A stretch of DNA of 64,000 nucleotides, from contig CABYCY010000002.1 of assembly GCA_902517615.1 (NCBI GenBank), positions 56,755 to 120,754 on the forward strand. Reading direction: 5' to 3'. Position 1 is the first letter of the stretch. Every line of letters starts with the position of its first letter. A program made the position numbers and the translations under genes. Shown here one piece after another: positions 1-64,000 of this stretch. The notes under the pieces are model-generated. The model was not told the origin of the DNA and did no database searches. It saw only the letters and a list, made by a program, of their open reading frames with translations. This DNA is from an uncultured Pelagibacteraceae bacterium (GTDB taxonomy: Bacteria > Pseudomonadota > Alphaproteobacteria > Pelagibacterales > Pelagibacteraceae).

Positions 1-922
1 CAATTTGTGAATCATTGTCGTTAAAAATTTTTGTTTTTTCTCTTGCTATCAATCTACCTTCAGGTTTAATACCAACTCTTATTTGGTTTGCTCCATCTTG
101 CATTTGGTTTATAATTTTTTCTGATCCAATAAAACCTCCATTTAATAATCTTGATTTTGAGATTGCCCATTTAAGATTTGCCTCAATTGGAGTTTTATTA
201 ATATCTAATTCGTGACCATATAAACACAAACCAGCTTCCAGTCTCAAGGTATCTCTTGCCCCAAGTCCTATAAGTTGTGCTCCCTTTTCAATTAAATTTT
301 GTACAAATTTTTCACCTTTATCGTTAGTAATTGATATTTCAAATCCATCTTCCCCTGTGTAACCTGATCTTGTGACAAATAATTTTTGATTATCAAAATC
401 AAACCATTTTCCTGTCATAAAATTTAGTTGATCGACCTCATTTATAATTGAATTTAAAATTTCAACGGACTTAGGTCCCTGAATTGCTATTAATGATCTG
501 TTATGATCTAAATTCATTTTAAATTTAGTACCTAGTAAATTAGATAAAATCTCAAAATCTTTATCTTTACATGCAGCATTTAAGATAATTAAATAACCTC
601 CCTCAATTTTGGTAATGATTAAATCATCATAAATTCCAGCATCTTCATTCATTAAAAAACTATACTTTGAGCAGTTTAGTTTTAATTTTTTTAAATCTAA
701 TGGAAAAATTTTTTCTAATTCTTCTGTTAAATTTTCATCACCATATATAAATAACTGACCCATGTGAGATACATCAAATATTCCAGAGTGAGATCTGGTA
801 AATTTATGTTCTTCAATAATACCTTTGCTATACTGTATAGGCATTTCATAACCAGCAAATTCAACAAACTTAGCGTTATTACTTTGATGAAGTTTATTTA
901 ATGATGTTTTTTTAATTTCCAT
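1..922 (-). CDS. gcvT: Aminomethyltransferase (glycine cleavage T protein), partial, runs off window start
   Basis: Minus-strand reading from ATG at 922 gives MEIKKTSLNKLHQSNNAKFVEFAGYEMPIQYSKGIIEEHKFTRSHSGIFDVSHMGQL..., typical GcvT N-terminus; preceded by glycine riboswitch. Confidence 0.93.
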   Translation of the reverse strand, partial: MEIKKTSLNKLHQSNNAKFVEFAGYEMPIQYSKGIIEEHKFTRSHSGIFDVSHMGQLFIYGDENLTEELEKIFPLDLKKLKLNCSKYSFLMNEDAGIYDDLIITKIEGGYLIILNAACKDKDFEILSNLLGTKFKMNLDHNRSLIAIQGPKSVEILNSIINEVDQLNFMTGKWFDFDNQKLFVTRSGYTGEDGFEISITNDKGEKFVQNLIEKGAQLIGLGARDTLRLEAGLCLYGHELDINKTPIEANLKWAISKSRLLNGGFIGSEKIINQMQDGANQIRVGIKPEGRLIAREKTKIFNDNDSQI

Positions 923-935
923 ATTAACTCTTATT

Positions 936-1077
936 TGCCCCCTCTGTCTTGGTGCCTGAGAGATTTGCTCCGTCGGCGAGAATAATTCTCTTTCCAGAGT
1001 TAATATGTACGGTCCTTTTGCCTGAGAGTTTCCGGGGTGGTTGCTCCTTCGGCGCTACAAAAGTAGTCTCTCCCGTA
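936..1077 (-). ncRNA. Tandem glycine riboswitch (two aptamers) upstream of gcvT
   Basis: Minus strand contains GGGAGAGAC...CGCCGAAGGAGCAA...AAACTCTCAGGCAAAAGGACCG followed by CTCTGGAAAGAGAA...CGCCGACGGAGCAAATCTCTCAGGCACCAAGACAGAGGGGG: two copies of the glycine aptamer conserved core. Confidence 0.93.
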
Positions 1078-1115
1078 TTAGAATTTATAACACATTTAAA
1101 ATATTAATGTGAAAT

Positions 1116-1991
1116 TTATTTAGCTAACTTTTTAACGATTAATGGAGATAAAAACTGTATAACTACAGCAGTTATAACTACAGCTCCCCCAAATAATACT
1201 GTAAGTGGTGGGTTCTCATTTGCAAACATCCATGCCCAAAAGGGTCCCAAAACTGCTTCTGTTAACATTATTATGCCAACAAATGCTGAAGGAGTTGATC
1301 TTGCACCAATCGTAATAAGTATAAATCCAAGTCCAACTTGAAAAAAACCTGCAATAAAACCTAAAAAAATATCATTCGAAGAAACAATAATACTTGATGA
1401 CATGAACAAACCTATTAATGTTGCAAAAATTCCAGCAACAAGTTGCAAAGGTATCATATCTACTTTTGGATATTTTCTAACAATTAAAATTAATATTGCG
1501 AAAGAAATTGGCATAATAAAAGCAACTAAATTTCCAGTCATTTGTCCTGGTGATAGTGAACTTCCTAACATTAAAATAATTCCTGCAACCGCTAAAATAA
1601 TACAAGTTAATGTTAATTTAGAAATTCTCTCTTTTAAAAATACATATCCAAAAATTGCTAAAAATAAGGCTTGGGTTTGGATTATAAAATTTGCATTTGC
1701 GACTGTTGTTTCATACATAGCAAATACGTAGCTTGCAAATCCAATAGATAAAATTATGCCTCCTATAAATCCTGGTATTCCAGATTTATAGAGAGCACCA
1801 AAAATATTTCCTTTATAAGTAAATATTAAAAAAATTGTAATTACTCCAATAAAAAATAGTGATCTCCAAAATAATATTTGCCAAAGTGTAGATCCATCAA
1901 AAGATTTTACAATTAAACCTCCAAAACTTAATGCGCATGCTCCAAAAAAAACTAATAAAGGTCCAGGTATTTTAGATAAAAAATTCATCAA
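1116..1991 (-). CDS. EamA/DMT-family membrane transporter
   Basis: 291 aa, ~10 hydrophobic segments, DMT-like repeats (ANANFIIQTQALFLAIFGYVFLKERIS). Confidence 0.8.
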   Translation of the reverse strand: MMNFLSKIPGPLLVFFGACALSFGGLIVKSFDGSTLWQILFWRSLFFIGVITIFLIFTYKGNIFGALYKSGIPGFIGGIILSIGFASYVFAMYETTVANANFIIQTQALFLAIFGYVFLKERISKLTLTCIILAVAGIILMLGSSLSPGQMTGNLVAFIMPISFAILILIVRKYPKVDMIPLQLVAGIFATLIGLFMSSSIIVSSNDIFLGFIAGFFQVGLGFILITIGARSTPSAFVGIIMLTEAVLGPFWAWMFANENPPLTVLFGGAVVITAVVIQFLSPLIVKKLAK

Positions 1992-2932
1992 ATTTGTGAT
2001 AGCAAATTTTGAGTTTCCATCTGATATAACTTAAATAGCGTTTCTGCATCAGATAAATTAATCTCTTTGAATTTTATTTTTGAACCTGGTGCTATTTGTA
2101 CTAATCGATCATAATCAACACTTGCAACAGCGCCAATTTTTGGATAACCGCCAACAGTCCCGTGATCTGAAAGCATTATTATTGGATTTCCGTCAGCAGG
2201 TACCTGGATAACACCTTTAATCAATCCTTCAGATTTAATATTGGTATTAACGATATTCTCTATTTTAGGCCCCTCAAGTCTCATTCCCATTCTATCAGAA
2301 AGTTTTGAAACAATAAATTCTTTTTCATAAAATATTTGTTTTCCTTTCTCTGAAAAATAATCAAAATTAGTGCCCTTCATCACCCTAATATTTTCTATTT
2401 TTGTATTTATGTAATTAATTTTTTTAATATCTTTATTCGAATTTATTTTTTTAAGATTAATTCTTTGTCCTTCATCTAATTTTTTTCCATCGTTAGAACC
2501 AATATTTGCTTTCGTATTTATAGAACAGCTGTTCCATTGAAATTTTATATCAAGTTCACCACCTAAAGCCATATATCCATAAACTGATTTATTTGTAGAA
2601 ACGATATTTATTTCATCTCCATTTTCAATTTGATAACTTTCATAACAATTGCCCTCAATTTCAGTATCTTTTTTTTTAATAAAAAAAATCACATCTCCAG
2701 TAATAACGAAATTAATTTTTTCCCCAAAATACCTTAAGTGTGGACCTTGATATGCAAATTCTATCACTGCCAAATCTAAGTTATTATTTACAAGTCTGTT
2801 AGCTAGAAGATAATTTCTATTGTCCATAGCACCACTAAATGGAATACCAATATGATAAAGATTATTCCTTCCTTTGTCTTGAAAGGTAGTATTTATCCCT
2901 GATCTAATTATATCAAAATAATTACTGCTCAT
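1988..2932 (-). CDS. pxpC: 5-oxoprolinase subunit PxpC / biotin-dependent carboxyltransferase family (KipA-like)
   Basis: N-terminal GINTTFQDKGRNNLYHIGIPFSGAMDNRNYLLANRLVNN and DRMGMRLEGP motifs; adjacent to pxpB and pxpA. Confidence 0.88.
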   Translation of the reverse strand: MSSNYFDIIRSGINTTFQDKGRNNLYHIGIPFSGAMDNRNYLLANRLVNNNLDLAVIEFAYQGPHLRYFGEKINFVITGDVIFFIKKKDTEIEGNCYESYQIENGDEINIVSTNKSVYGYMALGGELDIKFQWNSCSINTKANIGSNDGKKLDEGQRINLKKINSNKDIKKINYINTKIENIRVMKGTNFDYFSEKGKQIFYEKEFIVSKLSDRMGMRLEGPKIENIVNTNIKSEGLIKGVIQVPADGNPIIMLSDHGTVGGYPKIGAVASVDYDRLVQIAPGSKIKFKEINLSDAETLFKLYQMETQNLLSQI

Positions 2933-3599
2933 TAAAGTTTTTATATTGATCTAAAGTTATTTCTTTAAAAAATACTATATCTCCAGGATTGATTAAATTT
3001 GGCTTATCTTCTTTTGAGCTATCAAATACATCTAAAGGAGTGTTGCCTATAATATTCCACCCACCTGGACTTTCAAAAGTATAAATGTTTGCGAATTGCT
3101 CAGTTAATGCAACAGAACCTTTTGGAACTTTTACTCTTGGAGTTTCTAAACGTTCAGCTCGCATATTCTCATCTAGGTCACCAAGGAAAGGCATGCCAGC
3201 AATAAAACCTGTCATATAGCAAAAATATTCTTTATTTAAAAAGTTCTCTAAAATTTTTTCTCTACTTAAATTTAATTTTTCTTCTAATCGTTTAATATCC
3301 ATTGAAAAAGTTTCATTACAACATACGGGTATTTCTATTTTTTTAGATACAGATGTTATCGAGTCTGTAACATTAATACTTTCAACAAAATTTTTAACTT
3401 CATTAAAATTTGTTAACTTCAAATCATATGAGATGATTAATTTATTATACGAAGGTGTTAAATTATTAATTCCTTTAAATTTTTTTTCTTTAATTGAATT
3501 AAAGTATTTTATTACATTTGAATTAATTGATTTATTTACTTCAATACCAAAATCACAATATACAGCTGCGTCACCAAGATTTGATATATTTTTTATCAT
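2922..3599 (-). CDS. pxpB: 5-oxoprolinase subunit PxpB (KipI-like)
   Basis: Motifs YCDFGIEV, FIAGMPFLGDLD, LETPRVKVPKGSVALTEQFANIYTFESPGGWNIIGNTP. Confidence 0.9.
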   Translation of the reverse strand: MIKNISNLGDAAVYCDFGIEVNKSINSNVIKYFNSIKEKKFKGINNLTPSYNKLIISYDLKLTNFNEVKNFVESINVTDSITSVSKKIEIPVCCNETFSMDIKRLEEKLNLSREKILENFLNKEYFCYMTGFIAGMPFLGDLDENMRAERLETPRVKVPKGSVALTEQFANIYTFESPGGWNIIGNTPLDVFDSSKEDKPNLINPGDIVFFKEITLDQYKNFNEQ

Positions 3600-3626
3600 G
3601 CCATGTTATACTCAACAATAAAGACT

Positions 3627-4406
3627 ATGGAAATTAATATAAATTGTGATTTAGGGGAAAAATCTAAACATCATTCAAATAAGCATGATCCAGATTTGCT
3701 AAAAATAGTTAATTCAGCAAATGTAGCTTGCGGCTATCACGCTGGAGATGTTGCAACAATGCACGATGTGGTTCAAATTTCAAAAAAAAATGGTGTAAGT
3801 ATAGGTGCGCATCCTTCTTTTAATGATCCTGAAAATTTTGGAAGAGAAAGAATGAATCTATCTAATTCTGAAATCAAAAGGTTGATTTATGATCAGTACA
3901 ATATATTGCAAAATATTTCTATTCAGCATGAAGAAAATGTAACACATATAAAACCTCATGGTGCTCTTAATAACATGGCGTGTGAGGATATTGAATTAGC
4001 CACAACACTTGCCGCTGCAATAAATGATATAAGCAAAGATTTGATATATTTAGTTCCTACAGGCTCTAAAATGGAAGAGGCTGCTAAAAAATTAAACATG
4101 AGGATAGCCTGTGAAATTTTTGCAGATAGGAATTATGAAGATGATGGAAACTTGGTATCAAGAAAAAAACCACATGCTCTAATTACTGACCCAATTGAAG
4201 CAAAAAAACATGTGTTAAGTATGGTTAAAAATCAGTCACTTAATTGTCACAGTGGGAAGCAGATACCTTGTGAAATTGACTCTGTATGTATACATGGAGA
4301 TAACGAAAGTTCGTTATCTACAGCAAACTCTATAAAAGAAAACCTGATAGAGAATGGATTGAAATTAAAACCTTTAAATAAACTGGAGAAATTTATAAAT
4401 GATTAA
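3627..4406 (+). CDS. pxpA: 5-oxoprolinase subunit PxpA (LamB/YcsF family)
   Basis: MEININCDLGEK...NSANVACGYHAGD...GVSIGAHPSFNDPENFGRERM; ORF track start 3603, ATG at 3627 fits the family N-terminus. Confidence 0.92.
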   Translation: MEININCDLGEKSKHHSNKHDPDLLKIVNSANVACGYHAGDVATMHDVVQISKKNGVSIGAHPSFNDPENFGRERMNLSNSEIKRLIYDQYNILQNISIQHEENVTHIKPHGALNNMACEDIELATTLAAAINDISKDLIYLVPTGSKMEEAAKKLNMRIACEIFADRNYEDDGNLVSRKKPHALITDPIEAKKHVLSMVKNQSLNCHSGKQIPCEIDSVCIHGDNESSLSTANSIKENLIENGLKLKPLNKLEKFIND

Positions 4407-4884
4407 AAAAATATTTGTAATTTTGTTTTTAACATTATTTACAACAAATTCTTTTTCTGCAGGATCAGACTCTACTTCTACAAAAGTTAAATCAAACTAT
4501 GATAAAGCAGTACAATCAATAAAATTTGCAAAAAAATATGAAGCAAAAGGAAAACTCGAAAAAGCAAAAAAAAGATATGCAAAAGCTCAAAAACTACTTT
4601 TAAAATCGAACTTAGAAAAACCTCTTAAAGCAGATACTTTAAATTATTTAGGCTTCACGACGAGGAAACTTGGTGATTATGAGAATGGCGAGAAATATTA
4701 TCTAATGGGCTTAGAAATTGAGCCAAACCATATAGGTATAAATGAATATTTGGGCGAACTATATGTTGCTACCAATAGATTAGATTTAGCAAAAGAGAGA
4801 TTAAAAATATTAGAAAGCTGTAATTGTGAAGAGTATAATGAACTTAAAGAAATTATTGAGGGTACAAAAAAATCTAAATATTAA
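4399..4884 (+). CDS. Tetratricopeptide-repeat protein with signal peptide
   Basis: Signal peptide [24 protein letters not shown]-like [30 protein letters not shown]. Confidence 0.7.
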
Positions 4885-4889
4885 TCAAT

Positions 4890-5675
4890 ATGCTTGATAT
4901 CCAAGATCCAATTGAAGCGCGAAAGATTATAAGAGAAAATAAATATACTGAACAAACAGCAGGGTCTGCAAATAAGTACGTTCAAGGCAACCTTTGTATT
5001 CTCCCAAGTGAGTATGCAATGGATTTCGCATCTTTTTGTCAAAAAAATCCAAAACCTTGTCCACTGATTGGTTTTGGAACTAAAGGAGATCCTTCATTAA
5101 AAGATTTAGGTGATATTGATATTAGAACGGATGTTCCTCAATACAGAGTTTGGGAAAAAGGAAAATTAATTGATGAGCCTTATGATATAAAAAAATATTG
5201 GAATGAAGATTTGACAACATTTGTCTTAGGTTGTTCTATGTCCTTTGAATTACCATTAATTGAAGCCGGAATACCAATTCAACATATAGAAAATAATACT
5301 ATTGTACCAATGTATAGAACTTCAATAGATTGTGAACCGGCTGGGCAGTTCTCTGGAAAGCTTGTTGTATCTATGAGGCCATTAAATGCAAAAGATGCAA
5401 TTAGATCAATTCAAATTAGTTCAAGATTTCCAGCTGTGCATGGTGCACCTATACATTTAGGTAATCCAGACGAAATAGGTATAAAAGATATAATGAATCC
5501 AGAATATGGAGACCCACCAAGACAAATTAAAAATGATGAAATTCCAGTTTTTTGGGCTTGTGGAGTAACTCCTCAATCAGTTTTAGAAAATTCAAAACCT
5601 AATTTTTGTATTACTCATAGCCCTGGAAAAATGCTTATCACTGATAAATTAAATAACGATTTAGCTGCTCTTTAA
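4890..5675 (+). CDS. DUF1445 / UPF0317 putative hydro-lyase (YcsI-like, D-glutamate cyclase-related)
   Basis: [35 protein letters not shown]...[13 protein letters not shown]-like region ([21 protein letters not shown]), [11 protein letters not shown]-terminus. Confidence 0.85.
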
Positions 5676-6383
5676 TTAATTTCCTAAAAATACTTTTGTT
5701 ACTTTCTCGTTATCAATTAAATCCTCTGATTTGCCATCTATAACTAATCGACCACTTTCCAATACATAACCCCTATCAGCCATACTTAGTGCAAGTCTTA
5801 CATTTTGTTCTACGAAGAGAATTGAGATTCCTTCTTTAACAATATTTTTAAATATTTTTATTAAATCTTTCATTACTATAGGTGATAAACCTAAAAAAGG
5901 TTCGTCAACCATTAATAGTTTTGGCAAGCCCATCATACCTCTTGCAATTGCAAGCATTTGTTGTTCGCCACCAGACATTGTTTTTGCTAGTTGATTTGAT
6001 CTCGTCTCTAATTTAGGAAAAATTTTATATATTTTTTCTAATGAATTAGATAATTCATCTTTTGCTTTTGGGTGCCAAGCTCCAAGCAATAAATTTTGCT
6101 TTACTGTCAAGTGAGGAAAAACTCTTCTTCTTTCAAGTACGTGTGAAATGCCCAATTCTGTTCTTTTATATGTTGGAATATTAGAAATTAAATTATTTTC
6201 AAAATCGATGGTCCCGTTTTTATGTTCAACTAAATTACTAATGGTGTTTAAAATAGTGCTTTTTCCAGATCCATTAGGGCCAAGGAGAGCAACCATTTCT
6301 GATTTGTTTACATTGATTGAAACATCCCAAATAACTTGAAAATCATCATACAATACATCAATATTTTTTATATCAAGCAGCAT
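5676..6383 (-). CDS. Branched-chain amino-acid-type ABC transporter ATP-binding protein (LivF-like)
   Basis: Walker A LGPNGSGKST, signature MSGGEQQ, Walker B LLMVDEP; LivF-like C-terminus. Confidence 0.9.
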   Translation of the reverse strand: MLLDIKNIDVLYDDFQVIWDVSINVNKSEMVALLGPNGSGKSTILNTISNLVEHKNGTIDFENNLISNIPTYKRTELGISHVLERRRVFPHLTVKQNLLLGAWHPKAKDELSNSLEKIYKIFPKLETRSNQLAKTMSGGEQQMLAIARGMMGLPKLLMVDEPFLGLSPIVMKDLIKIFKNIVKEGISILFVEQNVRLALSMADRGYVLESGRLVIDGKSEDLIDNEKVTKVFLGN

Positions 6384-7095
6384 CGAATGTTCCTAAGTAC
6401 GAATCTATTACTTGTTTATTTTTTTGAATCTCTCTTGGAGGACCAAATGCAATACTTTTACCTTGATCTAAAGCTAAAACATTATCAGAAATTTCCATGA
6501 TTATATTAATATTGTGCTCAATGGTAATTATCGTAACTCCAGTTTTTTTCATTTTTTTTATAAGTTCAACCAGACCAGGAATAGTTTTTTGGTCAACTCC
6601 ACCAGTAACTTCGTCCATTAAAAGCAATTTGGGTTCTATTGCCATTGCCCTTGCCATCTCAAGTCTTTTTCTTTGTCCAGTTGATAGCTCTTTTGCAAAA
6701 TGATGTCTTTTTTCAATCAAATCAACAAAATTAATTATTTCAAGAGCATTGTCTCTAGCTTTTTTTACATTCTTCTCTTTAACAAAAGCTCCAATCATAA
6801 CGTTTTCAAGCAAAGTTTGATCTGCAAAAGGTTTAAGTTTTTGAAAAGTTCTACCTACACCTAAATTGCTTATTTTATCAGGACTTAAACCAAAAATATT
6901 TTTATCAAAAAATTGCACTTTTCCACTTTCAGCTTTTGTGTAACCTGTTATTAGATCAAACAAAGTTGATTTACCTGCTCCATTAGGTCCAATAATTCCA
7001 AGTATACTCCCCTGTTCTACGCTAAATGAAACATTGTCATTTGCTTTGATCCCTCCAAAAGATCTACTTAAATTTTCTACTGATAATATTTTCAT
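6373..7095 (-). CDS. Branched-chain amino-acid-type ABC transporter ATP-binding protein (LivG-like)
   Basis: Walker A IGPNGAGKST, LSTGQRKR, LLLMDEVTGG. Confidence 0.9.
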   Translation of the reverse strand: MKILSVENLSRSFGGIKANDNVSFSVEQGSILGIIGPNGAGKSTLFDLITGYTKAESGKVQFFDKNIFGLSPDKISNLGVGRTFQKLKPFADQTLLENVMIGAFVKEKNVKKARDNALEIINFVDLIEKRHHFAKELSTGQRKRLEMARAMAIEPKLLLMDEVTGGVDQKTIPGLVELIKKMKKTGVTIITIEHNINIIMEISDNVLALDQGKSIAFGPPREIQKNKQVIDSYLGTFDAA

Positions 7096-8102
7096 CTTTG
7101 TTTCTTTCTTTCCAAAATATCTTTAGGAATAAAGGAAATAAGTCCATTTGGTCTGAATACGCAAATAATCATTAAAATTAATCCATATAAAATTAAATCA
7201 ACTGCACCTCCAGTTCCTCCTAAATATATTCTTGAATATTCTGAAATTGGTATAAGTATAGAGGCTCCTATTATAGGTCCCCAAACATTGCCGATTCCAC
7301 CTAGTACTGTGATTAATAAAACTATAATTGATATCTCAATATTAAAAACTCTATCTGGATCAATAATTAAAATGTATTGAGCAAATAAACTTCCCATTGG
7401 AGCCATAATCATTGCTGAAATTACGTAAGCGATGATTTTATAATTTGAAACATTGATGCCTAAGCTCAAAGCTGCTTGTGGATCATCTCGTATAGCTCTT
7501 AATCTATAACCTAATTTAGATCTACTTAATACCCATACACTAAAAAATGAGATTAAGAAAAAAATTAAAAAAATATAATAATAAGGTAGTTTGCTACTAT
7601 GAAATTGAAGAGCTATCCAAGAATCTTCAGGTGTCATAGTCACCCATAAGCCAGATGCAGCTCCTACCAAATCCCATCTTTGAAAAACTACTTGAAAACT
7701 AATTCCAATCAATAAAGTGGCAATTGCAAAATAGTGACCACTTAATCTTAACATCGGGATACCAATTAAAACTGCAAAAACTCCAGAAATAAATATTCCA
7801 ATAAATATACTGATCCATGGTGTTACCCCATACTGCATATAAAAGAATGAAGTTGCATATGCACCAATACCAAAGAATGCTCCATGGCCTAAACTAATTT
7901 GACCTGAAAATCCTGCTATTACATTCCATGACTGAGCCATGACGGCATGCATAAAAATCATAATGAATAAGTGAAGATAAAAAGAATTTAATCCAAATAA
8001 AGGTAAAGCAAATAAAAGAGTTATTAGTCCATAAACTATGGATACAACTTTATTATTAGTATTCCAAAGTGGTTCAGATTTTGCAGTTATTAATTTATCC
8101 AT
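7092..8102 (-). CDS. Branched-chain amino-acid-type ABC transporter permease (LivM-like)
   Basis: AQSWNVIAGFSGQISLGHGAFFGIGAY motif; polytopic. Confidence 0.9.
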   Translation of the reverse strand: MDKLITAKSEPLWNTNNKVVSIVYGLITLLFALPLFGLNSFYLHLFIMIFMHAVMAQSWNVIAGFSGQISLGHGAFFGIGAYATSFFYMQYGVTPWISIFIGIFISGVFAVLIGIPMLRLSGHYFAIATLLIGISFQVVFQRWDLVGAASGLWVTMTPEDSWIALQFHSSKLPYYYIFLIFFLISFFSVWVLSRSKLGYRLRAIRDDPQAALSLGINVSNYKIIAYVISAMIMAPMGSLFAQYILIIDPDRVFNIEISIIVLLITVLGGIGNVWGPIIGASILIPISEYSRIYLGGTGGAVDLILYGLILMIICVFRPNGLISFIPKDILERKKQR

Positions 8103-8968
8103 TAATACCTACCAAACAAACCTTGTGGTTTATAAATTACAACCAATAAATAAATTACAAAAACATATAAAAGTTTAAACGATGGATCAATAAGCAAACC
8201 ACCTAATGACTCTACTAATCCAATTATTATACCAGCATATAAACAACCAATGATACTTCCAAATCCACCCAGCGCAACTGCAACAAATGCAAACAATGCA
8301 AAATTAATCCCAACATCCGTGAAAATAAAAAAATAATTTGCCATCATTCCTCCTGCAACACCTACACAACCAAGTCCAATTGCCCATCCAATAGCAAACA
8401 TTTTATTTGATGGAATACCTAAGACTTCTGCAGCGTGTCTATCTTGAGCAGTTGCCTGTAGTGCTAATCCAGTTTCTGTTTTAGTAACAAATAAATACAA
8501 TCCTACGAAAGCCACCAAGCATACAAGACTTGCATAAAGTTGTGGCTGGCCAATAAAGACCGATCCTAATTCTATACGACCTTCTAACAAAGGTTTGTCA
8601 ACATTTCTAAAGTCTGGTGTCCATAATAATTGAGCAATTGATCTAATAAAAATTGATAATCCAAAAGTTGCACAAATTTGAATTAGCATCTTTGCTTTTA
8701 AAATATATCTAATTAAAAAATAATGCGTGATTACTCCACAAAAAGCTAATAACAAAATTGTAATAGGTATTGAAAACAACGGATCTAAACCAAATAACGA
8801 CCAAAGCCAGAAAGATGAAAACATAGACAGCATTAAATGCTCACCATGAGCAAAGTTAACTATTTCCATTAATCCAAAAATTAAACTTAAGCCTGCTGCA
8901 ATTAATGCATAGATTAAACCCATCATTAATCCGGTTACTATCGCTTGAAGAATAATTTCAGAAGTCAT
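8102..8968 (-). CDS. Branched-chain amino-acid-type ABC transporter permease (LivH-like)
   Basis: GLMMGLIYALIAAGLSLIFGLMEIVNFAHGEHLML motif. Confidence 0.9.
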   Translation of the reverse strand: MTSEIILQAIVTGLMMGLIYALIAAGLSLIFGLMEIVNFAHGEHLMLSMFSSFWLWSLFGLDPLFSIPITILLLAFCGVITHYFLIRYILKAKMLIQICATFGLSIFIRSIAQLLWTPDFRNVDKPLLEGRIELGSVFIGQPQLYASLVCLVAFVGLYLFVTKTETGLALQATAQDRHAAEVLGIPSNKMFAIGWAIGLGCVGVAGGMMANYFFIFTDVGINFALFAFVAVALGGFGSIIGCLYAGIIIGLVESLGGLLIDPSFKLLYVFVIYLLVVIYKPQGLFGRY

Positions 8969-9125
8969 TTTACTAATTAATATTCTATATATAGTTAATT
9001 ATATATTAAATAATCATATCTAAAGTATAATAATTCTTAATTGATTTCTAAAAAGTAAATCATTGAATTGATTTCTCATATGGTATTAAATTGTTATTTT
9101 AAAAAACAAATACGAGGGGAAATAA

Positions 9126-10382
9126 ATGAAAAAATTAGTTCTTACAGTATTCACTTTTTTATCATTAGTTTGTGCGCCTGCTATAAGTTATGCACAAGAT
9201 GTTAAAATTGGAGTACTTTATCCACTAACTGGACCGGTGGCTCAAGTTGGTAAAGATGCTGTTGCAGCCGTTAAAACTGCTTTAGATATTATTAATAATA
9301 GTCACAATATACCTGGCATGCCTCTAGCGAAAGATGCTGGCTTAAAAGGTTTAGGTGGTGGAAAAATATCTATAGTTGTTGGAGACCACGGTGGAAAACC
9401 AGATGTTGGTGTTGGTGAAACAGAAAAAATGTTAAATTCTGACAAAGTTCATGCAATGTTTGGAGCTTACTACTCATCTGTAACAGGTGCTGCAAGTCAA
9501 GTTTCTGAAAGAGCAGGAATACCTTGGGTTAACGGAGAATCAACATCTCCTAAGTTAACTACAAGAGGATTTAAATATTTCTTTAGAGTTACACCTCATG
9601 ATGGAGAATTCACTCAATTAATGTTTGAGTTTATGAATGACTTTAACAAGAAAAATAGCACTAAACTAAACACTCTTGGTATTATTCACGAAGATACTCT
9701 ATGGGGATCTGATAGTGGTGGTACTCAAAACAAAATGGCTAAAGATCAAGGATATAAGGTTGTTGAAAAAATAAGTTATAAAGCAAAAACAACTACACTA
9801 AGTTCTGAAGTGCAAAGATTGAAAGCAAAAAACCCTGACGTTTTATTGCCTTCGTCTTACACAGCAGATGCTTATTTGTTTTTAAATACAGCTAAAGAGC
9901 TTGATTATAACCCTAAACTTTTAGTTGCTCAGAATGCTGGGTACACAGATCCTAAGTTTATAGCCACTATGGGAAGTAAAGCTGAAGGTGTGATTACTAG
10001 ATCGCCTTTTAACACTGACTTAGCAACTACTATTCCAATGATTGGTACTGTAAATGATCTATTTAAGACTCATTCTGGTGGAAGAGATTTATCAGATGTT
10101 CCTGCTAGAGCATTTACTGGGTTTATGGCGTTAGCGAATGCAATTAATAACGCAGGATCAACTGACCCTGAAAAAATCAGACAAGCTCTAGTAAATTTAG
10201 ATATGTCCTCAGAGTCATTAATAGTTCCTTACAGAGGAATTAAATTTGGCGCAGATGGTCAAAATGAAAAGACCAGAGGTATTTTAATGCAGGTTCAAAA
10301 TGGAAAATACTGTACAGTATATCCATTTGAATTAGCTGCTTGTAAGCTAAAATACCCTATGCCTACTTGGGCTCAGAAATAA
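9126..10382 (+). CDS. ABC transporter substrate-binding protein (branched-chain amino acid/amide type)
   Basis: Signal peptide; DVKIGVLYPLTGPVAQVGKDA; periplasmic-binding type I fold motifs. Confidence 0.9.
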   Translation: MKKLVLTVFTFLSLVCAPAISYAQDVKIGVLYPLTGPVAQVGKDAVAAVKTALDIINNSHNIPGMPLAKDAGLKGLGGGKISIVVGDHGGKPDVGVGETEKMLNSDKVHAMFGAYYSSVTGAASQVSERAGIPWVNGESTSPKLTTRGFKYFFRVTPHDGEFTQLMFEFMNDFNKKNSTKLNTLGIIHEDTLWGSDSGGTQNKMAKDQGYKVVEKISYKAKTTTLSSEVQRLKAKNPDVLLPSSYTADAYLFLNTAKELDYNPKLLVAQNAGYTDPKFIATMGSKAEGVITRSPFNTDLATTIPMIGTVNDLFKTHSGGRDLSDVPARAFTGFMALANAINNAGSTDPEKIRQALVNLDMSSESLIVPYRGIKFGADGQNEKTRGILMQVQNGKYCTVYPFELAACKLKYPMPTWAQK

Positions 10383-10400
10383 TTTAATATTATATTAACT

Positions 10401-10432
10401 AGGCGGTCATTAACTTGACCGCCTTTTTTTTT
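10401..10432 (+). terminator. Rho-independent terminator after substrate-binding protein gene
   Basis: AGGCGGTCA-TTAACT-TGACCGCCTTTTTTTTT stem-loop plus T-tract. Confidence 0.93.
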
Positions 10433-10483
10433 ACAAATAGTATCAATTGAATTATTAAAATTTTTAAATATTATTAAAATATC

Positions 10484-11095
10484 TTGATTGAAGAACTTAT
10501 TATTTTAACTCAAATAATTTTTATTGATATTATCTTAGCTGCAGATAACGCGATAATTATTGGACTGATTGCTGCAAACTTTGTTCCTAAAAATAGAAAA
10601 AAAATAATTTTATGGGGGGTTGCTGGAGCTTTAGTATTTAAAGTAATTTTTGCAATCTTTGCTACTTACTTGTTTGAATTTTATTTTATCAAAATTCTTG
10701 GTGGTCTTCTATTAATCTGGATTGTTAACGATCTAAGAAAAGATCTTGTGGAAATTAAAAAAGTTAAATCTCCAACAAAAAAATCTAATGAACCATCATT
10801 TATTAAGAGCGTTTATAAAGTTCTATTTGCAGATATTACAATTAGTTTTGATAATGTGATTGGAGTTGTAGGTGCTGCAAAAGGGTATTTTGGATTTATG
10901 ATTTTTGGACTTGTCTTGTCAGTGGTTCTTACTGGTGCTTTAGCAACATATATGGCTAATTATATACAAAAGCATATTTGGATTGCTTATGTTGGTTTAA
11001 TATTTATTTTAATCGTTGGTCTTCAACTAGTAATTGGTGGATTAGTTGATCTGGAAATATTAAAAATTAATGAGGAGTTTAAAAAATACTTTTAA
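10484..11095 (+). CDS. TerC-family integral membrane protein
   Basis: ILAADNAIIIGLIAANF and ISFDNVIGVVGAAKG repeats characteristic of TerC/YjbE; TTG start. Confidence 0.8.
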   Translation: MIEELIILTQIIFIDIILAADNAIIIGLIAANFVPKNRKKIILWGVAGALVFKVIFAIFATYLFEFYFIKILGGLLLIWIVNDLRKDLVEIKKVKSPTKKSNEPSFIKSVYKVLFADITISFDNVIGVVGAAKGYFGFMIFGLVLSVVLTGALATYMANYIQKHIWIAYVGLIFILIVGLQLVIGGLVDLEILKINEEFKKYF

Positions 11096-11869
11096 TTAAT
11101 AGGAGTTTTTTTTATTTGGAAATTTATTTTTTCGTACTTCTTTTGAATAATTTGAAACAGCCTTAGAAATTTCATTTTTCAAATTTGCATATTTTTTTAC
11201 AAATCTATAATTCATTGGATTTAATCCTATTAAATCATCAAAAACCAATATTTGGCCATTACAATACTTAGATGATCCAATTCCAATAGTTGGTATTTTT
11301 ATATTTTGAGTTACTAGCTTTGCTAAAGAAGTTTCAACACATTCTAAAACAATAGAAAACACTCCAGCTTTTTCTAATAAATGTGAGTCCTTTAAAATTC
11401 TATCTCTCTCAGGTTTTTTTTTACCCTTAAATGTAAAAGTTTTGTCTGACTGAGGTAGTAATCCTAAATGACCCATAACAGGAATTTTGTTTTTAATTAA
11501 ATTTTTAATTATTTCACAAACTTTCTTTCCACCTTCTAATTTCACAGCGTCACATTTGGTTTTTGACATTATTTTTTTTGCGTTATGTAATGCTTCTTTT
11601 GAGTTTCGATAAGTATTGTGTGGCATATCAACAACCATTAAAGCCTTTTTAATTCCCATTCTTACACTTTTTGAATGTTCAATCATTATATCTAAAGATA
11701 CTTCTTTAGTAGATTTATAATTGTATAAAACTGAACCTAAAGAGTCTCCAACAAGTATGATATCACAAAAATTATCTAAAATTGATGCTATGTTTTTTGA
11801 GTAAGCTGTTAAACTTACAATATTTTGTTTATTTTTTTTTTTAATTAAATCTGAAATTTTTTTTTTCAT
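11096..11869 (-). CDS. panB: 3-methyl-2-oxobutanoate hydroxymethyltransferase
   Basis: SLTAYSKNIASILDNFCDIILVGDSLGSVLYNY; AVKLEGG; PVMGHLGLLPQS; IGIGSS. Confidence 0.9.
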   Translation of the reverse strand: MKKKISDLIKKKNKQNIVSLTAYSKNIASILDNFCDIILVGDSLGSVLYNYKSTKEVSLDIMIEHSKSVRMGIKKALMVVDMPHNTYRNSKEALHNAKKIMSKTKCDAVKLEGGKKVCEIIKNLIKNKIPVMGHLGLLPQSDKTFTFKGKKKPERDRILKDSHLLEKAGVFSIVLECVETSLAKLVTQNIKIPTIGIGSSKYCNGQILVFDDLIGLNPMNYRFVKKYANLKNEISKAVSNYSKEVRKNKFPNKKNSY

Positions 11870-11873
11870 CGAC

Positions 11874-12293
11874 TTACCAAGAGCCGGTATTTTCCATAGA
11901 AGCCCAAGGTTCTTTAGGTTCTAGATTTCCTTCTTGAAGTATTTCAATTGAGATTTTATCTGGTGATCTAACAAATGCCATATGACCATCTCTTGGAGGT
12001 CTATTAATAGTATAACCCATATCCATTAATCTTTGGCAGGTTTCATAAATATTATCTACTCTATAAGCAAGATGACCAAAATTTCTGGAACCTTCACCAA
12101 GCTCGTCGCCATCCCAATTATAAGTTAATTCTATTTCTGCTTTTTCATCATTTGGAGCTGCAAGAAATATGAGAGTAAATCTTCCTTTTTCATGTTCCAT
12201 TCTTCTGGTTTCCTTTAATCCAAGACCTTCACAATAAAATCTCAAAGACTCATCTACATTTTTTATTCTAATCATTGTGTGTAAATATTTCAT
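11874..12293 (-). CDS. gloA: Glyoxalase I-like VOC protein (lactoylglutathione lyase)
   Basis: MKYLHTMIRIKNVDESLRFYCEGLGLKETRR...NFGHLAYRVDNIY...IEILQ. Confidence 0.82.
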   Translation of the reverse strand: MKYLHTMIRIKNVDESLRFYCEGLGLKETRRMEHEKGRFTLIFLAAPNDEKAEIELTYNWDGDELGEGSRNFGHLAYRVDNIYETCQRLMDMGYTINRPPRDGHMAFVRSPDKISIEILQEGNLEPKEPWASMENTGSW

Positions 12294-12315
12294 AGACTTT
12301 ATTTATATTTAAAAA

Positions 12316-13878
12316 CTACTCTAATTCAATAGTGCTTGGAGGTTTTGATGTAACATCATACACTACCCTGTTTATACCCCTTATACTATTAACTATTTTA
12401 TTTGATATAGATTGCATAAAAGACTTTTTAAATTCATAATAATCTGCTGTCATTCCATCTTCAGAAGTAATTGCCCTCAATAAGCATAAATATTCATAAG
12501 TACGGTTGTCTCCCATTACGCCCACAGTTTTTACTGGAAGCAATGCTGCATATGCCTGCCAAATCTTATGATAAAGACCATAATCTTTTAAAGCTTGGAT
12601 AAAATAATAATCAGCTTCTTTTAAAATTTTAATTTTTTCTTTCGTAATTATACCCGGCATTCTAATAGCTAAACCTGGTCCAGGAAATGGATGTCTCGAA
12701 ATAATTTCTTTACTTAAATTTAACTCTAATCCTAATTTCCTTACCTCATCTTTAAATAAAAATTTTAGTGGTTCTACTAATTTCAAATTCATTTTTTTCG
12801 GTAAACCACCAACATTATGATGTGATTTGATTTTAGAGGTTTGGCTGCCGGTAACAGATTTACTCTCAATTAAGTCTGGATAAAGAGTACCTTGAGCTAA
12901 AAATTTAACATTTTTAATTTTCTTAGCATATCTCTCAAAAATTTTAATAAATAAATTACCTATTATTTTTCTCTTTTTTTCTGGATCAAAAACATTTTTT
13001 AACTTCTTCAAAAATTCTTTTTCAGCATTTACATAGATTAAATTCATTTTTAAACGCTTCTTAAAAGTTTGAACTACTTGAACTTCTTCATTTTTCCTTA
13101 AAAGACCTGTGTTTACAAAAATACAATAAAGTTTTTTACCAATAGCTTTATTCAACAATTGAGCAACTACACTGCTGTCTACTCCTCCTGATAAAGCACA
13201 AATTACTTTGTTTGTTCCAACTTGAATTCTAACATCCTTAATTAGTTGGTTTTTTTGATCCTCAGATGACCAATTGCTTTTAATTTTACAAATTAAAAAA
13301 ATAAAGTTGCTTATTAATTTCTTTCCATTTTCTGTATGAGTCACTTCTGGGTGAAATTGCACTCCATAATATTTTTTAATTTTATTTTCAACAATTGCAA
13401 ATTTTGAATTGGTACTTGAAGCGACAACTTTAAAATTCTTTGGAAGTTTTGAAACTTGATCAGCATGACTCATCCAAACTTGTTTAGATTTTTTATTTCC
13501 GAAAAAATTAGATGTTAAAAGGCTGTTATTTTTTTTATAAACTTTAGCCAGACCAAATTCTCGGTGTTTTGATTGTCTTACTTTTCCACCGTTCAGTTTT
13601 GATAAGATTTGATGTCCAAAACATATTCCAAGAACTGGTATATTTTGTTGTAAAATTTTTTTATCAAATGAATACTTGTTTATTTGATAAACATTTAATG
13701 GGCCACCAGATAAAACTATTCCTTTAACAGAATTATTCATGTCTTTTAGTCTAATTTTTTTATGACTAATTATCTCTGAAAAAATACCTAGTTCTCTTAC
13801 TCTTCTGGCAATTAATTGTGTAAATTGAGAACCAAAATCTATTATTAAAATTTTATTCAAATTTTGATCAAGACTCAT
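12316..13878 (-). CDS. guaA: GMP synthase (glutamine-hydrolysing)
   Basis: [65 protein letters not shown]. Confidence 0.97.
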
Positions 13879-14308
13879 TATTTTCTGGTTCTATATTTTT
13901 TAATGACTCTTGAATATCTTTGTTTTCATCACATAAATTTTTGCAGACTTTCACAAACTTATCTGAAAGATCTTTGACTTTATCATAATTAGATTTTTCT
14001 AAAGCAATTTTCATCAACATTAATAAAGCTTCCTCGTTATCAGGCTGAATTAAAAGTGTTGTTTCCAAATTATATTCTTCTTTTCTTTGATTTTCTTCTT
14101 GGTTAAAAATTTTAGCTAAATATAAATATGAATTTGCGTCTTTTGGATTAAAAACTATATTTCTTTCAAATAAAAAACGTGCATCCTCATATTTTTCTTT
14201 TTTAAATAATTCTAAAGCCTCATTAAAAAAATTTTCTTTACTGTAAGATGTGCTTTTAAACGAAATAATTAAAAGTATTAGTCCAATTATTTTTAAAAAA
14301 TTACTCAT
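13868..14308 (-). CDS. Tetratricopeptide-repeat lipoprotein/secreted protein
   Basis: Signal peptide; [41 protein letters not shown] pattern. Confidence 0.65.
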
Positions 14309-15384
14309 TAATATTTACTGTCTTTTATTACTACATCCACATTATGAACCATACTTTCATAAAATCCAGCTTTAGTAATTTTCACAAACTGTGGTTTATT
14401 TCTTAATTTAATAATAGTTTTTGATCCAAGATAACCCATAGAAGATTTCAATCCACCAATTAATTTATAAATAATGGTCCCAACTTCTCCTTTGTATTTA
14501 ACAAAACCTTCAACACCCTCTGGCACATATTTTGAGGAATCTTTTTGTTTTTTTTGAAAATATCTATCTGCTGATCCCTTATTCATAGCTCCAACAGAAC
14601 CCATTCCTCTAAAACTCTTAAAGAGTTGCCCATTTTTTTTTATTAATTTTCCTGGGGTTTCATTTGTTCCTGCAAATAGGGAACCTATCATTACAGCATC
14701 AGCGCCTGCAGCAAATGCTTTTGCCAAATCACCAGAATATTTGATTCCTCCATCTGAAATTATTTTAACTTTTTTATTCTTTAAACGACTTCTTACAGCT
14801 AAAATTGCACTTAACTGAGGAACTCCTATACCAGCAACTAATCTTGTTGTACAAATAGAACCTGGCCCTATACCAATTTTAATTACATCTACTCCTAGAT
14901 TTATAAGGAATTTTGCAGCTTCTGGTGTTGCAATATTCCCAGCACATAAGGCAATTTTGTTGTTCTTTATTTTTTTTATATATTTTATTATTTCAGCAAC
15001 TTTCTTTGTATGGCCATGCGCTGTATCTACTACGATTAAATCTACACCCTCTTTAATTATTTCTTTGGCTCTAATAAACTCATTCGGTGCTGCACCTACA
15101 GCTGCTCCAACTATTAATTTTTGTTTTTTAACTTTTTTTATCTCTAATACCTGTTTTTTAATATCTAGATTTCGATGAATAACTCCAATGCCTCCAGCTT
15201 TTGCAATTGTAATAGCCATTCTACTTTCAGTAACAGTATCCATGGCTGAGGATAAAAGTGGAATTCTAAGTTTTAAATACTTTGTTAATGAAACACTAGT
15301 ATCTGTATCAGAAGGTAATATTTCTGAATATTTTGGTGCTAATGTAACATCATCAAAGGTAAGTGCTTCTTTTATGGGAACCAT
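14308..15384 (-). CDS. guaB: IMP dehydrogenase lacking the CBS (Bateman) domain
   Basis: [66 protein letters not shown]; only 358 aa. Confidence 0.93.
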
Positions 15385-15421
15385 GATCTTTTATATATGA
15401 TTCCTTTTATTTTTAAAGTCT

Positions 15422-16033
15422 CTATCGAATTTTTCTACAAATTATAAAACTTTCTTTTGAGTCTTTTCTGCTAGATTTTGGTTTAAAAACCTTTACTTCT
15501 TTAAAATATTTTTTTCCTTCTGCGACGATTTCGTTAAATGTTCCACCCATAAAAATTTTTGATATAAAATACCCATTGTCTCTCATTAAATCTTTAGCAA
15601 AGAACATTGCTTCTTTACATAACTCTCCGGTTTGGATTGAGTCAATATTTTTAATACCAGTTGTATCAACAGCCATATCAGAAATTACAACATCAACTTC
15701 ACCATTTATGTTTGTTTTTATTTTATCTTGGATTTTTTCTTCAGTAAAATCTCCTTGGATTTGGATACTTTTTCCAATTGGATCCATTTTTTTGAGATCT
15801 ATAGATATTAATTTGCAACTTTTTGATGCTTTAATAACATATTGAGACCAGCTACCTGGTGCGGCACCAATATCTATTACAGATAAACCACCTTTAAAAA
15901 TTTTAAATTTTTGGTCAATTTCAATTAATTTATATGCTGATCTCGCTCGATACCCATCTACTTTAGATTGTCTCACGTAGATATCTCTACGTTGTTTATT
16001 TACCCAATTTTTAGAAATTTTATTTTTTTTCAA
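15422..16033 (-). CDS. rlmE: 23S rRNA 2'-O-ribose methyltransferase RlmE (FtsJ/RrmJ)
   Basis: RSAYKLIEIDQKF...VIDIGAAPGSWSQY...VISDMAVDTTG. Confidence 0.92.
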   Translation of the reverse strand: MKKNKISKNWVNKQRRDIYVRQSKVDGYRARSAYKLIEIDQKFKIFKGGLSVIDIGAAPGSWSQYVIKASKSCKLISIDLKKMDPIGKSIQIQGDFTEEKIQDKIKTNINGEVDVVISDMAVDTTGIKNIDSIQTGELCKEAMFFAKDLMRDNGYFISKIFMGGTFNEIVAEGKKYFKEVKVFKPKSSRKDSKESFIICRKIR

Positions 16034-16945
16034 TTAATTACTAAATCTTAAACTTTTGTTTAAAATTTTGCCTGCAAGAGTTTGTATTTCTATTTTGATG
16101 TCCTTATTTAATCTCATATCCTTATCATCTTTCCAAATACCGGCTGCTAAATGCATAATTCCAATTTTATAATTTGGCAAATAAGGTTCTACAAAAGTGG
16201 CATTTTCTTCATCGAATTTAGGTAATAAATTACTTGTTATCCAATTACAGTTTAATGGAAGAAATTCAGTTTCTACATTATCAACATAAACAGACATATT
16301 CATTGCTAATTGCTCTGAACCAAATATTTCTCCACTTTTTAAAGTTTGTCTTAAATTTTCTTGCCAAGAATTCCAGCACATTGAATTTTTTTCTAAAGAG
16401 AAAACACCAATATTAATATGCGGAGAAAAAGCTAACTTTCTTGCTTTTTCGTAACTTATTTTTGATTTTACAGCATGTTTGAAATTTTGAGATTTAATAA
16501 TTGCTAGTTTTCCAAATACCCAGTCTACCCTTGAAGTTATTTTATAACCTGGTCCTATAGTTTGAGTAATTCCCAGTCTGCCGTCATCACAAGCTTTAAA
16601 ATAAATCTCAACAGTTTTCCAATCATTCACCCAAGCATCACAATCAATCCACAAATATTTTTCATAGTTAGGAAAATACTTGGGTAAAAAAGCTCTAGAA
16701 ACTTGGCTCTTTAACCACTCACGGCCTTTAACTTTGCTATCAGGAACTTTTATATCCCATTCTGCTGATTTAATCTCGTCTACTTTTGATGATAGTTCTT
16801 TTTTTTGATGATCTGATAATCCAGCATCTAAGATGCAAATGGCAACGTTATTGTTATCTTTAAATCTTTTAATAGAGTCAATTAATTCATTTAATAAAGG
16901 GTAATAATTAGAGTCAGCTAGAGATACAATTACATTTTTTTTCAT
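16034..16945 (-). CDS. Putative glycosyltransferase (GT8-like, nucleotide-diphospho-sugar transferase fold)
   Basis: SLADSNYYPLLNELIDSIKRF...YLWIDCDAWVND (DxD-like)...HINIGVFSLEK. Confidence 0.6.
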   Translation of the reverse strand: MKKNVIVSLADSNYYPLLNELIDSIKRFKDNNNVAICILDAGLSDHQKKELSSKVDEIKSAEWDIKVPDSKVKGREWLKSQVSRAFLPKYFPNYEKYLWIDCDAWVNDWKTVEIYFKACDDGRLGITQTIGPGYKITSRVDWVFGKLAIIKSQNFKHAVKSKISYEKARKLAFSPHINIGVFSLEKNSMCWNSWQENLRQTLKSGEIFGSEQLAMNMSVYVDNVETEFLPLNCNWITSNLLPKFDEENATFVEPYLPNYKIGIMHLAAGIWKDDKDMRLNKDIKIEIQTLAGKILNKSLRFSN

Positions 16946-17754
16946 TACAACACATCTTCAAGTTCATCGTCATCATCTTTATAATTCTGGTCTTCGTTTA
17001 TTTTTTTCAATTTTTGATAATGAAAAAAACTAATTGGGAGCATACCTAAATAAATTAGGACACTTATAAACATAATATTAAAGGGATAAATAAGCAGCAA
17101 TCCAAAAAACAAAACTATACCAAACAATAAAAAAATTGTTGCTTTTCTTTGTATCACAATTTTTTTAAATGAATAACTTGGAAATTTACTTATCAACAAT
17201 AACGAAGTTGCTATGAAAAAAATTGGCACTACAACTTCATAGTTAATTTGAATTAAATTAAAATTTGTAATGCTAAATATTAGTGGAGTTAAAACTAAAA
17301 TACCACCTGCTGGTGATGGCACTCCTTCAAAGAAGTTATCTCTCCAAGAAGGTGCTTGACCTGTATTTACATTAAATCTAGCTAGTCTTAAAGCTACACA
17401 AATTACATATACAAGACATAACAGCCATCCAAATCTTCCTAACGTATTTAATTTCCAGAAATACATTATAAAGGCTGGAGCAACTCCAAAACTAATCATA
17501 TCTGTTAATGAGTCTAGTTCTTTTCCTACCTTTGAGGTTCCTTTAATTAATCTGGCAATTCTTCCATCCAATCCATCAATCAATGCTGCAAGTATAATTG
17601 CAATAACCGCAAACTCATATCTCCCATCTAAAGCAAATCTTATTGATGTTAACCCTATGCAAACTCCTATTAGAGTTAGCATATTAGGTAAAATCACTCT
17701 TGCGTTATTTTTTTTTTCAGTAACAATTTTTAAATTGTTTTTTGGCTGTTCCAT
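16945..17754 (-). CDS. pssA: CDP-diacylglycerol--serine O-phosphatidyltransferase
   Basis: LPNMLTLIGVCIGL...ALIDGLDGRIARLIKGTSKVGKELDSLTDMISFGVAPA (CDP-alcohol phosphotransferase motif). Confidence 0.92.
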   Translation of the reverse strand: MEQPKNNLKIVTEKKNNARVILPNMLTLIGVCIGLTSIRFALDGRYEFAVIAIILAALIDGLDGRIARLIKGTSKVGKELDSLTDMISFGVAPAFIMYFWKLNTLGRFGWLLCLVYVICVALRLARFNVNTGQAPSWRDNFFEGVPSPAGGILVLTPLIFSITNFNLIQINYEVVVPIFFIATSLLLISKFPSYSFKKIVIQRKATIFLLFGIVLFFGLLLIYPFNIMFISVLIYLGMLPISFFHYQKLKKINEDQNYKDDDDELEDVL

Positions 17755-17756
17755 AA

Positions 17757-18404
17757 TTAACTCTTAGCCAACAAAGTCTCTCCAGAAATTGCTGTTTGAC
17801 CAACTTTCACAAGTGGCTCATAATTTTCATAATAAACATCTGCTCTACTGCCAAATCTAATCATTCCAATTCTATCACCTTGATTTAAGTCTTGGTTTTT
17901 ATTTGTTTCACAAACAATTCTTCTGGCAACTAATCCTGCTATTTGAACAACAATAATATCATTTCCATGTTTATCTTTTATTTTATAATAATTTCTTTCA
18001 TTATCTTCACTTGCTTTGTCTAGTGATGCATTTAGAAATTTTCCTGGCTTGTATAAAATTTCTTCTACAGTGCCTGAACAAGGTGTTCTATTTACATGAC
18101 AATCAAAAACATTCATAAAAATACTTATTTTTTTAAATTTTTTATTTTCTAAATTAAGTTCTTTTGGACCATCTACTTCTTCAACTTTAATTACTTCTCC
18201 ATCGGCGGGACTTACTAAATAACTATCATCTCCTATAATCGTTCTTTCAGGATCTCTAAAGAAATAATAAACCCAAATGGTTAATAACAAACCAATTAGT
18301 CCTAAAAAATTATTAATAATTAAAAATATGATAGTTATAAATACAGCTATAACTATAAACTTATATCCCTCTGTATGGATTTTTGGAAATATCTTACTGA
18401 ACAT
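17757..18404 (-). CDS. psd: Phosphatidylserine decarboxylase (short form)
   Basis: FFRDPERTI...VSPADGEV...FMNVFDCHVNRTP...GMIRFGSRADVY. Confidence 0.92.
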   Translation of the reverse strand: MFSKIFPKIHTEGYKFIVIAVFITIIFLIINNFLGLIGLLLTIWVYYFFRDPERTIIGDDSYLVSPADGEVIKVEEVDGPKELNLENKKFKKISIFMNVFDCHVNRTPCSGTVEEILYKPGKFLNASLDKASEDNERNYYKIKDKHGNDIIVVQIAGLVARRIVCETNKNQDLNQGDRIGMIRFGSRADVYYENYEPLVKVGQTAISGETLLAKS

Positions 18405-18480
18405 ATTCTTCTATTTGCTAATTTTCGATTAATATGTATATAAAATGATCAAATTCAATTAATAAGATAATTTTTATTTA

Positions 18481-19695
18481 ATGAGCAAAATCACCGTAAA
18501 AAACCCAGTAGTTGAGCTGGATGGCGATGAAATGACTCGTATTATATGGGAGTTCATTAAGAATAAGCTAATTCTTCCTTATGTTGACTTAGGTATTGAA
18601 TACTTTGATTTAGGAATGAAAAGTAGAGATAATACTAATGATCAAATAACAATTGAATCTGCAAATGCTATCAAAAAAATTGGAGTTGGAATCAAGTGTG
18701 CAACTATAACACCTGATGAAGCAAGAGTTGAAGAATTCGATTTGAAAAAAATGTGGAGATCTCCAAATGGAACAATAAGAAATATTATTGGAGGAACTGT
18801 TTTTAGAGAGCCTATTATTTGTAAAAATATTCCAAAACTTGTTCCTTCATGGACTGATCCGGTAATAATTGGAAGACATGCATTTGGTGATCAATATAGA
18901 GCAACTGATTTTAAAGTTCCCGGAAAAGGAAAAATGGAAATTAAATGGACATCTGAAGATGGAAAAGATGAAATCAAATATGAAGTATTTAATTTTACAG
19001 GGCCAGGTATTGCACTTTCAATGTACAATTTAGACAAATCTATTGAGGATTTTGCAAGGTCTTGTTTTAGTTACGGTCTAATAAAAAAATGGCCTGTTTA
19101 CATGTCAACAAAAAATACGATTTTAAAACAATATGATGGAAGATTTAAAGATATATTCGAGGAAATTTTTGAAAAAGAATATAAAAAAGAATTTGAAAAA
19201 AATAATTTAACTTACGAACATAGATTAATTGATGACATGGTTGCATGCGCAATGAAATGGAGTGGTAAATATATTTGGGCATGTAAAAATTATGATGGAG
19301 ATGTTCAATCTGATACAATGGCTCAAGGTTACGGTTCTTTAGGTTTAATGACTAGTACTCTTTTAACTCCTGACGGAAAAATAATGGAAGCAGAGGCAGC
19401 TCATGGCACTGTAACTAGACATTATAGAATGCATCAACAAGGTAAAGAAACTTCAACAAACCCTATTGCATCAATTTTTGCTTGGACAAGAGGACTTGGG
19501 CATAGAGGAAAGATAGATGGGAATGAAATTTTAATTAATTTCGCTAAAACTCTTGAAAATGTTTGCATTGAGTGTGTTGAAAATGGTTCTATGACTAAAG
19601 ATCTGGCCATACTTATTGGACCTGACAGCAAATACCTTACAACTAATCAATTTCTTGATGAAATTGATGGTAATTTAAAAAAGAAATTAAATTAA
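18481..19695 (+). CDS. icd: Isocitrate dehydrogenase (NADP+)
   Basis: [20 protein letters not shown]...[22 protein letters not shown]...[12 protein letters not shown]. Confidence 0.96.
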
Positions 19696-22353
19696 AGTCT
19701 TAAGCTTTTCAAAAGCTTCCTCTATTTTTGTTTGATCTTGACCTCCAGCTTGGGCAAAATCTTTTCTACCGCCCCCACCTTTGCCACCAATAATTTCAGA
19801 TCCCACTTTAACAAACTGAACAGCATCAAACTTTTCAGTTAAGGTATCTGAAACCCCTACTGCCACTCCGACCTTGTCATCTTTGCTTGCAAATACAACA
19901 ACTATACCTTCACTTAAATCTTTTTTACCTTGATCTACAAGTTTTCTCAATTCTTTAGGTGGTAGTCCATCAATTGTCTGAAGTCTTAATTTGATCCCAT
20001 TAATTTCTTCATCTTTAATAATATTTTTTGACTTATCTTCTAAGATTGAATTAACTGAAATAGTTTCTAATTGTTTTGTTAAATTTTTAATTAAAGTTTT
20101 TTGATCGGATTGACCTAAATTAGGTTTACCTCCTAATTTAACTATTTGCTCACTTAAATCTTTAATTGTTTCTTCATTTTTCTCTGAAGATAAACTTGAT
20201 AATTTTTCTTTATTTTGGAGATATTCATCTAATTGTCTTTCTCTTAGAGCTTCAATTCTTCTTACACCTGCTGCAATTGATGATTGGCTAATAATCTTAA
20301 ATTTACCAATATCACCAGTGTTTTTAACATGTGTTCCTCCACATAATTCTGTTGAGAAATACTTGTCTCCTTCATCTCCCATTGAAAGTACTCTTACTTC
20401 TTCTCCATATTTTTCACCAAATAAAGCTAAAGCTCCATTTTCCACAGCTTCATCTGGCGTCATTAATCTAGTTTTAACTTCAGACTTTTTTGATACCATT
20501 GAGTTAACAAATTCCTCAATTTTATCTATCTCTTCGCTTAAAATTGGCTTCATATGGCTAAAATCAAACCTTAATCTACTTGGCTCCACTAAAGAACCTT
20601 TCTGCATTACGTGTGTTCCAAGCACTCTTCTCAAAGACTCGTGTAACAAATGAGTTGCGGAATGATAAGCTCGAGTATTATCTCTTCTTTCAACATTAAT
20701 TTTCAATTCTACACTTTCATTTAATTTAACTGAACCACTTTTTACTTTTCCATAGTGAACAAATAATTCACCCAGTTTCTTTTGAACATCTTTAACTTCA
20801 AATCTAAAATCATTTGTAACAATCTCGCCTGTATCACCAACTTGGCCTCCAGACTCTCCATAAAAAGGGGTTTGATTAACTATAATCATTCCCTCATCAT
20901 TTTCTTTTAACTCTTTAACTTCTTTATTATCTTTTAGTAATGATAAAGCAACTCCTTCAGCTTGATTTGTTTCGTATCCTAAAAATTCAGTTACACCTAA
21001 TTTATCTTTAATTCCAAACCACACATCTTCAACTGCAGCATCACCAGAACCTTTCCAATTTTTCTTTGCAAGCTCTCTACTTTCTTTCATTAGTGAGTGA
21101 AACTTTTCAGTATCAATTGACATCGATTTATTTCTTAAAATATCTTCTGTAAGATCTAATGGAAAACCATAAGTATCATATAATTTGAAAGCTACATTGC
21201 CTGATAAAACTTTATCTATTTTAGATATTTCTTCATTTAGAATTTTTATCCCTCTATCTAAAAGAACTAAGAACTTTTCTTCTTCCATTTTTAAAGTTTC
21301 TTTAATTAATGACTCTGCTCTTACAAGTTCAGGATAATTTCCAGACATTTCTTCTTTAAGTGTTTCAAACAAATTAAAAAAAACTGGATCTTTTGACCCA
21401 AGTAAATGAGAATGCCTCATTCCTCTTCTCATAATTCTTCGAAGAACATAGCCTCTTCCTTCATTTGAAGGTAAAACTCCCTCGGCAATTAAAAATGAGC
21501 TGGCTCTTAAATGATCAGCTATAACTCTAAAGCTTGATAGATTGGAACTATCTGATTTAACTTTTACTATTTCAGATGTTGAATTAATTATTTTTTTAAA
21601 ATGATCTGTTTCATAGTTGTCATGAGTCCCTTGTAATAAAGCTGCAATTCTCTCAAGACCCATACCTGTATCAACAGATGGTTTAGGAAGATTTATTCTT
21701 TTATCTTTTGTAATTTGTTCAAATTGCATAAAGACCAAGTTCCAAATTTCTATAAATCTATCTCCATCCTCGTCCTTAGTTCCAGGTAAACCGCCGGTTA
21801 AATGATCACCATGATCATAAAAAATCTCAGAACACGGTCCACACGGACCTGTCTCACCCATCGACCAAAAATTATCTGAAGTTGCTATTCTTATAATCCT
21901 ATTATCTCTAAAACCCGCGATTTTCTTCCAAAAATTGAAGGCTTCATCATCTTCATGAAATACTGTCACATATAGTCTATTTTTATCTATACCAAAATCT
22001 TTAGTAATTAAATCCCATGCGTAATGTATTGCTTGTTCTTTAAAGTAATCTCCAAAAGAAAAATTTCCTAACATTTCAAAAAATGTATGATGACGAGGTG
22101 TATAACCAACATTCTCTAGGTCATTGTGCTTTCCACCTGCTCTAACACATTTTTGAGAAGTAGTAGCTCTTACATACTCTCTTTTTTCTAATCCAGTGAA
22201 AACGTTTTTAAATTGAACCATTCCAGAATTGGCAAACATTAATGTAGGATCATTATTTGGGACCAAATTACTAGACGCCAAGATCTTATGGTCATTCTTT
22301 TCAAAATACTTTAGGAAAGTATTTCTTATTTCATTAAGTGTTTTGTCAGCCAT
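19687..22353 (-). CDS. alaS: Alanyl-tRNA synthetase
   Basis: [37 protein letters not shown]...[19 protein letters not shown]...[11 protein letters not shown]. Confidence 0.97.
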
Positions 22354-22401
22354 ATTTTTAAAATACAGCTTTTTTATTCTATGTCTAGATACAGTTGGGA
22401 A

Positions 22402-22427
22402 AAAAGGCGCTTAAATTAAGCGCCTTT
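22402..22427 (-). terminator. Rho-independent terminator of recA
   Basis: Minus strand AAAAGGCGCTTAA-TTTAAGCGCCTTTTTTCCC stem-loop plus T-tract directly downstream of recA stop. Confidence 0.85.
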
Positions 22428-22446
22428 TATTAATAAAGATAACCTA

Positions 22447-23598
22447 TTAATTCTTCTTAGGAGAAGTAGCTTCTTCTTTAGCAGCTTCTTCTTTTTCTGC
22501 TACTTTCTTTTCTTTCTCTAATTTCTCAGGATCTATTGGATTTCCTTCTATTTTCTCAGAAATCACACCAGCTTTTTCTCTAATTGCCATTTCAATTTCT
22601 GCAGCAACCTTAGGATTTTGAGCTAGATAAGTTTTGGCATTTTCTCTACCTTGACCGATCTTCTCACCTTTATAAGCGTACCATGCACCTGATTTTTCAA
22701 TTATATCTGCTTTAGAACCAAGATCGACTAGTTCGCCCATCTTGCTAATTCCTCTTCCATACATTAAGTCAAATTCAACAACTTTAAATGGTGGTGCAAC
22801 TTTATTTTTAACTACCTTCACTCTTGTAGAGTTACCGATAATTTCATCTTTATCTTTAATTGCACCTATTCTTCTAATATCCATTCTTACAGATGAATAA
22901 AATTTAAGTGCATTACCACCTGATGTTGTTTCTGGACTTCCAAACATAACTCCGATTTTCATTCTTATTTGGTTAATGAAAATCATCATTGTGTTCGTGT
23001 TTGAAATTGAACCTGTTAATTTTCTTAATGCCTGACTCATTAATCTTGATTGAAGACCAACATGATGATCTCCCATCTCACCTTCGATTTCAGCTTTTGG
23101 AGTTAAAGCTGCAACAGAGTCAATTACGATAACTGAAATAGAGCCTGATTTTACTAGCGTATCAGCGATTTCTAAAGCTTGTTCACCGGTATCCGGTTGA
23201 GAAATTAAAAGCTCTTCAGTATTAACACCTAATTTTTTCGCATAAACTGGATCTAATGCATGCTCTGCATCAACAAATGCACAAATTCCACCTGCTTTTT
23301 GAGCTTCGGCAACAACTTGTAATGCTAATGTCGTTTTTCCAGAAGACTCTGGTCCATAAACCTCAACAATTCTTCCTTTTGGCAATCCACCTATTCCTAA
23401 AGCCAAATCAAGACTTAAAGAACCAGTCGATACAGACTCTATATCCATAGCTCTTTTTTCTCCAAGCTTCATGACAGAACCTTTTCCAAAATTATCCGTA
23501 ATCTGAGCTATTGCAGCATCTAATGCTTTATTTTTTTCTTTAACATCCATTTCTTGATCTTTAGTAGATTTAACTACTTTTAGGTTACTTTTCGTCAT
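22447..23598 (-). CDS. recA: Recombinase RecA
   Basis: [10 protein letters not shown]...[24 protein letters not shown]...[37 protein letters not shown]. Confidence 0.98.
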
Positions 23599-23648
23599 TT
23601 TTTGCCTCTTTTTTTGTATTTTTTAACAGTCGAATCATAAAATAAATG

Positions 23649-23663
23649 TACACATTTTGTTCT
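23649..23663 (-). promoter_or_regulatory. Candidate degenerate LexA/SOS box upstream of recA
   Basis: Minus strand GAAC-AAAATGT-GTAC, one mismatch from GAAC-N7-GAAC. Confidence 0.5.
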
Positions 23664-23705
23664 CATTGGCAATATATTTATTAAAATTGATAAAAAAAGA
23701 TTGAA

Positions 23706-25004
23706 TTACTTAAGATTTAGATAATCGCTATTAAGTAAGCCTACAGATTTTAATACTTTATATTGAGCTAACAAATAGCTTCTTTCAGCTTCCGCAAGAT
23801 TTATTTTTGCATTAATTAGACTTGATCTTGATTGAAGAACATCAAATGTTGATCTACCAGATCCACTTTCATATTCAAAACTAATACCTTCAGTTGCAAT
23901 TTCTGAAGCTTTAACTTGTGATTGAACAGCTTTTAAAAAACTTCTAGAGGATTGTAAAGTTGACCAAGCCGCAGTTACAGTTTGAGTATTATTTCTTTGT
24001 GCATTTTCTAACAATAGTCTTTTCATACCTTTTGCTTGAAGATTTTTACTAACATTAGCTTTATTTTTTCCTCCAAATTGAAAAGGCCAAGTAACTGTTG
24101 CTTGCAAAACATCTTTTTCTCTTTCATCGTATGTTGAGCTCAAATCTTCATTATAAGTCCTTTCTAATGAAATTTTTGCTGTAGGTGAAAGATCAGATCG
24201 AGCTATTTTCACATCTAGTTCTGATTGACCATATTCTATTTCAGCTATAATTAGTTCAGGACTTTTTTGTAAGGATATTTTTTTTGCTTCATCTAGGTTT
24301 GATGGAATTTTAACTTGAGTAGTATAAATTTTTTTTAAATTTTCTTGATTACTAATTGTGCCAATAATATTTTCATAATTTAATTTACTAGTAATTATAT
24401 TGTTTTGAGAATCAATATATCTTGCTTGCGCTCCTGCAAGAGAAGATTGAGATTGTGCTAAGTCAGAAGCTGTAATTTGTCCCCTACTCACTCTAGCATT
24501 ATCTAGTTCAAATTGTCTCTGAAGTAGATTTATATTTTCTTCATTAATAATTAATTTTTCATAAGCTAAAATTAAGCCTGTATATGCTTCGATTGCTCTT
24601 AAAAATATTTCTTGCTCTTTTTTAATTAACTGTGCTTCAGATAAGTTTAAACCTAATTTACTTTTTTCATATTCTGTTTTTCTACCTTTTCCATCAAGTA
24701 ATGTTTGTTCAATTTTAATTGAACCTGTGGATGTATCAACATCTGCCACTGATGCATCGGCTCCTGCTTGGGTAGTAATTTCATTTGTTTCTTCAAAATT
24801 TTTTTTACCTGTAAGAGTTAAAGTTGGAAACAAATCACTTCTAGAAATATTCAAAACCTCTCTTTGTATTTCTAGATTTTTTCTCTCAGCTTGTAACTCT
24901 AAATTATTTTCATAAGTTTGTTTTAAAGCTTTATTGAGAGTTGCTGAAAATGCAGATAATGGAAGAATTATTAAAAAGATTATTGTTAAGAAAATTTTTT
25001 TCAT
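23706..25004 (-). CDS. tolC: TolC-family outer membrane efflux protein
   Basis: Signal peptide; ATLNKALKQTYENNLELQAERKNLEIQREVLNISRSDLFPTLTLTG; TolC/OEP repeat structure. Confidence 0.87.
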   Translation of the reverse strand: MKKIFLTIIFLIILPLSAFSATLNKALKQTYENNLELQAERKNLEIQREVLNISRSDLFPTLTLTGKKNFEETNEITTQAGADASVADVDTSTGSIKIEQTLLDGKGRKTEYEKSKLGLNLSEAQLIKKEQEIFLRAIEAYTGLILAYEKLIINEENINLLQRQFELDNARVSRGQITASDLAQSQSSLAGAQARYIDSQNNIITSKLNYENIIGTISNQENLKKIYTTQVKIPSNLDEAKKISLQKSPELIIAEIEYGQSELDVKIARSDLSPTAKISLERTYNEDLSSTYDEREKDVLQATVTWPFQFGGKNKANVSKNLQAKGMKRLLLENAQRNNTQTVTAAWSTLQSSRSFLKAVQSQVKASEIATEGISFEYESGSGRSTFDVLQSRSSLINAKINLAEAERSYLLAQYKVLKSVGLLNSDYLNLK

Positions 25005-25927
25005 TTGTTGTATTTTATTGTCTTAATTTGATGATTGCTATTTAAATTTAAAATTATTGATGAATATTTTGGCGCATATTTAAACATATTTTGTGTAATT
25101 CTTTGATAAGTTTGCATAAAATTAATTACATCTCCTTTACTCATGATTTTATGATTAGATTTCTTCCTTGTTTTTAACCATAATTTTTTTTCCTGCTTCA
25201 ATCTCCATTTTTGCAATAAACTAAAGTTTTTTGCTTTTAAATAAATTAAACAATTTAGTTGTGAATATAACGTTTTGTATGAATTTTTTAATTGGTTATT
25301 AACATATTTTCTCCAAATAAGTTTTTGATCATTAACTTTTTCAAGAGAATTGATTGCTCTTTTTAATGTTTTATTAGATTCTGATCTTGCACCTACGCAC
25401 CACCCTTCAAATATAATTACATCGGGTCTCTGTTTAATATTATACCAATTTTTTTTTGGAAATCGGTCGTCAATAGCTTTATTAAAATTAGGAATTTTGA
25501 TTTTTCTGAAATTTTTACTTTTTGCTTGTTTAAAAAAATCTAACATTATTTTAATATCATGTGTTCCTGGAACTCCTCTTGTCATAAACATATGATGTAT
25601 TTTTTTTGATAGTCTAAACCTTTCTTTTCTTGTTTTATAAAAATCATCAATAGAAACTTTAAAAACTTTGAGTTTAAAATATTTTTCTAAAATTATTTTT
25701 AAAATTGAGCTAATAGTCGTTTTTCCTGTCCCTTGACCACCTGCTAATCCAACAATGTATGGTTTTTTATTATTAGCTTTTTTTGTAATCCAAAAACATA
25801 TTGGAATTAAAAACGCTTTAAGCATTCCTTCTTTATTAATAAATTTTTCTTTTGAAGTTTCTTGTGATTTAATAAATTTTATACAATCTTTTTTAACTTT
25901 TTCAAAACACTCAGCAGCAAATTTCAT
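25001..25927 (-). CDS. D-glycerate 3-kinase-like P-loop kinase (plant GLYK type)
   Basis: IVGLAGGQGTGKTTISSIL...SIDDFYKTRKER...TRGVPGTHDI...IIFEGWCVG. Confidence 0.75.
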   Translation of the reverse strand: MKFAAECFEKVKKDCIKFIKSQETSKEKFINKEGMLKAFLIPICFWITKKANNKKPYIVGLAGGQGTGKTTISSILKIILEKYFKLKVFKVSIDDFYKTRKERFRLSKKIHHMFMTRGVPGTHDIKIMLDFFKQAKSKNFRKIKIPNFNKAIDDRFPKKNWYNIKQRPDVIIFEGWCVGARSESNKTLKRAINSLEKVNDQKLIWRKYVNNQLKNSYKTLYSQLNCLIYLKAKNFSLLQKWRLKQEKKLWLKTRKKSNHKIMSKGDVINFMQTYQRITQNMFKYAPKYSSIILNLNSNHQIKTIKYNK

Positions 25928-25934
25928 TGAATTT

Positions 25935-26300
25935 CTATTTTTTCTGGTCCATTGGATGATTTAGTCCATCAAAGAAAACTACATCATTTAAATCCTCTAC
26001 TTTAACCTCATCTACACAACCTAAATTAAATCCTGTCATTGCTGGAGCACTTCTGGGATTATGATGAGTATAAATTCCACATTCTTTACAAAAGTAATGA
26101 TTTGCAACTTTCGTATGATATTGATAAAGGCTTAATTTGTCTTGTCCTTTAGTAACTTTAAAATCTTCATTTTTAACCATACCCATCGTTGCATTTTTTC
26201 TTTTGCAAATTGAACAATTACATTTTACAATTTTTGCTAATTCGTTAATTGTAGCATTAATTTCTGCTTCAACAGCACCGCAATGACAATTTAATTTCAT
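25935..26300 (-). CDS. GFA-family (glutathione-dependent formaldehyde-activating-like) zinc protein
   Basis: CHCGAVEAEI...CNCSICKRK...FCKECGIYTHH. Confidence 0.85.
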   Translation of the reverse strand: MKLNCHCGAVEAEINATINELAKIVKCNCSICKRKNATMGMVKNEDFKVTKGQDKLSLYQYHTKVANHYFCKECGIYTHHNPRSAPAMTGFNLGCVDEVKVEDLNDVVFFDGLNHPMDQKK

Positions 26301-26315
26301 ATATCTACCTCTTAT

Positions 26316-26699
26316 TTATTTTAAATTACTTTTTGCTGCAATCTTGTTTCCATCTAGATCTCGGACATAAGCATAATAATTTCCATCACTTCTTACTCCT
26401 GGCCCTCCCTCATCAGTGGCTCCTCTTGAGATTGCAATTTCATAAAATTTTTCTACAGCTTCTTTTGACTCTGCTAGTAAAGTTATTTGCGTTCCATTTC
26501 CAAATGTTGCTGGTTCACCGTTTACAGGAGTTGTTACATAAAATAGCGCTTTGTCAGGTTCACTTGGATTAGCATAACCAATATATTTTTCTGTTGTTAC
26601 AGTTTTTTTTAATTTTAGAGGTTCTAAGACTGCATCATAAAACTCGCTCGATTTTTTATAATCATTTGAGCCAACCATCACAAAATCTATAATATTCAT
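26316..26699 (-). CDS. VOC-family protein
   Basis: IDFVMVGSNDYKKSSEFYDAVLEPL...YYAYVRDLDGNKIAA. Confidence 0.8.
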   Translation of the reverse strand: MNIIDFVMVGSNDYKKSSEFYDAVLEPLKLKKTVTTEKYIGYANPSEPDKALFYVTTPVNGEPATFGNGTQITLLAESKEAVEKFYEIAISRGATDEGGPGVRSDGNYYAYVRDLDGNKIAAKSNLK

Positions 26700-26933
26700 G
26701 AATAAATTTATTTAATTTTTTTTATTTTTGTTTTTTTTAAAATTTTACTTATTTCATCTACTCTTATGGCAATAGCCAGTACTATTCCCAATATACCTAA
26801 TAACAACCAAGCTTCTAAATTTATATATTTAAACTATCTCTGGTTGAAGTTATCCACAAGCCTACAAAATGTAGTTTCGATGTTCACGTTTTGATTCACT
26901 TTTGATTCAGTTACAGACTCAAAATACAACCTC

Positions 26934-26962
26934 TTGAGTGTATTGTATAAATGGTCTATAAA
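26934..26962 (+). promoter_or_regulatory. Predicted umuDC promoter
   Basis: TTGAGT-N17-TATAAA with -10 at 26957-26962, placing the start site inside the SOS box. Confidence 0.55.
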
Positions 26963-26965
26963 TAA

Positions 26966-26980
26966 GAACAAAACAAGAAC
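26966..26980 (+). promoter_or_regulatory. LexA (SOS) box of alphaproteobacterial GAAC-N7-GAAC type, abutting umuD start
   Basis: GAAC-AAAACAA-GAAC immediately followed by ATG at 26981. Confidence 0.75.
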
Positions 26981-27376
26981 ATGAAACTAACAATACCTTA
27001 TTATTTACATAAAGCAGGTGCTGGTTTTCCTTCTCCTGCAACTGATTATATCGAAGAAGATATTGATCTGAACATGCATTTAATAAGAAATGTTCCAGCT
27101 ACCTTCATTATTAGAGTTCAAGGTAAATCTATGGTTGATGTTGGGATTAATGATGGAGACTTATTGGTTGTCGATAAAAGTTTAAAGCCAAAAAACTTTT
27201 CAACTGTGATTGCAAATATTCATGACGAACTTGTGGTTAAAACTTTAGTTCAAGAAAGAGATAAAAAATTTTTAACTTCTGGATCTAAAGAATTTTCTGA
27301 CAGAATTTTAATTAACGAAGAACAAGATATTTTTATTTGGGGAGTTGTTACTTATGTCATCCATTCTACGTACTAA
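26981..27376 (+). CDS. umuD: UmuD-like S24 autoprotease, DNA polymerase V subunit
   Basis: AGAGFPSPATDYIEEDIDLN (cleavage-site region), VQGKSMVDVGINDGDLLVVDKSL. Confidence 0.93.
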   Translation: MKLTIPYYLHKAGAGFPSPATDYIEEDIDLNMHLIRNVPATFIIRVQGKSMVDVGINDGDLLVVDKSLKPKNFSTVIANIHDELVVKTLVQERDKKFLTSGSKEFSDRILINEEQDIFIWGVVTYVIHSTY

Positions 27377-28631
27377 AAAAATAGCATTAATTGATTGTAA
27401 TTCTTTTTATGTTTCTTGCGAAAGATTATTTAATCCTAAAATAAGAAGAAAACCTGTTATTGTTTTATCTAATAATGATGGCTGCATCATTTCAAGATCT
27501 AACGAAGCAAAAGCCTTAGGTATTAAAATGGGAGAACCTTATTTTAAAGCAAAAGATATTATTCTTAAAAATAAAGTTGAGGTATTTTCATCTAATTATT
27601 CTTTATATGGAGATTTATCTAGAAGAGTAATGAGAACTCTTAAAAGATTTAATTCAGAAATAGAAGTTTATTCAATTGATGAAGCTTTTTTAGATTTATC
27701 AAACTTTCCTGATCAAGATGTTGAAAAAGTTGGAAAAGAAATTAGAGAAACTGTTTTGCAGTGGACTGGTATCCCAACAAGTATTGGAATAGCAAAAACA
27801 AAAACTTTAAGTAAAGTTGCAAATCATATTGCAAAGAAAAAAATATCAGGGGTAACAAGTTTAATTGGTATAGAAAACTTAGATCCTATTTTAGAAAAAG
27901 TAGAGATTAATGATATCTGGGGTGTTGGAAAGCAATTAACTAAGTTTTATCAAAAACATGGTATTTATAATGCTAAACAACTCAAAAATAAATCTAACAC
28001 ATGGATTAAAAAATCTTCTAATGTTTTAAGTTCAAGAACTGCAATGGAGCTTAGGGGAATTTCTTGTATTGGATTAGAGACAACTACAACTAAAAGAAAG
28101 AGCTGTGTTGTCTCAAGATCATTTGGAAAAAGAATTGAAACGTTCCAGGAATTAAAAGAAGCAGTTGCAAACTATTGTTTAAATGCATCTGAAAAAATTA
28201 GATCAGAGTCATTAGTTGCAAAAGCAATTACTGTTTTTGTTAGAACTAGCCCTTTCCAAAGAAATTTTGGATATTATTCAAATGCAAAAACAGTTGATTT
28301 TCCTATTGCAACAAACAATAGTATTGAAACAGTTAAAACAGCGGTTTCAATCTTGGAGGGTATATTCAAAAATGGCTATCGTTATCAAAAAGCAGGTGTG
28401 ATGCTAACAGGACTGTCTAATGCTAGTGACAAAACAAATTTATTTACATCTGAAAAAGATGAAAAAATAAATAGTTTAATGAGATCAATTGATAATACTA
28501 ATCATCGATATGGAAGATCTACTTTGAGTGTTGCAAGTGCTGGGGTTCATAAAAAATGGAATATGCGAAGACAGTATTCTTCTAAAATTGATACAGCTGA
28601 CTTTTATTGTTTACCAACTATTAGAGCTTGA
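27354..28631 (+). CDS. umuC: DNA polymerase V catalytic subunit UmuC (Y-family)
   Basis: IALIDCNSFYVSCERLFNPKIRRKPVIVLSNNDGCIISRSNEAKALGI; VYSIDEAFLDLS. Confidence 0.95.
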   Translation: MSSILRTKKIALIDCNSFYVSCERLFNPKIRRKPVIVLSNNDGCIISRSNEAKALGIKMGEPYFKAKDIILKNKVEVFSSNYSLYGDLSRRVMRTLKRFNSEIEVYSIDEAFLDLSNFPDQDVEKVGKEIRETVLQWTGIPTSIGIAKTKTLSKVANHIAKKKISGVTSLIGIENLDPILEKVEINDIWGVGKQLTKFYQKHGIYNAKQLKNKSNTWIKKSSNVLSSRTAMELRGISCIGLETTTTKRKSCVVSRSFGKRIETFQELKEAVANYCLNASEKIRSESLVAKAITVFVRTSPFQRNFGYYSNAKTVDFPIATNNSIETVKTAVSILEGIFKNGYRYQKAGVMLTGLSNASDKTNLFTSEKDEKINSLMRSIDNTNHRYGRSTLSVASAGVHKKWNMRRQYSSKIDTADFYCLPTIRA

Positions 28632-28661
28632 TTTATCTGACTTTTTTAATAAAAAAGAAGC

Positions 28662-28883
28662 ATGCAAAATCAAGAAATAGTCAAAATAATAGAAAATCTT
28701 AAAGGTAAAAGAAGCTATGAGGAAAAAAGAGCATCTAAATTAGGCTTTGCTTCTCTATATGATTACTTTGAAGATAAAATTTCAAAAAAGCAAAAAGCTA
28801 TTGAAAACGAACAAAAAGAATTAGAAACTTCAAAAGCTGATGAACAACCAAAAGCTAATAAAAAAAGCTGTAGTTGTTGTTAA
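28662..28883 (+). CDS. Small hypothetical protein with charged coiled region and Cys-rich C-terminus (CSCC)
   Basis: 73-aa ORF, tight spacing to following gene. Confidence 0.6.
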   Translation: MQNQEIVKIIENLKGKRSYEEKRASKLGFASLYDYFEDKISKKQKAIENEQKELETSKADEQPKANKKSCSCC

Positions 28884-28887
28884 ATGA

Positions 28888-29673
28888 ATGAGCTTTTATA
28901 AACCAGAAAAGTTACCAAAATTAATGGTAGCTCCAAATGGGGCTAGAAAAGTAAAAAAAGATCACCCAGCTATACCATTGACAATTAGTGAGATAGTGGC
29001 AACAGCAAAATCTTGTAGCAATGCTGGCGCAGAAGCAATGCATTTTCATGTAAGAGATAAAGATGGTCAGCATGTATTAGATGCAGGACTTTATAAAGAA
29101 ACGCTAAATGAGTTAGAGCATCAAGTGCCAAGTATGCATATACAAATTACAACCGAAGCAATTGGAAAATATTCCCCAACAGAAATGAGAAAAGTTGCGT
29201 ATGATGTTGAACCTCCAGGTATATCAATTGGAACAGCAGAATTAATTTCCTCTAGAAAACCTGAAATAGAAGATGTTAAACTTTATAAATATTTAACTGA
29301 AGCTGGAATAAAAATTCAAAATATACTTTATCAACCTGAAGATATAGATCTCTTAATTGATTTATTTAATAAAGCAAATATTCAAATAAATGATGCTTGG
29401 TGTTTATTTGTTATAGGTCATTATAGCGGAAGGGTAAGTTATCCAGAAAATATTCTGCCATTTATAAAAAAAATGGAAAAAAATAAAATAAATCTTGATT
29501 GGGCTATATGCGCTTTTGGCAAAGAGGAAATTAATTGTCTAGAAAAAGCTATTAGTCTTGGAGGCAAACTAAGAGTTGGATTTGAAAATTCATTATTTAT
29601 GCCTAATGGAGAAATCGCACCAGATAATCATACGAAAGTTGATAGTATAAATAAATTGTTTAAATTAAGTTAA
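28888..29673 (+). CDS. BKACE / 3-keto-5-aminohexanoate cleavage enzyme family (DUF849)
   Basis: VAPNGARKVKKDHPAIPLTISEIVATAKSCSNAGAEAMHFHVRDKDGQHVLDAGLYKE; GLKIQ/VGFENSL motif. Confidence 0.88.
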   Translation: MSFYKPEKLPKLMVAPNGARKVKKDHPAIPLTISEIVATAKSCSNAGAEAMHFHVRDKDGQHVLDAGLYKETLNELEHQVPSMHIQITTEAIGKYSPTEMRKVAYDVEPPGISIGTAELISSRKPEIEDVKLYKYLTEAGIKIQNILYQPEDIDLLIDLFNKANIQINDAWCLFVIGHYSGRVSYPENILPFIKKMEKNKINLDWAICAFGKEEINCLEKAISLGGKLRVGFENSLFMPNGEIAPDNHTKVDSINKLFKLS

Positions 29674-31125
29674 AAAATATAAACTCTTATTTAAATAATA
29701 TTTAAAATCTTTGACTGATTTACAAGAAGAAAGAATAAATCTATCTGGTCTTACAATTACTGCTTTAGAATTAGAATTTTCAAAAAAAGTTTCTAAGTTC
29801 TTATTATTTTTTGGTTGTACAAAATTTAATTTTTTTGAAATATTTTTTTTAATTTCTTTTGATAATATTAGAATTGGTTTTAAAGAGAATTTAACATCTA
29901 GTGATTTTCCATCCCTTATATTAAATTGAGGAAAGATTTTTCCTCGATTTTTATCCTTACTTAATCCTAAACCTTTACCTAATTTAGGTTTAATAGATTT
30001 CATACTTTGTTTTCCATCAGGTGTAGAAGAAACCTCTCCAGTAATATTAGAAGTTCCGATAGCATTAACAAATTCGCCCATTTTAGCGGTCGTTTTAATG
30101 TACTCTTTAACATTTGAATACCTTTCAGATTGATATGTATTAAGAAGTTTTTCATCATGATTATTTTTTAAACAATAAGCAATTTTCCAGGCTAAATTTG
30201 AAACGTCTCTTATACCAGCGCACATTCCTTGACCCATAAAAGGTGGCATTAAATGAGCCGCATCACCTGCTAGAAAAACTCTACCTTTCCTCCACTTTTT
30301 TGAAATTGCTGATTGAAATGTATAGATAGTTTTTCTTTCCATAAAAGCATCTCTTGGCTTTAACCATGGTTTAAGGAAGTTCCAGATATATGAATTTGAT
30401 AAAACTTGTTTTTCGCTTTCACTATTGTGAATTGCAAATTCCCAACGTCTTCTTTTCCCTACATTTCGACAATAAGTTGCTGGTCTTTTTGTATTAGAAT
30501 ATTGAATGGTTCTATCTGGTAATTCTTTTTTATCTTTTTTTAATATAAGATCTATAACAGCCCATTTCTGAGTGAATCCAAGGTTTTGAAATTTTGATTT
30601 TATTTTTTTTCTAATAGTTGAATTGGCACCATCACAACCAACAATATATTTTGAAGCTACTTCTTGAATTTTTTTATTATTAACATTCTCTAAAATTATT
30701 TTTACTAAATTTTTATTCTCTTTAAGACTAACAACCTTTGTATTTTGCATTATCGATACTTTTTTAAAGTTTTTAAGTCTTCTTCTAAGGTTTCTTTCTA
30801 AATCAGGTTGATGAAATCTATAACTTGGATACCAACCATTTTCAGTTATTGATCTTGGTCTTGGCCAATCTAATACTACTTTATTTTTTGAATTTACAAA
30901 TTTAGTTCCTTTATTAATAATTGTATATTTTAAAAATTTATCTGTAATTCCTATCGTCTGGAAAACTCTCATAATTTCATCATCAAAATGAACGGCTCTT
31001 GGTAAAGGATAGAAACTTTTTTCTTTTTCAATTATTAAAATAGAAAAACCATGTAATGCTAAAAGATTAGCTAAAGTACCTCCTGTTGGTCCAAGACCTG
31101 TAATTACAACATCATACTTTTTCAT
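29665..31125 (-). CDS. FAD-dependent aromatic hydroxylase (MhpA/PheA/UbiH-like monooxygenase)
   Basis: VVITGLGPTGGTLANLLALHGFSILIIEKE; GCDGANSTIRKKI; GRVFLAGDAAHLMPPFMGQGMCAGIRDVSNLAWKI. Confidence 0.88.
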   Translation of the reverse strand: MKKYDVVITGLGPTGGTLANLLALHGFSILIIEKEKSFYPLPRAVHFDDEIMRVFQTIGITDKFLKYTIINKGTKFVNSKNKVVLDWPRPRSITENGWYPSYRFHQPDLERNLRRRLKNFKKVSIMQNTKVVSLKENKNLVKIILENVNNKKIQEVASKYIVGCDGANSTIRKKIKSKFQNLGFTQKWAVIDLILKKDKKELPDRTIQYSNTKRPATYCRNVGKRRRWEFAIHNSESEKQVLSNSYIWNFLKPWLKPRDAFMERKTIYTFQSAISKKWRKGRVFLAGDAAHLMPPFMGQGMCAGIRDVSNLAWKIAYCLKNNHDEKLLNTYQSERYSNVKEYIKTTAKMGEFVNAIGTSNITGEVSSTPDGKQSMKSIKPKLGKGLGLSKDKNRGKIFPQFNIRDGKSLDVKFSLKPILILSKEIKKNISKKLNFVQPKNNKNLETFFENSNSKAVIVRPDRFILSSCKSVKDFKYYLNKSLYFLT

Positions 31126-31144
31126 TTACAAAATAATAATTCTC

Positions 31145-32119
31145 TTATTTTTTGTTTATAGTATTTGAATATAACCAAGGACAATCAATAAACAGAGGTG
31201 CTTGTTTTCCTTCTGAGGCAGTTTCTAATCTTTTATTTCTAAATTTCATTCTTTCCTCATCGGGCAAGTAAAGTCTTTCATGACCCCAAAAACTTGGCCC
31301 TTCAAAAGTTTCTATTGGTTGCCACGTTTTAGGATCTATAATTCTGCCACCCCAACCATTTTCAATAAAAAATCCTGATGGAGTTATAGAATAAAACGAT
31401 GTCATATAATCATTAGTGTGCCTTCCAAGAGTATAAGCGATCTTATTATCTTCATATTGAAGCAGGTCATATCCTTGACCAACATCATCAAGACTATTGT
31501 ATTCTACCATGAAATGGTGAAATCCTGTTCTACCAGATCCAAATAATGCTAAACTGTGATGTCTTTCATTTACATGAAAAAAACACAAAGAAATTGGTGT
31601 ATGGCTGTAATCACTGATTTTAAAACCAAGTACTTCTGTGTAAAAAGGTATTAAATCGTCAACTTTTTTAACATGAATAACTGCATGCCCCATTCCCAAT
31701 GCGCCTGTTTTAAATCCAGAAATTGGACGAGCTGGTTGAAAAGGATCTGTATCATTCATAGGCCTATATACAAGCTCAATCCTGTTTCCTTGAGGATCAT
31801 CAAAATAAATTAAATCTTCAACAAATCTTTTATCAGCAAATAAAGTTTTACCTTGATGAACTTGAATTTTATTTTTTTCTAACTTTGATGCAAAAGATAA
31901 TAAATCCTCTTTTGTGTCTACTTCCCAACCCATAAATCCAAGATTATCACCTGCATCACCTGTTATTGTTAATCTTTGTTTTTGATCATCCATTCTAAAA
32001 GATAGAGTATCGTTACCTCTGTCAATAAGCTGCATTCCCAAACTTTTTTGAGTGTAATCTGACCAGTCTTCAAATTTATCTGAATTAACTCCAATATAAC
32101 TAAGAGCTTTTATAGCCAT
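31145..32119 (-). CDS. Two-domain VOC extradiol dioxygenase (BphC-like)
   Basis: Two VOC domains; putative metal ligands in GMGHAVIH, GFHHFMVEY, GFFIENGW. Confidence 0.8.
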   Translation of the reverse strand: MAIKALSYIGVNSDKFEDWSDYTQKSLGMQLIDRGNDTLSFRMDDQKQRLTITGDAGDNLGFMGWEVDTKEDLLSFASKLEKNKIQVHQGKTLFADKRFVEDLIYFDDPQGNRIELVYRPMNDTDPFQPARPISGFKTGALGMGHAVIHVKKVDDLIPFYTEVLGFKISDYSHTPISLCFFHVNERHHSLALFGSGRTGFHHFMVEYNSLDDVGQGYDLLQYEDNKIAYTLGRHTNDYMTSFYSITPSGFFIENGWGGRIIDPKTWQPIETFEGPSFWGHERLYLPDEERMKFRNKRLETASEGKQAPLFIDCPWLYSNTINKK

Positions 32120-32141
32120 TTAAAATTTTCCTAAAATTTAA

Positions 32142-32167
32142 TTGAGCCCACTCTTATGTGGGCTCAA
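32142..32167 (-). terminator. Stem-loop downstream of TRAP substrate-binding gene (attenuator/terminator)
   Basis: TTGAGCCCAC-N6-GTGGGCTCAA perfect 10-bp stem between two same-strand genes; weak T-tract. Confidence 0.65.
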
Positions 32168-32178
32168 GAATGATTTTT

Positions 32179-33192
32179 TTAGCCTTCTATTGCAGTAATG
32201 ATTTGTCTCGCTCTTTTTAGAACTGCGTCACCATCAAGGCCTTTGCCGCTCATTTCTTTTAACCAATCTGACTCTATTGGTGCCAAGATTTTTTTGTATT
32301 CAGCAATAACATCATCTGATGCAATAATGATTTCGTGACCATCTCTTTTTGAGATTTCAGTTTTCATCTTAGCATTTTGATTATCAATTAAACTAGATGC
32401 CCAATCACCAAAAGCATGTCCGCTAAATTTATTTATACAAGCCTGTGCTCCAGCTGATAAGCCATTAAACTTATCTTCGTTCATAATTAAACCAAACGTT
32501 GCATTTGTTAGATTAACTTCAGTATGATATTTGGTTACATCAAATAATCTAAAAGATCCTACTGCTGTATATGGAAAAGGAGTTCCATCTACTACTCCTT
32601 TGCTCAAAGCTTCAGAAGTTCCAGGTGCAGGAACTTTTACTCCTGTTGCGCCCAAAGTCTTTAAAATTGTTCCAGCAATTTTGCTTGGAACTCTCATTTT
32701 CTTCCCTTTAAAATCTGCAGGTCTAACAACTTTTGTATCTTTCATATGAATTTGATACCCAGGATTAGAATGAAGTCCTATCACTTTAATTCCTGCCATT
32801 TCTTTATCTAAATATCCTTCGTTAAACATAGTATTAAGAGCCGTTGTTCCAGCTTTTGAACTTTTAGTTAGAAATGGTAATTCAATTACTGAACTTAAAG
32901 GAAATTGACCTCCGATGTATCCTAAAACTGTCCATGAAATATCTGCAACACCTGATGTTACAATATCATATTGTTTAGGAGGACTTCCCAATACTCCACC
33001 AGCATACATTTTTACATTTAATGCTCCAGCTGAACACTGGTTAACTTTTGTTGCCCAAGCTGCAAGAATTTTACTTGCTATAAATGCTTTTGGCGGTTCA
33101 AAAGTTGCTAACTTAAGCTCTGTTGCTGAAGATGCACTAACTATGCTGAATGAAAAAATTCCAATAATTAATCCTACTAATTTTTTTTTCAT
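32179..33192 (-). CDS. TRAP transporter substrate-binding protein (DctP-like)
   Basis: Signal peptide; ELKLATFEPPKAFIASKILAAWATKVN; FKGKKMRVPSKIAGTILKTLGATGVKVPAPGTSEALSKGVVDG. Confidence 0.9.
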   Translation of the reverse strand: MKKKLVGLIIGIFSFSIVSASSATELKLATFEPPKAFIASKILAAWATKVNQCSAGALNVKMYAGGVLGSPPKQYDIVTSGVADISWTVLGYIGGQFPLSSVIELPFLTKSSKAGTTALNTMFNEGYLDKEMAGIKVIGLHSNPGYQIHMKDTKVVRPADFKGKKMRVPSKIAGTILKTLGATGVKVPAPGTSEALSKGVVDGTPFPYTAVGSFRLFDVTKYHTEVNLTNATFGLIMNEDKFNGLSAGAQACINKFSGHAFGDWASSLIDNQNAKMKTEISKRDGHEIIIASDDVIAEYKKILAPIESDWLKEMSGKGLDGDAVLKRARQIITAIEG

Positions 33193-33242
33193 AAAATTAT
33201 CCCTTTGTTGTTTAAAATTATTCTAAAATACTAACGTGAAAT

Positions 33243-34094
33243 TTAAATTATTTCATCTTTAATTGTGTTAGATAAAACACCAATTTCAGTGACCTCTACC
33301 TCAACTTTATCACCAGGTTTCATGAAAACAGGTGGATTTCTCTTAAATCCAACACCCCCAGGAGTGCCTGTAACCAATACATCTCCTGCTCTCCAAGCCA
33401 TTGCCTTTGAAACATATGAAATCAATATTGGAATATCAAAAATTAACTGACTTAATTTTGCATTTTGCATGACTTCCCCATTTAATCTTGTTTTAAGGGT
33501 AAGCTCTTTATAATCTTTAATATCTTCTGCAAGAACCATGTGAGGTCCAAAGCTTCCAGTTTTTTCAAAATTTTTTCCCATTCCAAATTGTCTTGTGTGT
33601 CTTTGCCAATCTCTGATTGTGCTTTCATTGTAGCAAGAATAACCAACTATATGATTTAAAGCATCTTCGGGTTTAACATGTTTACCTGCCTCTCCCATAA
33701 TTACTGCCATCTCTCCTTCAAAATCTAAATTATCAGAAGCAATTGGTCTTTGTATTGCTTGTAAATGTGCGGTTTGACTTTCTGGAAAACGATGAAAGAT
33801 AACCGGGTTTTCTTCAACCGTTCTATTAGTTTCTTTCACATGTTCGCTATAATTTAAACCTACGCAAATTATCTTTCCAGGATTAGGAATTAAAGGTAAA
33901 TACTCAATTTCATCAACACCCAAGTTACCAGGGTTTGAGCCAGCATATTTTTTAGCTTCGGAGATACCATTTATAGAAATAAGATCTTTTAAAGTATGCG
34001 CTCCAGATATTTTATCAGTAAGGTCTGTAATTAAATTATTGTCTAAAATACCAAATTTGTGTTTTGACTCATGTAAAAAGGAAATAAATTTCAT
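33243..34094 (-). CDS. Fumarylacetoacetate hydrolase family protein
   Basis: IICVGLNYSEHVKE...LDFEGEMAVIMGEAGKHV...VGYSCYNEST.RDWQ...GDVLVTGTPGGVGF. Confidence 0.9.
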   Translation of the reverse strand: MKFISFLHESKHKFGILDNNLITDLTDKISGAHTLKDLISINGISEAKKYAGSNPGNLGVDEIEYLPLIPNPGKIICVGLNYSEHVKETNRTVEENPVIFHRFPESQTAHLQAIQRPIASDNLDFEGEMAVIMGEAGKHVKPEDALNHIVGYSCYNESTIRDWQRHTRQFGMGKNFEKTGSFGPHMVLAEDIKDYKELTLKTRLNGEVMQNAKLSQLIFDIPILISYVSKAMAWRAGDVLVTGTPGGVGFKRNPPVFMKPGDKVEVEVTEIGVLSNTIKDEII

Positions 34095-34175
34095 AACTAA
34101 TACTTTCTGTTTAAAACAAACCTTATATGCTAATGTTTAATAAAATTGAAGAGACATTTTTATAAAATATAAAAA

Positions 34176-34655
34176 ATGAATAAAATATTTGATTATTCAG
34201 CAATTGCTTCTGGAATAATACTTTTATTATTATCAGTGTTAACATTTTGTGATGTCTTTGGACGAAGATTTTTAAATTCACCAGTTACTGGTACGATTGA
34301 ACTAGTTGAAATTGGAATGGCTTTAGTTGCATTTCTTGCAATGCCTAGAGCTTTTTTTTTAAATGCAAATGTTTCAGCAGATTTTATTAATAATTTAAAT
34401 TTAGGAAGATTTAAAACCTATCTAATAATTCTTAAATTCATTTTAATGATAATAATTATGTCTTTAATGGCTTATGCAACTACAAAAACTTCAATAAAAT
34501 TTATGGGTAATGAAAGAGTTACTCTTGATTTAGAATTATATTTTTATCCATTTTATTTTATCTCCTCATTAGGAATGTGGTTAAGTGTACTTGCAATTAT
34601 TATTTGGTTTATAAAAGCTTTATCTGAAACTAACGCAAAACTGAAAGATATATAG
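34176..34655 (+). CDS. TRAP transporter small permease (DctQ-like)
   Basis: 159 aa, 4 TM, DVFGRRFLNSPVTGTIELVEIGM. Confidence 0.88.
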   Translation: MNKIFDYSAIASGIILLLLSVLTFCDVFGRRFLNSPVTGTIELVEIGMALVAFLAMPRAFFLNANVSADFINNLNLGRFKTYLIILKFILMIIIMSLMAYATTKTSIKFMGNERVTLDLELYFYPFYFISSLGMWLSVLAIIIWFIKALSETNAKLKDI

Positions 34656-35965
34656 TGGAAATGGATCCAATTATAAATGGTGGTATAGCATTTGCTGCTG
34701 TCTTAATACTAATGGTCTTAAATATTCCAATTGGAATTGCAATGTTACTTGTAGGATTTACAGGTTTTGCATTAATTTCTGGATTTGATCCTGCAATTTT
34801 TGTATTGGGTACCGCTCCTTTTGATGCAGTATCAAAATATACTTTATCTGTACTTCCTCTTTTTGTTTTAATGGGAAATCTTGCAAACAGCGCTAATTTA
34901 TCAAGGAATTTATATGATGCTGCTTACGCAGTAGTTGGTCATTATAAAGGTGGATTAGCAATGTCTACTGTAGGTGCTTGTGCGGGCTTTGGAATGATAT
35001 GTGGTTCTTCAATTGCTACAGCAGCAACGATGTCTCAAATGGCTGGACCTGAAATGAAAAGACATGGTTACAGTGATGCTTTAATAAGTGGTTCAATAGC
35101 ATCTGGAGGAACATTAGGAATTATTATTCCACCAAGCGTCATTCTAGTAATTTATGCATATCTAACAGAACAGTCTGTTCAAGAGCTTTTCTTTGCAGCA
35201 TTAATACCTGGATTGATAGCTGTGATTTTATACATGATAGCAATTAGAGTTTATCTCATAATTTATCCTTCTCATGGTGGACATGGAAATAAAATGCCAC
35301 TTAAAGAAAGAATTGCAGCGATTACAAAAGTTTTTCCAATTTTTTTAATCTTTGCAATAATTATGGGTGGTCTTTATCTCGGTTTCTTTACCGCAACTGA
35401 AAGTGCTGCGGTTGGTGTTGTATTAGTTTTATTATTTATCTTAGTGAGAGGTCAACTAACTCTTAACTTATTAAAAGAAGCTTTGTGGACAACAATTAAA
35501 ACAGTAGGTTCTTTATATTTAATAGTAATAGGTGCTAGTATTTTTAATTATTTAATTACAGTAACCCAATTACCTTTTGCAGTCGTTGATTTTATAAATC
35601 ATTTAGAGCTTACACCTTTAGGAATTATTCTAGTTATTTGTGTTATTTATTTAGTTCTTGGAACTGTAATGGACTCACTAGCAATGCTATTCTTAACTAT
35701 TCCTGTTTTTTATCCAGTAATAGTTGATGCAGGAATTGACCCAGTTTGGTTTGGTATTTTTGCAGTTATAGTTGTTGAATTTGGATTAATTTCACCACCC
35801 GTTGGCATGAATTTATTTGTCATTAAAGGCGTGATGCAAAACACCCCTCTTCAAACTATATGGTTTGGAACTGTTCCTTTTTTAATAACAGATGTAATTA
35901 GACTTGCTTTGATTATTGCATTTCCTGCTATATGTTTGTATTTGCCTAGTTTAATGACACCTTAA
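34655..35965 (+). CDS. TRAP transporter large permease (DctM-like)
   Basis: GACAGFGMICGSSIATAATMSQMAGPEMKRHGYSDALISGSIASGGTLGIIIPPSV; GTG at 34655 or ATG at 34661. Confidence 0.92.
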   Translation: MEMDPIINGGIAFAAVLILMVLNIPIGIAMLLVGFTGFALISGFDPAIFVLGTAPFDAVSKYTLSVLPLFVLMGNLANSANLSRNLYDAAYAVVGHYKGGLAMSTVGACAGFGMICGSSIATAATMSQMAGPEMKRHGYSDALISGSIASGGTLGIIIPPSVILVIYAYLTEQSVQELFFAALIPGLIAVILYMIAIRVYLIIYPSHGGHGNKMPLKERIAAITKVFPIFLIFAIIMGGLYLGFFTATESAAVGVVLVLLFILVRGQLTLNLLKEALWTTIKTVGSLYLIVIGASIFNYLITVTQLPFAVVDFINHLELTPLGIILVICVIYLVLGTVMDSLAMLFLTIPVFYPVIVDAGIDPVWFGIFAVIVVEFGLISPPVGMNLFVIKGVMQNTPLQTIWFGTVPFLITDVIRLALIIAFPAICLYLPSLMTP

Positions 35966-35968
35966 TAA

Positions 35969-37552
35969 TTACCAAACCCCAATCATTATACCATCATCTT
36001 TAGTATAATCTCTTTCTTTAGTTACAAACTCATCAGTTGCTGCAACTCTATTTTTTCTATCTATTATTCTTTTAAGAAGTAATTCTTTCATTTCATCTCT
36101 AATTTTTGAATGTTTTTCAGATTTTCCCAAATCATTAAACTCATCAGGATCATTTTTTAAATCAAAAAGCTGAGGCTCAAATCCTTTATAATAAATATAT
36201 TTCCAATCATGATTTCTAATCATAAAAGCTCTTGCATCAGATGCTCCTAAGTTAAGTATTTTTCGAGCTTCATTAAATGAATAATCAATTTCACTAAAAA
36301 CAAAATCTTTCCAGTCTTTAGGATTTTCACCTTTTATTACTGGCATTAAAGAGTTTCCTTCTAATCTGTGTTTGCTAACTTTGCTTTCTACCGCATCTAA
36401 AAAAGTTGGAAGCAAATCAATCGCTTCAATAAATCTTTTTTCTTTGGTCCCTCTAGTTTTATCCGCATGTTCGCTTGGATCATAAATTATCATTGGTACT
36501 CTTACAGATTGCTCGTGAAATAATTCTTTCTCACCCAACCAATGATCTCCTTGGTAATCACCATGATCTGAAGCAAATACAATCATAGTGTCTTCCATGT
36601 GACCAGCATCTTTTAAAAACTTAAATAATCTTCCCAAATTATCATCAATTTGTTTAATTAAACCCATGTAACCAGATAAAACTGTGTTTCTAACTTCATC
36701 TTTTGAAAAAGTTTTGGAAATACTGTTTTCCATAAATGCTTTGTAAACTGGATGATCATTATTTTTCTCTGCATCATTTCTGTGCACAGGATAAAATTCA
36801 TTTTGAGAATACATATTATGATAAGGAGCTGGTGCCATATAAGGCCAATGCGGTTTAATATAGGATAAATGTAAAAACCAAGGTTTATCTTTACTCTCTT
36901 CTATAAATTCCATTGCACGATTAGTCATGAAAGCTGTTTCAGAATGTTTCTCTGGAATTCTTGCAGCTTTATTAGAATTTCTTAATCTCCAACCGCTTAA
37001 AATTTCTCCATTTTTACCTTCAGCAGAATTAGCCCAATCATTCCATGGATTGGGTCCATCGTATCCAAGTTTATTTAACCATTCGTTATAAGATAAAGTT
37101 TTTTTGGAATTTTTAATTTGATTATTTGGATGTAGTCCATCATCTCTTTCATAGGGATCAAAACCTGGTTCACTAATAACTAATCCTATTTCAGTATCTT
37201 TAGTAATACCAAGTCTACTCATACCATCTAAATCTGCTCTCATATGTGTTTTTCCAACTACACCTGTTCTTATTCCAGATTGACGTAAATAATCTCCAAT
37301 AGTTAATTCTCCAATTGGAAGTGGAACCTGGTTCCAAGTAGAACCATGACTAAAAACTGTTCTACCAGTGTAATAAGATGCTCTGGAAGGGCCACATACA
37401 GGTGATTGAACAAAAGCAGAAACGAACTGTACTCCTTTTTTTGCTAAACTATCAATGTTAGGAGTTTTTAAATGGGGATGTCCATAACAGGAAAGATAAT
37501 CCCATCTTAATTGATCAGCCATTATAAAAAGAATATTTTTAATTTTTTTCAT
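35969..37552 (-). CDS. Type I sulfatase (alkaline phosphatase superfamily)
   Basis: NILFIMADQLRWDYLSCYGHPHLKTPNIDSLA; active-site CGPSRAS (C-x-P-S-R formylglycine motif); SDHGD. Confidence 0.92.
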   Translation of the reverse strand: MKKIKNILFIMADQLRWDYLSCYGHPHLKTPNIDSLAKKGVQFVSAFVQSPVCGPSRASYYTGRTVFSHGSTWNQVPLPIGELTIGDYLRQSGIRTGVVGKTHMRADLDGMSRLGITKDTEIGLVISEPGFDPYERDDGLHPNNQIKNSKKTLSYNEWLNKLGYDGPNPWNDWANSAEGKNGEILSGWRLRNSNKAARIPEKHSETAFMTNRAMEFIEESKDKPWFLHLSYIKPHWPYMAPAPYHNMYSQNEFYPVHRNDAEKNNDHPVYKAFMENSISKTFSKDEVRNTVLSGYMGLIKQIDDNLGRLFKFLKDAGHMEDTMIVFASDHGDYQGDHWLGEKELFHEQSVRVPMIIYDPSEHADKTRGTKEKRFIEAIDLLPTFLDAVESKVSKHRLEGNSLMPVIKGENPKDWKDFVFSEIDYSFNEARKILNLGASDARAFMIRNHDWKYIYYKGFEPQLFDLKNDPDEFNDLGKSEKHSKIRDEMKELLLKRIIDRKNRVAATDEFVTKERDYTKDDGIMIGVW

Positions 37553-38500
37553 TTAGTTAAATAAAGTATCAACCTCAATTTTCTGACTCTCTAAGTCTTC
37601 ACAACTATAACCTAATTGTTCTAATTTTAACTTTGAGCATTTTTTTTTAGCATACCTAATTTCATCATAATAATTTATTTGTGTATGTGGATGAACACCG
37701 TCTTCTGCCATTCTATAAATTCCAAATTGCATTGTTGAATTGTTACTCCAGCCTTTTCCTTTATTGGGTGGCTTAACAGGTCCTTGATAGTGGTAAACTA
37801 GTTTTCCATTAATCCACATTTTAAGATATCCACTATCTTTAGTCGTATAATTTACATTCATTACAACATCATTCCATTTATCAAATATTTCATTTCTATC
37901 CATAATTTTGACATTTGCATTCTCTTTCCAGTTAACTGAGCAACCATCATTACCTTTAGCATTCATTTTTTTATAAATTTCTGGGGCATTACAAGCTGTA
38001 CGTCTTTGCCAATAAAGACCATCAAATGTTAAATCTGTATTAAACATTGGGGCCCAATCACCGTCATTGTGAATTTGCCAAATAGAATTGTGTCCTGCCA
38101 ATGGAGTATTAAATTTTTCTACATACCACGAAATTGTATGCCAAACATTTCCATTAAAAGTGATGTCTTTATCATTATTATTTGGTAACAACTCGTATCT
38201 CTCAGATCCAAATGGACCATTTTTACAATCATCTGATCCAGATGTTTTGCCACAACTACCACTTCTTAATTCAAATCTTAAGGCAGTCTTTCCATACCTT
38301 GCATTGTCAGTAATTTCTTGAATTGCGTAAGGCTTCCAATGTTCCATTATGTAACTGAACTTCCATTTATGTGGCCATTTATAAAAAACATCTCCTTTTG
38401 TTTTTATTACTCTATTTTTTTTAATTGTTAATGTGTTTGATTCTGCTGGAATGCTCCAAAATAAGGATAAACTAAAAAATATTAATAAAATTTTTTTCAT
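37553..38500 (-). CDS. Secreted polysaccharide lyase (heparin lyase I-like jelly roll)
   Basis: Signal peptide; HTISWYVEKFNTPLAGHNSIWQIHNDGDWAPMF; GYLKMWINGKLVYHYQGP; YYDEIRYAKK. Confidence 0.72.
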   Translation of the reverse strand: MKKILLIFFSLSLFWSIPAESNTLTIKKNRVIKTKGDVFYKWPHKWKFSYIMEHWKPYAIQEITDNARYGKTALRFELRSGSCGKTSGSDDCKNGPFGSERYELLPNNNDKDITFNGNVWHTISWYVEKFNTPLAGHNSIWQIHNDGDWAPMFNTDLTFDGLYWQRRTACNAPEIYKKMNAKGNDGCSVNWKENANVKIMDRNEIFDKWNDVVMNVNYTTKDSGYLKMWINGKLVYHYQGPVKPPNKGKGWSNNSTMQFGIYRMAEDGVHPHTQINYYDEIRYAKKKCSKLKLEQLGYSCEDLESQKIEVDTLFN

Positions 38501-39688
38501 TTAGAATAGTGTAATCTTTTTTTGATAATGCACATAACAACCATTATTCTCTAAATCAGAAAAATCAGAGAAGTTTTCAACACATTTAGATAATCCATCT
38601 TTTGCAGCCCCATCTTTACTATATCCCTGATGCTTTAATAAATATTTTTCGTCTTTTTTATTTTTAATGATAGCAAGAAATTCGGGTTTCGTTCCTTGAA
38701 AATCTATTCTTTTTGCTTCTGTTTTTGATGTTAGTCTTTTTATTTTCTTAGCACCTTCTGGAATATAGTGTCTGTCTTTTGCTTTATATTTATATTTAGT
38801 TCTAGATACCCTTTCTTTTGGTTTATAATCACATTTTTTTTTATCCATAACCTTCTCACAATTTTTACTGATAACATATTCTTTTATTGATAGCGTAGAA
38901 GGCTCAATCAATTTAGGATCTCTTTCAGCCTCTTCAGTGCTCCAATATCTATATAAGCCAATTTTAAAAGCTATACCGCCTGTTAAATCTAAAGTTAAAT
39001 TAGGCCCATAAACTTCTAAAGTCCTTTCCCCATTCACCCACATAATAAATTCTCCATCTTCTTCTTTTGAAGGTTTTATTTTGAAAAGTAGGGTCTGATA
39101 TTCTTTTTTAAATGGAGTTAAACTGCCCATGTCAAATTTATACATTGATTTTTTAAATCTATTTGCCGTTGGATCTTTATCTGTCCAGAATACTTCTTCT
39201 ATTTGTTGAAAATAAAATTGTACTCTATTTGGTAGATCATCTTTGTTGGTGGTATACATTATCTGCATTGCTGGATAAATAATGTTCCCATCATTTTCTG
39301 TTCCAACTATTTGCCAAATATTAGCATCGTGGTTAAGACCAGGATTTACTTTAAATTTATATTTTAAGTAAACTTCTTTACCTAACTTGTAAAAATTTTT
39401 CTTTTTAGTGACAAATTCCCATCTTTGAGCTTGTTCATCAGAAAGATCCCAATCTTCTGGATGTCCTTTCATTGAATAATCTAGAGTGATTTCTATAGCT
39501 TTCTCATCTTCGTTATAACGAAGTATATCTTTATGCTTAGTAAGAGAGTCGTAAGCAAGGGACATCTTTTTTTTTGCATCACCACCTAATATTTCTTTTT
39601 TAAAAATCTTTAGTGGATTCTTTGACGCTGCATATAATTGAGTGGTAAAAATAATTGATATAGCAACAACAGTAATAATTTTTTTCAT
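38501..39688 (-). CDS. Secreted heparin-lyase-like jelly-roll protein (divergent paralogue)
   Basis: Signal peptide; YLKYKFKVNPGLNHDANIWQIVGTENDGN; EFIMWVNGERTLEVYGPN; FKIGLYRYWS. Confidence 0.6.
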   Translation of the reverse strand: MKKIITVVAISIIFTTQLYAASKNPLKIFKKEILGGDAKKKMSLAYDSLTKHKDILRYNEDEKAIEITLDYSMKGHPEDWDLSDEQAQRWEFVTKKKNFYKLGKEVYLKYKFKVNPGLNHDANIWQIVGTENDGNIIYPAMQIMYTTNKDDLPNRVQFYFQQIEEVFWTDKDPTANRFKKSMYKFDMGSLTPFKKEYQTLLFKIKPSKEEDGEFIMWVNGERTLEVYGPNLTLDLTGGIAFKIGLYRYWSTEEAERDPKLIEPSTLSIKEYVISKNCEKVMDKKKCDYKPKERVSRTKYKYKAKDRHYIPEGAKKIKRLTSKTEAKRIDFQGTKPEFLAIIKNKKDEKYLLKHQGYSKDGAAKDGLSKCVENFSDFSDLENNGCYVHYQKKITLF

Positions 39689-39792
39689 ATTAAACTTGTT
39701 GTCCCTTTATTTAAAAGTCAGCACAACCAGACTTTAGTTAAATAAAAATATTATTTATTAATAAGTAGATGTCAATGGCTAGAAATTGTTTA

Positions 39793-40803
39793 TTAAAAAT
39801 CTAAAGTTTTTTTAGACCCATCACTATATGTAAATTCTACTTGTTTTTTTGAAATGCTTTTTATTGAGGTAAATCCATCGTATTCTGCAATAAATTCATT
39901 TAATTTTTTTCTACCCTTCTTACTCATTTTTTTTCCTGGAGCATTCACACCAACATCAATGATTAACTCTGCTCCATTTAAAAATGCTTTTACCCAAGCT
40001 TTTACTGGTGCACCACAAGTCATAGCCTCTGTTAACCAAATAGGTTTATTTACATCTACACTTTTTAATAAAGCTGCAAATTCATCTACCCATAGTTCTT
40101 TATCACACTGTCCATCAGGACCACTTATATGGTGAATGTTTGCAATATCGAAATGATCTTTAATTTTTGGCAAAGCAGATTTCCAATATTTAATATTTTC
40201 TGGGAACATTCCTGCAGCACCAGCCATAACAATGACTGCATCTGGCTGTTTTTCCTTAATCACTTTAGAAGAAAAATTAAAAATTTCTACAAAGTCTTCC
40301 TCGCTTCCTTTAAAGAACATTTTAAACTCTGGCTCATTCATAATATCCCAATATATAATTGGCTTAGTTAGGCCAGGCATATCATTTGAACCATCTCCGT
40401 CATAACGATCAACTAATTTTAAAAGAAAAGTTTTGTAGTCATCCATTGAGCAAGGTTTACTTAGATATTTGGTAAATTTTTTTCCAAAAGGACTTCTTGC
40501 TTTTTTTCTTTTACAGGATTTTTGCTCCCAATTGGCGTGAGGCCAGATAGTTGCTAAAATTGTTTGATTATGTTCTTGTGCATAAACAACATATTTATCT
40601 GCCTCTTCCCAAGTAAAATTTCCTTTTTCTTTTTCAATGTGGTTCCAAATAAAAGGTCCTGGATGAGGTCTAACCCATTGATTATCTTTACCTCGCATTT
40701 TTTTATCGCGCATTTCAGTTAGCTCTCCAAATCTTGAGTTTGCAAAAGATGAGTTTGAAATCAGATTAAAAAAAACAATGAATAAAATAAATCTAATAAA
40801 CAT
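39793..40803 (-). CDS. Secreted glycoside hydrolase (clan GH-A-like TIM barrel)
   Basis: Signal peptide; WDIMNEPE (acid/base) and KPIWLTEAMTCG (nucleophile) motifs. Confidence 0.72.
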   Translation of the reverse strand: MFIRFILFIVFFNLISNSSFANSRFGELTEMRDKKMRGKDNQWVRPHPGPFIWNHIEKEKGNFTWEEADKYVVYAQEHNQTILATIWPHANWEQKSCKRKKARSPFGKKFTKYLSKPCSMDDYKTFLLKLVDRYDGDGSNDMPGLTKPIIYWDIMNEPEFKMFFKGSEEDFVEIFNFSSKVIKEKQPDAVIVMAGAAGMFPENIKYWKSALPKIKDHFDIANIHHISGPDGQCDKELWVDEFAALLKSVDVNKPIWLTEAMTCGAPVKAWVKAFLNGAELIIDVGVNAPGKKMSKKGRKKLNEFIAEYDGFTSIKSISKKQVEFTYSDGSKKTLDF

Positions 40804-40808
40804 TTTAT

Positions 40809-43268
40809 TTATTTAGGATCTTTTGGACCTGGATCTGGGTTACCTGTACCAGGGGTACCGGCACCTGGAGTACCTGGACCTGGATCACCTGGCGCACCTG
40901 GATTGCCCATTGCTCCTTCAACAGCTCCACCAATATCACCCATGGCACCGCCCATGCCGCCCATGGCACCGCCCATATCTCCCATTGCACCGCCCATGGC
41001 TCCACCTTCAGCTCCTCCCATGGCTCCACCCATGTCGCCCATCGAACCCATATCACCTGGACCAGCTGGACCTCCAGCCATAGCCCCAGCCATAGCTCCG
41101 CCCATTGTTCCTGACATTCCATCTTGCATCGCGCCGCCCATGGCTTTACCCATTTCGCCTTCGCCCATGCCTTCCATTCCCATTGCAGCTCCCATTGCAT
41201 GAGAACCCATAGCTGACGCTGCTGCTCCCTGAGCAGCCATAGCTGATCCCATTGCAGCACCTGCTAATCCTCCTGCTCCATCAGCTGCCATCGCTGCACC
41301 TGCTACGTTTCCAATTGCTGCTCCTGGGTCAACTCCTGTTCCCATTGCAGCAGAGACTTGTCCTAAATTCATTCCACCTTTCATACCACCATCTAACCCT
41401 TCAGGTGTTCCACCCATTATGTCTCCTAATTTGGCACCCTCAGGACTTCCTGTTAAACCCATGCTTGCTGCCATTTCTGGATTCATTTGTGCATCTAAAT
41501 TCATTTCTCCCATTCCAACCATTCCACCGCTCATTGCTGCAAGGCCCATATCTCCACCTTCCATCCCCATGGCTCCACTTAATCCTTTCATACCTTCGGC
41601 TCCCATTGCAGCCATCGTTCCTTGGTTGACTAATCCAACTTCCATCATATCTCCCATTTGACCAGCAGATAAATTTCCAGACTTAGCCATATTCGCGACC
41701 CCTTGAACTGCTTTACTACCGAGCCCAGCAACGTTAGTTGACATAATTGTTGATACATCCATTCCTGCCATTCCAGCTGCACCCATACTTGCTACCATTC
41801 CAGGAGTTAAACCTGTTTGCATTGCCATATCAGCCATTCCTAATTTATCCATTTCTCCAACGTCCATTCCAGTCATGTTTGCCATTGCTTCGCCCATATC
41901 TGCTTTAGACATGTTTTCCATAACTCCACCCATCATACCGCCTGTTGGATTATTTGGATCTAAAGCTTCCCCCATACCTAATGCTGTCATTCCTTCGGGA
42001 GGTGCCATTGCACCTGGTAAACCTCCAGCTAAAGATGGTTTGGCCATAATCATTGCACCCATCATCATTCCTGATTCACTTATATTTTCTGGCATCTCCA
42101 AAGCTTCAGGCGCAGACATATTATTTGCAAAAGAGTCTTTCATCTCCATTCCTTTTTGAATAGCATTCTGTTCTTTTGGTGCTTTTCCTGAAATTGCTTG
42201 GCTTATCATTCCAACGGTACCTGACATTGCAGAAGTAATTCCAACTTCTGGATTTGCAAATGCTGTTTGCAATGTTTGAGCCATTTGATCCATTCCCATC
42301 TCTTGCATTGCTTTTCCAATTTCCTGCATTCCCTCAATACCACCCATACCTTTTGCCATATCCGTCATGCCTTCCATTCCAATACTTGTCTCCATGCTCT
42401 TCATCATCTCTTCACCCATACCTTTGGCACTCATCGTAGCTACTATTGCGCCAGTCATTGATTGACTCATTTGGCCCATGGCGTCAGGATTAGCTGCTAA
42501 TGTTTCTAGTGCAGCAGTTGCAGCACCAACTGGTAGTGCATTTAATGCTCCTGCCATCATTGCTGGATTCATTCCCATTTCCGCAACATTCATTGAAGCA
42601 AAATTTCCAGGATTAAAATTTGTCATATCAAAATTAGCTGAACCAGTTATAGCTTCCATATCTACTAAACCTGAATTTGATAATCCTTCCATAGCAGCTC
42701 CCATTCCAATACCTTGAGCATCCAGAGATCCCATCATCCCTTTTGCATCAAATCCAACAGCACCTAAAGCATTCATTTGTCCAGCCATTTTTTGTAATGA
42801 TACAACTTTTCCAGCACCCATTTGGCCCGCTATACTTGACAAAGCAGCCATCTCTTCTGGTGAAAAATCATTTGCAAAATCAATCCCTGTCATATCCAAA
42901 GCTGTAGGATCTGGAATAGCCCCTAAAGCCATATCAGTAACACCCTCAACTAATGACATTGCCTGAACTGCAGAAGTAATATCCCCTTTTGCTAAACTTT
43001 CAGTAGCAAATTGCATTGCAGTTTCAGCCTGAGCTATAGATACATCCAAAGCCTTCCCTATATCACTTTTTGCCTCTCCTAAAGCTTCTGTTGCTCCAGA
43101 AATATTTTCAGCAACTTTGCTTGCATCTGCTGCTAATTGATCTGCTGCAGCTTGAGCTGAATTTCCTGCTGCTTCTGAAATTCCAGACATTGAAGCTATA
43201 TCATTTGCTTTAACAGTAAAGTTTAAAAATAATAAAAATATTAAAAAAGTTTTAATTATAATTTTCAA
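40809..43268 (-). CDS. Secreted Met/Gly/Ala-rich low-complexity repeat protein, 819 aa, with collagen-like Pro/Gly tail
   Basis: Signal peptide MKIIIKTFLIFLLFLNFTVKANDIAS; repeated GGAMGGAMGDMGG/MGMEGM units; C-terminal GAPGDPGPGTPGAGTPGTGNPDPGP; single long ORF in an operon-like context. Confidence 0.78.
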   Translation of the reverse strand: MKIIIKTFLIFLLFLNFTVKANDIASMSGISEAAGNSAQAAADQLAADASKVAENISGATEALGEAKSDIGKALDVSIAQAETAMQFATESLAKGDITSAVQAMSLVEGVTDMALGAIPDPTALDMTGIDFANDFSPEEMAALSSIAGQMGAGKVVSLQKMAGQMNALGAVGFDAKGMMGSLDAQGIGMGAAMEGLSNSGLVDMEAITGSANFDMTNFNPGNFASMNVAEMGMNPAMMAGALNALPVGAATAALETLAANPDAMGQMSQSMTGAIVATMSAKGMGEEMMKSMETSIGMEGMTDMAKGMGGIEGMQEIGKAMQEMGMDQMAQTLQTAFANPEVGITSAMSGTVGMISQAISGKAPKEQNAIQKGMEMKDSFANNMSAPEALEMPENISESGMMMGAMIMAKPSLAGGLPGAMAPPEGMTALGMGEALDPNNPTGGMMGGVMENMSKADMGEAMANMTGMDVGEMDKLGMADMAMQTGLTPGMVASMGAAGMAGMDVSTIMSTNVAGLGSKAVQGVANMAKSGNLSAGQMGDMMEVGLVNQGTMAAMGAEGMKGLSGAMGMEGGDMGLAAMSGGMVGMGEMNLDAQMNPEMAASMGLTGSPEGAKLGDIMGGTPEGLDGGMKGGMNLGQVSAAMGTGVDPGAAIGNVAGAAMAADGAGGLAGAAMGSAMAAQGAAASAMGSHAMGAAMGMEGMGEGEMGKAMGGAMQDGMSGTMGGAMAGAMAGGPAGPGDMGSMGDMGGAMGGAEGGAMGGAMGDMGGAMGGMGGAMGDIGGAVEGAMGNPGAPGDPGPGTPGAGTPGTGNPDPGPKDPK

Positions 43269-43273
43269 AGTTA

Positions 43274-43804
43274 TTAATTTCCTTCCTCAATTGTTTCTTG
43301 AGCTTTAATAGTAGCAGCTCTTTGAGCATTTACTTTAGCTGTTGCGATTTGTTTTTTTAGATTAGCTAAGACTGCTGCTCTTTCAGATACTTCTGGTGTC
43401 AATTGTTTTGCTTTCTTTTTCTTTTTCTTTTTATTTTTTTTATATGCTGCATAAAGCATTTTACCTGTTGCCCAAAATTTAAGAATAGCCTCTGATGATT
43501 TAGCTTTTGGAGAAATATTTAAACTCATCCTCATAGCTTCTCTGCCTTTTTTAAGACCCTCTAATGTTTCAACGCTTGCACTTTTATCATTTAGCATCTC
43601 ATTGTATAAAGCTTCAAAGTAAGCCATATCTCGAATCATATGATGCTGATATTTATTTAACTCTCCTTTTCCTTTAACAAATCTTTGGTAAACTTTTTTA
43701 CCTGCCTCACCTTGCTTTTGTTTGCTCTTAATTAAGCTTTCGTGAAACATTCCCTCAGGGTAATCAATTTCTTCATAAATAAATGCTGCTGGCCTTTCGC
43801 TCAT
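43274..43804 (-). CDS. Hypothetical basic protein; coding probably extends upstream to a signal peptide
   Basis: 176-aa ORF (ATG at 43804), Lys-rich; 6-bp gap to next gene; open frame continues upstream to 43963. Confidence 0.65.
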   Translation of the reverse strand: MSERPAAFIYEEIDYPEGMFHESLIKSKQKQGEAGKKVYQRFVKGKGELNKYQHHMIRDMAYFEALYNEMLNDKSASVETLEGLKKGREAMRMSLNISPKAKSSEAILKFWATGKMLYAAYKKNKKKKKKKAKQLTPEVSERAAVLANLKKQIATAKVNAQRAATIKAQETIEEGN

Positions 43805-44108
43805 CGGCCAATCCTTTAGTTTCTCGTACTTTTCACAGTAGATGCAATCTTTTTCTTCTTTTTTTTTTGCTGCTTCTAGATTTTGGGTAGTGAAGATTAT
43901 TATTATGAAAATAATAAATAATCTAATTATGTTTAAGGCAGATTTTTTGCTAAACTCGCCTGGCTAAACCTTTCATGTTTAAACCCTACATCTTATTTTA
44001 ATTAATAAAAAGCATTTATATATGAGCAAATAAGTAATTTTAAATTTTGTTTTCAATTAAAGCGAGTGTTCTTTAACTTCTGAAATTTAAAGCTTAAGAA
44101 TAACTTTA

Positions 44109-44237
44109 TTAAAAAATAAAATGATAAATTAATAAACCTAAGATTAAACCTTTAATAAATGAAATCCACATAATTGAATAATCTGATAGATTAAGTTTTT
44201 TTTTCCACCAATTTATGTATCTCTTATGAATATCCAT
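44109..44237 (-). CDS. Small (42 aa) single-TM membrane protein, translationally coupled to DUF1501 gene
   Basis: MDIHKRYINWWKKKLNLSDYSIMWISFIKGLILGLLIYHFIF*; start ATG overlaps DUF1501 stop (TGATG). Confidence 0.5.
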   Translation of the reverse strand: MDIHKRYINWWKKKLNLSDYSIMWISFIKGLILGLLIYHFIF

Positions 44238-45394
44238 CAAACTGTTTTAAATAATTTATCAGATAAATTTTGTAAATCCTCACCCCAAAAAACATCTTTT
44301 TGAATACGCTTGAAATCTAAATCAAAAACTGTTGACATGGCCGATGCATAAATTGATCTTGCATCTATAGTTGAGTTTAAATCTCTTCCCTCAAATAATT
44401 CTTTTTTCTTCAATCCTGGCCAATCAGAATGAATTTGAGCTTTTTTAACCAAACCACCACTCATTAACACTGCAGTACCATATCCATGTTCAGTGCCATT
44501 ACTACTATTTTGTTTAATGGTTCTTCCAAATTCGGTTAAAGTTAATACCAAAGTATTTTTAAACTCATCACCCATTGAAGCTTGGAGACCTTTTAGAATT
44601 CTATCATACTCTTTTAAACAATCAGCGTGAGCTCCATCTGTTGAACCTTGAGCTGCATGAGTATCAAAACCACCTACTTCAAAAACTGCTACTCTAGGCC
44701 CATCAATTTTTGCTAATTGTTTACCTGCCTGAAGTGATAAAGCGGAGTTCTCTGTATAACCATGACCTCCATCTTTTCTTTTTCGTATAACTTTAAGTGT
44801 TTCACTTAAGTCTTTTTCTGAATAATTATCAAATTCATTATGTATCATCTCTAAAATATCATTCGCAGGTATTGCTTTTCCAACAGGAAAATAATTATCA
44901 TTCATTGGAACACCCCTAATTAATAATGGCATTGGTAATGATAAAGCTAAACCATTGCCAGTTAAACCTGCTAACTTCATACCTCTTCCAAGCCATCCTG
45001 TTTTAACTGAATATGGAATTTTTCCTCCAGACTGCATTAGATTTTGTCCATCAAAATGAGATCTACCTGTATATGGAATGCTTGTTGCATGAACAGCAGA
45101 TGCCAAATTGTTATCCCACAAACTTTTAAAAGTTTGTAAAGCAGGATGTAAGTCAAAATCTGAAGTTAAAGAAAATGTTTTATCAAGATTAATTTTGCTT
45201 CTTAATTTTTTAAACTTTTTATCTCCTTTTATCGGTATTGCACAAAGTCCATCCATTCCTCCTTCAAGCATTATAATTACTAGATTTTTTTTAGGACCAC
45301 TATTTGCAAAAGAAGGTAAACCAAAACCAGCAAAATAAAGTGAAGTTATTGCTGTTGATTTAAGAAAATCTCTTCTATTAATTTTTAATTTCAT
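44237..45394 (-). CDS. DUF1501 domain protein with Tat signal
   Basis: MKLKINRRDFLKSTAITSLYFAGFGLPSFA twin-arginine signal; VIIMLEGGMDGL; SHFDGQNLMQSG; TLTEFGRTIKQNSSNGTEHGYG. Confidence 0.92.
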   Translation of the reverse strand: MKLKINRRDFLKSTAITSLYFAGFGLPSFANSGPKKNLVIIMLEGGMDGLCAIPIKGDKKFKKLRSKINLDKTFSLTSDFDLHPALQTFKSLWDNNLASAVHATSIPYTGRSHFDGQNLMQSGGKIPYSVKTGWLGRGMKLAGLTGNGLALSLPMPLLIRGVPMNDNYFPVGKAIPANDILEMIHNEFDNYSEKDLSETLKVIRKRKDGGHGYTENSALSLQAGKQLAKIDGPRVAVFEVGGFDTHAAQGSTDGAHADCLKEYDRILKGLQASMGDEFKNTLVLTLTEFGRTIKQNSSNGTEHGYGTAVLMSGGLVKKAQIHSDWPGLKKKELFEGRDLNSTIDARSIYASAMSTVFDLDFKRIQKDVFWGEDLQNLSDKLFKTV

Positions 45395-46824
45395 GCTTTT
45401 AGAAACTCTGGATGGTTAAAGAGCAACACTTGTTTATCGCTTGGATTGTTTTTTTTATTTAAGTATTTCATTATTTTTTCTGGATTATCAAAGTTTTTTT
45501 GCACAATCTTATTATAAAAATCATTATTATTATTTTCAGGTTTGTTAAAAAGATAACTTTCTTTAGCATAAACCAATCTTCTAATTAAAAGCTCAGGTGA
45601 CAACCAATCATTTGAAATATCTGACCAGCCATTTGGTTGCTTTGCTTTATATGGGTGATGTCCAATTCTTTTTAATAACCACTCTGGATATCTTTGACTT
45701 CTAGTAGGTTTATTTCCTAATTCATATAAATCCATTAATGTTGGACTTGGTGGCCATTGTAAATCTGAAATTTTAGCAACTTGGACAAACCAATTTTCTG
45801 GGTTCTGAAATTTTTTATATTTATCATTATTATCAAAAGCTACTTTTATAGCAGCTTTATGGATCTCGGTTAAATGACCGTCTGATTTTTTAAAAGCATC
45901 TATAATTGGTTGTTTCATCTCTTTTGTTGGTTCATCTGTTATTAAATACCTACATAGTCTTTCAGCAACAAAATCTCTACAATTTGGGTGATTTACTAAA
46001 TCTTTAATTACAGCTGCTAATGCTTTTTTTCCTTTTTTATATTCTTTTCCTAAAACTTTTTTCTTACCAGGCTGATGATATTCTGAATTAAACCAAATAT
46101 CTCCAGTCTCTAAATGCTTTTTACTCCATCGTCTTTGCCAGCCAGTCATTATATATGCTAATTGAATTATATCCTCTTGAGTATATCCAGCTTCAGGAGA
46201 TACTGTGTGAAGCTCTAAAAGTTCCCTGGCATGATTTTCATTAATTGTTGCAGGTTCTTTTTTTTTTTTTATCCAGTCTTGAAAAGCAGTAACACTTTTA
46301 GGACCAGCACTTTCACTGTTATCTAAATGATGAATCATTGCCCATGAAGTTGTGACTTCATAAACCATTTTTTCAAAAGTTTGATTTAAATTTGGTCTAA
46401 TTATCTCTCTTTGATAAGGGCCTGTTGAATATTGTGGCAAAAAATCTTTATCACTTATAGTAAAAAAATTTCCCCAGAACATCCAAAGCTTTGCTAAAAC
46501 TGGGCTTTGACTATTAATTGCCTCATTATGTCTCACTGTTATCTCAAGAGATTCCCAAAATTTTTGTCCTGTTTTGTGTCTAAGAAGATCTCTGTGAGTT
46601 TTGTAGAGTGTCTTATTATCTTTATATTTTTTTCTTATTACTTTTCTGTCATTATAAACCCACTCCCTATACAAAAGCCTTAACTCTTTTTCAGAATTTA
46701 ATCTACCTGTCCAAGATAATTTTGGAACATCACTCACTTGGTTAAGTGCCCAACTTAATGGATCAGATGGTACTTCTTCATTTAGGCCAATTCCGAAAGC
46801 AACTTTTCTAAAAAAACTTTTCAT
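45391..46824 (-). CDS. DUF1800 domain protein
   Basis: NENHARELLELHTVSPEAGYTQEDIIQLAYIMTGW; LVNHPNCRDFVAERLCRYLI. Confidence 0.92.
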   Translation of the reverse strand: MKSFFRKVAFGIGLNEEVPSDPLSWALNQVSDVPKLSWTGRLNSEKELRLLYREWVYNDRKVIRKKYKDNKTLYKTHRDLLRHKTGQKFWESLEITVRHNEAINSQSPVLAKLWMFWGNFFTISDKDFLPQYSTGPYQREIIRPNLNQTFEKMVYEVTTSWAMIHHLDNSESAGPKSVTAFQDWIKKKKEPATINENHARELLELHTVSPEAGYTQEDIIQLAYIMTGWQRRWSKKHLETGDIWFNSEYHQPGKKKVLGKEYKKGKKALAAVIKDLVNHPNCRDFVAERLCRYLITDEPTKEMKQPIIDAFKKSDGHLTEIHKAAIKVAFDNNDKYKKFQNPENWFVQVAKISDLQWPPSPTLMDLYELGNKPTRSQRYPEWLLKRIGHHPYKAKQPNGWSDISNDWLSPELLIRRLVYAKESYLFNKPENNNNDFYNKIVQKNFDNPEKIMKYLNKKNNPSDKQVLLFNHPEFLKA

Positions 46825-46827
46825 TAT

Positions 46828-47697
46828 TTATTTTACTTTATCAATATCGTGAATATTTGTTAAAGAATTATTAAATTCTTCCATGTTTTCTCTCAAAGAT
46901 AAACTGGAAATTGAATAAATCATGATCAGTAATAATACTAAGGGCAAAGAAGTAATTACAGAAGCAAAACTTTTAATAAGTAATATATAAAAAACAATAA
47001 AAAGAGCTGAACGAATTAAAACTGTTTTTCTGAATACACTAACAATTGATAGAGAGTGCTTTAATAATTTAAAAAAACTCATTTGAGATGGTCCAAAATA
47101 TCTTTTGGCTCGTACTGATGGTGTAGAAATTAAATCTTTTTCAATTTTTTTTAAAGATCCAGAAAAACTGTTCCACGTGGCTTTTTCATTTATCATTTTT
47201 TTAACAGTTGCTTTTGAAAGACAAGTAAAATTTCCAAATTTAATTAATTGACCTGTAAAAGCTAAAGTTAAAAACTTATGAAATTCATAACAGAATCTAA
47301 AAATTATATCCTCAGATCTTTTTACTCGTTCCCCTACAATTGATCTATCTCCAGATTGTTTAGAAATTTCAATAAAATTTTTAATTTCCTCTGGTCTATC
47401 TTCACCATCTCCATCCATAGGAATTACGTAATCAAATTCTTTTTTTTCATAAATGTATTTTAAACCAGACGCAATACACCTTGCATGACCTCTGTTTTCC
47501 CTCATATTTATGATTTCAATTGAATTAATGTTTTCAATATCTGTATATTCATCAATGATTTGATGTGTAGAAGCATCATTAATAATAACTAATGATAATT
47601 CAGAATTTAATTCTTTTATCTCTTGATTAATATTTTTAATTAATAATTTCAATGACTCTCGGTCATTATAAATCGGTACTAAAATTATATATTTCAT
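46828..47697 (-). CDS. Glycosyltransferase family 2 (dolichol-phosphate mannosyltransferase-like)
   Basis: ILVPIYNDRESLKLLIKNI...VIINDAST...VIPMDGDGEDRPEEI; C-terminal TM segments. Confidence 0.9.
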   Translation of the reverse strand: MKYIILVPIYNDRESLKLLIKNINQEIKELNSELSLVIINDASTHQIIDEYTDIENINSIEIINMRENRGHARCIASGLKYIYEKKEFDYVIPMDGDGEDRPEEIKNFIEISKQSGDRSIVGERVKRSEDIIFRFCYEFHKFLTLAFTGQLIKFGNFTCLSKATVKKMINEKATWNSFSGSLKKIEKDLISTPSVRAKRYFGPSQMSFFKLLKHSLSIVSVFRKTVLIRSALFIVFYILLIKSFASVITSLPLVLLLIMIYSISSLSLRENMEEFNNSLTNIHDIDKVK

Positions 47698-47700
47698 TAA

Positions 47701-49023
47701 TTATCTTGATCCAACACAAATATTATCAAGACACATATAATCTTTCAATTCATCAAGTTGGTCTCTTTGCACTATTCCTTCCCATACAGGTCTAGATTTT
47801 AAATGATAAGATAAATTTCCAGCATGCCATTCATCTCCAAAAACAACATTAATTGTTGAGTTAAATTGTTGGTTCCAAGCATATTGAGTTTTTACTGCAA
47901 TTTCTTCACCTGGGTAATCAGTTCTTTTGTTATCTTTTGATACAGAAACATATGCATAGAGAGCTGGTGATAAAAAGAAAAAGAAAATAAATCCAATCAT
48001 GAATGGTTTTAATTTTTTAAGATTAATTTGTGTTTGAAATAAATAAACAAATAATGTTCCAATAAATAAATAAAATGGTGTCATCCACATTGTTCTTATG
48101 TTTGATCCGGTAATTAACGATGTTAAAAAAATTAAAATAATTGGAAAAATATTTATCGCTATCAAAAAAAGTAGTTTTTTATCTTTAAAGTTTAATTTAA
48201 ACTTAAATTTTTTAACTAATAACCAAATTAAAATTAAAAAAGGAATTATTATCCCAATTTGTTTTAATAAAAATATTATGGGAAATTTTATATGATCAAT
48301 TAAACTTGATTGCTCCAAGCCTGTTCTTGCAAGACCATAGGTAATTGTAATAAAATCATTATTATTTAGCCAAATTAAATGAGGAATTAAAGCAACTATA
48401 AAAACTTCAACAGTTATTAAGTATTTAAAATCAAATTTTCTCTCTTTTTTTAAAAATATTAAATAAATAAATAAAAGATCAATAGAAACTAACAAATATA
48501 TAAATAAGTATTTTGATAAAAAACCAAAAGCTGCAAAAAGACCCACTAAAAAACAATCTAAAAACTTTATTTCTTTTCCACTATATATTTTCCAAGAATA
48601 ATAAACTGTAAGTGACCAGAAAGGTAATTGGCAAACATTTACATTAAATTCTGGTGTTGTGAAATTATAAAAATAAACTGATTCTATTAAAAGCACAGAG
48701 ATTAAACCAAGTAGATCATTATTAAAGATTTCTTTAGAAAATCTGAATACATAATAAAATGATATAATTACAAAAATTTGACTAAGTAAGTAATAAGACC
48801 AATCTCGCGCACCAAAAATTTGATAAATTACTTCTGAAAAAAAAGCACTCATTGGAGGATGTTTGTTAAACCCCCAATCTAAATTACTTCCCCAGGCTAA
48901 AGCCTCTATAGTGTCTAATGGTAAATTGTGATTTGTAATATAAGGAACTAAAGTCCAAAATATAAGATGAGATATAATAACAATATAAAATATATTATTT
49001 ATTTTTTTGTTATTATTGCTCAT
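47701..49023 (-). CDS. Glycosyltransferase family 39 / ArnT-like membrane protein
   Basis: NHNLPLDTIEALAWGSNLDWGFNKHPPMSAFFSEVIYQIFG; polytopic. Confidence 0.85.
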   Translation of the reverse strand: MSNNNKKINNIFYIVIISHLIFWTLVPYITNHNLPLDTIEALAWGSNLDWGFNKHPPMSAFFSEVIYQIFGARDWSYYLLSQIFVIISFYYVFRFSKEIFNNDLLGLISVLLIESVYFYNFTTPEFNVNVCQLPFWSLTVYYSWKIYSGKEIKFLDCFLVGLFAAFGFLSKYLFIYLLVSIDLLFIYLIFLKKERKFDFKYLITVEVFIVALIPHLIWLNNNDFITITYGLARTGLEQSSLIDHIKFPIIFLLKQIGIIIPFLILIWLLVKKFKFKLNFKDKKLLFLIAINIFPIILIFLTSLITGSNIRTMWMTPFYLFIGTLFVYLFQTQINLKKLKPFMIGFIFFFFLSPALYAYVSVSKDNKRTDYPGEEIAVKTQYAWNQQFNSTINVVFGDEWHAGNLSYHLKSRPVWEGIVQRDQLDELKDYMCLDNICVGSR

Positions 49024-49100
49024 TTATAAATATTTATAACAATTCAGCTTGCTTGACACCCCTATTTTGCTGAATATACTCCGGAACTCAAATTTTACAT

Positions 49101-49616
49101 ATGTCAAAGACTGCTAAAGCAAAGAAAAAAGTATCTAAACCGAAAATTAAAGTTGTGAGTAAGGCAAAAAAAACTTTAGCCTCAACTGCGAAGAAAGCCC
49201 CTATTAAAATTTCAAAAAATTATATTCCAAAAGACACTGAAAAATATATGTGTGAAAAACATAAAGTATATTTCAGAACAAGACTCAATGAATGGAAAAA
49301 AGAACTAATTAAAGCAAATAACGAAGCACTTTATAATGGGAGTATGGATGATAATAATATTTCAGCAGATATTGTTGATCAAGCAAGTTCATACATTGAT
49401 AAAAATGTAGAAATGAAAGCGATCAATAGACAAATTAAGCTGATTTCTGAAATAGATAAAGCTTTAAGAAGAATTTTAGATGACACTTATGGATACTGTT
49501 TAGATACTGCTGAACCTATTGGATTAAAAAGATTAATGGCAAGACCTGTTGCAAAGTATACTATTGCAGCACAAGAAAAACATGAAAAAAACGAAAAAGT
49601 TCATGCAGATGAATAA
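49101..49616 (+). CDS. dksA: DksA/TraR-family RNA polymerase-binding protein
   Basis: KYMCEKHKVYFRTRLNEWKKELI...DDTYGYCLDTAEPIGLKRLMARPVAKYTIAAQEKHEK; Lys-rich N-terminal extension. Confidence 0.9.
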   Translation: MSKTAKAKKKVSKPKIKVVSKAKKTLASTAKKAPIKISKNYIPKDTEKYMCEKHKVYFRTRLNEWKKELIKANNEALYNGSMDDNNISADIVDQASSYIDKNVEMKAINRQIKLISEIDKALRRILDDTYGYCLDTAEPIGLKRLMARPVAKYTIAAQEKHEKNEKVHADE

Positions 49617-49618
49617 AA

Positions 49619-49735
49619 ATGAAAAAAAAATCATCTAAGCAAAATTCAATATCTTTTCTATTTGCAAAGAAATATATTTATTTTTACTATCCATTTTTCT
49701 GGGTTATTCTGTTGCTATATTTATTTTTAAAATGA
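49619..49735 (+). CDS. Small (38 aa) membrane protein
   Basis: MKKKSSKQNSISFLFAKKYIYFYYPFFWVILLLYLFLK*; below ORF-track cutoff. Confidence 0.45.
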   Translation: MKKKSSKQNSISFLFAKKYIYFYYPFFWVILLLYLFLK

Positions 49736-49827
49736 ACAAAAAATTAATATTAATTATTGTAGTTATTGTTGCTATTGAATTTTCGGGATATGGAATTCTT
49801 AGTACTCTTTATAGATTATTTGGATAA
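49732..49827 (+). CDS. Small (31 aa) membrane protein overlapping the preceding ORF (ATGA)
   Basis: MNKKLILIIVVIVAIEFSGYGILSTLYRLFG*. Confidence 0.45.
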   Translation: MNKKLILIIVVIVAIEFSGYGILSTLYRLFG

Positions 49828-49831
49828 GACC

Positions 49832-50458
49832 TTAAGGTTTTGGAATTTTAGCATCCTTATCCATAAAGCTGAAACCCTTAACAACAGCTTCACGTTGAGC
49901 TATTTCTAAATACCATCTAGATAAACTTTTATAATTCTTTAATCCAATATCGTGCCATTCATGTCGTGCCATCCATGGCCATGTAGCAATATCAGCAATT
50001 GTGTAATTAGATCCAGCAAGATATTTAGAATCTTTAAGTCTAGCATCTAATTCTCCATAAATTCTTTTGACAATTTTAAAATATCTTTCCTCACCAAAAT
50101 CACTTTTTCCAGGATTATAATGATGAAACTGATGATGTTGACCAATCATAGGACCTACGGTTCCCATTTGAGCCATTAGCCATTGATTAATAATTAGTCT
50201 ATGTTTTTTATCATAAAGTTTTCCACTTTTATCACCTAAAAACATCAATATTGCACCTGACTCGAATACACTTTCATTACTTTCATGATCTATGATCGCA
50301 GGGATCTTTCCAAAAGGGCTAATCTTCAAAAAGTCAGGCTTAAATTGTTCATCTTTTCCTAAATCAACTTTTGTGAGTTTGTATTCAAAACCAATTTCTT
50401 CAAGCATAATACTAATTTTCCATCCATTGGGAGTATTAGCAGAAAATAATTCTATCAT
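49832..50458 (-). CDS. Glutathione S-transferase family protein
   Basis: MIELFSANTPNGWKISIMLEEIGFEYKLTKVDLGKDEQFKPDFLKISPFGKIPAI; SNYTIADIATWPW. Confidence 0.92.
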   Translation of the reverse strand: MIELFSANTPNGWKISIMLEEIGFEYKLTKVDLGKDEQFKPDFLKISPFGKIPAIIDHESNESVFESGAILMFLGDKSGKLYDKKHRLIINQWLMAQMGTVGPMIGQHHQFHHYNPGKSDFGEERYFKIVKRIYGELDARLKDSKYLAGSNYTIADIATWPWMARHEWHDIGLKNYKSLSRWYLEIAQREAVVKGFSFMDKDAKIPKP

Positions 50459-51471
50459 TTTTTAATTCCAAGTCTTTCTTGCGCGACTTTAGATGTTGTT
50501 GTAAACTCAAATCTTAATTTTTCATCTGGTTTTGCATATTTAAAACAACCTCTTGCAGCTAACGCACCTTCATGAAAGCCAGAAAGAATTAATTTTAATT
50601 TACCTGGATAAGAGCAAATATCTCCAATAGCAAAAATACCATCAACATTCGTTTCAAAGTTTTCTGTATTTACTTCAACTGTTTTTTTATTGATATTTAA
50701 TCCCCAATTTAAAATAGGACCGAGTTGCATAATTAATCCAAAAAAACCAAGTATATAATCAGATTTAAGTTCTTTTATTTCTCCTTCATCATGTTTTATT
50801 TTTATAGTTTCGATATTTTTATTTCCACTTACAGAATCCATTTGATATTTTGTATATAAACTTAACTTTCCTTGATCATTTAAATCTTTTATTTTTTGAA
50901 CGCTTGATTCAGCTCCACTAAAACCATCTCTTCTATGAATTAAATTTACATTAGAAGTATTTGACAGCTCAATAGCCCAATCTAAAGCAGAGTCTCCACC
51001 TCCAAATATTGAAATTGTTTTAGCTTTAAAAATGGTTTTATCCTTAATTGAATAAAATAAAGTGCTACCTTCAAATTTTTCACAATCTTTCACTGAAAAT
51101 TTTCTTGGTTCAAATGAGCCTACACCTCCAGCAATAACAATAGCTGCTACATCAAACTCTTTACCGCTGTTTGTTTTAACGTGCCATCTATTTGCAGATT
51201 TTTTAAGTTTTTCAACTCTCTCATTTAAATGAAATTTAACATTAAATGGTTTAATTTGTTCTAAAAGATTATTAGTTAATTCCTCACCGGTACACTCGGG
51301 TATTGCTGGAATATCATAAATCGGTTTATCAGGATAAAGTTCGATACATTGTCCACCTACTTTATCTAAATTATCTACAATTTCACACTGAAGCCCTATT
51401 ATACCAAGTTGATGGGCACAAAATAAACCCGTTGGTCCTGCTCCAATAATTAGTACATCTGTTTTATTCAT
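50455..51471 (-). CDS. Ferredoxin--NADP reductase (thioredoxin-reductase-like)
   Basis: TDVLIIGAGPTGLFCAHQLGI; SIFGGGDSALDWAIEL; GIFAIGDICSYPGKLKLILSGFHEGALAA. Confidence 0.92.
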   Translation of the reverse strand: MNKTDVLIIGAGPTGLFCAHQLGIIGLQCEIVDNLDKVGGQCIELYPDKPIYDIPAIPECTGEELTNNLLEQIKPFNVKFHLNERVEKLKKSANRWHVKTNSGKEFDVAAIVIAGGVGSFEPRKFSVKDCEKFEGSTLFYSIKDKTIFKAKTISIFGGGDSALDWAIELSNTSNVNLIHRRDGFSGAESSVQKIKDLNDQGKLSLYTKYQMDSVSGNKNIETIKIKHDEGEIKELKSDYILGFFGLIMQLGPILNWGLNINKKTVEVNTENFETNVDGIFAIGDICSYPGKLKLILSGFHEGALAARGCFKYAKPDEKLRFEFTTTSKVAQERLGIKK

Positions 51472-51792
51472 TTAACATTGTTTTGATGGAATATTAACTT
51501 CTAGTCCATCTAAATCGTCTGAAACTGTAAGTTGGCAACTTAAACGACTATTACTTTTTGGTTCAAACGCCATATCTAACATATCTTCTTCACCATCCTC
51601 TTTTGCTGGTAGTTTATCTAACCACTCTTCATTAACATAGACATGACATGTGGCACACGCCATTCCTCCTCCACAATCAGCATCAATACCTGGAATATCG
51701 TTTTGAACTGCACCTTCCATCACTGTTAATCCATTTTGAACATCAATTGTATGAATTTTATTATCGTGAGTATTGTAAGTAATTTTTGCCAT
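51472..51792 (-). CDS. 2Fe-2S ferredoxin
   Basis: [17 protein letters not shown]...SRLSCQL. Confidence 0.95.
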
Positions 51793-51853
51793 AAGTTATA
51801 TATAGTTTCTTATCCAAATTGAGCAAGTATGTAAAATTATACTTAGTATATTT

Positions 51854-52855
51854 TTAAATATTTTGAGCTTGAGGTAGCTCTTTTTTTATAAAATAAGTCG
51901 TATCGTCTTTTTGTCTCATTAGAGCTGGAATAATTTCTTTATAAGCATCTATTAATCCATCATTAGGTCTTGGCAGCTGGTCTTTGATATGATTATGGAG
52001 TTTATCTAAATTATATGATGGAACTGTTGGAAACATATGATGTGTTAAATGATATTCCATCTTCCAATATAAAAAGCTTAATATTGGATTTAAATACATT
52101 TCACGCGATGTAAGCCTATGATCTTTTATGTTTCTAGCTAACCCTGCGTGTTGAGTGAATGCAACAAGTTTATGTAATGTTTTTCCATAATATTGTGGCA
52201 ATAAAAAATAAAGCATTGGCATCCAAGAAGAAGCTAATACCGACCATAGAATAGTTGTTAACCATATCATAACGTAAATTCTAGAATTAAATATTGCTTT
52301 AGTTTGTGCATTTTCTGGAATGCTATCTTGCATAACTTTTGTTTTAACTCCAAAAGCATGTTGAATAATTTCAAATGAAATATGTTTTTTAAAAAATATT
52401 AAATCTAAAAAGGGAACAATATTTATAATTAATCTTTTTGGTGTTTCTTTTAAATCATTTCCATATTCAATTTCATGATCAAAAGGATTTTCTGTTGAAT
52501 AAGTATTGCCATGATGAACAAAATGTGTGAATCTCCATCTTATTGGTTCGAAATTTGCCATGTAAGAAGAGATGTAATAAAAAAATTCGTTTAAAAATTT
52601 TGATTGAAAGGCAGTTTTGTGTCCAGTTTCATGCCATAAAGGATTAGAGAAAGAATAAATATTTCCATAAACTAAAAACCAAAATACTGACCACCAAGTT
52701 CCCCAAGTCTGATAAGCAAAGACTCCTGTTAATAATAATAATCCAAAAAAAATTGAAACATGTTTAAGTCCTTTTAAATCAGATTTTCTTGAAAGCTCTT
52801 TTAGCACTTCTTTATCAACTTGGCATTTGTGCCACTTTTCTAATTTAACATCCAT
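51854..52855 (-). CDS. Membrane fatty acid desaturase family protein
   Basis: His boxes HETGH, HFVHHGNT, EYHLTHHMFP. Confidence 0.9.
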   Translation of the reverse strand: MDVKLEKWHKCQVDKEVLKELSRKSDLKGLKHVSIFFGLLLLTGVFAYQTWGTWWSVFWFLVYGNIYSFSNPLWHETGHKTAFQSKFLNEFFYYISSYMANFEPIRWRFTHFVHHGNTYSTENPFDHEIEYGNDLKETPKRLIINIVPFLDLIFFKKHISFEIIQHAFGVKTKVMQDSIPENAQTKAIFNSRIYVMIWLTTILWSVLASSWMPMLYFLLPQYYGKTLHKLVAFTQHAGLARNIKDHRLTSREMYLNPILSFLYWKMEYHLTHHMFPTVPSYNLDKLHNHIKDQLPRPNDGLIDAYKEIIPALMRQKDDTTYFIKKELPQAQNI

Positions 52856-52861
52856 AAATAT

Positions 52862-52892
52862 AAAATTATGTATAATAACTATACATAATTTT
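52862..52892 (-). promoter_or_regulatory. Perfect 13-bp inverted repeat immediately upstream of desaturase start
   Basis: AAAATTATGTATA-ATAAC-TATACATAATTTT, 6 nt from the ATG at 52855 (minus strand). Confidence 0.55.
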
Positions 52893-52901
52893 AATAAAGG
52901 T

Positions 52902-52940
52902 AAAAAAAAAGGGCAAGTACAAAATTGTACCTGCCCTTAA
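52902..52940 (-). terminator. Rho-independent terminator of proteorhodopsin gene
   Basis: Minus strand AAGGGCAGGTACAATTTTGTACTTGCCCTTTTTTTTT. Confidence 0.93.
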
Positions 52941-52957
52941 TTTAAATTTTAGCTAAG

Positions 52958-53731
52958 TTACTTAGCTCTTCTTCCGCTTGAACTAGTTGCAGCAGCCCAG
53001 ATTACTAGACCAAATGCAATTTTGTTAATGAAGTCAGCTAAGTTATAAACGACGTTTAGTGAGTCAGCGTCTACTCCACCAGTTAAGTAACCAAATACAT
53101 AACCTAATGGGTAAATTGCCCAACCTACAGTAACGATCATTCTCATAGCACCAAATGCAGTTACAAGAGATTTGTTACCACTTTTCGATGCAGCTTTTCC
53201 AGCTTCACCTGAGAATACTTCATAAAGAATGTATACCCAACCTGCCATTCCGATAATGAAACCAAGTGTAGCATTAATATAACCTGCTTCACCTAAGTAT
53301 CCACCGATTAGCATCACTAATGAACCAATCAACAATCTCCAGAACATTCCAGAGTTTGCTTTACCAATAGCTGCTAGAATTAAATAGAATTCTACCATCT
53401 GTAAAGGCACAGTGATTAACCAGTCAATGTATCTGTAAACAGTTGGCGAGTCTCCAGTAGAAACCCATACTTCTCTCATGTACATGTAGTGTATGAATGC
53501 AATACCAGTTACTAAACCAGCAACAATAACTGATGTTCTCCAGCCTGATGCGACATTGCCTGCTTCCATGAAAAAGAAAGCAGTAGCTGCTAACATTCCC
53601 ATAGAGATAACCCAAAATGAAATTCCTACGAAGTCATCTTGCATCAACATCGTTGCGTCTGCTGCAATAGCTATGCCTGAAAAACCTATTAAGGCCATAG
53701 CTGCTAAAGCAAACAATTTAAGTTTTTTCAT
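52958..53731 (-). CDS. Proteorhodopsin, predicted blue-absorbing (Gln at tuning position 105)
   Basis: YRYIDWLITVPLQMVEFYLILAAIGK; GVDADSLNVVYNLADFINKIAFGLVIW with retinal Lys. Confidence 0.97.
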   Translation of the reverse strand: MKKLKLFALAAMALIGFSGIAIAADATMLMQDDFVGISFWVISMGMLAATAFFFMEAGNVASGWRTSVIVAGLVTGIAFIHYMYMREVWVSTGDSPTVYRYIDWLITVPLQMVEFYLILAAIGKANSGMFWRLLIGSLVMLIGGYLGEAGYINATLGFIIGMAGWVYILYEVFSGEAGKAASKSGNKSLVTAFGAMRMIVTVGWAIYPLGYVFGYLTGGVDADSLNVVYNLADFINKIAFGLVIWAAATSSSGRRAK

Positions 53732-53937
53732 AAAAAACTCCCTCTTCGTTAGTTTTTATTAGTTTATATAAACTAGACTTAGGTTTCCCTAAATCAATTC
53801 GTGGTTAAATAGCAAATTAAATTAGATAAATGAAGACTTAATTGCGACTTATTCTCATTGATTTTACTTAATTTTTAAAATTAAATACAATTTAAAAGTT
53901 AAAAATCAAAAAAAACATAGAAATCGAATCAAATTAT

Positions 53938-55839
53938 ATGTCTAAAAAATTTCAAGAAATTTATGATCTTTCAATAAAAAATCCTGAAAATTTTTGGCAA
54001 GAAGCATCGGAAGATATCTTTTGGTTTAAAAAACCAACAAAAATTTTGAATAAATCTAACCCCCCTTTCTATAAATGGTTTGAAGATGGAGTTACAAACA
54101 CATGTTATAATGCTTTAGACATCCACATAGATCAAGGAAGAGGAAAAAAAACTGCATTAATTTATGATAGTCCTATCACAGGTAACAAAAGTAAGTTTAC
54201 TTATGAGGAATTGAAATTAAAAGTTTCAAAATTTGCTGGTGCATTGAAGTCTCAAGGGACAAATAAAGGTGATCGTGTAATTATTTACATGCCAATGATA
54301 CCTGAAGCAGTGATTGCAATGCTTGCGTGTGCAAGAATAGGTGCAATCCACTCGGTAGTATTTGGGGGTTTTGCCTCAAATGAGTTAGCAAGCAGAATTG
54401 ATGATAGTAAAGCAAAAATATTAGTTACAGCATCATGTGGTTTTGAACCAGGAAGAACAGTTGAGTACAAGCCATTAGTAGATGAAGCAGTAAAAATAGC
54501 TGATCATAAAATTGAAAAGATGATTTTATTTCAAAGACCTGGTCATGAGGTCAATTTAAAAGCTCCGAATGAAGTTAGTTGGGAGCAAGTTGTCTCTAAT
54601 GCTAAAGATACTGATTGTGTAGAAATGAATTCAAATGAGTTTTCTTACATTCTGTATACATCTGGAACTACTGGAACCCCTAAAGGTATAGTTAGAGATA
54701 TTGGCGGACATATTGTTGCTCTTAAATGGACTATGAAAAATATCTATAATATAGATGTAGATGATATCTGGTGGTCAGCTAGTGATATTGGATGGATAGT
54801 TGGACACTCTTATATTGTTTATGCCCCATTATTCAAAGGATGTACTACAGTTTTATTTGAAGGAAAACCTGTGGGCACTCCAGATGCTGGTGCCTTTTGG
54901 AAAATTATTTCAGATTATAAAGTAAAATCATTATTTACTGCACCGACAGCATTTAGAGCAATAAAGAAAGAAGATCCAGATGGTAAATTTTTTTCTAAAT
55001 ATGATCTAAGCAGTTTTGAAAGCTTGTTTCTGGCAGGAGAAAGAGCTGATCCTGATACTATAAAATGGGCTGAAAATTTACTCAAAGTGCCTGTTATTGA
55101 TCATTGGTGGCAAACAGAGACTAGTTGGGCAATAAGCTCAAATTGTACTGGTATTGAAATGATGGAAACAAAATATGGTTCAGCTTGCAAGGCTGTCCCT
55201 GGATATGATGTAAAAATTATTAAGCCAGACCAGTCTTTAGCAAAGCCAAATGAAATGGGAGATATTGTTGTGAAACTACCATTGCCTCCAGGAACATTCC
55301 CAACATTATGGAATGCAGACCAAAGATACAGAGAAAATTACATGACTAACTATAATGGATATTACCAAACATACGATGCAGGTCACATCGATGAAGATGG
55401 TTACATTTGGATTATGTCTAGAACTGATGACATTATAAATGTTGCTGGTCATAGATTGTCAACTGGTGCAATAGAAGAAGTGCTTTCAGAACATCAATCA
55501 GTTGCTGAATGTGCTGTGCTTGGTATTGCTGACAAATTAAAAGGTCAATTGCCAATTGGCTTGGTGGTTCTAAAGTCTGGTGTTGATAAAGATAATGATA
55601 CTATATCAAAAGAATGCGTTCAAATGGTTAGAGATAAAATTGGTCCTGTTGCAGCATTTAAAGTGGTTATTGTTATTAAAAGATTACCAAAAACAAGATC
55701 AGGAAAAATTTTAAGAGGAACAATAAGAAAAATTGCAGATAATGTTGAATATAAAATTCCACCAACAATAGATGATCCAGAAATTTTAACGGAGATTAAG
55801 GAAGATTTAATTCAACATAAAATTTTAAATAATGGTTAA
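53938..55839 (+). CDS. prpE: Propionyl-CoA synthetase-like acyl-CoA synthetase
   Basis: YILYTSGTTGTPKGIVRDIGGHIVALKWTM; VFGGFASNELASRIDDSKAK; RLPKTRSGKILRGTIRKIAD. Confidence 0.88.
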   Translation: MSKKFQEIYDLSIKNPENFWQEASEDIFWFKKPTKILNKSNPPFYKWFEDGVTNTCYNALDIHIDQGRGKKTALIYDSPITGNKSKFTYEELKLKVSKFAGALKSQGTNKGDRVIIYMPMIPEAVIAMLACARIGAIHSVVFGGFASNELASRIDDSKAKILVTASCGFEPGRTVEYKPLVDEAVKIADHKIEKMILFQRPGHEVNLKAPNEVSWEQVVSNAKDTDCVEMNSNEFSYILYTSGTTGTPKGIVRDIGGHIVALKWTMKNIYNIDVDDIWWSASDIGWIVGHSYIVYAPLFKGCTTVLFEGKPVGTPDAGAFWKIISDYKVKSLFTAPTAFRAIKKEDPDGKFFSKYDLSSFESLFLAGERADPDTIKWAENLLKVPVIDHWWQTETSWAISSNCTGIEMMETKYGSACKAVPGYDVKIIKPDQSLAKPNEMGDIVVKLPLPPGTFPTLWNADQRYRENYMTNYNGYYQTYDAGHIDEDGYIWIMSRTDDIINVAGHRLSTGAIEEVLSEHQSVAECAVLGIADKLKGQLPIGLVVLKSGVDKDNDTISKECVQMVRDKIGPVAAFKVVIVIKRLPKTRSGKILRGTIRKIADNVEYKIPPTIDDPEILTEIKEDLIQHKILNNG

Positions 55840-56164
55840 AACATATTTATTTCTTGCGGGTGCAGTATTTTTTGAAGTTGCTGGTACAATGTTATTACCT
55901 GTAACTCAAAATTTTACAAAACTAATCCCAACAGCTGCTCTTGCATTCTTTTATCTTTGTGCTTTCTATTTGTTAACTTTTGTAGCAGATAAGATTCCTA
56001 TCGCTATTATGTATGCAACATGGAGTGGTCTTGGAATATTTACTATTGCAATCCTAGGTTATATATTCTTTAAACAAACTTTAGCTTGGCAAGCAATATT
56101 AGGACTATTCTTAATCGTAATTGGTGTGATACTTGTAAATAGTTTTACCGGAAAGCTCAGCTAA
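55832..56164 (+). CDS. SMR/EmrE-like small multidrug transporter family protein
   Basis: AGAVFFEVAGTMLLP; IPIAIMYATWSGLGIFTIAILGYIFFKQTLAWQAILGLFLIVIGVILVN. Confidence 0.82.
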   Translation: MVKTYLFLAGAVFFEVAGTMLLPVTQNFTKLIPTAALAFFYLCAFYLLTFVADKIPIAIMYATWSGLGIFTIAILGYIFFKQTLAWQAILGLFLIVIGVILVNSFTGKLS

Positions 56165-57464
56165 ACTGTAAAGGTTTTCCATCAGGATCACCTAAAATTT
56201 TTCCGTCCTTCATTTTAATTTTTCCTGCAATTATTGTATGGGTAGGTGTTCCTTTAAATTCAAATCCATTAAACGGTGTCCAGCCACATTTACTCTCAAT
56301 ATTTTCATTTTTAATCTCGATAGTTTTGTTCATATCAACAATTGTAAAATCAGCATCATAACCTTCTTTAATAAATCCTTTATTCTTAATTCCAAAAATC
56401 TTAACTGGATTTTCACATACAAAATTAATTAATTGATTTAATGTAAGTTTGCCATCATTGACGTGGTTTAACATTACAGGCATTAATGTTTGAACTCCTG
56501 GCATACCTGAAGGAGTATTTGGATATACTTTATCTTTATTTACTTTTAAATGTGGGGCGTGATCAGAGCCGATTGTATCATTAAAGTTATTTCTAACTCC
56601 ATACCATAATCTGTCATAATGAGATTTATCTCTTAAAGGTGGATTCATTTGTGCATAAGTTCCAAGTTTGTCATAACAGTCTGGTGCATAAAGAGTTAAA
56701 TGCTGAGGAGTAATCTCAAAAGTTATATTTCCCTTATGTTGAGATAAAAAATCAATTTCTTCTTTTGTTGTAATATGAAGCACATGAGCTTTTTTATTAT
56801 GCTTTTCTGCAATTCTTACAATCCTTCTCGTAGACGCTATTGCGCATTCTACACTTCTCCATACTGGATGGGTATGAACATCTCCCTCTTTAATTAATTT
56901 TTTGTTAACTTTTAAAATTGCCTCATCTTCTGAATGAACAGCAACAACTTTTGATGCATTTTGAAAAACCTTATCTATATCATCTTCTTCAGCAACCAGC
57001 AGGTTACCAGTTGAAGATCCTGCAAAAAGTTTAATTCCACAACATCCTTCTAAACCCTCTAAACTCGCTAAATCATCTGCATTATCTGCTGTAGCACCGA
57101 AATAAAAAGCATAATTGCTGTACATTCTATTTTTAGCGAGATCTAATTTTCTTTGAAACTCTTTCATATTTGATGTTGGTGGATTAGTATTTGGCATTTC
57201 AAATACACTTGTAATTCCTCCAGCTATAGCTGCTCTACTTCCTGAGTGAAGATCTTCTGTATCCGTTGATCCTGGTTCTCTAAAATGTGTTTGCGTATCT
57301 ATGCATCCAGGTAATACTGTATGGTCTTCTGCATTTATTGTCTCTTTAGCTTCCTCTGAAATTTGTCCAATCTGTTGAATTTTTCCATCTTTTAAAGCAA
57401 CATCAACATCTTTTAATTCACCATCAATATAACATTGTCCGTTTTTAATTATAAGATCTAACAT
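56157..57464 (-). CDS. Dihydroorotase-family amidohydrolase
   Basis: VLPGCIDTQTHFREPG; GSDHAPH; MPGVQTLMPVML. Confidence 0.88.
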   Translation of the reverse strand: MLDLIIKNGQCYIDGELKDVDVALKDGKIQQIGQISEEAKETINAEDHTVLPGCIDTQTHFREPGSTDTEDLHSGSRAAIAGGITSVFEMPNTNPPTSNMKEFQRKLDLAKNRMYSNYAFYFGATADNADDLASLEGLEGCCGIKLFAGSSTGNLLVAEEDDIDKVFQNASKVVAVHSEDEAILKVNKKLIKEGDVHTHPVWRSVECAIASTRRIVRIAEKHNKKAHVLHITTKEEIDFLSQHKGNITFEITPQHLTLYAPDCYDKLGTYAQMNPPLRDKSHYDRLWYGVRNNFNDTIGSDHAPHLKVNKDKVYPNTPSGMPGVQTLMPVMLNHVNDGKLTLNQLINFVCENPVKIFGIKNKGFIKEGYDADFTIVDMNKTIEIKNENIESKCGWTPFNGFEFKGTPTHTIIAGKIKMKDGKILGDPDGKPLQFS

Positions 57465-57507
57465 TTTGAGAAATTGTTATTATATTACATTCTATAATTA
57501 ATCAATT

Positions 57508-58398
57508 ATGAATATTAAAAACGTTTACATTTTAGATAATAGAGCAATTCTTTATATTAATGGAGATGATGCAAAAGAATTTCTTCAAAATCTTATTAGT
57601 AACGACATAAACAAAGTAAGTGATGTAAATAGTTGTTTTAGTTCATTGCTTACTCCTCAAGGTAAATTTTTGTATGAATTTATAATTGTAAAACATAAAT
57701 CAGGATATCTTATAGATTGTGAAAAACCTCAAGCAGAGGAGTTGTTCAAACAATTAAGTCTATATAAGCTTAGATCAAAAGTTGAAATTCTTAATCTTAG
57801 CAATGAATTTGTTGTGGCTGCATTTTCTCCTGAAAAATTCTTAACCTTTAGTGAATCAAAAGATGAAATTGGATTTACTATTAAATATAGAGAAGATCCA
57901 ATTTTTTTAGACCCAAGAAATAAACAACTAGGTGCTAGATTAATTATTAATTTAGAAAAACTTTATTTGTCTTTAAAAAAACTTGATCTTCATGATGCTG
58001 ATCTTAAAGAATATTATTCATTAAGTCATAGACTTGGAATAGTTCCAAAGGATTTGAACAAGTTACAAGACAAATTGTTTGGGATTGAGTGTAATTTTGA
58101 GGAATTAAATGGAATTGATTTCAAAAAAGGTTGTTATGTTGGCCAAGAAAATACCGCACGAATTAAATTAAAGAACAAGCTTTTAAAAAGATTACTTCCA
58201 ATAAATGTAATAAATGGAAAATTATATGAAGGTGAAAGTATTTATAATAATGAAATTGAAATAGGTAAGGTTTTAATCGATAGCGAGTATCCTTTTGCTT
58301 TAATTAAATACTTAAACGAAAACTTTGATGAAAAAGCAAATTTTAAAACTAAAGAAGCTTCAATAAATATCAAGAAACCCGATTGGATAAAAAACTAA
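57508..58398 (+). CDS. ygfZ: Folate-binding YgfZ/IbaG-associated (GcvT-like) protein
   Basis: ILYINGDDAKEFLQNLISNDINKV; GIDFKKGCYVGQENTARIK. Confidence 0.9.
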   Translation: MNIKNVYILDNRAILYINGDDAKEFLQNLISNDINKVSDVNSCFSSLLTPQGKFLYEFIIVKHKSGYLIDCEKPQAEELFKQLSLYKLRSKVEILNLSNEFVVAAFSPEKFLTFSESKDEIGFTIKYREDPIFLDPRNKQLGARLIINLEKLYLSLKKLDLHDADLKEYYSLSHRLGIVPKDLNKLQDKLFGIECNFEELNGIDFKKGCYVGQENTARIKLKNKLLKRLLPINVINGKLYEGESIYNNEIEIGKVLIDSEYPFALIKYLNENFDEKANFKTKEASINIKKPDWIKN

Positions 58399-58402
58399 TT
58401 TC

Positions 58403-58564
58403 TTATTTAAATAAATAAACAATCATTAAGATTATAAAAACTACAATAATCCAAATACTGAGATTTTTAAGAAATTGCTTTAATTGAGAATTTGATTGTA
58501 AAAAACTTGGAAGAACTAAAAGCAAAACCCCAACCATAAATATTACTGAAAGTAATTTATCCAT
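58403..58564 (-). CDS. Small (53 aa) two-TM membrane protein
   Basis: MDKLLSVIFMVGVLLLVLPSFLQSNSQLKQFLKNLSIWIIVVFIILMIVYLFK*; below ORF-track cutoff. Confidence 0.55.
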   Translation of the reverse strand: MDKLLSVIFMVGVLLLVLPSFLQSNSQLKQFLKNLSIWIIVVFIILMIVYLFK

Positions 58565-58588
58565 CAAAAACTCCTATATAAAATTCAT

Positions 58589-58618
58589 TTTGGTGCGGTC
58601 GGAGAGACTCGAACTCTC
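58589..58618 (-). repeat. 30-bp direct repeat copy 1: displaced tRNA-Leu 3' end (putative att site)
   Basis: TTTGGTGCGGTCGGAGAGACTCGAACTCTC identical to 60171-60200. Confidence 0.9.
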
Positions 58619-58708
58619 TGGAGAATAACCTTTTAATCGCAAATTTAAATATTAATTTAATAATACAACCAAACTTGAGCGCAATCTCAGCACAGTCAGA
58701 AAAATTAT

Positions 58709-60016
58709 TTATCTAAGATCAATAACCTTTTCAAATAAAACATCTGAATGTTTTTTTGTTTTTTTTAACTCTTCAAATACTGCTTGAGTGTTCATACAAA
58801 ATAATTGCAATGTTGCAGGTCTTCCTATCCTTGCAAGTTCTTTTGTATTATTAACCTCAAATTTCTTGGTATCAATTTTAACTCCGTTAGCTTTAAGAAA
58901 GTTTGAAAGTGTAGGTGCCGCAACAGCAAAGTTAACATTTTCTGGTATATATTCTGACTGCTCTAACATATATAATTTATTTAAACCTGAAGATGCTACA
59001 CCAACAACTTGACCTTCCATATTAAGTACAGGTCCACCACTATTTCCCGGCTGTATAGCTGCATCTATTTGAATTTCAGAATAATTATTTCCTGGACCGC
59101 TTAATGAACTAACAATTCCTCTTGTTAACTTAACACTTGTACTTAGTGCATCTGCTAAAGGATAACCAAAAGCAACTATATCTTCTCCATATTCAGCACC
59201 CTCAGTTTTAATGCTTAGATAATTGGGATTTTTATATTCTCCTTTCACTATACCAAGATCATTAACCTTGTCGGTTTTAATAACATTAAAATATTTTAAT
59301 TGACCATCTATTTTTGATGCAACCTGTCTACAAATACCAACCACGTGGTCATTAGAGACTATGTGTCCCTCTGCACTAACAAAGAAACCTGTGCCAGATC
59401 CAATTATATAAAGTTTTGCATCAGCCTCTTTTCTTTGTTTTTCCTCTTCCTCTTGTTTTTTTTTAGCCTCGGCTATTTTTCTTTTTTCTTCTTCAATTTT
59501 TTTCTTTTCTTCCTCTATTTTTTGTCTTTCTTTTTCTAATTCATTTGCATCTTTGTCTGCTATTTGAATTTTATCATTTTTATCAAAAAAACCCCAAGAG
59601 TAGAATTTTCTATTTTGATAATTAATTTTATGACAAATATCCTGCGCATTAGGGTAAGCATTACATGACATTAATACTGCAATTTTTCTATTAGGTTTTT
59701 CTGACTGAATATAGAAAAGTTCAAATCTTCCACCTGTCGCTATTTTTGTTAATCTTTTTTCTTTAAATTTTTGATAACTTATTTTTTTCCCATATGTGCA
59801 ATTGCCATCATTATATTCTTCTAAATATGCTCTATAAAAACTTCCTTCACAAAAATATAATTGCAACTCAATTCGTTTTCTAATTTTTTTTTTTTGTGTT
59901 TGGCTTGGTTTTTTTTTTTCAAGATTCCATATATCAATAGGATTTTCTTGACCTGTGGCATTAAAAATTGAACTTAAACAAATTAATATGAAAGTGTATG
60001 CTATGAATTGTTTCAT
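58709..60016 (-). CDS. Secreted trypsin-like serine protease (S1C/DegP-like) with Glu/Lys coiled coil
   Basis: Signal peptide; GSGTGFFVSAEGHIVSNDHVVG; DLGIVKGE; IQIDAAIQPGNSGGPVLNMEGQVVGV. Confidence 0.9.
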   Translation of the reverse strand: MKQFIAYTFILICLSSIFNATGQENPIDIWNLEKKKPSQTQKKKIRKRIELQLYFCEGSFYRAYLEEYNDGNCTYGKKISYQKFKEKRLTKIATGGRFELFYIQSEKPNRKIAVLMSCNAYPNAQDICHKINYQNRKFYSWGFFDKNDKIQIADKDANELEKERQKIEEEKKKIEEEKRKIAEAKKKQEEEEKQRKEADAKLYIIGSGTGFFVSAEGHIVSNDHVVGICRQVASKIDGQLKYFNVIKTDKVNDLGIVKGEYKNPNYLSIKTEGAEYGEDIVAFGYPLADALSTSVKLTRGIVSSLSGPGNNYSEIQIDAAIQPGNSGGPVLNMEGQVVGVASSGLNKLYMLEQSEYIPENVNFAVAAPTLSNFLKANGVKIDTKKFEVNNTKELARIGRPATLQLFCMNTQAVFEELKKTKKHSDVLFEKVIDLR

Positions 60017-60170
60017 AATTTAAGATTAACAAATCCTAAACGAAGAGTCTAAAATCAAATTTAAATTAAAATAATTCATTATAAAATTGACTCCAAAACG
60101 AGCACACTATGAGCACAGTGAGGTTAAAATTTTGAAAATTTTTTGCAAAAAGTTCCCATAAAAATTGAAA

Positions 60171-60200
60171 TTTGGTGCGGTCGGAGAGACTCGAACTCTC
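60171..60200 (-). repeat. 30-bp direct repeat copy 2: functional tRNA-Leu 3' end (putative att site)
   Basis: Identical to 58589-58618. Confidence 0.9.
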
Positions 60201-60258
60201 ATGGACTAGGTCCACACGGCCCTCAACCGTGCCTGTCTACCAATTTCAGCACGACCGC
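60173..60258 (-). tRNA. tRNA-Leu (anticodon GAG), CCA encoded
   Basis: Minus strand GCGGTCGTGCTGAAATTGGTAGACAGGCACGGTTGAGGGCCGTGTGGACCTAGTCCATGAGAGTTCGAGTCTCTCCGACCGCACCA; 7-bp acceptor stem, long variable arm, anticodon loop TTGAGGG. Confidence 0.95.
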
Positions 60259-60313
60259 AATATGTCTCATAATAAATGAATGACAATTATGATTCAAATT
60301 GGTAAAAATCCTC

Positions 60314-61303
60314 ATGGAATTTACACAAGAAGTACGTAAAGCAACAGATCCTATTTATCAAAAGATTTCAAAGGTAATGCCTGAAATTGAATGGTCGGTG
60401 CATGCCCCATATATCCATAAAATTAATAAATTAAAAAAAGAAAAAAATGCAGTAATACTTGCTCACAATTATCAAACACCAGAAATATATCATGGTGTTG
60501 CAGATTATTCCGCAGACTCACTTGCATTAGCAATTGAAGCCTCAAAAACGTCAGCTGATATTATTTTGATGGCTGGAGTTCATTTTATGGCAGAGACTGC
60601 AAAATTAATGAGCCCTGATAAGAAAGTTATTCTACCAGATATGGACGCTGGTTGTTCTTTATCATCATCAATAACGGGTAAAGATGTAAGATTATTAAAA
60701 GAAAAATACCCAGGCGTTCCTGTTGTATCTTATGTCAATACGTCAGCAGAAGTAAAAGCTGAAACAGATGTTTGTTGTACATCTGCTAATGCAGTTAAAA
60801 TAGTTAAATCTCTTGGTGTAAAAAGAGTAATATTTTTGCCTGACGATTACTTGGCTAAATATGTAGCTTCTCAAACTGATGTTGAAATAATTTCTTGGAA
60901 AGGAATTTGTATTGTTCATGATCAATTTAATAAAAAAGAAATAGATGATATTAGAAAAAATAATCCAGGAATTAAAATCATAGCACACCCAGAATGTCCT
61001 CCAGATGTTATTGAGGCAAGTGATTTTGCAGGATCTACCTCTGGAATGATCAAATATGTAAAAGACAATCAACCGAAAAAAGTAATGATGGTTACAGAGT
61101 GTTCAATGAGTGACAATATTCAAATAGAAAATCCAAATGTAGATTTTGTTAAACCATGTAATATGTGTCCTCATATGAAAAAAATTACACTTCCAAAAAT
61201 ATTAGATTGTTTAGAAAATGAGACTGGTGAAATTATCATGGACAAAGAAACAATTGAGAAAGCCAGAATATCTGTAGAGAGAATGGCAGCCATTGGCAGA
61301 TAA
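60314..61303 (+). CDS. nadA: Quinolinate synthase A
   Basis: KKEKNAVILAHNYQTPEIYHGVADYSADSLALAIEAS; PDMDAGCSLSSSI; AHPECPPDV. Confidence 0.95.
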   Translation: MEFTQEVRKATDPIYQKISKVMPEIEWSVHAPYIHKINKLKKEKNAVILAHNYQTPEIYHGVADYSADSLALAIEASKTSADIILMAGVHFMAETAKLMSPDKKVILPDMDAGCSLSSSITGKDVRLLKEKYPGVPVVSYVNTSAEVKAETDVCCTSANAVKIVKSLGVKRVIFLPDDYLAKYVASQTDVEIISWKGICIVHDQFNKKEIDDIRKNNPGIKIIAHPECPPDVIEASDFAGSTSGMIKYVKDNQPKKVMMVTECSMSDNIQIENPNVDFVKPCNMCPHMKKITLPKILDCLENETGEIIMDKETIEKARISVERMAAIGR

Positions 61304-61307
61304 ATAA

Positions 61308-62141
61308 GTGTCAAAAATAAAACTAAGCAAAGAATTTATCAAAAGCACTGTTAAGCTAGCATTGAATGAAGATCTTTATCCTTCAGGAGATATCACGTCG
61401 AGTCTAATTAAAAATGACAAATTAGTAACAGTTAAATTAATATCTAATCAAAAAGCAATTGTTGGAGGATTATTATTTGCTAAACAAACTTTTGCATTAA
61501 TTGATAATAAAATAAAATTTATTATTAAGAAAAAAGATGGCTCTATAACTAAAAAAGGTTCCTTAGTAGCAATAATAAAAGGCAAAGCAAAAAATATATT
61601 AATTGCTGAAAGAGTTGCTTTAAATTTTTTATCTCACATTTCTGGAATAGCAACCAAAACAAATCAATTTGTTAAATTAGTTGGAAAAAAAACTAAGATT
61701 TGTTGTACTAGAAAAACAATTCCAAATTTAAGAGTTATCCAAAAGTATGCAGTAAAATTAGGAGGTGGTACAAATCATAGATTTAATTTAAGTGATGAGT
61801 ATTTAATTAAAGATAACCATATCGCGAGCTCAGATTTAAAGAGTTTGGTGTTGAAAGCGATAAAAAATAAAAAAGGAAAAAAAATTACAGTTGAGGTTGA
61901 CACAATTAAACAACTTAAATCAATTTTAGGTCTTAAATTTAATACAGTTTTGCTTGATAATATGAATATTAGAAATTTAAGAGACAGTATTAAAATTGCA
62001 AAAAAATATTATGAAACTGAAGCTTCGGGTAATGTTAATTTAAAAACTATAAAAACTATTGCATCAACAGGTGTAAACAGAATTTCTGTTGGTAGCATTA
62101 CACACAGTGCTCCTGCGGTTGACTTTAAGTTAGAAATCTAA
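61308..62141 (+). CDS. nadC: Nicotinate-nucleotide pyrophosphorylase (carboxylating)
   Basis: ALNEDLYPSGDITS; AERVALNFLSHISGIATKT; CCTRKTIPNLRVIQKYAVKLGGGTNHRFNLSD; GTG start. Confidence 0.95.
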   Translation: MSKIKLSKEFIKSTVKLALNEDLYPSGDITSSLIKNDKLVTVKLISNQKAIVGGLLFAKQTFALIDNKIKFIIKKKDGSITKKGSLVAIIKGKAKNILIAERVALNFLSHISGIATKTNQFVKLVGKKTKICCTRKTIPNLRVIQKYAVKLGGGTNHRFNLSDEYLIKDNHIASSDLKSLVLKAIKNKKGKKITVEVDTIKQLKSILGLKFNTVLLDNMNIRNLRDSIKIAKKYYETEASGNVNLKTIKTIASTGVNRISVGSITHSAPAVDFKLEI

Positions 62142-62509
62142 TTCACAAACTTAGACAGGTCTGGTTTAAAATAGTTGGGACCTTTCATAACTTTTCCAAA
62201 CTCATTATAAATTGGTTTCCCGTTCTCATCTAACTTACTCATATTGGAGTTTTGAACCTCTTCAAAACATTTATCTAAATCTATTCCAAATGCATGTCCC
62301 GCCCCATAAGTTACATACAATATATCTGTAAGTGCATCAGCTACCTCCAATAAATCCTTATTATTCATGGCCTCTATAAGCTCCTCTAATTCCTCTTTTA
62401 TTAAATATATCCTTAATTTATTTATTTTATCAGTACTAAATGATGACTTGGTTTTAACTTCCTGACCAAAAGTTTTCATAAAAGTTCCAACTTTACTAAA
62501 ATTTGACAT
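62138..62509 (-). CDS. MazG/HisE-like nucleotide pyrophosphohydrolase family protein
   Basis: RIYLIKEELEELIEAMNNKDLLEVADALTDILYVTYGAGHAFGIDLDKCFEEVQNSNMSKLDENGKPI. Confidence 0.82.
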   Translation of the reverse strand: MSNFSKVGTFMKTFGQEVKTKSSFSTDKINKLRIYLIKEELEELIEAMNNKDLLEVADALTDILYVTYGAGHAFGIDLDKCFEEVQNSNMSKLDENGKPIYNEFGKVMKGPNYFKPDLSKFVN

Positions 62510-62576
62510 ATTGCTCCTATAAGTTTTTAAATATTTATTGTATGCTAATAATTATTTATTACTCTAGAATTAATCA

Positions 62577-63965
62577 ATGAAATTGAGAAAAGAATTTGAC
62601 AGTATTGGAAGTATTAACGTCCCCAATGACAAATATTGGGGTGCATCAACTCAAAGATCTAATAAATTTTTTAATATTGGTAAAATTTTGGTAAACATTT
62701 CAATTATTAAATCTATAGCAATCATTAAAAGATCTGCGGCTCTAGTTCATGTTAAAGATAAATTAATAAACAGTAAAATTTCAAAAGCAATTGTTAAAGC
62801 TTCTGAAGAAGTCATAAAAGGTAAATTAGATCAAAATTTCCCACTAAAAGTTTGGCAAACTGGATCTGGAACTCAAACAAACATGAATGTTAATGAAGTA
62901 ATTGCTAATAGAGCTATTGAAATCTTGGGTGGTAAAAAGGGAACAAAAAAACCAGTCCATCCTAATGATCATGTTAATAAATCTCAATCTACAAATGATG
63001 TTTTTCCTACTGCTATGCATATTTCTGTTGCGAAAGAAACCTTAGATAAAATGTTACCAAGCCTAAAAATTTTAGAAAAAGAGTTAAAGAAAAAGTCAAA
63101 TGAATTTAAAAATATAGTCAAAATTGGGCGAACACATCTCCAAGACGCAACTCCACTATCTCTTGGCCAAGAATTTTCAGGATATCATGCTCAATTAAAA
63201 AAATGTATTGAAAGAATAGAATATGCTTTAAAAGAAATATACTTTCTTGCACAAGGTGGAACGGCAGTTGGAACAGGAATAAATTCTAAAAAAAATTTTG
63301 ATAAAAAAATTGTAAGAGAAATTGCTAAATTTACAAAAATTAAATTTGAACCTGCACCAAACAAATTTTCAGAACTAGCAGCACATGATGCAATTGTAAA
63401 TTTTTCTGGAACTTTAAACACATGTGCAGTAGCATTAATGAAAATATCAAATGATATCAGATTTTTAGGTTCTGGTCCTAGAGCTGGTTATGGAGAGCTT
63501 ATATTGCCCGAAAATGAACCAGGGTCATCAATAATGCCTGGAAAAGTAAATCCAACTCAGTGTGAAGCAGTAACTATGGTTTGTGTCAAGGTAATTGGAA
63601 ATCACAATGGAATTACAATGGCTGGGTCACATGGTCATTTTGAATTAAATGTTTTTAAGCCACTAATAGCTCATAATATTTTACAATCGATAGATTTAAT
63701 TGCTGACAGTAGTAAAAATTTTGCCCTCTTTTGTGTAAAAGATATTAAGGCAAATAAAAAAAAAATACAAGAACACCTAGATAATTCATTAATGTTAGTA
63801 ACAGCGTTAGCGCCACATATTGGATATGATAATGCTGCAAAAATTGCAAAAAATGCTTTAAAAAATAATACAACTTTAAAGTATGAAACTTTAAAAACAG
63901 GATTAATTAATAAAAAAGATTATGAAAAAATAGTTGACCCTAAAAAAATGATTTATCCCGCATAA
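62577..63965 (+). CDS. fumC: Fumarate hydratase class II
   Basis: EFDSIGSINVPNDKYWGASTQRSNKFF; VWQTGSGTQTNMNVNEVIANRA; GSSIMPGKVNPTQCEA. Confidence 0.96.
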   Translation: MKLRKEFDSIGSINVPNDKYWGASTQRSNKFFNIGKILVNISIIKSIAIIKRSAALVHVKDKLINSKISKAIVKASEEVIKGKLDQNFPLKVWQTGSGTQTNMNVNEVIANRAIEILGGKKGTKKPVHPNDHVNKSQSTNDVFPTAMHISVAKETLDKMLPSLKILEKELKKKSNEFKNIVKIGRTHLQDATPLSLGQEFSGYHAQLKKCIERIEYALKEIYFLAQGGTAVGTGINSKKNFDKKIVREIAKFTKIKFEPAPNKFSELAAHDAIVNFSGTLNTCAVALMKISNDIRFLGSGPRAGYGELILPENEPGSSIMPGKVNPTQCEAVTMVCVKVIGNHNGITMAGSHGHFELNVFKPLIAHNILQSIDLIADSSKNFALFCVKDIKANKKKIQEHLDNSLMLVTALAPHIGYDNAAKIAKNALKNNTTLKYETLKTGLINKKDYEKIVDPKKMIYPA

Positions 63966-64000
63966 TTTTTAAATGCATTATTCAAAAGGTTTTTAAAATA

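Follow-up and report, generated by a model that had tools for sequence, protein, structure and literature searches.

A methionine-rich, apparently exported protein of SAR11 bacteria and its partner, whose translation in one clade probably involves a +1 frameshift

SAR11 bacteria are among the most abundant bacterial groups, and they have minimal genomes and need reduced sulfur. The locus described here raises the question of what such a bacterium might gain from an apparently exported protein that carries 115 methionines. A preliminary description of the window, i.e., the whole stretch of 64,000 nucleotides that was analyzed, had placed a Met/Gly/Ala-rich open reading frame of 819 residues with a signal peptide at 40809-43268. 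We found it to be present exactly so, the signal peptide being read by eye, and the Ala-rich, helical-looking N-terminal part and the M-G-A-E/D low-complexity region that had been mentioned could both be located in the sequence. The features of the gene are as follows.

40809-43268, minus strand: Met/Gly/Ala-rich, apparently exported protein of 819 residues; TTG start; intact open reading frame, with 44 uninterrupted homologue frames and a dN/dS of about 0.14.
43206-43268, minus strand: apparent signal peptide, residues 1-21; read from the sequence by eye, with a similar hydrophobic N-terminus in all homologues that have a complete 5' end.
42708-43145, minus strand: N-domain, residues about 42-187, common to giant coiled-coil secreted proteins; matched by an HMM built from the coiled-coil relatives alone, with E about 1e-10 to 1e-16.
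41289-42908, minus strand: putative helical Met-rich core, residues 121-660, overlapping the end of the N-domain; Met columns 92-93% conserved and aliphatic in Met-poor homologues; helices throughout in the AlphaFold2 model, with confidence only over residues 130-260 of a Met-poor homologue.
40812-41288, minus strand: M-G-A-D/E low-complexity stretch and Pro-Gly tail, residues 661-819; assigned by composition, which the homologues keep while varying in length.

The apparent signal peptide reads LKIIIKTFLIFLLFLNFTVKA, followed by ND. The Ala-rich N-terminal part extends to about residue 190 and is followed by the M-G-A core; pure M-G-A-D/E low complexity is found at about residues 661-783, and the Pro-Gly tail occupies about residues 784-819. 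This tail of about 36 residues had been called collagen/elastin-like, and it is indeed rich in Pro and Gly, but it lacks the regular Gly-X-Y triplets of collagen. The composition of the protein, which the preliminary description had proposed to compute, was 19.2% Gly, 17.0% Ala, 14.0% Met, 4.2% Pro, and 3.5% Lys, with a single His and no Arg, Cys, Trp, or Tyr. The second-highest Met content among the window ORFs of at least 100 residues was 5.8%. The GC content of the frame (0.58/0.51/0.27 at the three codon positions) fits a real gene, given that the genome has 31% GC. An origin of the window in SAR11 is confirmed by the SAR11_0636 sRNA (Rfam), which it carries together with a glycine riboswitch, and by the homologues described below, whose records are titled Pelagibacteraceae.

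Close homologues of the protein were present in eight of 101 sampled genomes (a sample that includes the source genome), with identities of 35-94% outside its own genome. A second scan, covering 85,462 species genomes by a procedure whose pattern step may miss distant homologues, gave 44 homologous loci, all titled Pelagibacteraceae, and all 44 frames were uninterrupted as far as the contigs extend. The median pairwise dN/dS was 0.143 for the whole protein and 0.10, 0.16, and 0.20 for the N-terminal part, the core, and the tail, respectively; these are Nei-Gojobori estimates on our own alignment, in which the low-complexity tail aligns poorly, so the tail value is rough. In relation to the near relative L028, dN was 0.028 and dS 0.39. 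Decaying or chance low-complexity DNA, of which missing homologues, a dN/dS near 1, and frameshifted alleles had been named as signs, was thus ruled out by 44 intact homologues and a dN/dS of about 0.14, and no broken allele was seen. The ORF is a real gene under purifying selection.

Only a minority of genomes, those of some open-ocean SAR11 bacteria, carry the protein, which is therefore not needed for SAR11 life in general. Sequence searches of Pfam, NCBIfam, and PDB with the protein, its partner (see below), and their relatives gave nothing meaningful; the family is undescribed in these libraries, and none of the known homologues has a proven function. The papers searched contained no description of the protein, the only match for methionine-rich and SAR11 being an activity-measurement (BONCAT) study. 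A phage origin was rejected, as viral contigs contained no relative.

The homologue search also showed that the methionines are conserved by position. Over residues 23-725, Met of the window protein is kept in 93% of the other Met-rich sequences; the corresponding values for Leu, Ile, Val, Gly, and Phe are 82%, 76%, 77%, 91%, and 98%. Where Met is substituted among the Met-rich homologues, it is mostly Ile or Leu that takes its place. Four homologues (L064, L065, L066, and L069) have the same architecture with 3% Met, and at the 118 Met-majority columns these Met-poor proteins display Ile (117), Leu (113), Met (60), or Val (54), i.e., one of the four in 344 of the 410 ungapped cells (84%), and not His or Cys. 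Taken together, Met, Leu, Ile, Val, and Phe make up 0.285 of the window protein vs. 0.31 in the Met-poor group, whereas the share of Met in this hydrophobic total is 0.49 vs. 0.09. The Met-rich group has twice as much Ala plus Gly as the Met-poor group, and less Ser, Asn, Thr, and Gln.

The Met-rich group constitutes one side of a single branch with a support of 100/100. The tree is unrooted, and its model is strained by the contrasting amino acid composition of the two groups; the direction of the change is therefore read from the distant relatives, whose Met content is about 2%. Since Met occupies fixed sites that are aliphatic in the Met-poor homologues, we conclude that it appears to have taken over from Leu, Ile, and Val in a putative helical core, on one branch. 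The two groups of homologues thus make a natural pair for examining the role of core Met in a secreted protein.

The protein had also been called a repeat protein. Tandem Repeats Finder reported only short weak arrays, so the gene is not a simple tandem repeat, and a strict period was looked for in the protein and not found. A degenerate 14-residue helix-plus-turn unit with 18 instances scored 266, as compared with a mean of 155 and a maximum of 229 for refitted shuffles, but since its seeds were picked by hand the unit is only suggestive. AlphaFold2, a proposed check, predicted helices and yielded no fold: the mean pLDDT was 38 for the Met-rich protein (eight-sequence alignment) and 53 for a Met-poor homologue (44 sequences), the latter model consisting almost wholly of short helices, with residues 130-260 at 70-84. 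When the models were compared by Foldseek with PDB and viral models, there was no match (best E 0.05, TM-scores around 0.1). Because of these results we claim no fold, and predict with moderate confidence that the family is helical in secondary structure.

A second gene accompanies that of the Met-rich protein, and a third is found in part of the loci. The preliminary description had mentioned neither this obligatory partner gene nor the fusions and the start-codon anomaly that are described below. Their features, together with the region where translation of the second gene may begin, are the following.

43274-43963, minus strand: partner frame, from the proposed shift site to the stop (apparent signal peptide, CxYC, and FWATG region); located directly upstream in each of the 38 loci that can be tested; the ORF from the first ATG spans 43274-43804.
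43956-43976, minus strand: ATGAAAGGTTTAGCCAGGCGA, with a candidate start at 43974-43976 and a candidate +1 shift site, GCC_AGG_C, at 43958-43964; TTAGCCAGG is invariant in 18 of 18 loci.
39793-40803, minus strand: GH10-like secreted protein, third gene of the cluster; Pfam GH10 score of 19.9 bits, below the cut-off of 22.1; synteny in 26 of 44 loci.

The partner gene lies directly upstream, on the same strand, in every one of the 38 loci with a long enough contig. Its product, of about 200-240 residues, combines an apparent signal peptide with CxYC and FWATG motifs and a stretch rich in Lys, and the family has no counterpart in Pfam, NCBIfam, or PDB. A profile search of 298 genomes found the partner in 24 Pelagibacteraceae and gave two weak partial matches in another family of the order. 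In locus L055, the partner is split over two frames, by sequencing error, frameshift, or decay. No riboswitch was matched upstream of the partner gene by Rfam even at a permissive threshold.

The weakly GH10-like gene, downstream in 26 of the 44 loci, is absent from the Met-poor loci and, among the Met-rich ones, from several deeper loci, and is thus not obligatory. The neighbors in the clade of the window are polysaccharide-lyase-like genes, a sulfatase, DUF1501/DUF1800 genes, and glycosyltransferases, and in other clades transport genes. In the window, the regions 35969-39688 and 44237-49023 on either side of the pair encode variable polysaccharide-lyase-like proteins that are secreted, together with a sulfatase, glycosyltransferases, and a DUF1501/DUF1800 pair; the transport genes of the other clades are unrelated to these. 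As the neighborhood differs between genomes, it gives little functional help. The arrangement suggests that the partner gene and the Met-rich gene move as a unit.

The start of the partner gene is peculiar in one clade. In sister clades the gene starts at an ordinary ATG, whereas the partner frame in the window has no ATG, GTG, or TTG ahead of the signal peptide. The same was observed in the clade of 18 testable loci (the window, L026-L035, L037-L039, L041, L044, L061, and L067), where no ATG or GTG precedes the signal peptide and there is at most a TTG at its end. A broken partner gene in the window was suspected at first, but this was rejected because the layout is kept across 18 genomes.

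In all 18 loci, the partner frame opens straight after a TAG as CCA GG, within the invariant TTAGCCAGG (TTA_GCC_AGG). One frame back there is an ATG, which precedes the motif by 9 nt in 15 loci and by slightly more in L029, L032, and L044, and the zero frame from this ATG encodes M-K-G-L-A-R, with small variations, and meets a stop within a few codons. Over 714 codons, the partner frame, which is +1 to the ATG, is free of stops, where 67 would be expected and the other two frames have 85 and 52. The nonamer does not differ at all among the 18 loci, whereas the DNA that flanks it has mean ungapped identities of 43% and 54%, and 18 of the 20 distinct places where it occurs in the about 1.1 Mb examined (with redundancy) are partner starts. 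The codons GCC and AGG are both seldom used in the window (3.8 and 2.5 per thousand, respectively). The tRNA genes found in the source genome include UGC as the only Ala anticodon, UCU, UCG, and ACG but no CCU for Arg, and Gly-GCC; the absences are provisional, since the completeness of the assembly is 91% and tRNA-Asp, too, was missing from the genes found.

Judged from these sequence features, programmed +1 frameshifting at the partner start is likely in this one clade, and the shift may have a regulatory role. Initiation might instead take place at a non-standard codon inside the +1 frame, an alternative against which speaks that no common codon is seen there, or a short leader peptide with re-initiation might take the place of the +1 shift. 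In the yeast Ty3 (GCG_AGU_U) and Ty1 (CUU_AGG_C) +1 sites, a weakly read P-site codon is followed by a slow A-site codon, and in bacterial release factor 2 the functional part lies in the +1 frame behind a very short zero-frame piece (PMC5009743). The candidate partner site resembles these systems in its presumed weak P-site codon, slow A-site codon, and short zero-frame piece. It differs from them in that GCC_AGG_C/T is located at about codon 5 and the shift would build the signal peptide of an exported protein. If frameshifting is indeed programmed here, it would be an unusual bacterial +1 shift, used for making a signal peptide.

In its N-terminal part (about residues 42-187), the Met-rich protein shares homology with the beginning of secreted coiled-coil proteins that are much longer. 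The HMM made from these long relatives alone matched nearly all full-length Met-rich homologues, and reciprocal HMM evidence delimits an N-domain of about 150 residues behind an apparent signal peptide. The N-domain occurs in proteins of 319-1648 residues, several of which have long coiled coils, and the longest examples are the following.

L020, 5379-10325: giant secreted coiled-coil protein of 1648 residues, with the repeated C-terminal motif IVC.AS.CG..G.FG.
L022, 7231-10650: giant secreted coiled-coil protein of 1139 residues.
L109, 1860-6308: giant secreted coiled-coil protein of 1482 residues.

Each of these three genes adjoins a distant paralogue of the partner. In six genomes (L100 to L105), the partner domain and the N-domain are united in a single chain. 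The source genome has such a fusion of 578 residues on the same contig, outside the window (G000:C2:24864-26597; L100:5865-7601). The fused protein displays a conserved C-terminus, ALGQ or SLGQ, and has homologues in other SAR11 genomes. The profile of the fused protein matched 21 of 248 genomes in the order, and only the source genome among 288 of the class. Some N-domain relatives match SMC-type and SHOCT models; the SMC-type match is ordinary coiled-coil similarity, and the SHOCT match is a small N-terminal piece of one fused protein. The paired family of partner and N-domain, separate or fused, thus joins uncharacterized SAR11 proteins of very different length.

Gene fusion is a standard ground for inferring physical or functional association. 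We infer a role of the partner as a chaperone, an anchor, or an export helper from the obligatory linkage and the fusion, and class the Met-rich protein as an exported structural or repeat-type surface protein. Our favored explanation, to which we give about an even chance, is an exported, self-associating structural protein at or close to the surface of the SAR11 cell, together with a dedicated partner. As judged by their signal peptides, which were read by eye, both proteins would be exported by the Sec pathway. By binding the N-domain, the partner would serve the large protein as a chaperone, an anchor, or an assembly factor. The helical core, where Met stands for Leu, Ile, and Val, would be soft and would self-associate, and the Gly/Ala/Met stretch and the Pro-Gly tail would serve as a flexible, sticky extension. 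The product may be a fibre, a mesh, or a coat, in the periplasm or beyond the outer membrane. Among the four functions suggested by the preliminary description, a structural or adhesive matrix is the one best borne out, considering the apparent export, the conservation, the richness in Gly, Ala, and Pro, the lack of a match to an enzyme family, and the occurrence of the N-domain in giant coiled-coil proteins.

The proposed link between core Met and self-association draws on an analogy. In the spidroin N-terminal domain, substitution of core Met by Leu stabilizes the fold and impairs dimerization (PMC6763431). The present protein is similar in having Met in the hydrophobic core of a candidate helical domain, and silk also has Gly/Ala-rich repeats. 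The analogy is one of mechanism only, as no sequence relation was found or expected, spidroin is eukaryotic, and the present protein has far more Met. Of the elements of a spidroin-type Met-rich helical core, the exchange of aliphatic residues for Met is seen here, and the helical model is of low confidence. More tentatively, and with somewhat less than an even chance of being right, the locus may encode two proteins that form an export and assembly system specific to SAR11. In this system, the core of a self-assembling surface protein would have been converted from Leu, Ile, and Val to Met so as to soften it functionally, and partner export in one clade would need a +1 frameshift at GCC_AGG_C/T, read by tRNAs without a dedicated anticodon (Ala with UGC only; Arg without CCU). 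If this is true, surface assembly would be coupled to the translation state. A conserved, apparently exported protein with 115 Met, which a subset of strains keeps under purifying selection, would imply a real benefit of a sulfur-costly surface product.

The Met-rich region may alternatively be a flexible hydrophobic capture surface or a chaperone, in which Met binds varied greasy ligands or unfolded exported proteins. In the signal recognition particle, a Met-lined groove binds greasy ligands, and the Gly-Gly-Met tail of GroEL may do likewise. The present protein is similar to the GroEL C-terminal tail and the SRP54 Met-rich domain in its Gly-Gly-Met-like flexible tail and in the use of Met as a flexible hydrophobic side chain; GroEL and SRP54 are, however, cytoplasmic and unrelated in sequence, and their Met-rich segments are much shorter. 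The exchange of aliphatic residues for Met in the putative helical core, the Gly-Gly-Met/Ala tail, and the argument on Met flexibility cited in PMC6763431 speak for capture, but the positional conservation fits buried core packing as well as it fits a groove, there was no fold match to a known chaperone, and no structural evidence points to an open groove. We consider this explanation rather unlikely.

A sacrificial oxidant sink, in which surface or periplasmic Met would be oxidized and then re-reduced by MsrP/MsrQ, appears still less probable. There is precedent in the Met-rich peptides MrpX of Azospira and BcrX of Brucella, proposed to act as oxidant sinks together with YedYZ/MsrPQ (PMC8315932). 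The protein studied here is likewise bacterial, apparently exported, and very rich in Met, and the source genome contains an MsrP homologue above the curated cut-off. However, MsrP is absent in four of 11 carriers (G004, G225, G302, and G262, all incomplete assemblies) and present in seven of 19 genomes in which no partner gene was detected, and msrP of the source genome is located on another contig (C3), unlinked to the locus. Most of the assemblies compared are incomplete. MrpX and BcrX are short, have an MxKDx-type repeat, and belong to operons that place the reductase genes beside the peptide (PMC8315932), whereas the present protein has 819 residues, Met at fixed positions, and a different partner; no MxKDx-type repeat is visible in its sequence, and neither msrP nor msrQ was among the ten neighboring genes scanned. 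Furthermore, a sink would not need fixed Met positions, yet the Met columns are among the most conserved. The suggestion of an oxidant sink was thus not supported. An MsrA match in the source genome (G000:C11:40458-40892; L110) contains a TAG, and this match may run past the end of the gene.

A store of sulfur or amino acids, or a composition tuned to elements (low in N and C, high in S), we regard as very unlikely. The side chains of the Met-rich protein have 0.112 N and 2.0 C per residue, vs. 0.334 and 3.1 in the other window ORFs, and S is four times as high (0.140 vs. 0.035 per residue); element economy may contribute to the Gly/Ala bias. A store would, however, need neither a dedicated partner nor positional conservation, and here purifying selection keeps the Met sites in place. 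The Met-poor homologues moreover retain the architecture at 3% Met. The sulfur store put forward earlier is therefore disfavored.

Binding of copper or mercury by clusters of Met thioethers, also put forward earlier, is highly improbable despite the many MxM and MxxM spacings and the apparent export, since sister homologues hold Ile, Leu, or Val at the same sites, so that a thioether is not needed there in the family, and the protein has one His and no Cys; none of the ten neighboring genes scanned is a gene for metal transport or resistance.

Follow-up and report, generated by a model that had tools for sequence, protein, structure and literature searches.

A protease gene between tRNA-derived repeats in a SAR11 genome: a probable integrase-less cassette moved in trans

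A single protease gene lies between two copies of the 3' end of tRNA-Leu(GAG) in a 64,000-nucleotide stretch of DNA from an uncultured Pelagibacteraceae bacterium, which we call the window. Comparison of sequences makes it likely that this segment is a non-autonomous gene cassette, bounded by attachment (att) sites and mobilised in trans by integrases that SAR11 satellites encode. A first-pass annotation had offered either such a cassette or the remnant of a larger island. We favour the cassette over the remnant on four grounds: cargo is exchanged between ends that stay conserved, arm-like repeats are kept on either side, many tRNA genes show this anatomy, and the protease gene is intact. SAR11 bacteria are among the most abundant cells on Earth; their genomes are streamlined and considered poor in mobile elements and prophages, which raises the question of how single genes are gained and swapped. 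Cassettes of this kind would provide a concrete route, being tRNA-bounded, one or two genes long and recognisable by their ends. Finding the same slot empty or otherwise filled in relatives points to a system that moves single genes with a borrowed enzyme.

An insertion with exchangeable cargo at tRNA-Leu(GAG)

The repeat, TTTGGTGCGGTCGGAGAGACTCGAACTCTC, is 30 bp long and its two copies, spaced 1582 bp apart, match with 0 mismatches (Table 1). No match to it arose in 100 shuffles of the window, and a search of the whole genome allowing up to 3 mismatches returned 2 copies, both at the cassette. Judging from the tRNA limits given by ARAGORN, the repeat covers the 3' end of the gene and extends 2 bp beyond it. 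As in tRNA islands, the direct repeat derives from a tRNA 3' end, the tRNA gene is left whole and the site is uninterrupted in relatives; an integrase gene, which such islands carry, is missing here. Only one substantial gene lies between the core copies, and a check of the interval's ORFs and Pfam profiles revealed no integrase. The sole PF00589 protein of the genome, a 325-aa frame, is encoded on another contig (G000:C5). The first-pass annotation thus had both the exact repeat around one protease gene and the lack of an integrase right.

Table 1. Features of the putative cassette and its flanks (window coordinates)
Feature	Position	Strand	Basis or remark
54-aa ORF, chromosomal flank	58403..58567	-	contiguous with tRNA-Leu in empty sites G050, G058 and G022; partial in G024
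Distal copy of putative att core, 30 bp	58589..58618	+	at chromosomal flank junction (ygfZ / 54-aa ORF side); repeat and empty-site alignment
Left att-end module	58619..58703	+	75/85 identical to left end of G291, whose cargo differs
Left arm-like direct repeat pair, TGAGCGCAATC TCAGCACAGT	58676..58696	+	11-bp period, 58-78 bp from core
Cargo: predicted 435-aa secreted trypsin-like (HtrA-type S1C) serine protease	58709..60016	-	Pfam and structure-database matches
Right att-end module	60091..60170	+	76/80 identical to G294 and 73/80 to G272, both with other cargo
Right arm-like direct repeat pair, CGAGCACACTA TGAGCACAGT	60099..60119	+	11-bp period, 52-72 bp from core
Proximal copy of putative att core	60171..60200	+	forms 3' end of tRNA-Leu(GAG)
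Intact tRNA-Leu(GAG), target gene	60173..60258	-	ARAGORN

In the closest relatives, the order AMDH-ygfZ-54-aa ORF-tRNA-Leu-nadA is unbroken by any cassette. The two cassette flanks in the window, joined at the core, align without interruption to the empty site of genome G058 (96.7% over 361 bp) and, over the same 361 bp, to those of G050 (95.8%), G022 (94.2%) and G024 (89.8%). These alignments mark the 1582-bp segment as a real insertion. The core itself is present in 218 of the 399 genus genomes searched, and three of these 218 have two cores (the window genome, G101 and G155). This count of three is a lower bound, since contigs of G294, G272 and G145 end inside the cassette and the G291 core is slightly different.

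Other genomes fill the same slot with other genes, all accompanied by GAGCACA arms: a protein with EF-hand, glutaminase and ankyrin regions in G101 (2444 bp), proteins of 116 and 244 aa in G291 (1366 bp, both ends present), a T5orf172 protein in G294, proteins of 157 and 132 aa in G272, a DUF1330 protein in G145 and a 196-aa protein in G155. The assemblies are drafts, in which contig ends truncate the cassettes of G155, G294, G272 and G145; in the last three the arm motif stands beside tRNA-Leu. Genome G230, with GAGCACA arms and one recognisable core, was left out of the cargo count. None of the cargoes compared at this tRNA resembles that of the window. Thus, on the alignments summarised in Table 1, the end modules are conserved at tRNA-Leu(GAG) and the cargo between them is swapped.

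The first-pass annotation had proposed looking in relatives for an empty site or for different cargo between the same repeats, and both exist, the former with base-exact flanks. Its refuting case was an old tandem tRNA duplication, in which all relatives would carry this protease and no empty or alternative-cargo site would exist. A local duplication of the tRNA end, involving no mobile element, would explain the direct repeat itself and nothing else. It fails on the empty sites of the closest relatives, on the alternative cargo that others hold here and on the presence of this cargo family at tRNA-Met elsewhere; its probability seems to us close to nil.

Some details of these loci stand apart. 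The G101 cargo (L254:7432-9465) is a 677-aa protein combining EF-hand, glutaminase and ankyrin regions, an architecture that we take to resemble animal kidney-type glutaminase. G155, whose cores lie 10.8 kb apart, was considered as a large autonomous element and rejected, as the cores are the two ends of one cassette, on a contig that breaks inside it and has ordinary chromosomal genes between them. Here (L253, G155:C19) nadA is joined directly to a DksA-like gene and the contig runs round to the other cassette end, which reflects a genome rearrangement or else a chimeric assembly. A different Pelagibacter lineage (L098, L101, L102, L103) has, near nadA, the tmRNA gene in tail-to-tail arrangement with tRNA-Leu(GAG); the annotated 3' ends of the two overlap by ~13-20 bp, and the left neighbourhood is different.

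Arm-like repeats and cassettes at other tRNA genes

The most informative feature of the locus escaped the first-pass annotation: each end carries a pair of direct repeats with an 11-bp period (consensus GAGCACAnTnT). The two pairs share one orientation, lie ~55 bp from the core and account for every match to this pattern in the window, where 0.05 would be expected by chance. Since the pattern was spotted post hoc, we tested it on cassettes found by other means, namely tRNA-end repeats or protease homology. Pairs with an 11-bp period were present at 24 of the 30 ends of these independently found integrase-less tRNA cassettes versus 13 of 725 windows drawn at random from those loci; any other period was seen at 4 of the 30 ends at most. 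In most cassettes, the similarity between left and right arms exceeds that of all 500 background pairs. The 11-bp pairs also occur at all six ends of three integrase-bearing elements (G039, G136, G236), where they adjoin tRNA-Thr, tRNA-Val and tRNA-Pro cores; these elements carry primase or DNA polymerase, TerS-like or excisionase-like genes. Given their position, their period and their co-occurrence with integrases, the pairs are best read as arm-type sites of a tyrosine integrase. They also allow cassettes to be found from sequence alone.

To explain this arrangement, we propose that the 30-bp core and the paired repeats make up the attL and attR on which an arm-binding tyrosine integrase acts. 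The enzyme would be supplied from outside the cassette, by satellite-type elements entering the cell. Recombination between cores would then excise or insert a circle bearing one or two genes, and the tRNA would be kept whole by the 3' end that arrives with the circle.

The anatomy is not confined to tRNA-Leu(GAG). A survey of stretches of the window genome found 29 tRNA genes and, among them, five integrase-less cassettes of 1.1 to 2.4 kb with one to a few genes each, at Leu(GAG), Ser(TGA), two tRNA-Met(CAT) and Leu(TAA). The complete genome G012 (32 tRNAs) and G022 (29) contain none, so carriage appears strain-specific. The window cassette and most others use the 3' part of the tRNA; those at tRNA-Ser and tRNA-Leu(TAA) use the 5' part. 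Arm sequences and cores vary from tRNA to tRNA, and at one tRNA-Met two cassettes, in the window genome and in G052, have the arms TGCTCCA in common and different cargo. Tandem cassettes occur at tRNA-Thr in G184 and G249. In two tandem arrays at tRNA-Thr(TGT), L333 (6258/4727/3878) and L338 (3990/5067/6436), each unit ends with a copy of the tRNA end.

Do SAR11 bacteria share a general cassette system, built on single-gene circles with conserved ends, many tRNA sites, arrays and, acting in trans only, the integrases of rare satellites that pass through the population? We regard the chances as evenly balanced. If they do, this would be an integron-like exchange system that has no resident integrase.

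Candidate helpers and known elements

A matched helper type does exist at another tRNA. In G227, a 5.47-kb element with 59-bp tRNA-Met repeats encodes a 329-aa integrase, and its arms, GTGTGATCA, are the reverse complement of the unit in the protease cassette of G011 and G027 (tRNA-Met core, arms GATCACA). Thus both the tRNA and the arms of this satellite match those of the cassette. The pairing can be tested, since recombination is predicted between any cassette and satellite that agree in core and arms. More widely, SAR11 satellites of ~4.5-12 kb with an integrase were seen at six loci (L244, L255, L268, L269, L359, L360), most of them also with primase/DNA polymerase and TerS-like genes. 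Two elements at tRNA-Met, L362 (G385) and L363 (G324), measure 2.6-3.1 kb and carry an integrase with two small genes, 55-56 bp repeats and 11-bp arm pairs; they are intermediate between satellites and integrase-less cassettes.

For tRNA-Leu(GAG), we found no integrase with GAGCACA arms in ~400 genus genomes and no such helper in the viral contigs searched, where a scan for the element-side junction GAGAGACTCGAACTCTCTGG gave no match. Viral contigs carrying the exact core as a possible attP proved to be phage tRNA arrays, and those with GAGCACA tandem repeats, considered as helpers, had neither an integrase nor the tRNA core. Relatives of the L244 integrase occur in 3 of 399 genomes, and searches of phage records and IMG/VR returned none; strong phrog_1 island integrases are present in roughly 20 of 389 genomes. 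With so few of either, helpers seem to be rare, transient visitors.

Could the segment instead be what is left of a larger satellite or prophage at tRNA-Leu(GAG), which lost its integrase and most genes, kept the protease and no longer undergoes site-specific movement? The missing helper for this site fits such a history, as do the integrase-bearing satellites at tRNA genes in the genus (such as L244, L268, L269 and L359). So does the case of CIMEs, cis-mobilizable elements bounded by att sites and lacking an integrase, which are defined as decay products of conjugative elements, ICEs and IMEs (PMC5704250). However, at least six cargoes at tRNA-Leu(GAG) have near-identical ends, one genome holds five cassettes, arrays exist at tRNA-Thr, and integrase relics were not seen in the intervals examined. 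Repeated, independent decay to one or two intact genes, each time with both end modules kept, is improbable, and we consider the decay account unlikely. Relic cassettes that now travel chiefly by homologous recombination, by way of their flanks and ends, could also produce the picture seen here.

The likeness to CIMEs is nevertheless close. The window cassette, too, would retain attL and attR at the end of a target gene, it has no integrase or transfer genes, and tandem arrangements are possible in both. But CIMEs derive from ICEs or IMEs, and the integrase-bearing partners in SAR11 look like phage satellites. We saw no conjugation genes, and the matched integrase elements look satellite-like. 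Unlike CIMEs, moreover, SAR11 cassettes have one or two cargo genes and conserved ends between which the cargo is swapped.

The enzyme might also be the cell's own. The ~325-aa PF00589 recombinase is the only one in the window genome and occurs about once per genome in most of the genus, which would suit a single protein moving all tRNA cassettes; this same distribution makes it look like a shared chromosomal gene and not an island integrase. Arms and cores differ between tRNAs, whereas one enzyme should impose one site, and the gene is also present in the cassette-free G012 and G022. To our knowledge, Xer-type recombinases do not use arm sites. We find this source of activity very unlikely. 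Highly improbable, too, are the integrases of pelagiphages (Autographiviridae). In pelagiphages such as HTVC025P and HTVC011P the integrase does adjoin a full tRNA-Leu sequence, but their attP consists of a whole tRNA-Leu followed by GTTGCA repeats, of which HTVC011P and HTVC041P have two at a distance of 12 bp; 11-bp GAGCACA pairs were not seen there, and the target tRNA-Leu and the core are different ones. Satellite integrases acting in trans remain our preferred source.

In kind, tRNA cassettes and CIMEs are already known, and the SAR11 cassettes are a variant of them. Additive flexible-island gene cassettes at tRNA genes, marked by tRNA fragments, have been described in Actinomarinales (PMC7771536). 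These belong to another phylum, and the part of that account available to us gives no arm sites, cognate integrase elements or conservation of end modules; compared with the cassettes described there, those of SAR11 hold single genes and are dispersed among many tRNA loci. Tycheposons, too, are tRNA-bounded cargo elements of streamlined ocean bacteria and, as we propose for SAR11 cassettes, are moved by tyrosine recombinases. As summarised in PMC10872708, they span 4-200 kb and are marked by a tyrosine recombinase gene; against that description, the window cassette is 1.6 kb long and consists of a single gene with no such recombinase. Integron cassettes and CALINs, the latter being integrase-dependent cassette arrays (PMC11389934), resemble SAR11 cassettes in being single-gene units with recombination sites, no integrase of their own and sometimes an array organisation. 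Unlike them, SAR11 cassettes are spread over many tRNA genes, and their presumed sites combine the 3' or 5' part of a tRNA with 11-bp arm pairs, in place of attC hairpins. Cassettes of this type go unmentioned in a paper on SAR11 ecogenomics (PMC7318151). The features that look new are the single-gene scale, the conserved end modules with 11-bp arm pairs that satellites share, the swapping of cargo at one site and the number of SAR11 sites.

The protease cargo

The cargo protein matches Trypsin_2 (PF13365, E = 8e-24) and begins with a signal-peptide-like N-terminus, followed by a variable N-domain, a K/E-rich linker (~150-200) and a catalytic domain (~203-434). As in the HtrA family (S1C), the trypsin-like domain has the His, Asp and Ser motifs, at His224, Asp253 and Ser326. 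The homology to HtrA/DegP-type proteases (PDB 22kg, 5to1, 1l1j, 8k2y; E down to 5e-16) is confined to this catalytic domain, and the matches to solved structures stop at about residue 380. Unlike those proteases, the window protein shows no C-terminal PDZ domain in the Pfam result, which returned Trypsin_2/Trypsin alone, and it has the K/E-rich linker and an N-domain that varies among close relatives. An AlphaFold model built with four sequences (mean pLDDT 32.6) was discarded. A defence role suggested by a match in a defence library was also set aside, because the match ran through the trypsin domain alone.

Among 100 relatives there was no close orthologue. The nearest proteins, 72-73% identical over residues 199-434, come from three uncultured Pelagibacteraceae single-cell genomes, where each is the cargo of a single-gene cassette bounded by perfect 54-59 bp tRNA-Met repeats. 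The catalytic half is under purifying selection, as estimated from dN/dS values of 0.04-0.11 where dS could be estimated. The N-terminal half, except for the signal-peptide region, cannot be aligned even among the three sister tRNA-Met cassettes. The cargo is likely a periplasmic protease, probably held by purifying selection, whose N-terminal recognition domain would be exchangeable. Secreted proteases with swapped N-domains offer a lead on conflict at the cell surface or with phages. In the sister cassettes L218-L220, the protease domains are nearly identical and the N-domains unalignable, with a sharp boundary at the K/E-rich linker, a pattern that we read as domain swapping in a secreted protease.
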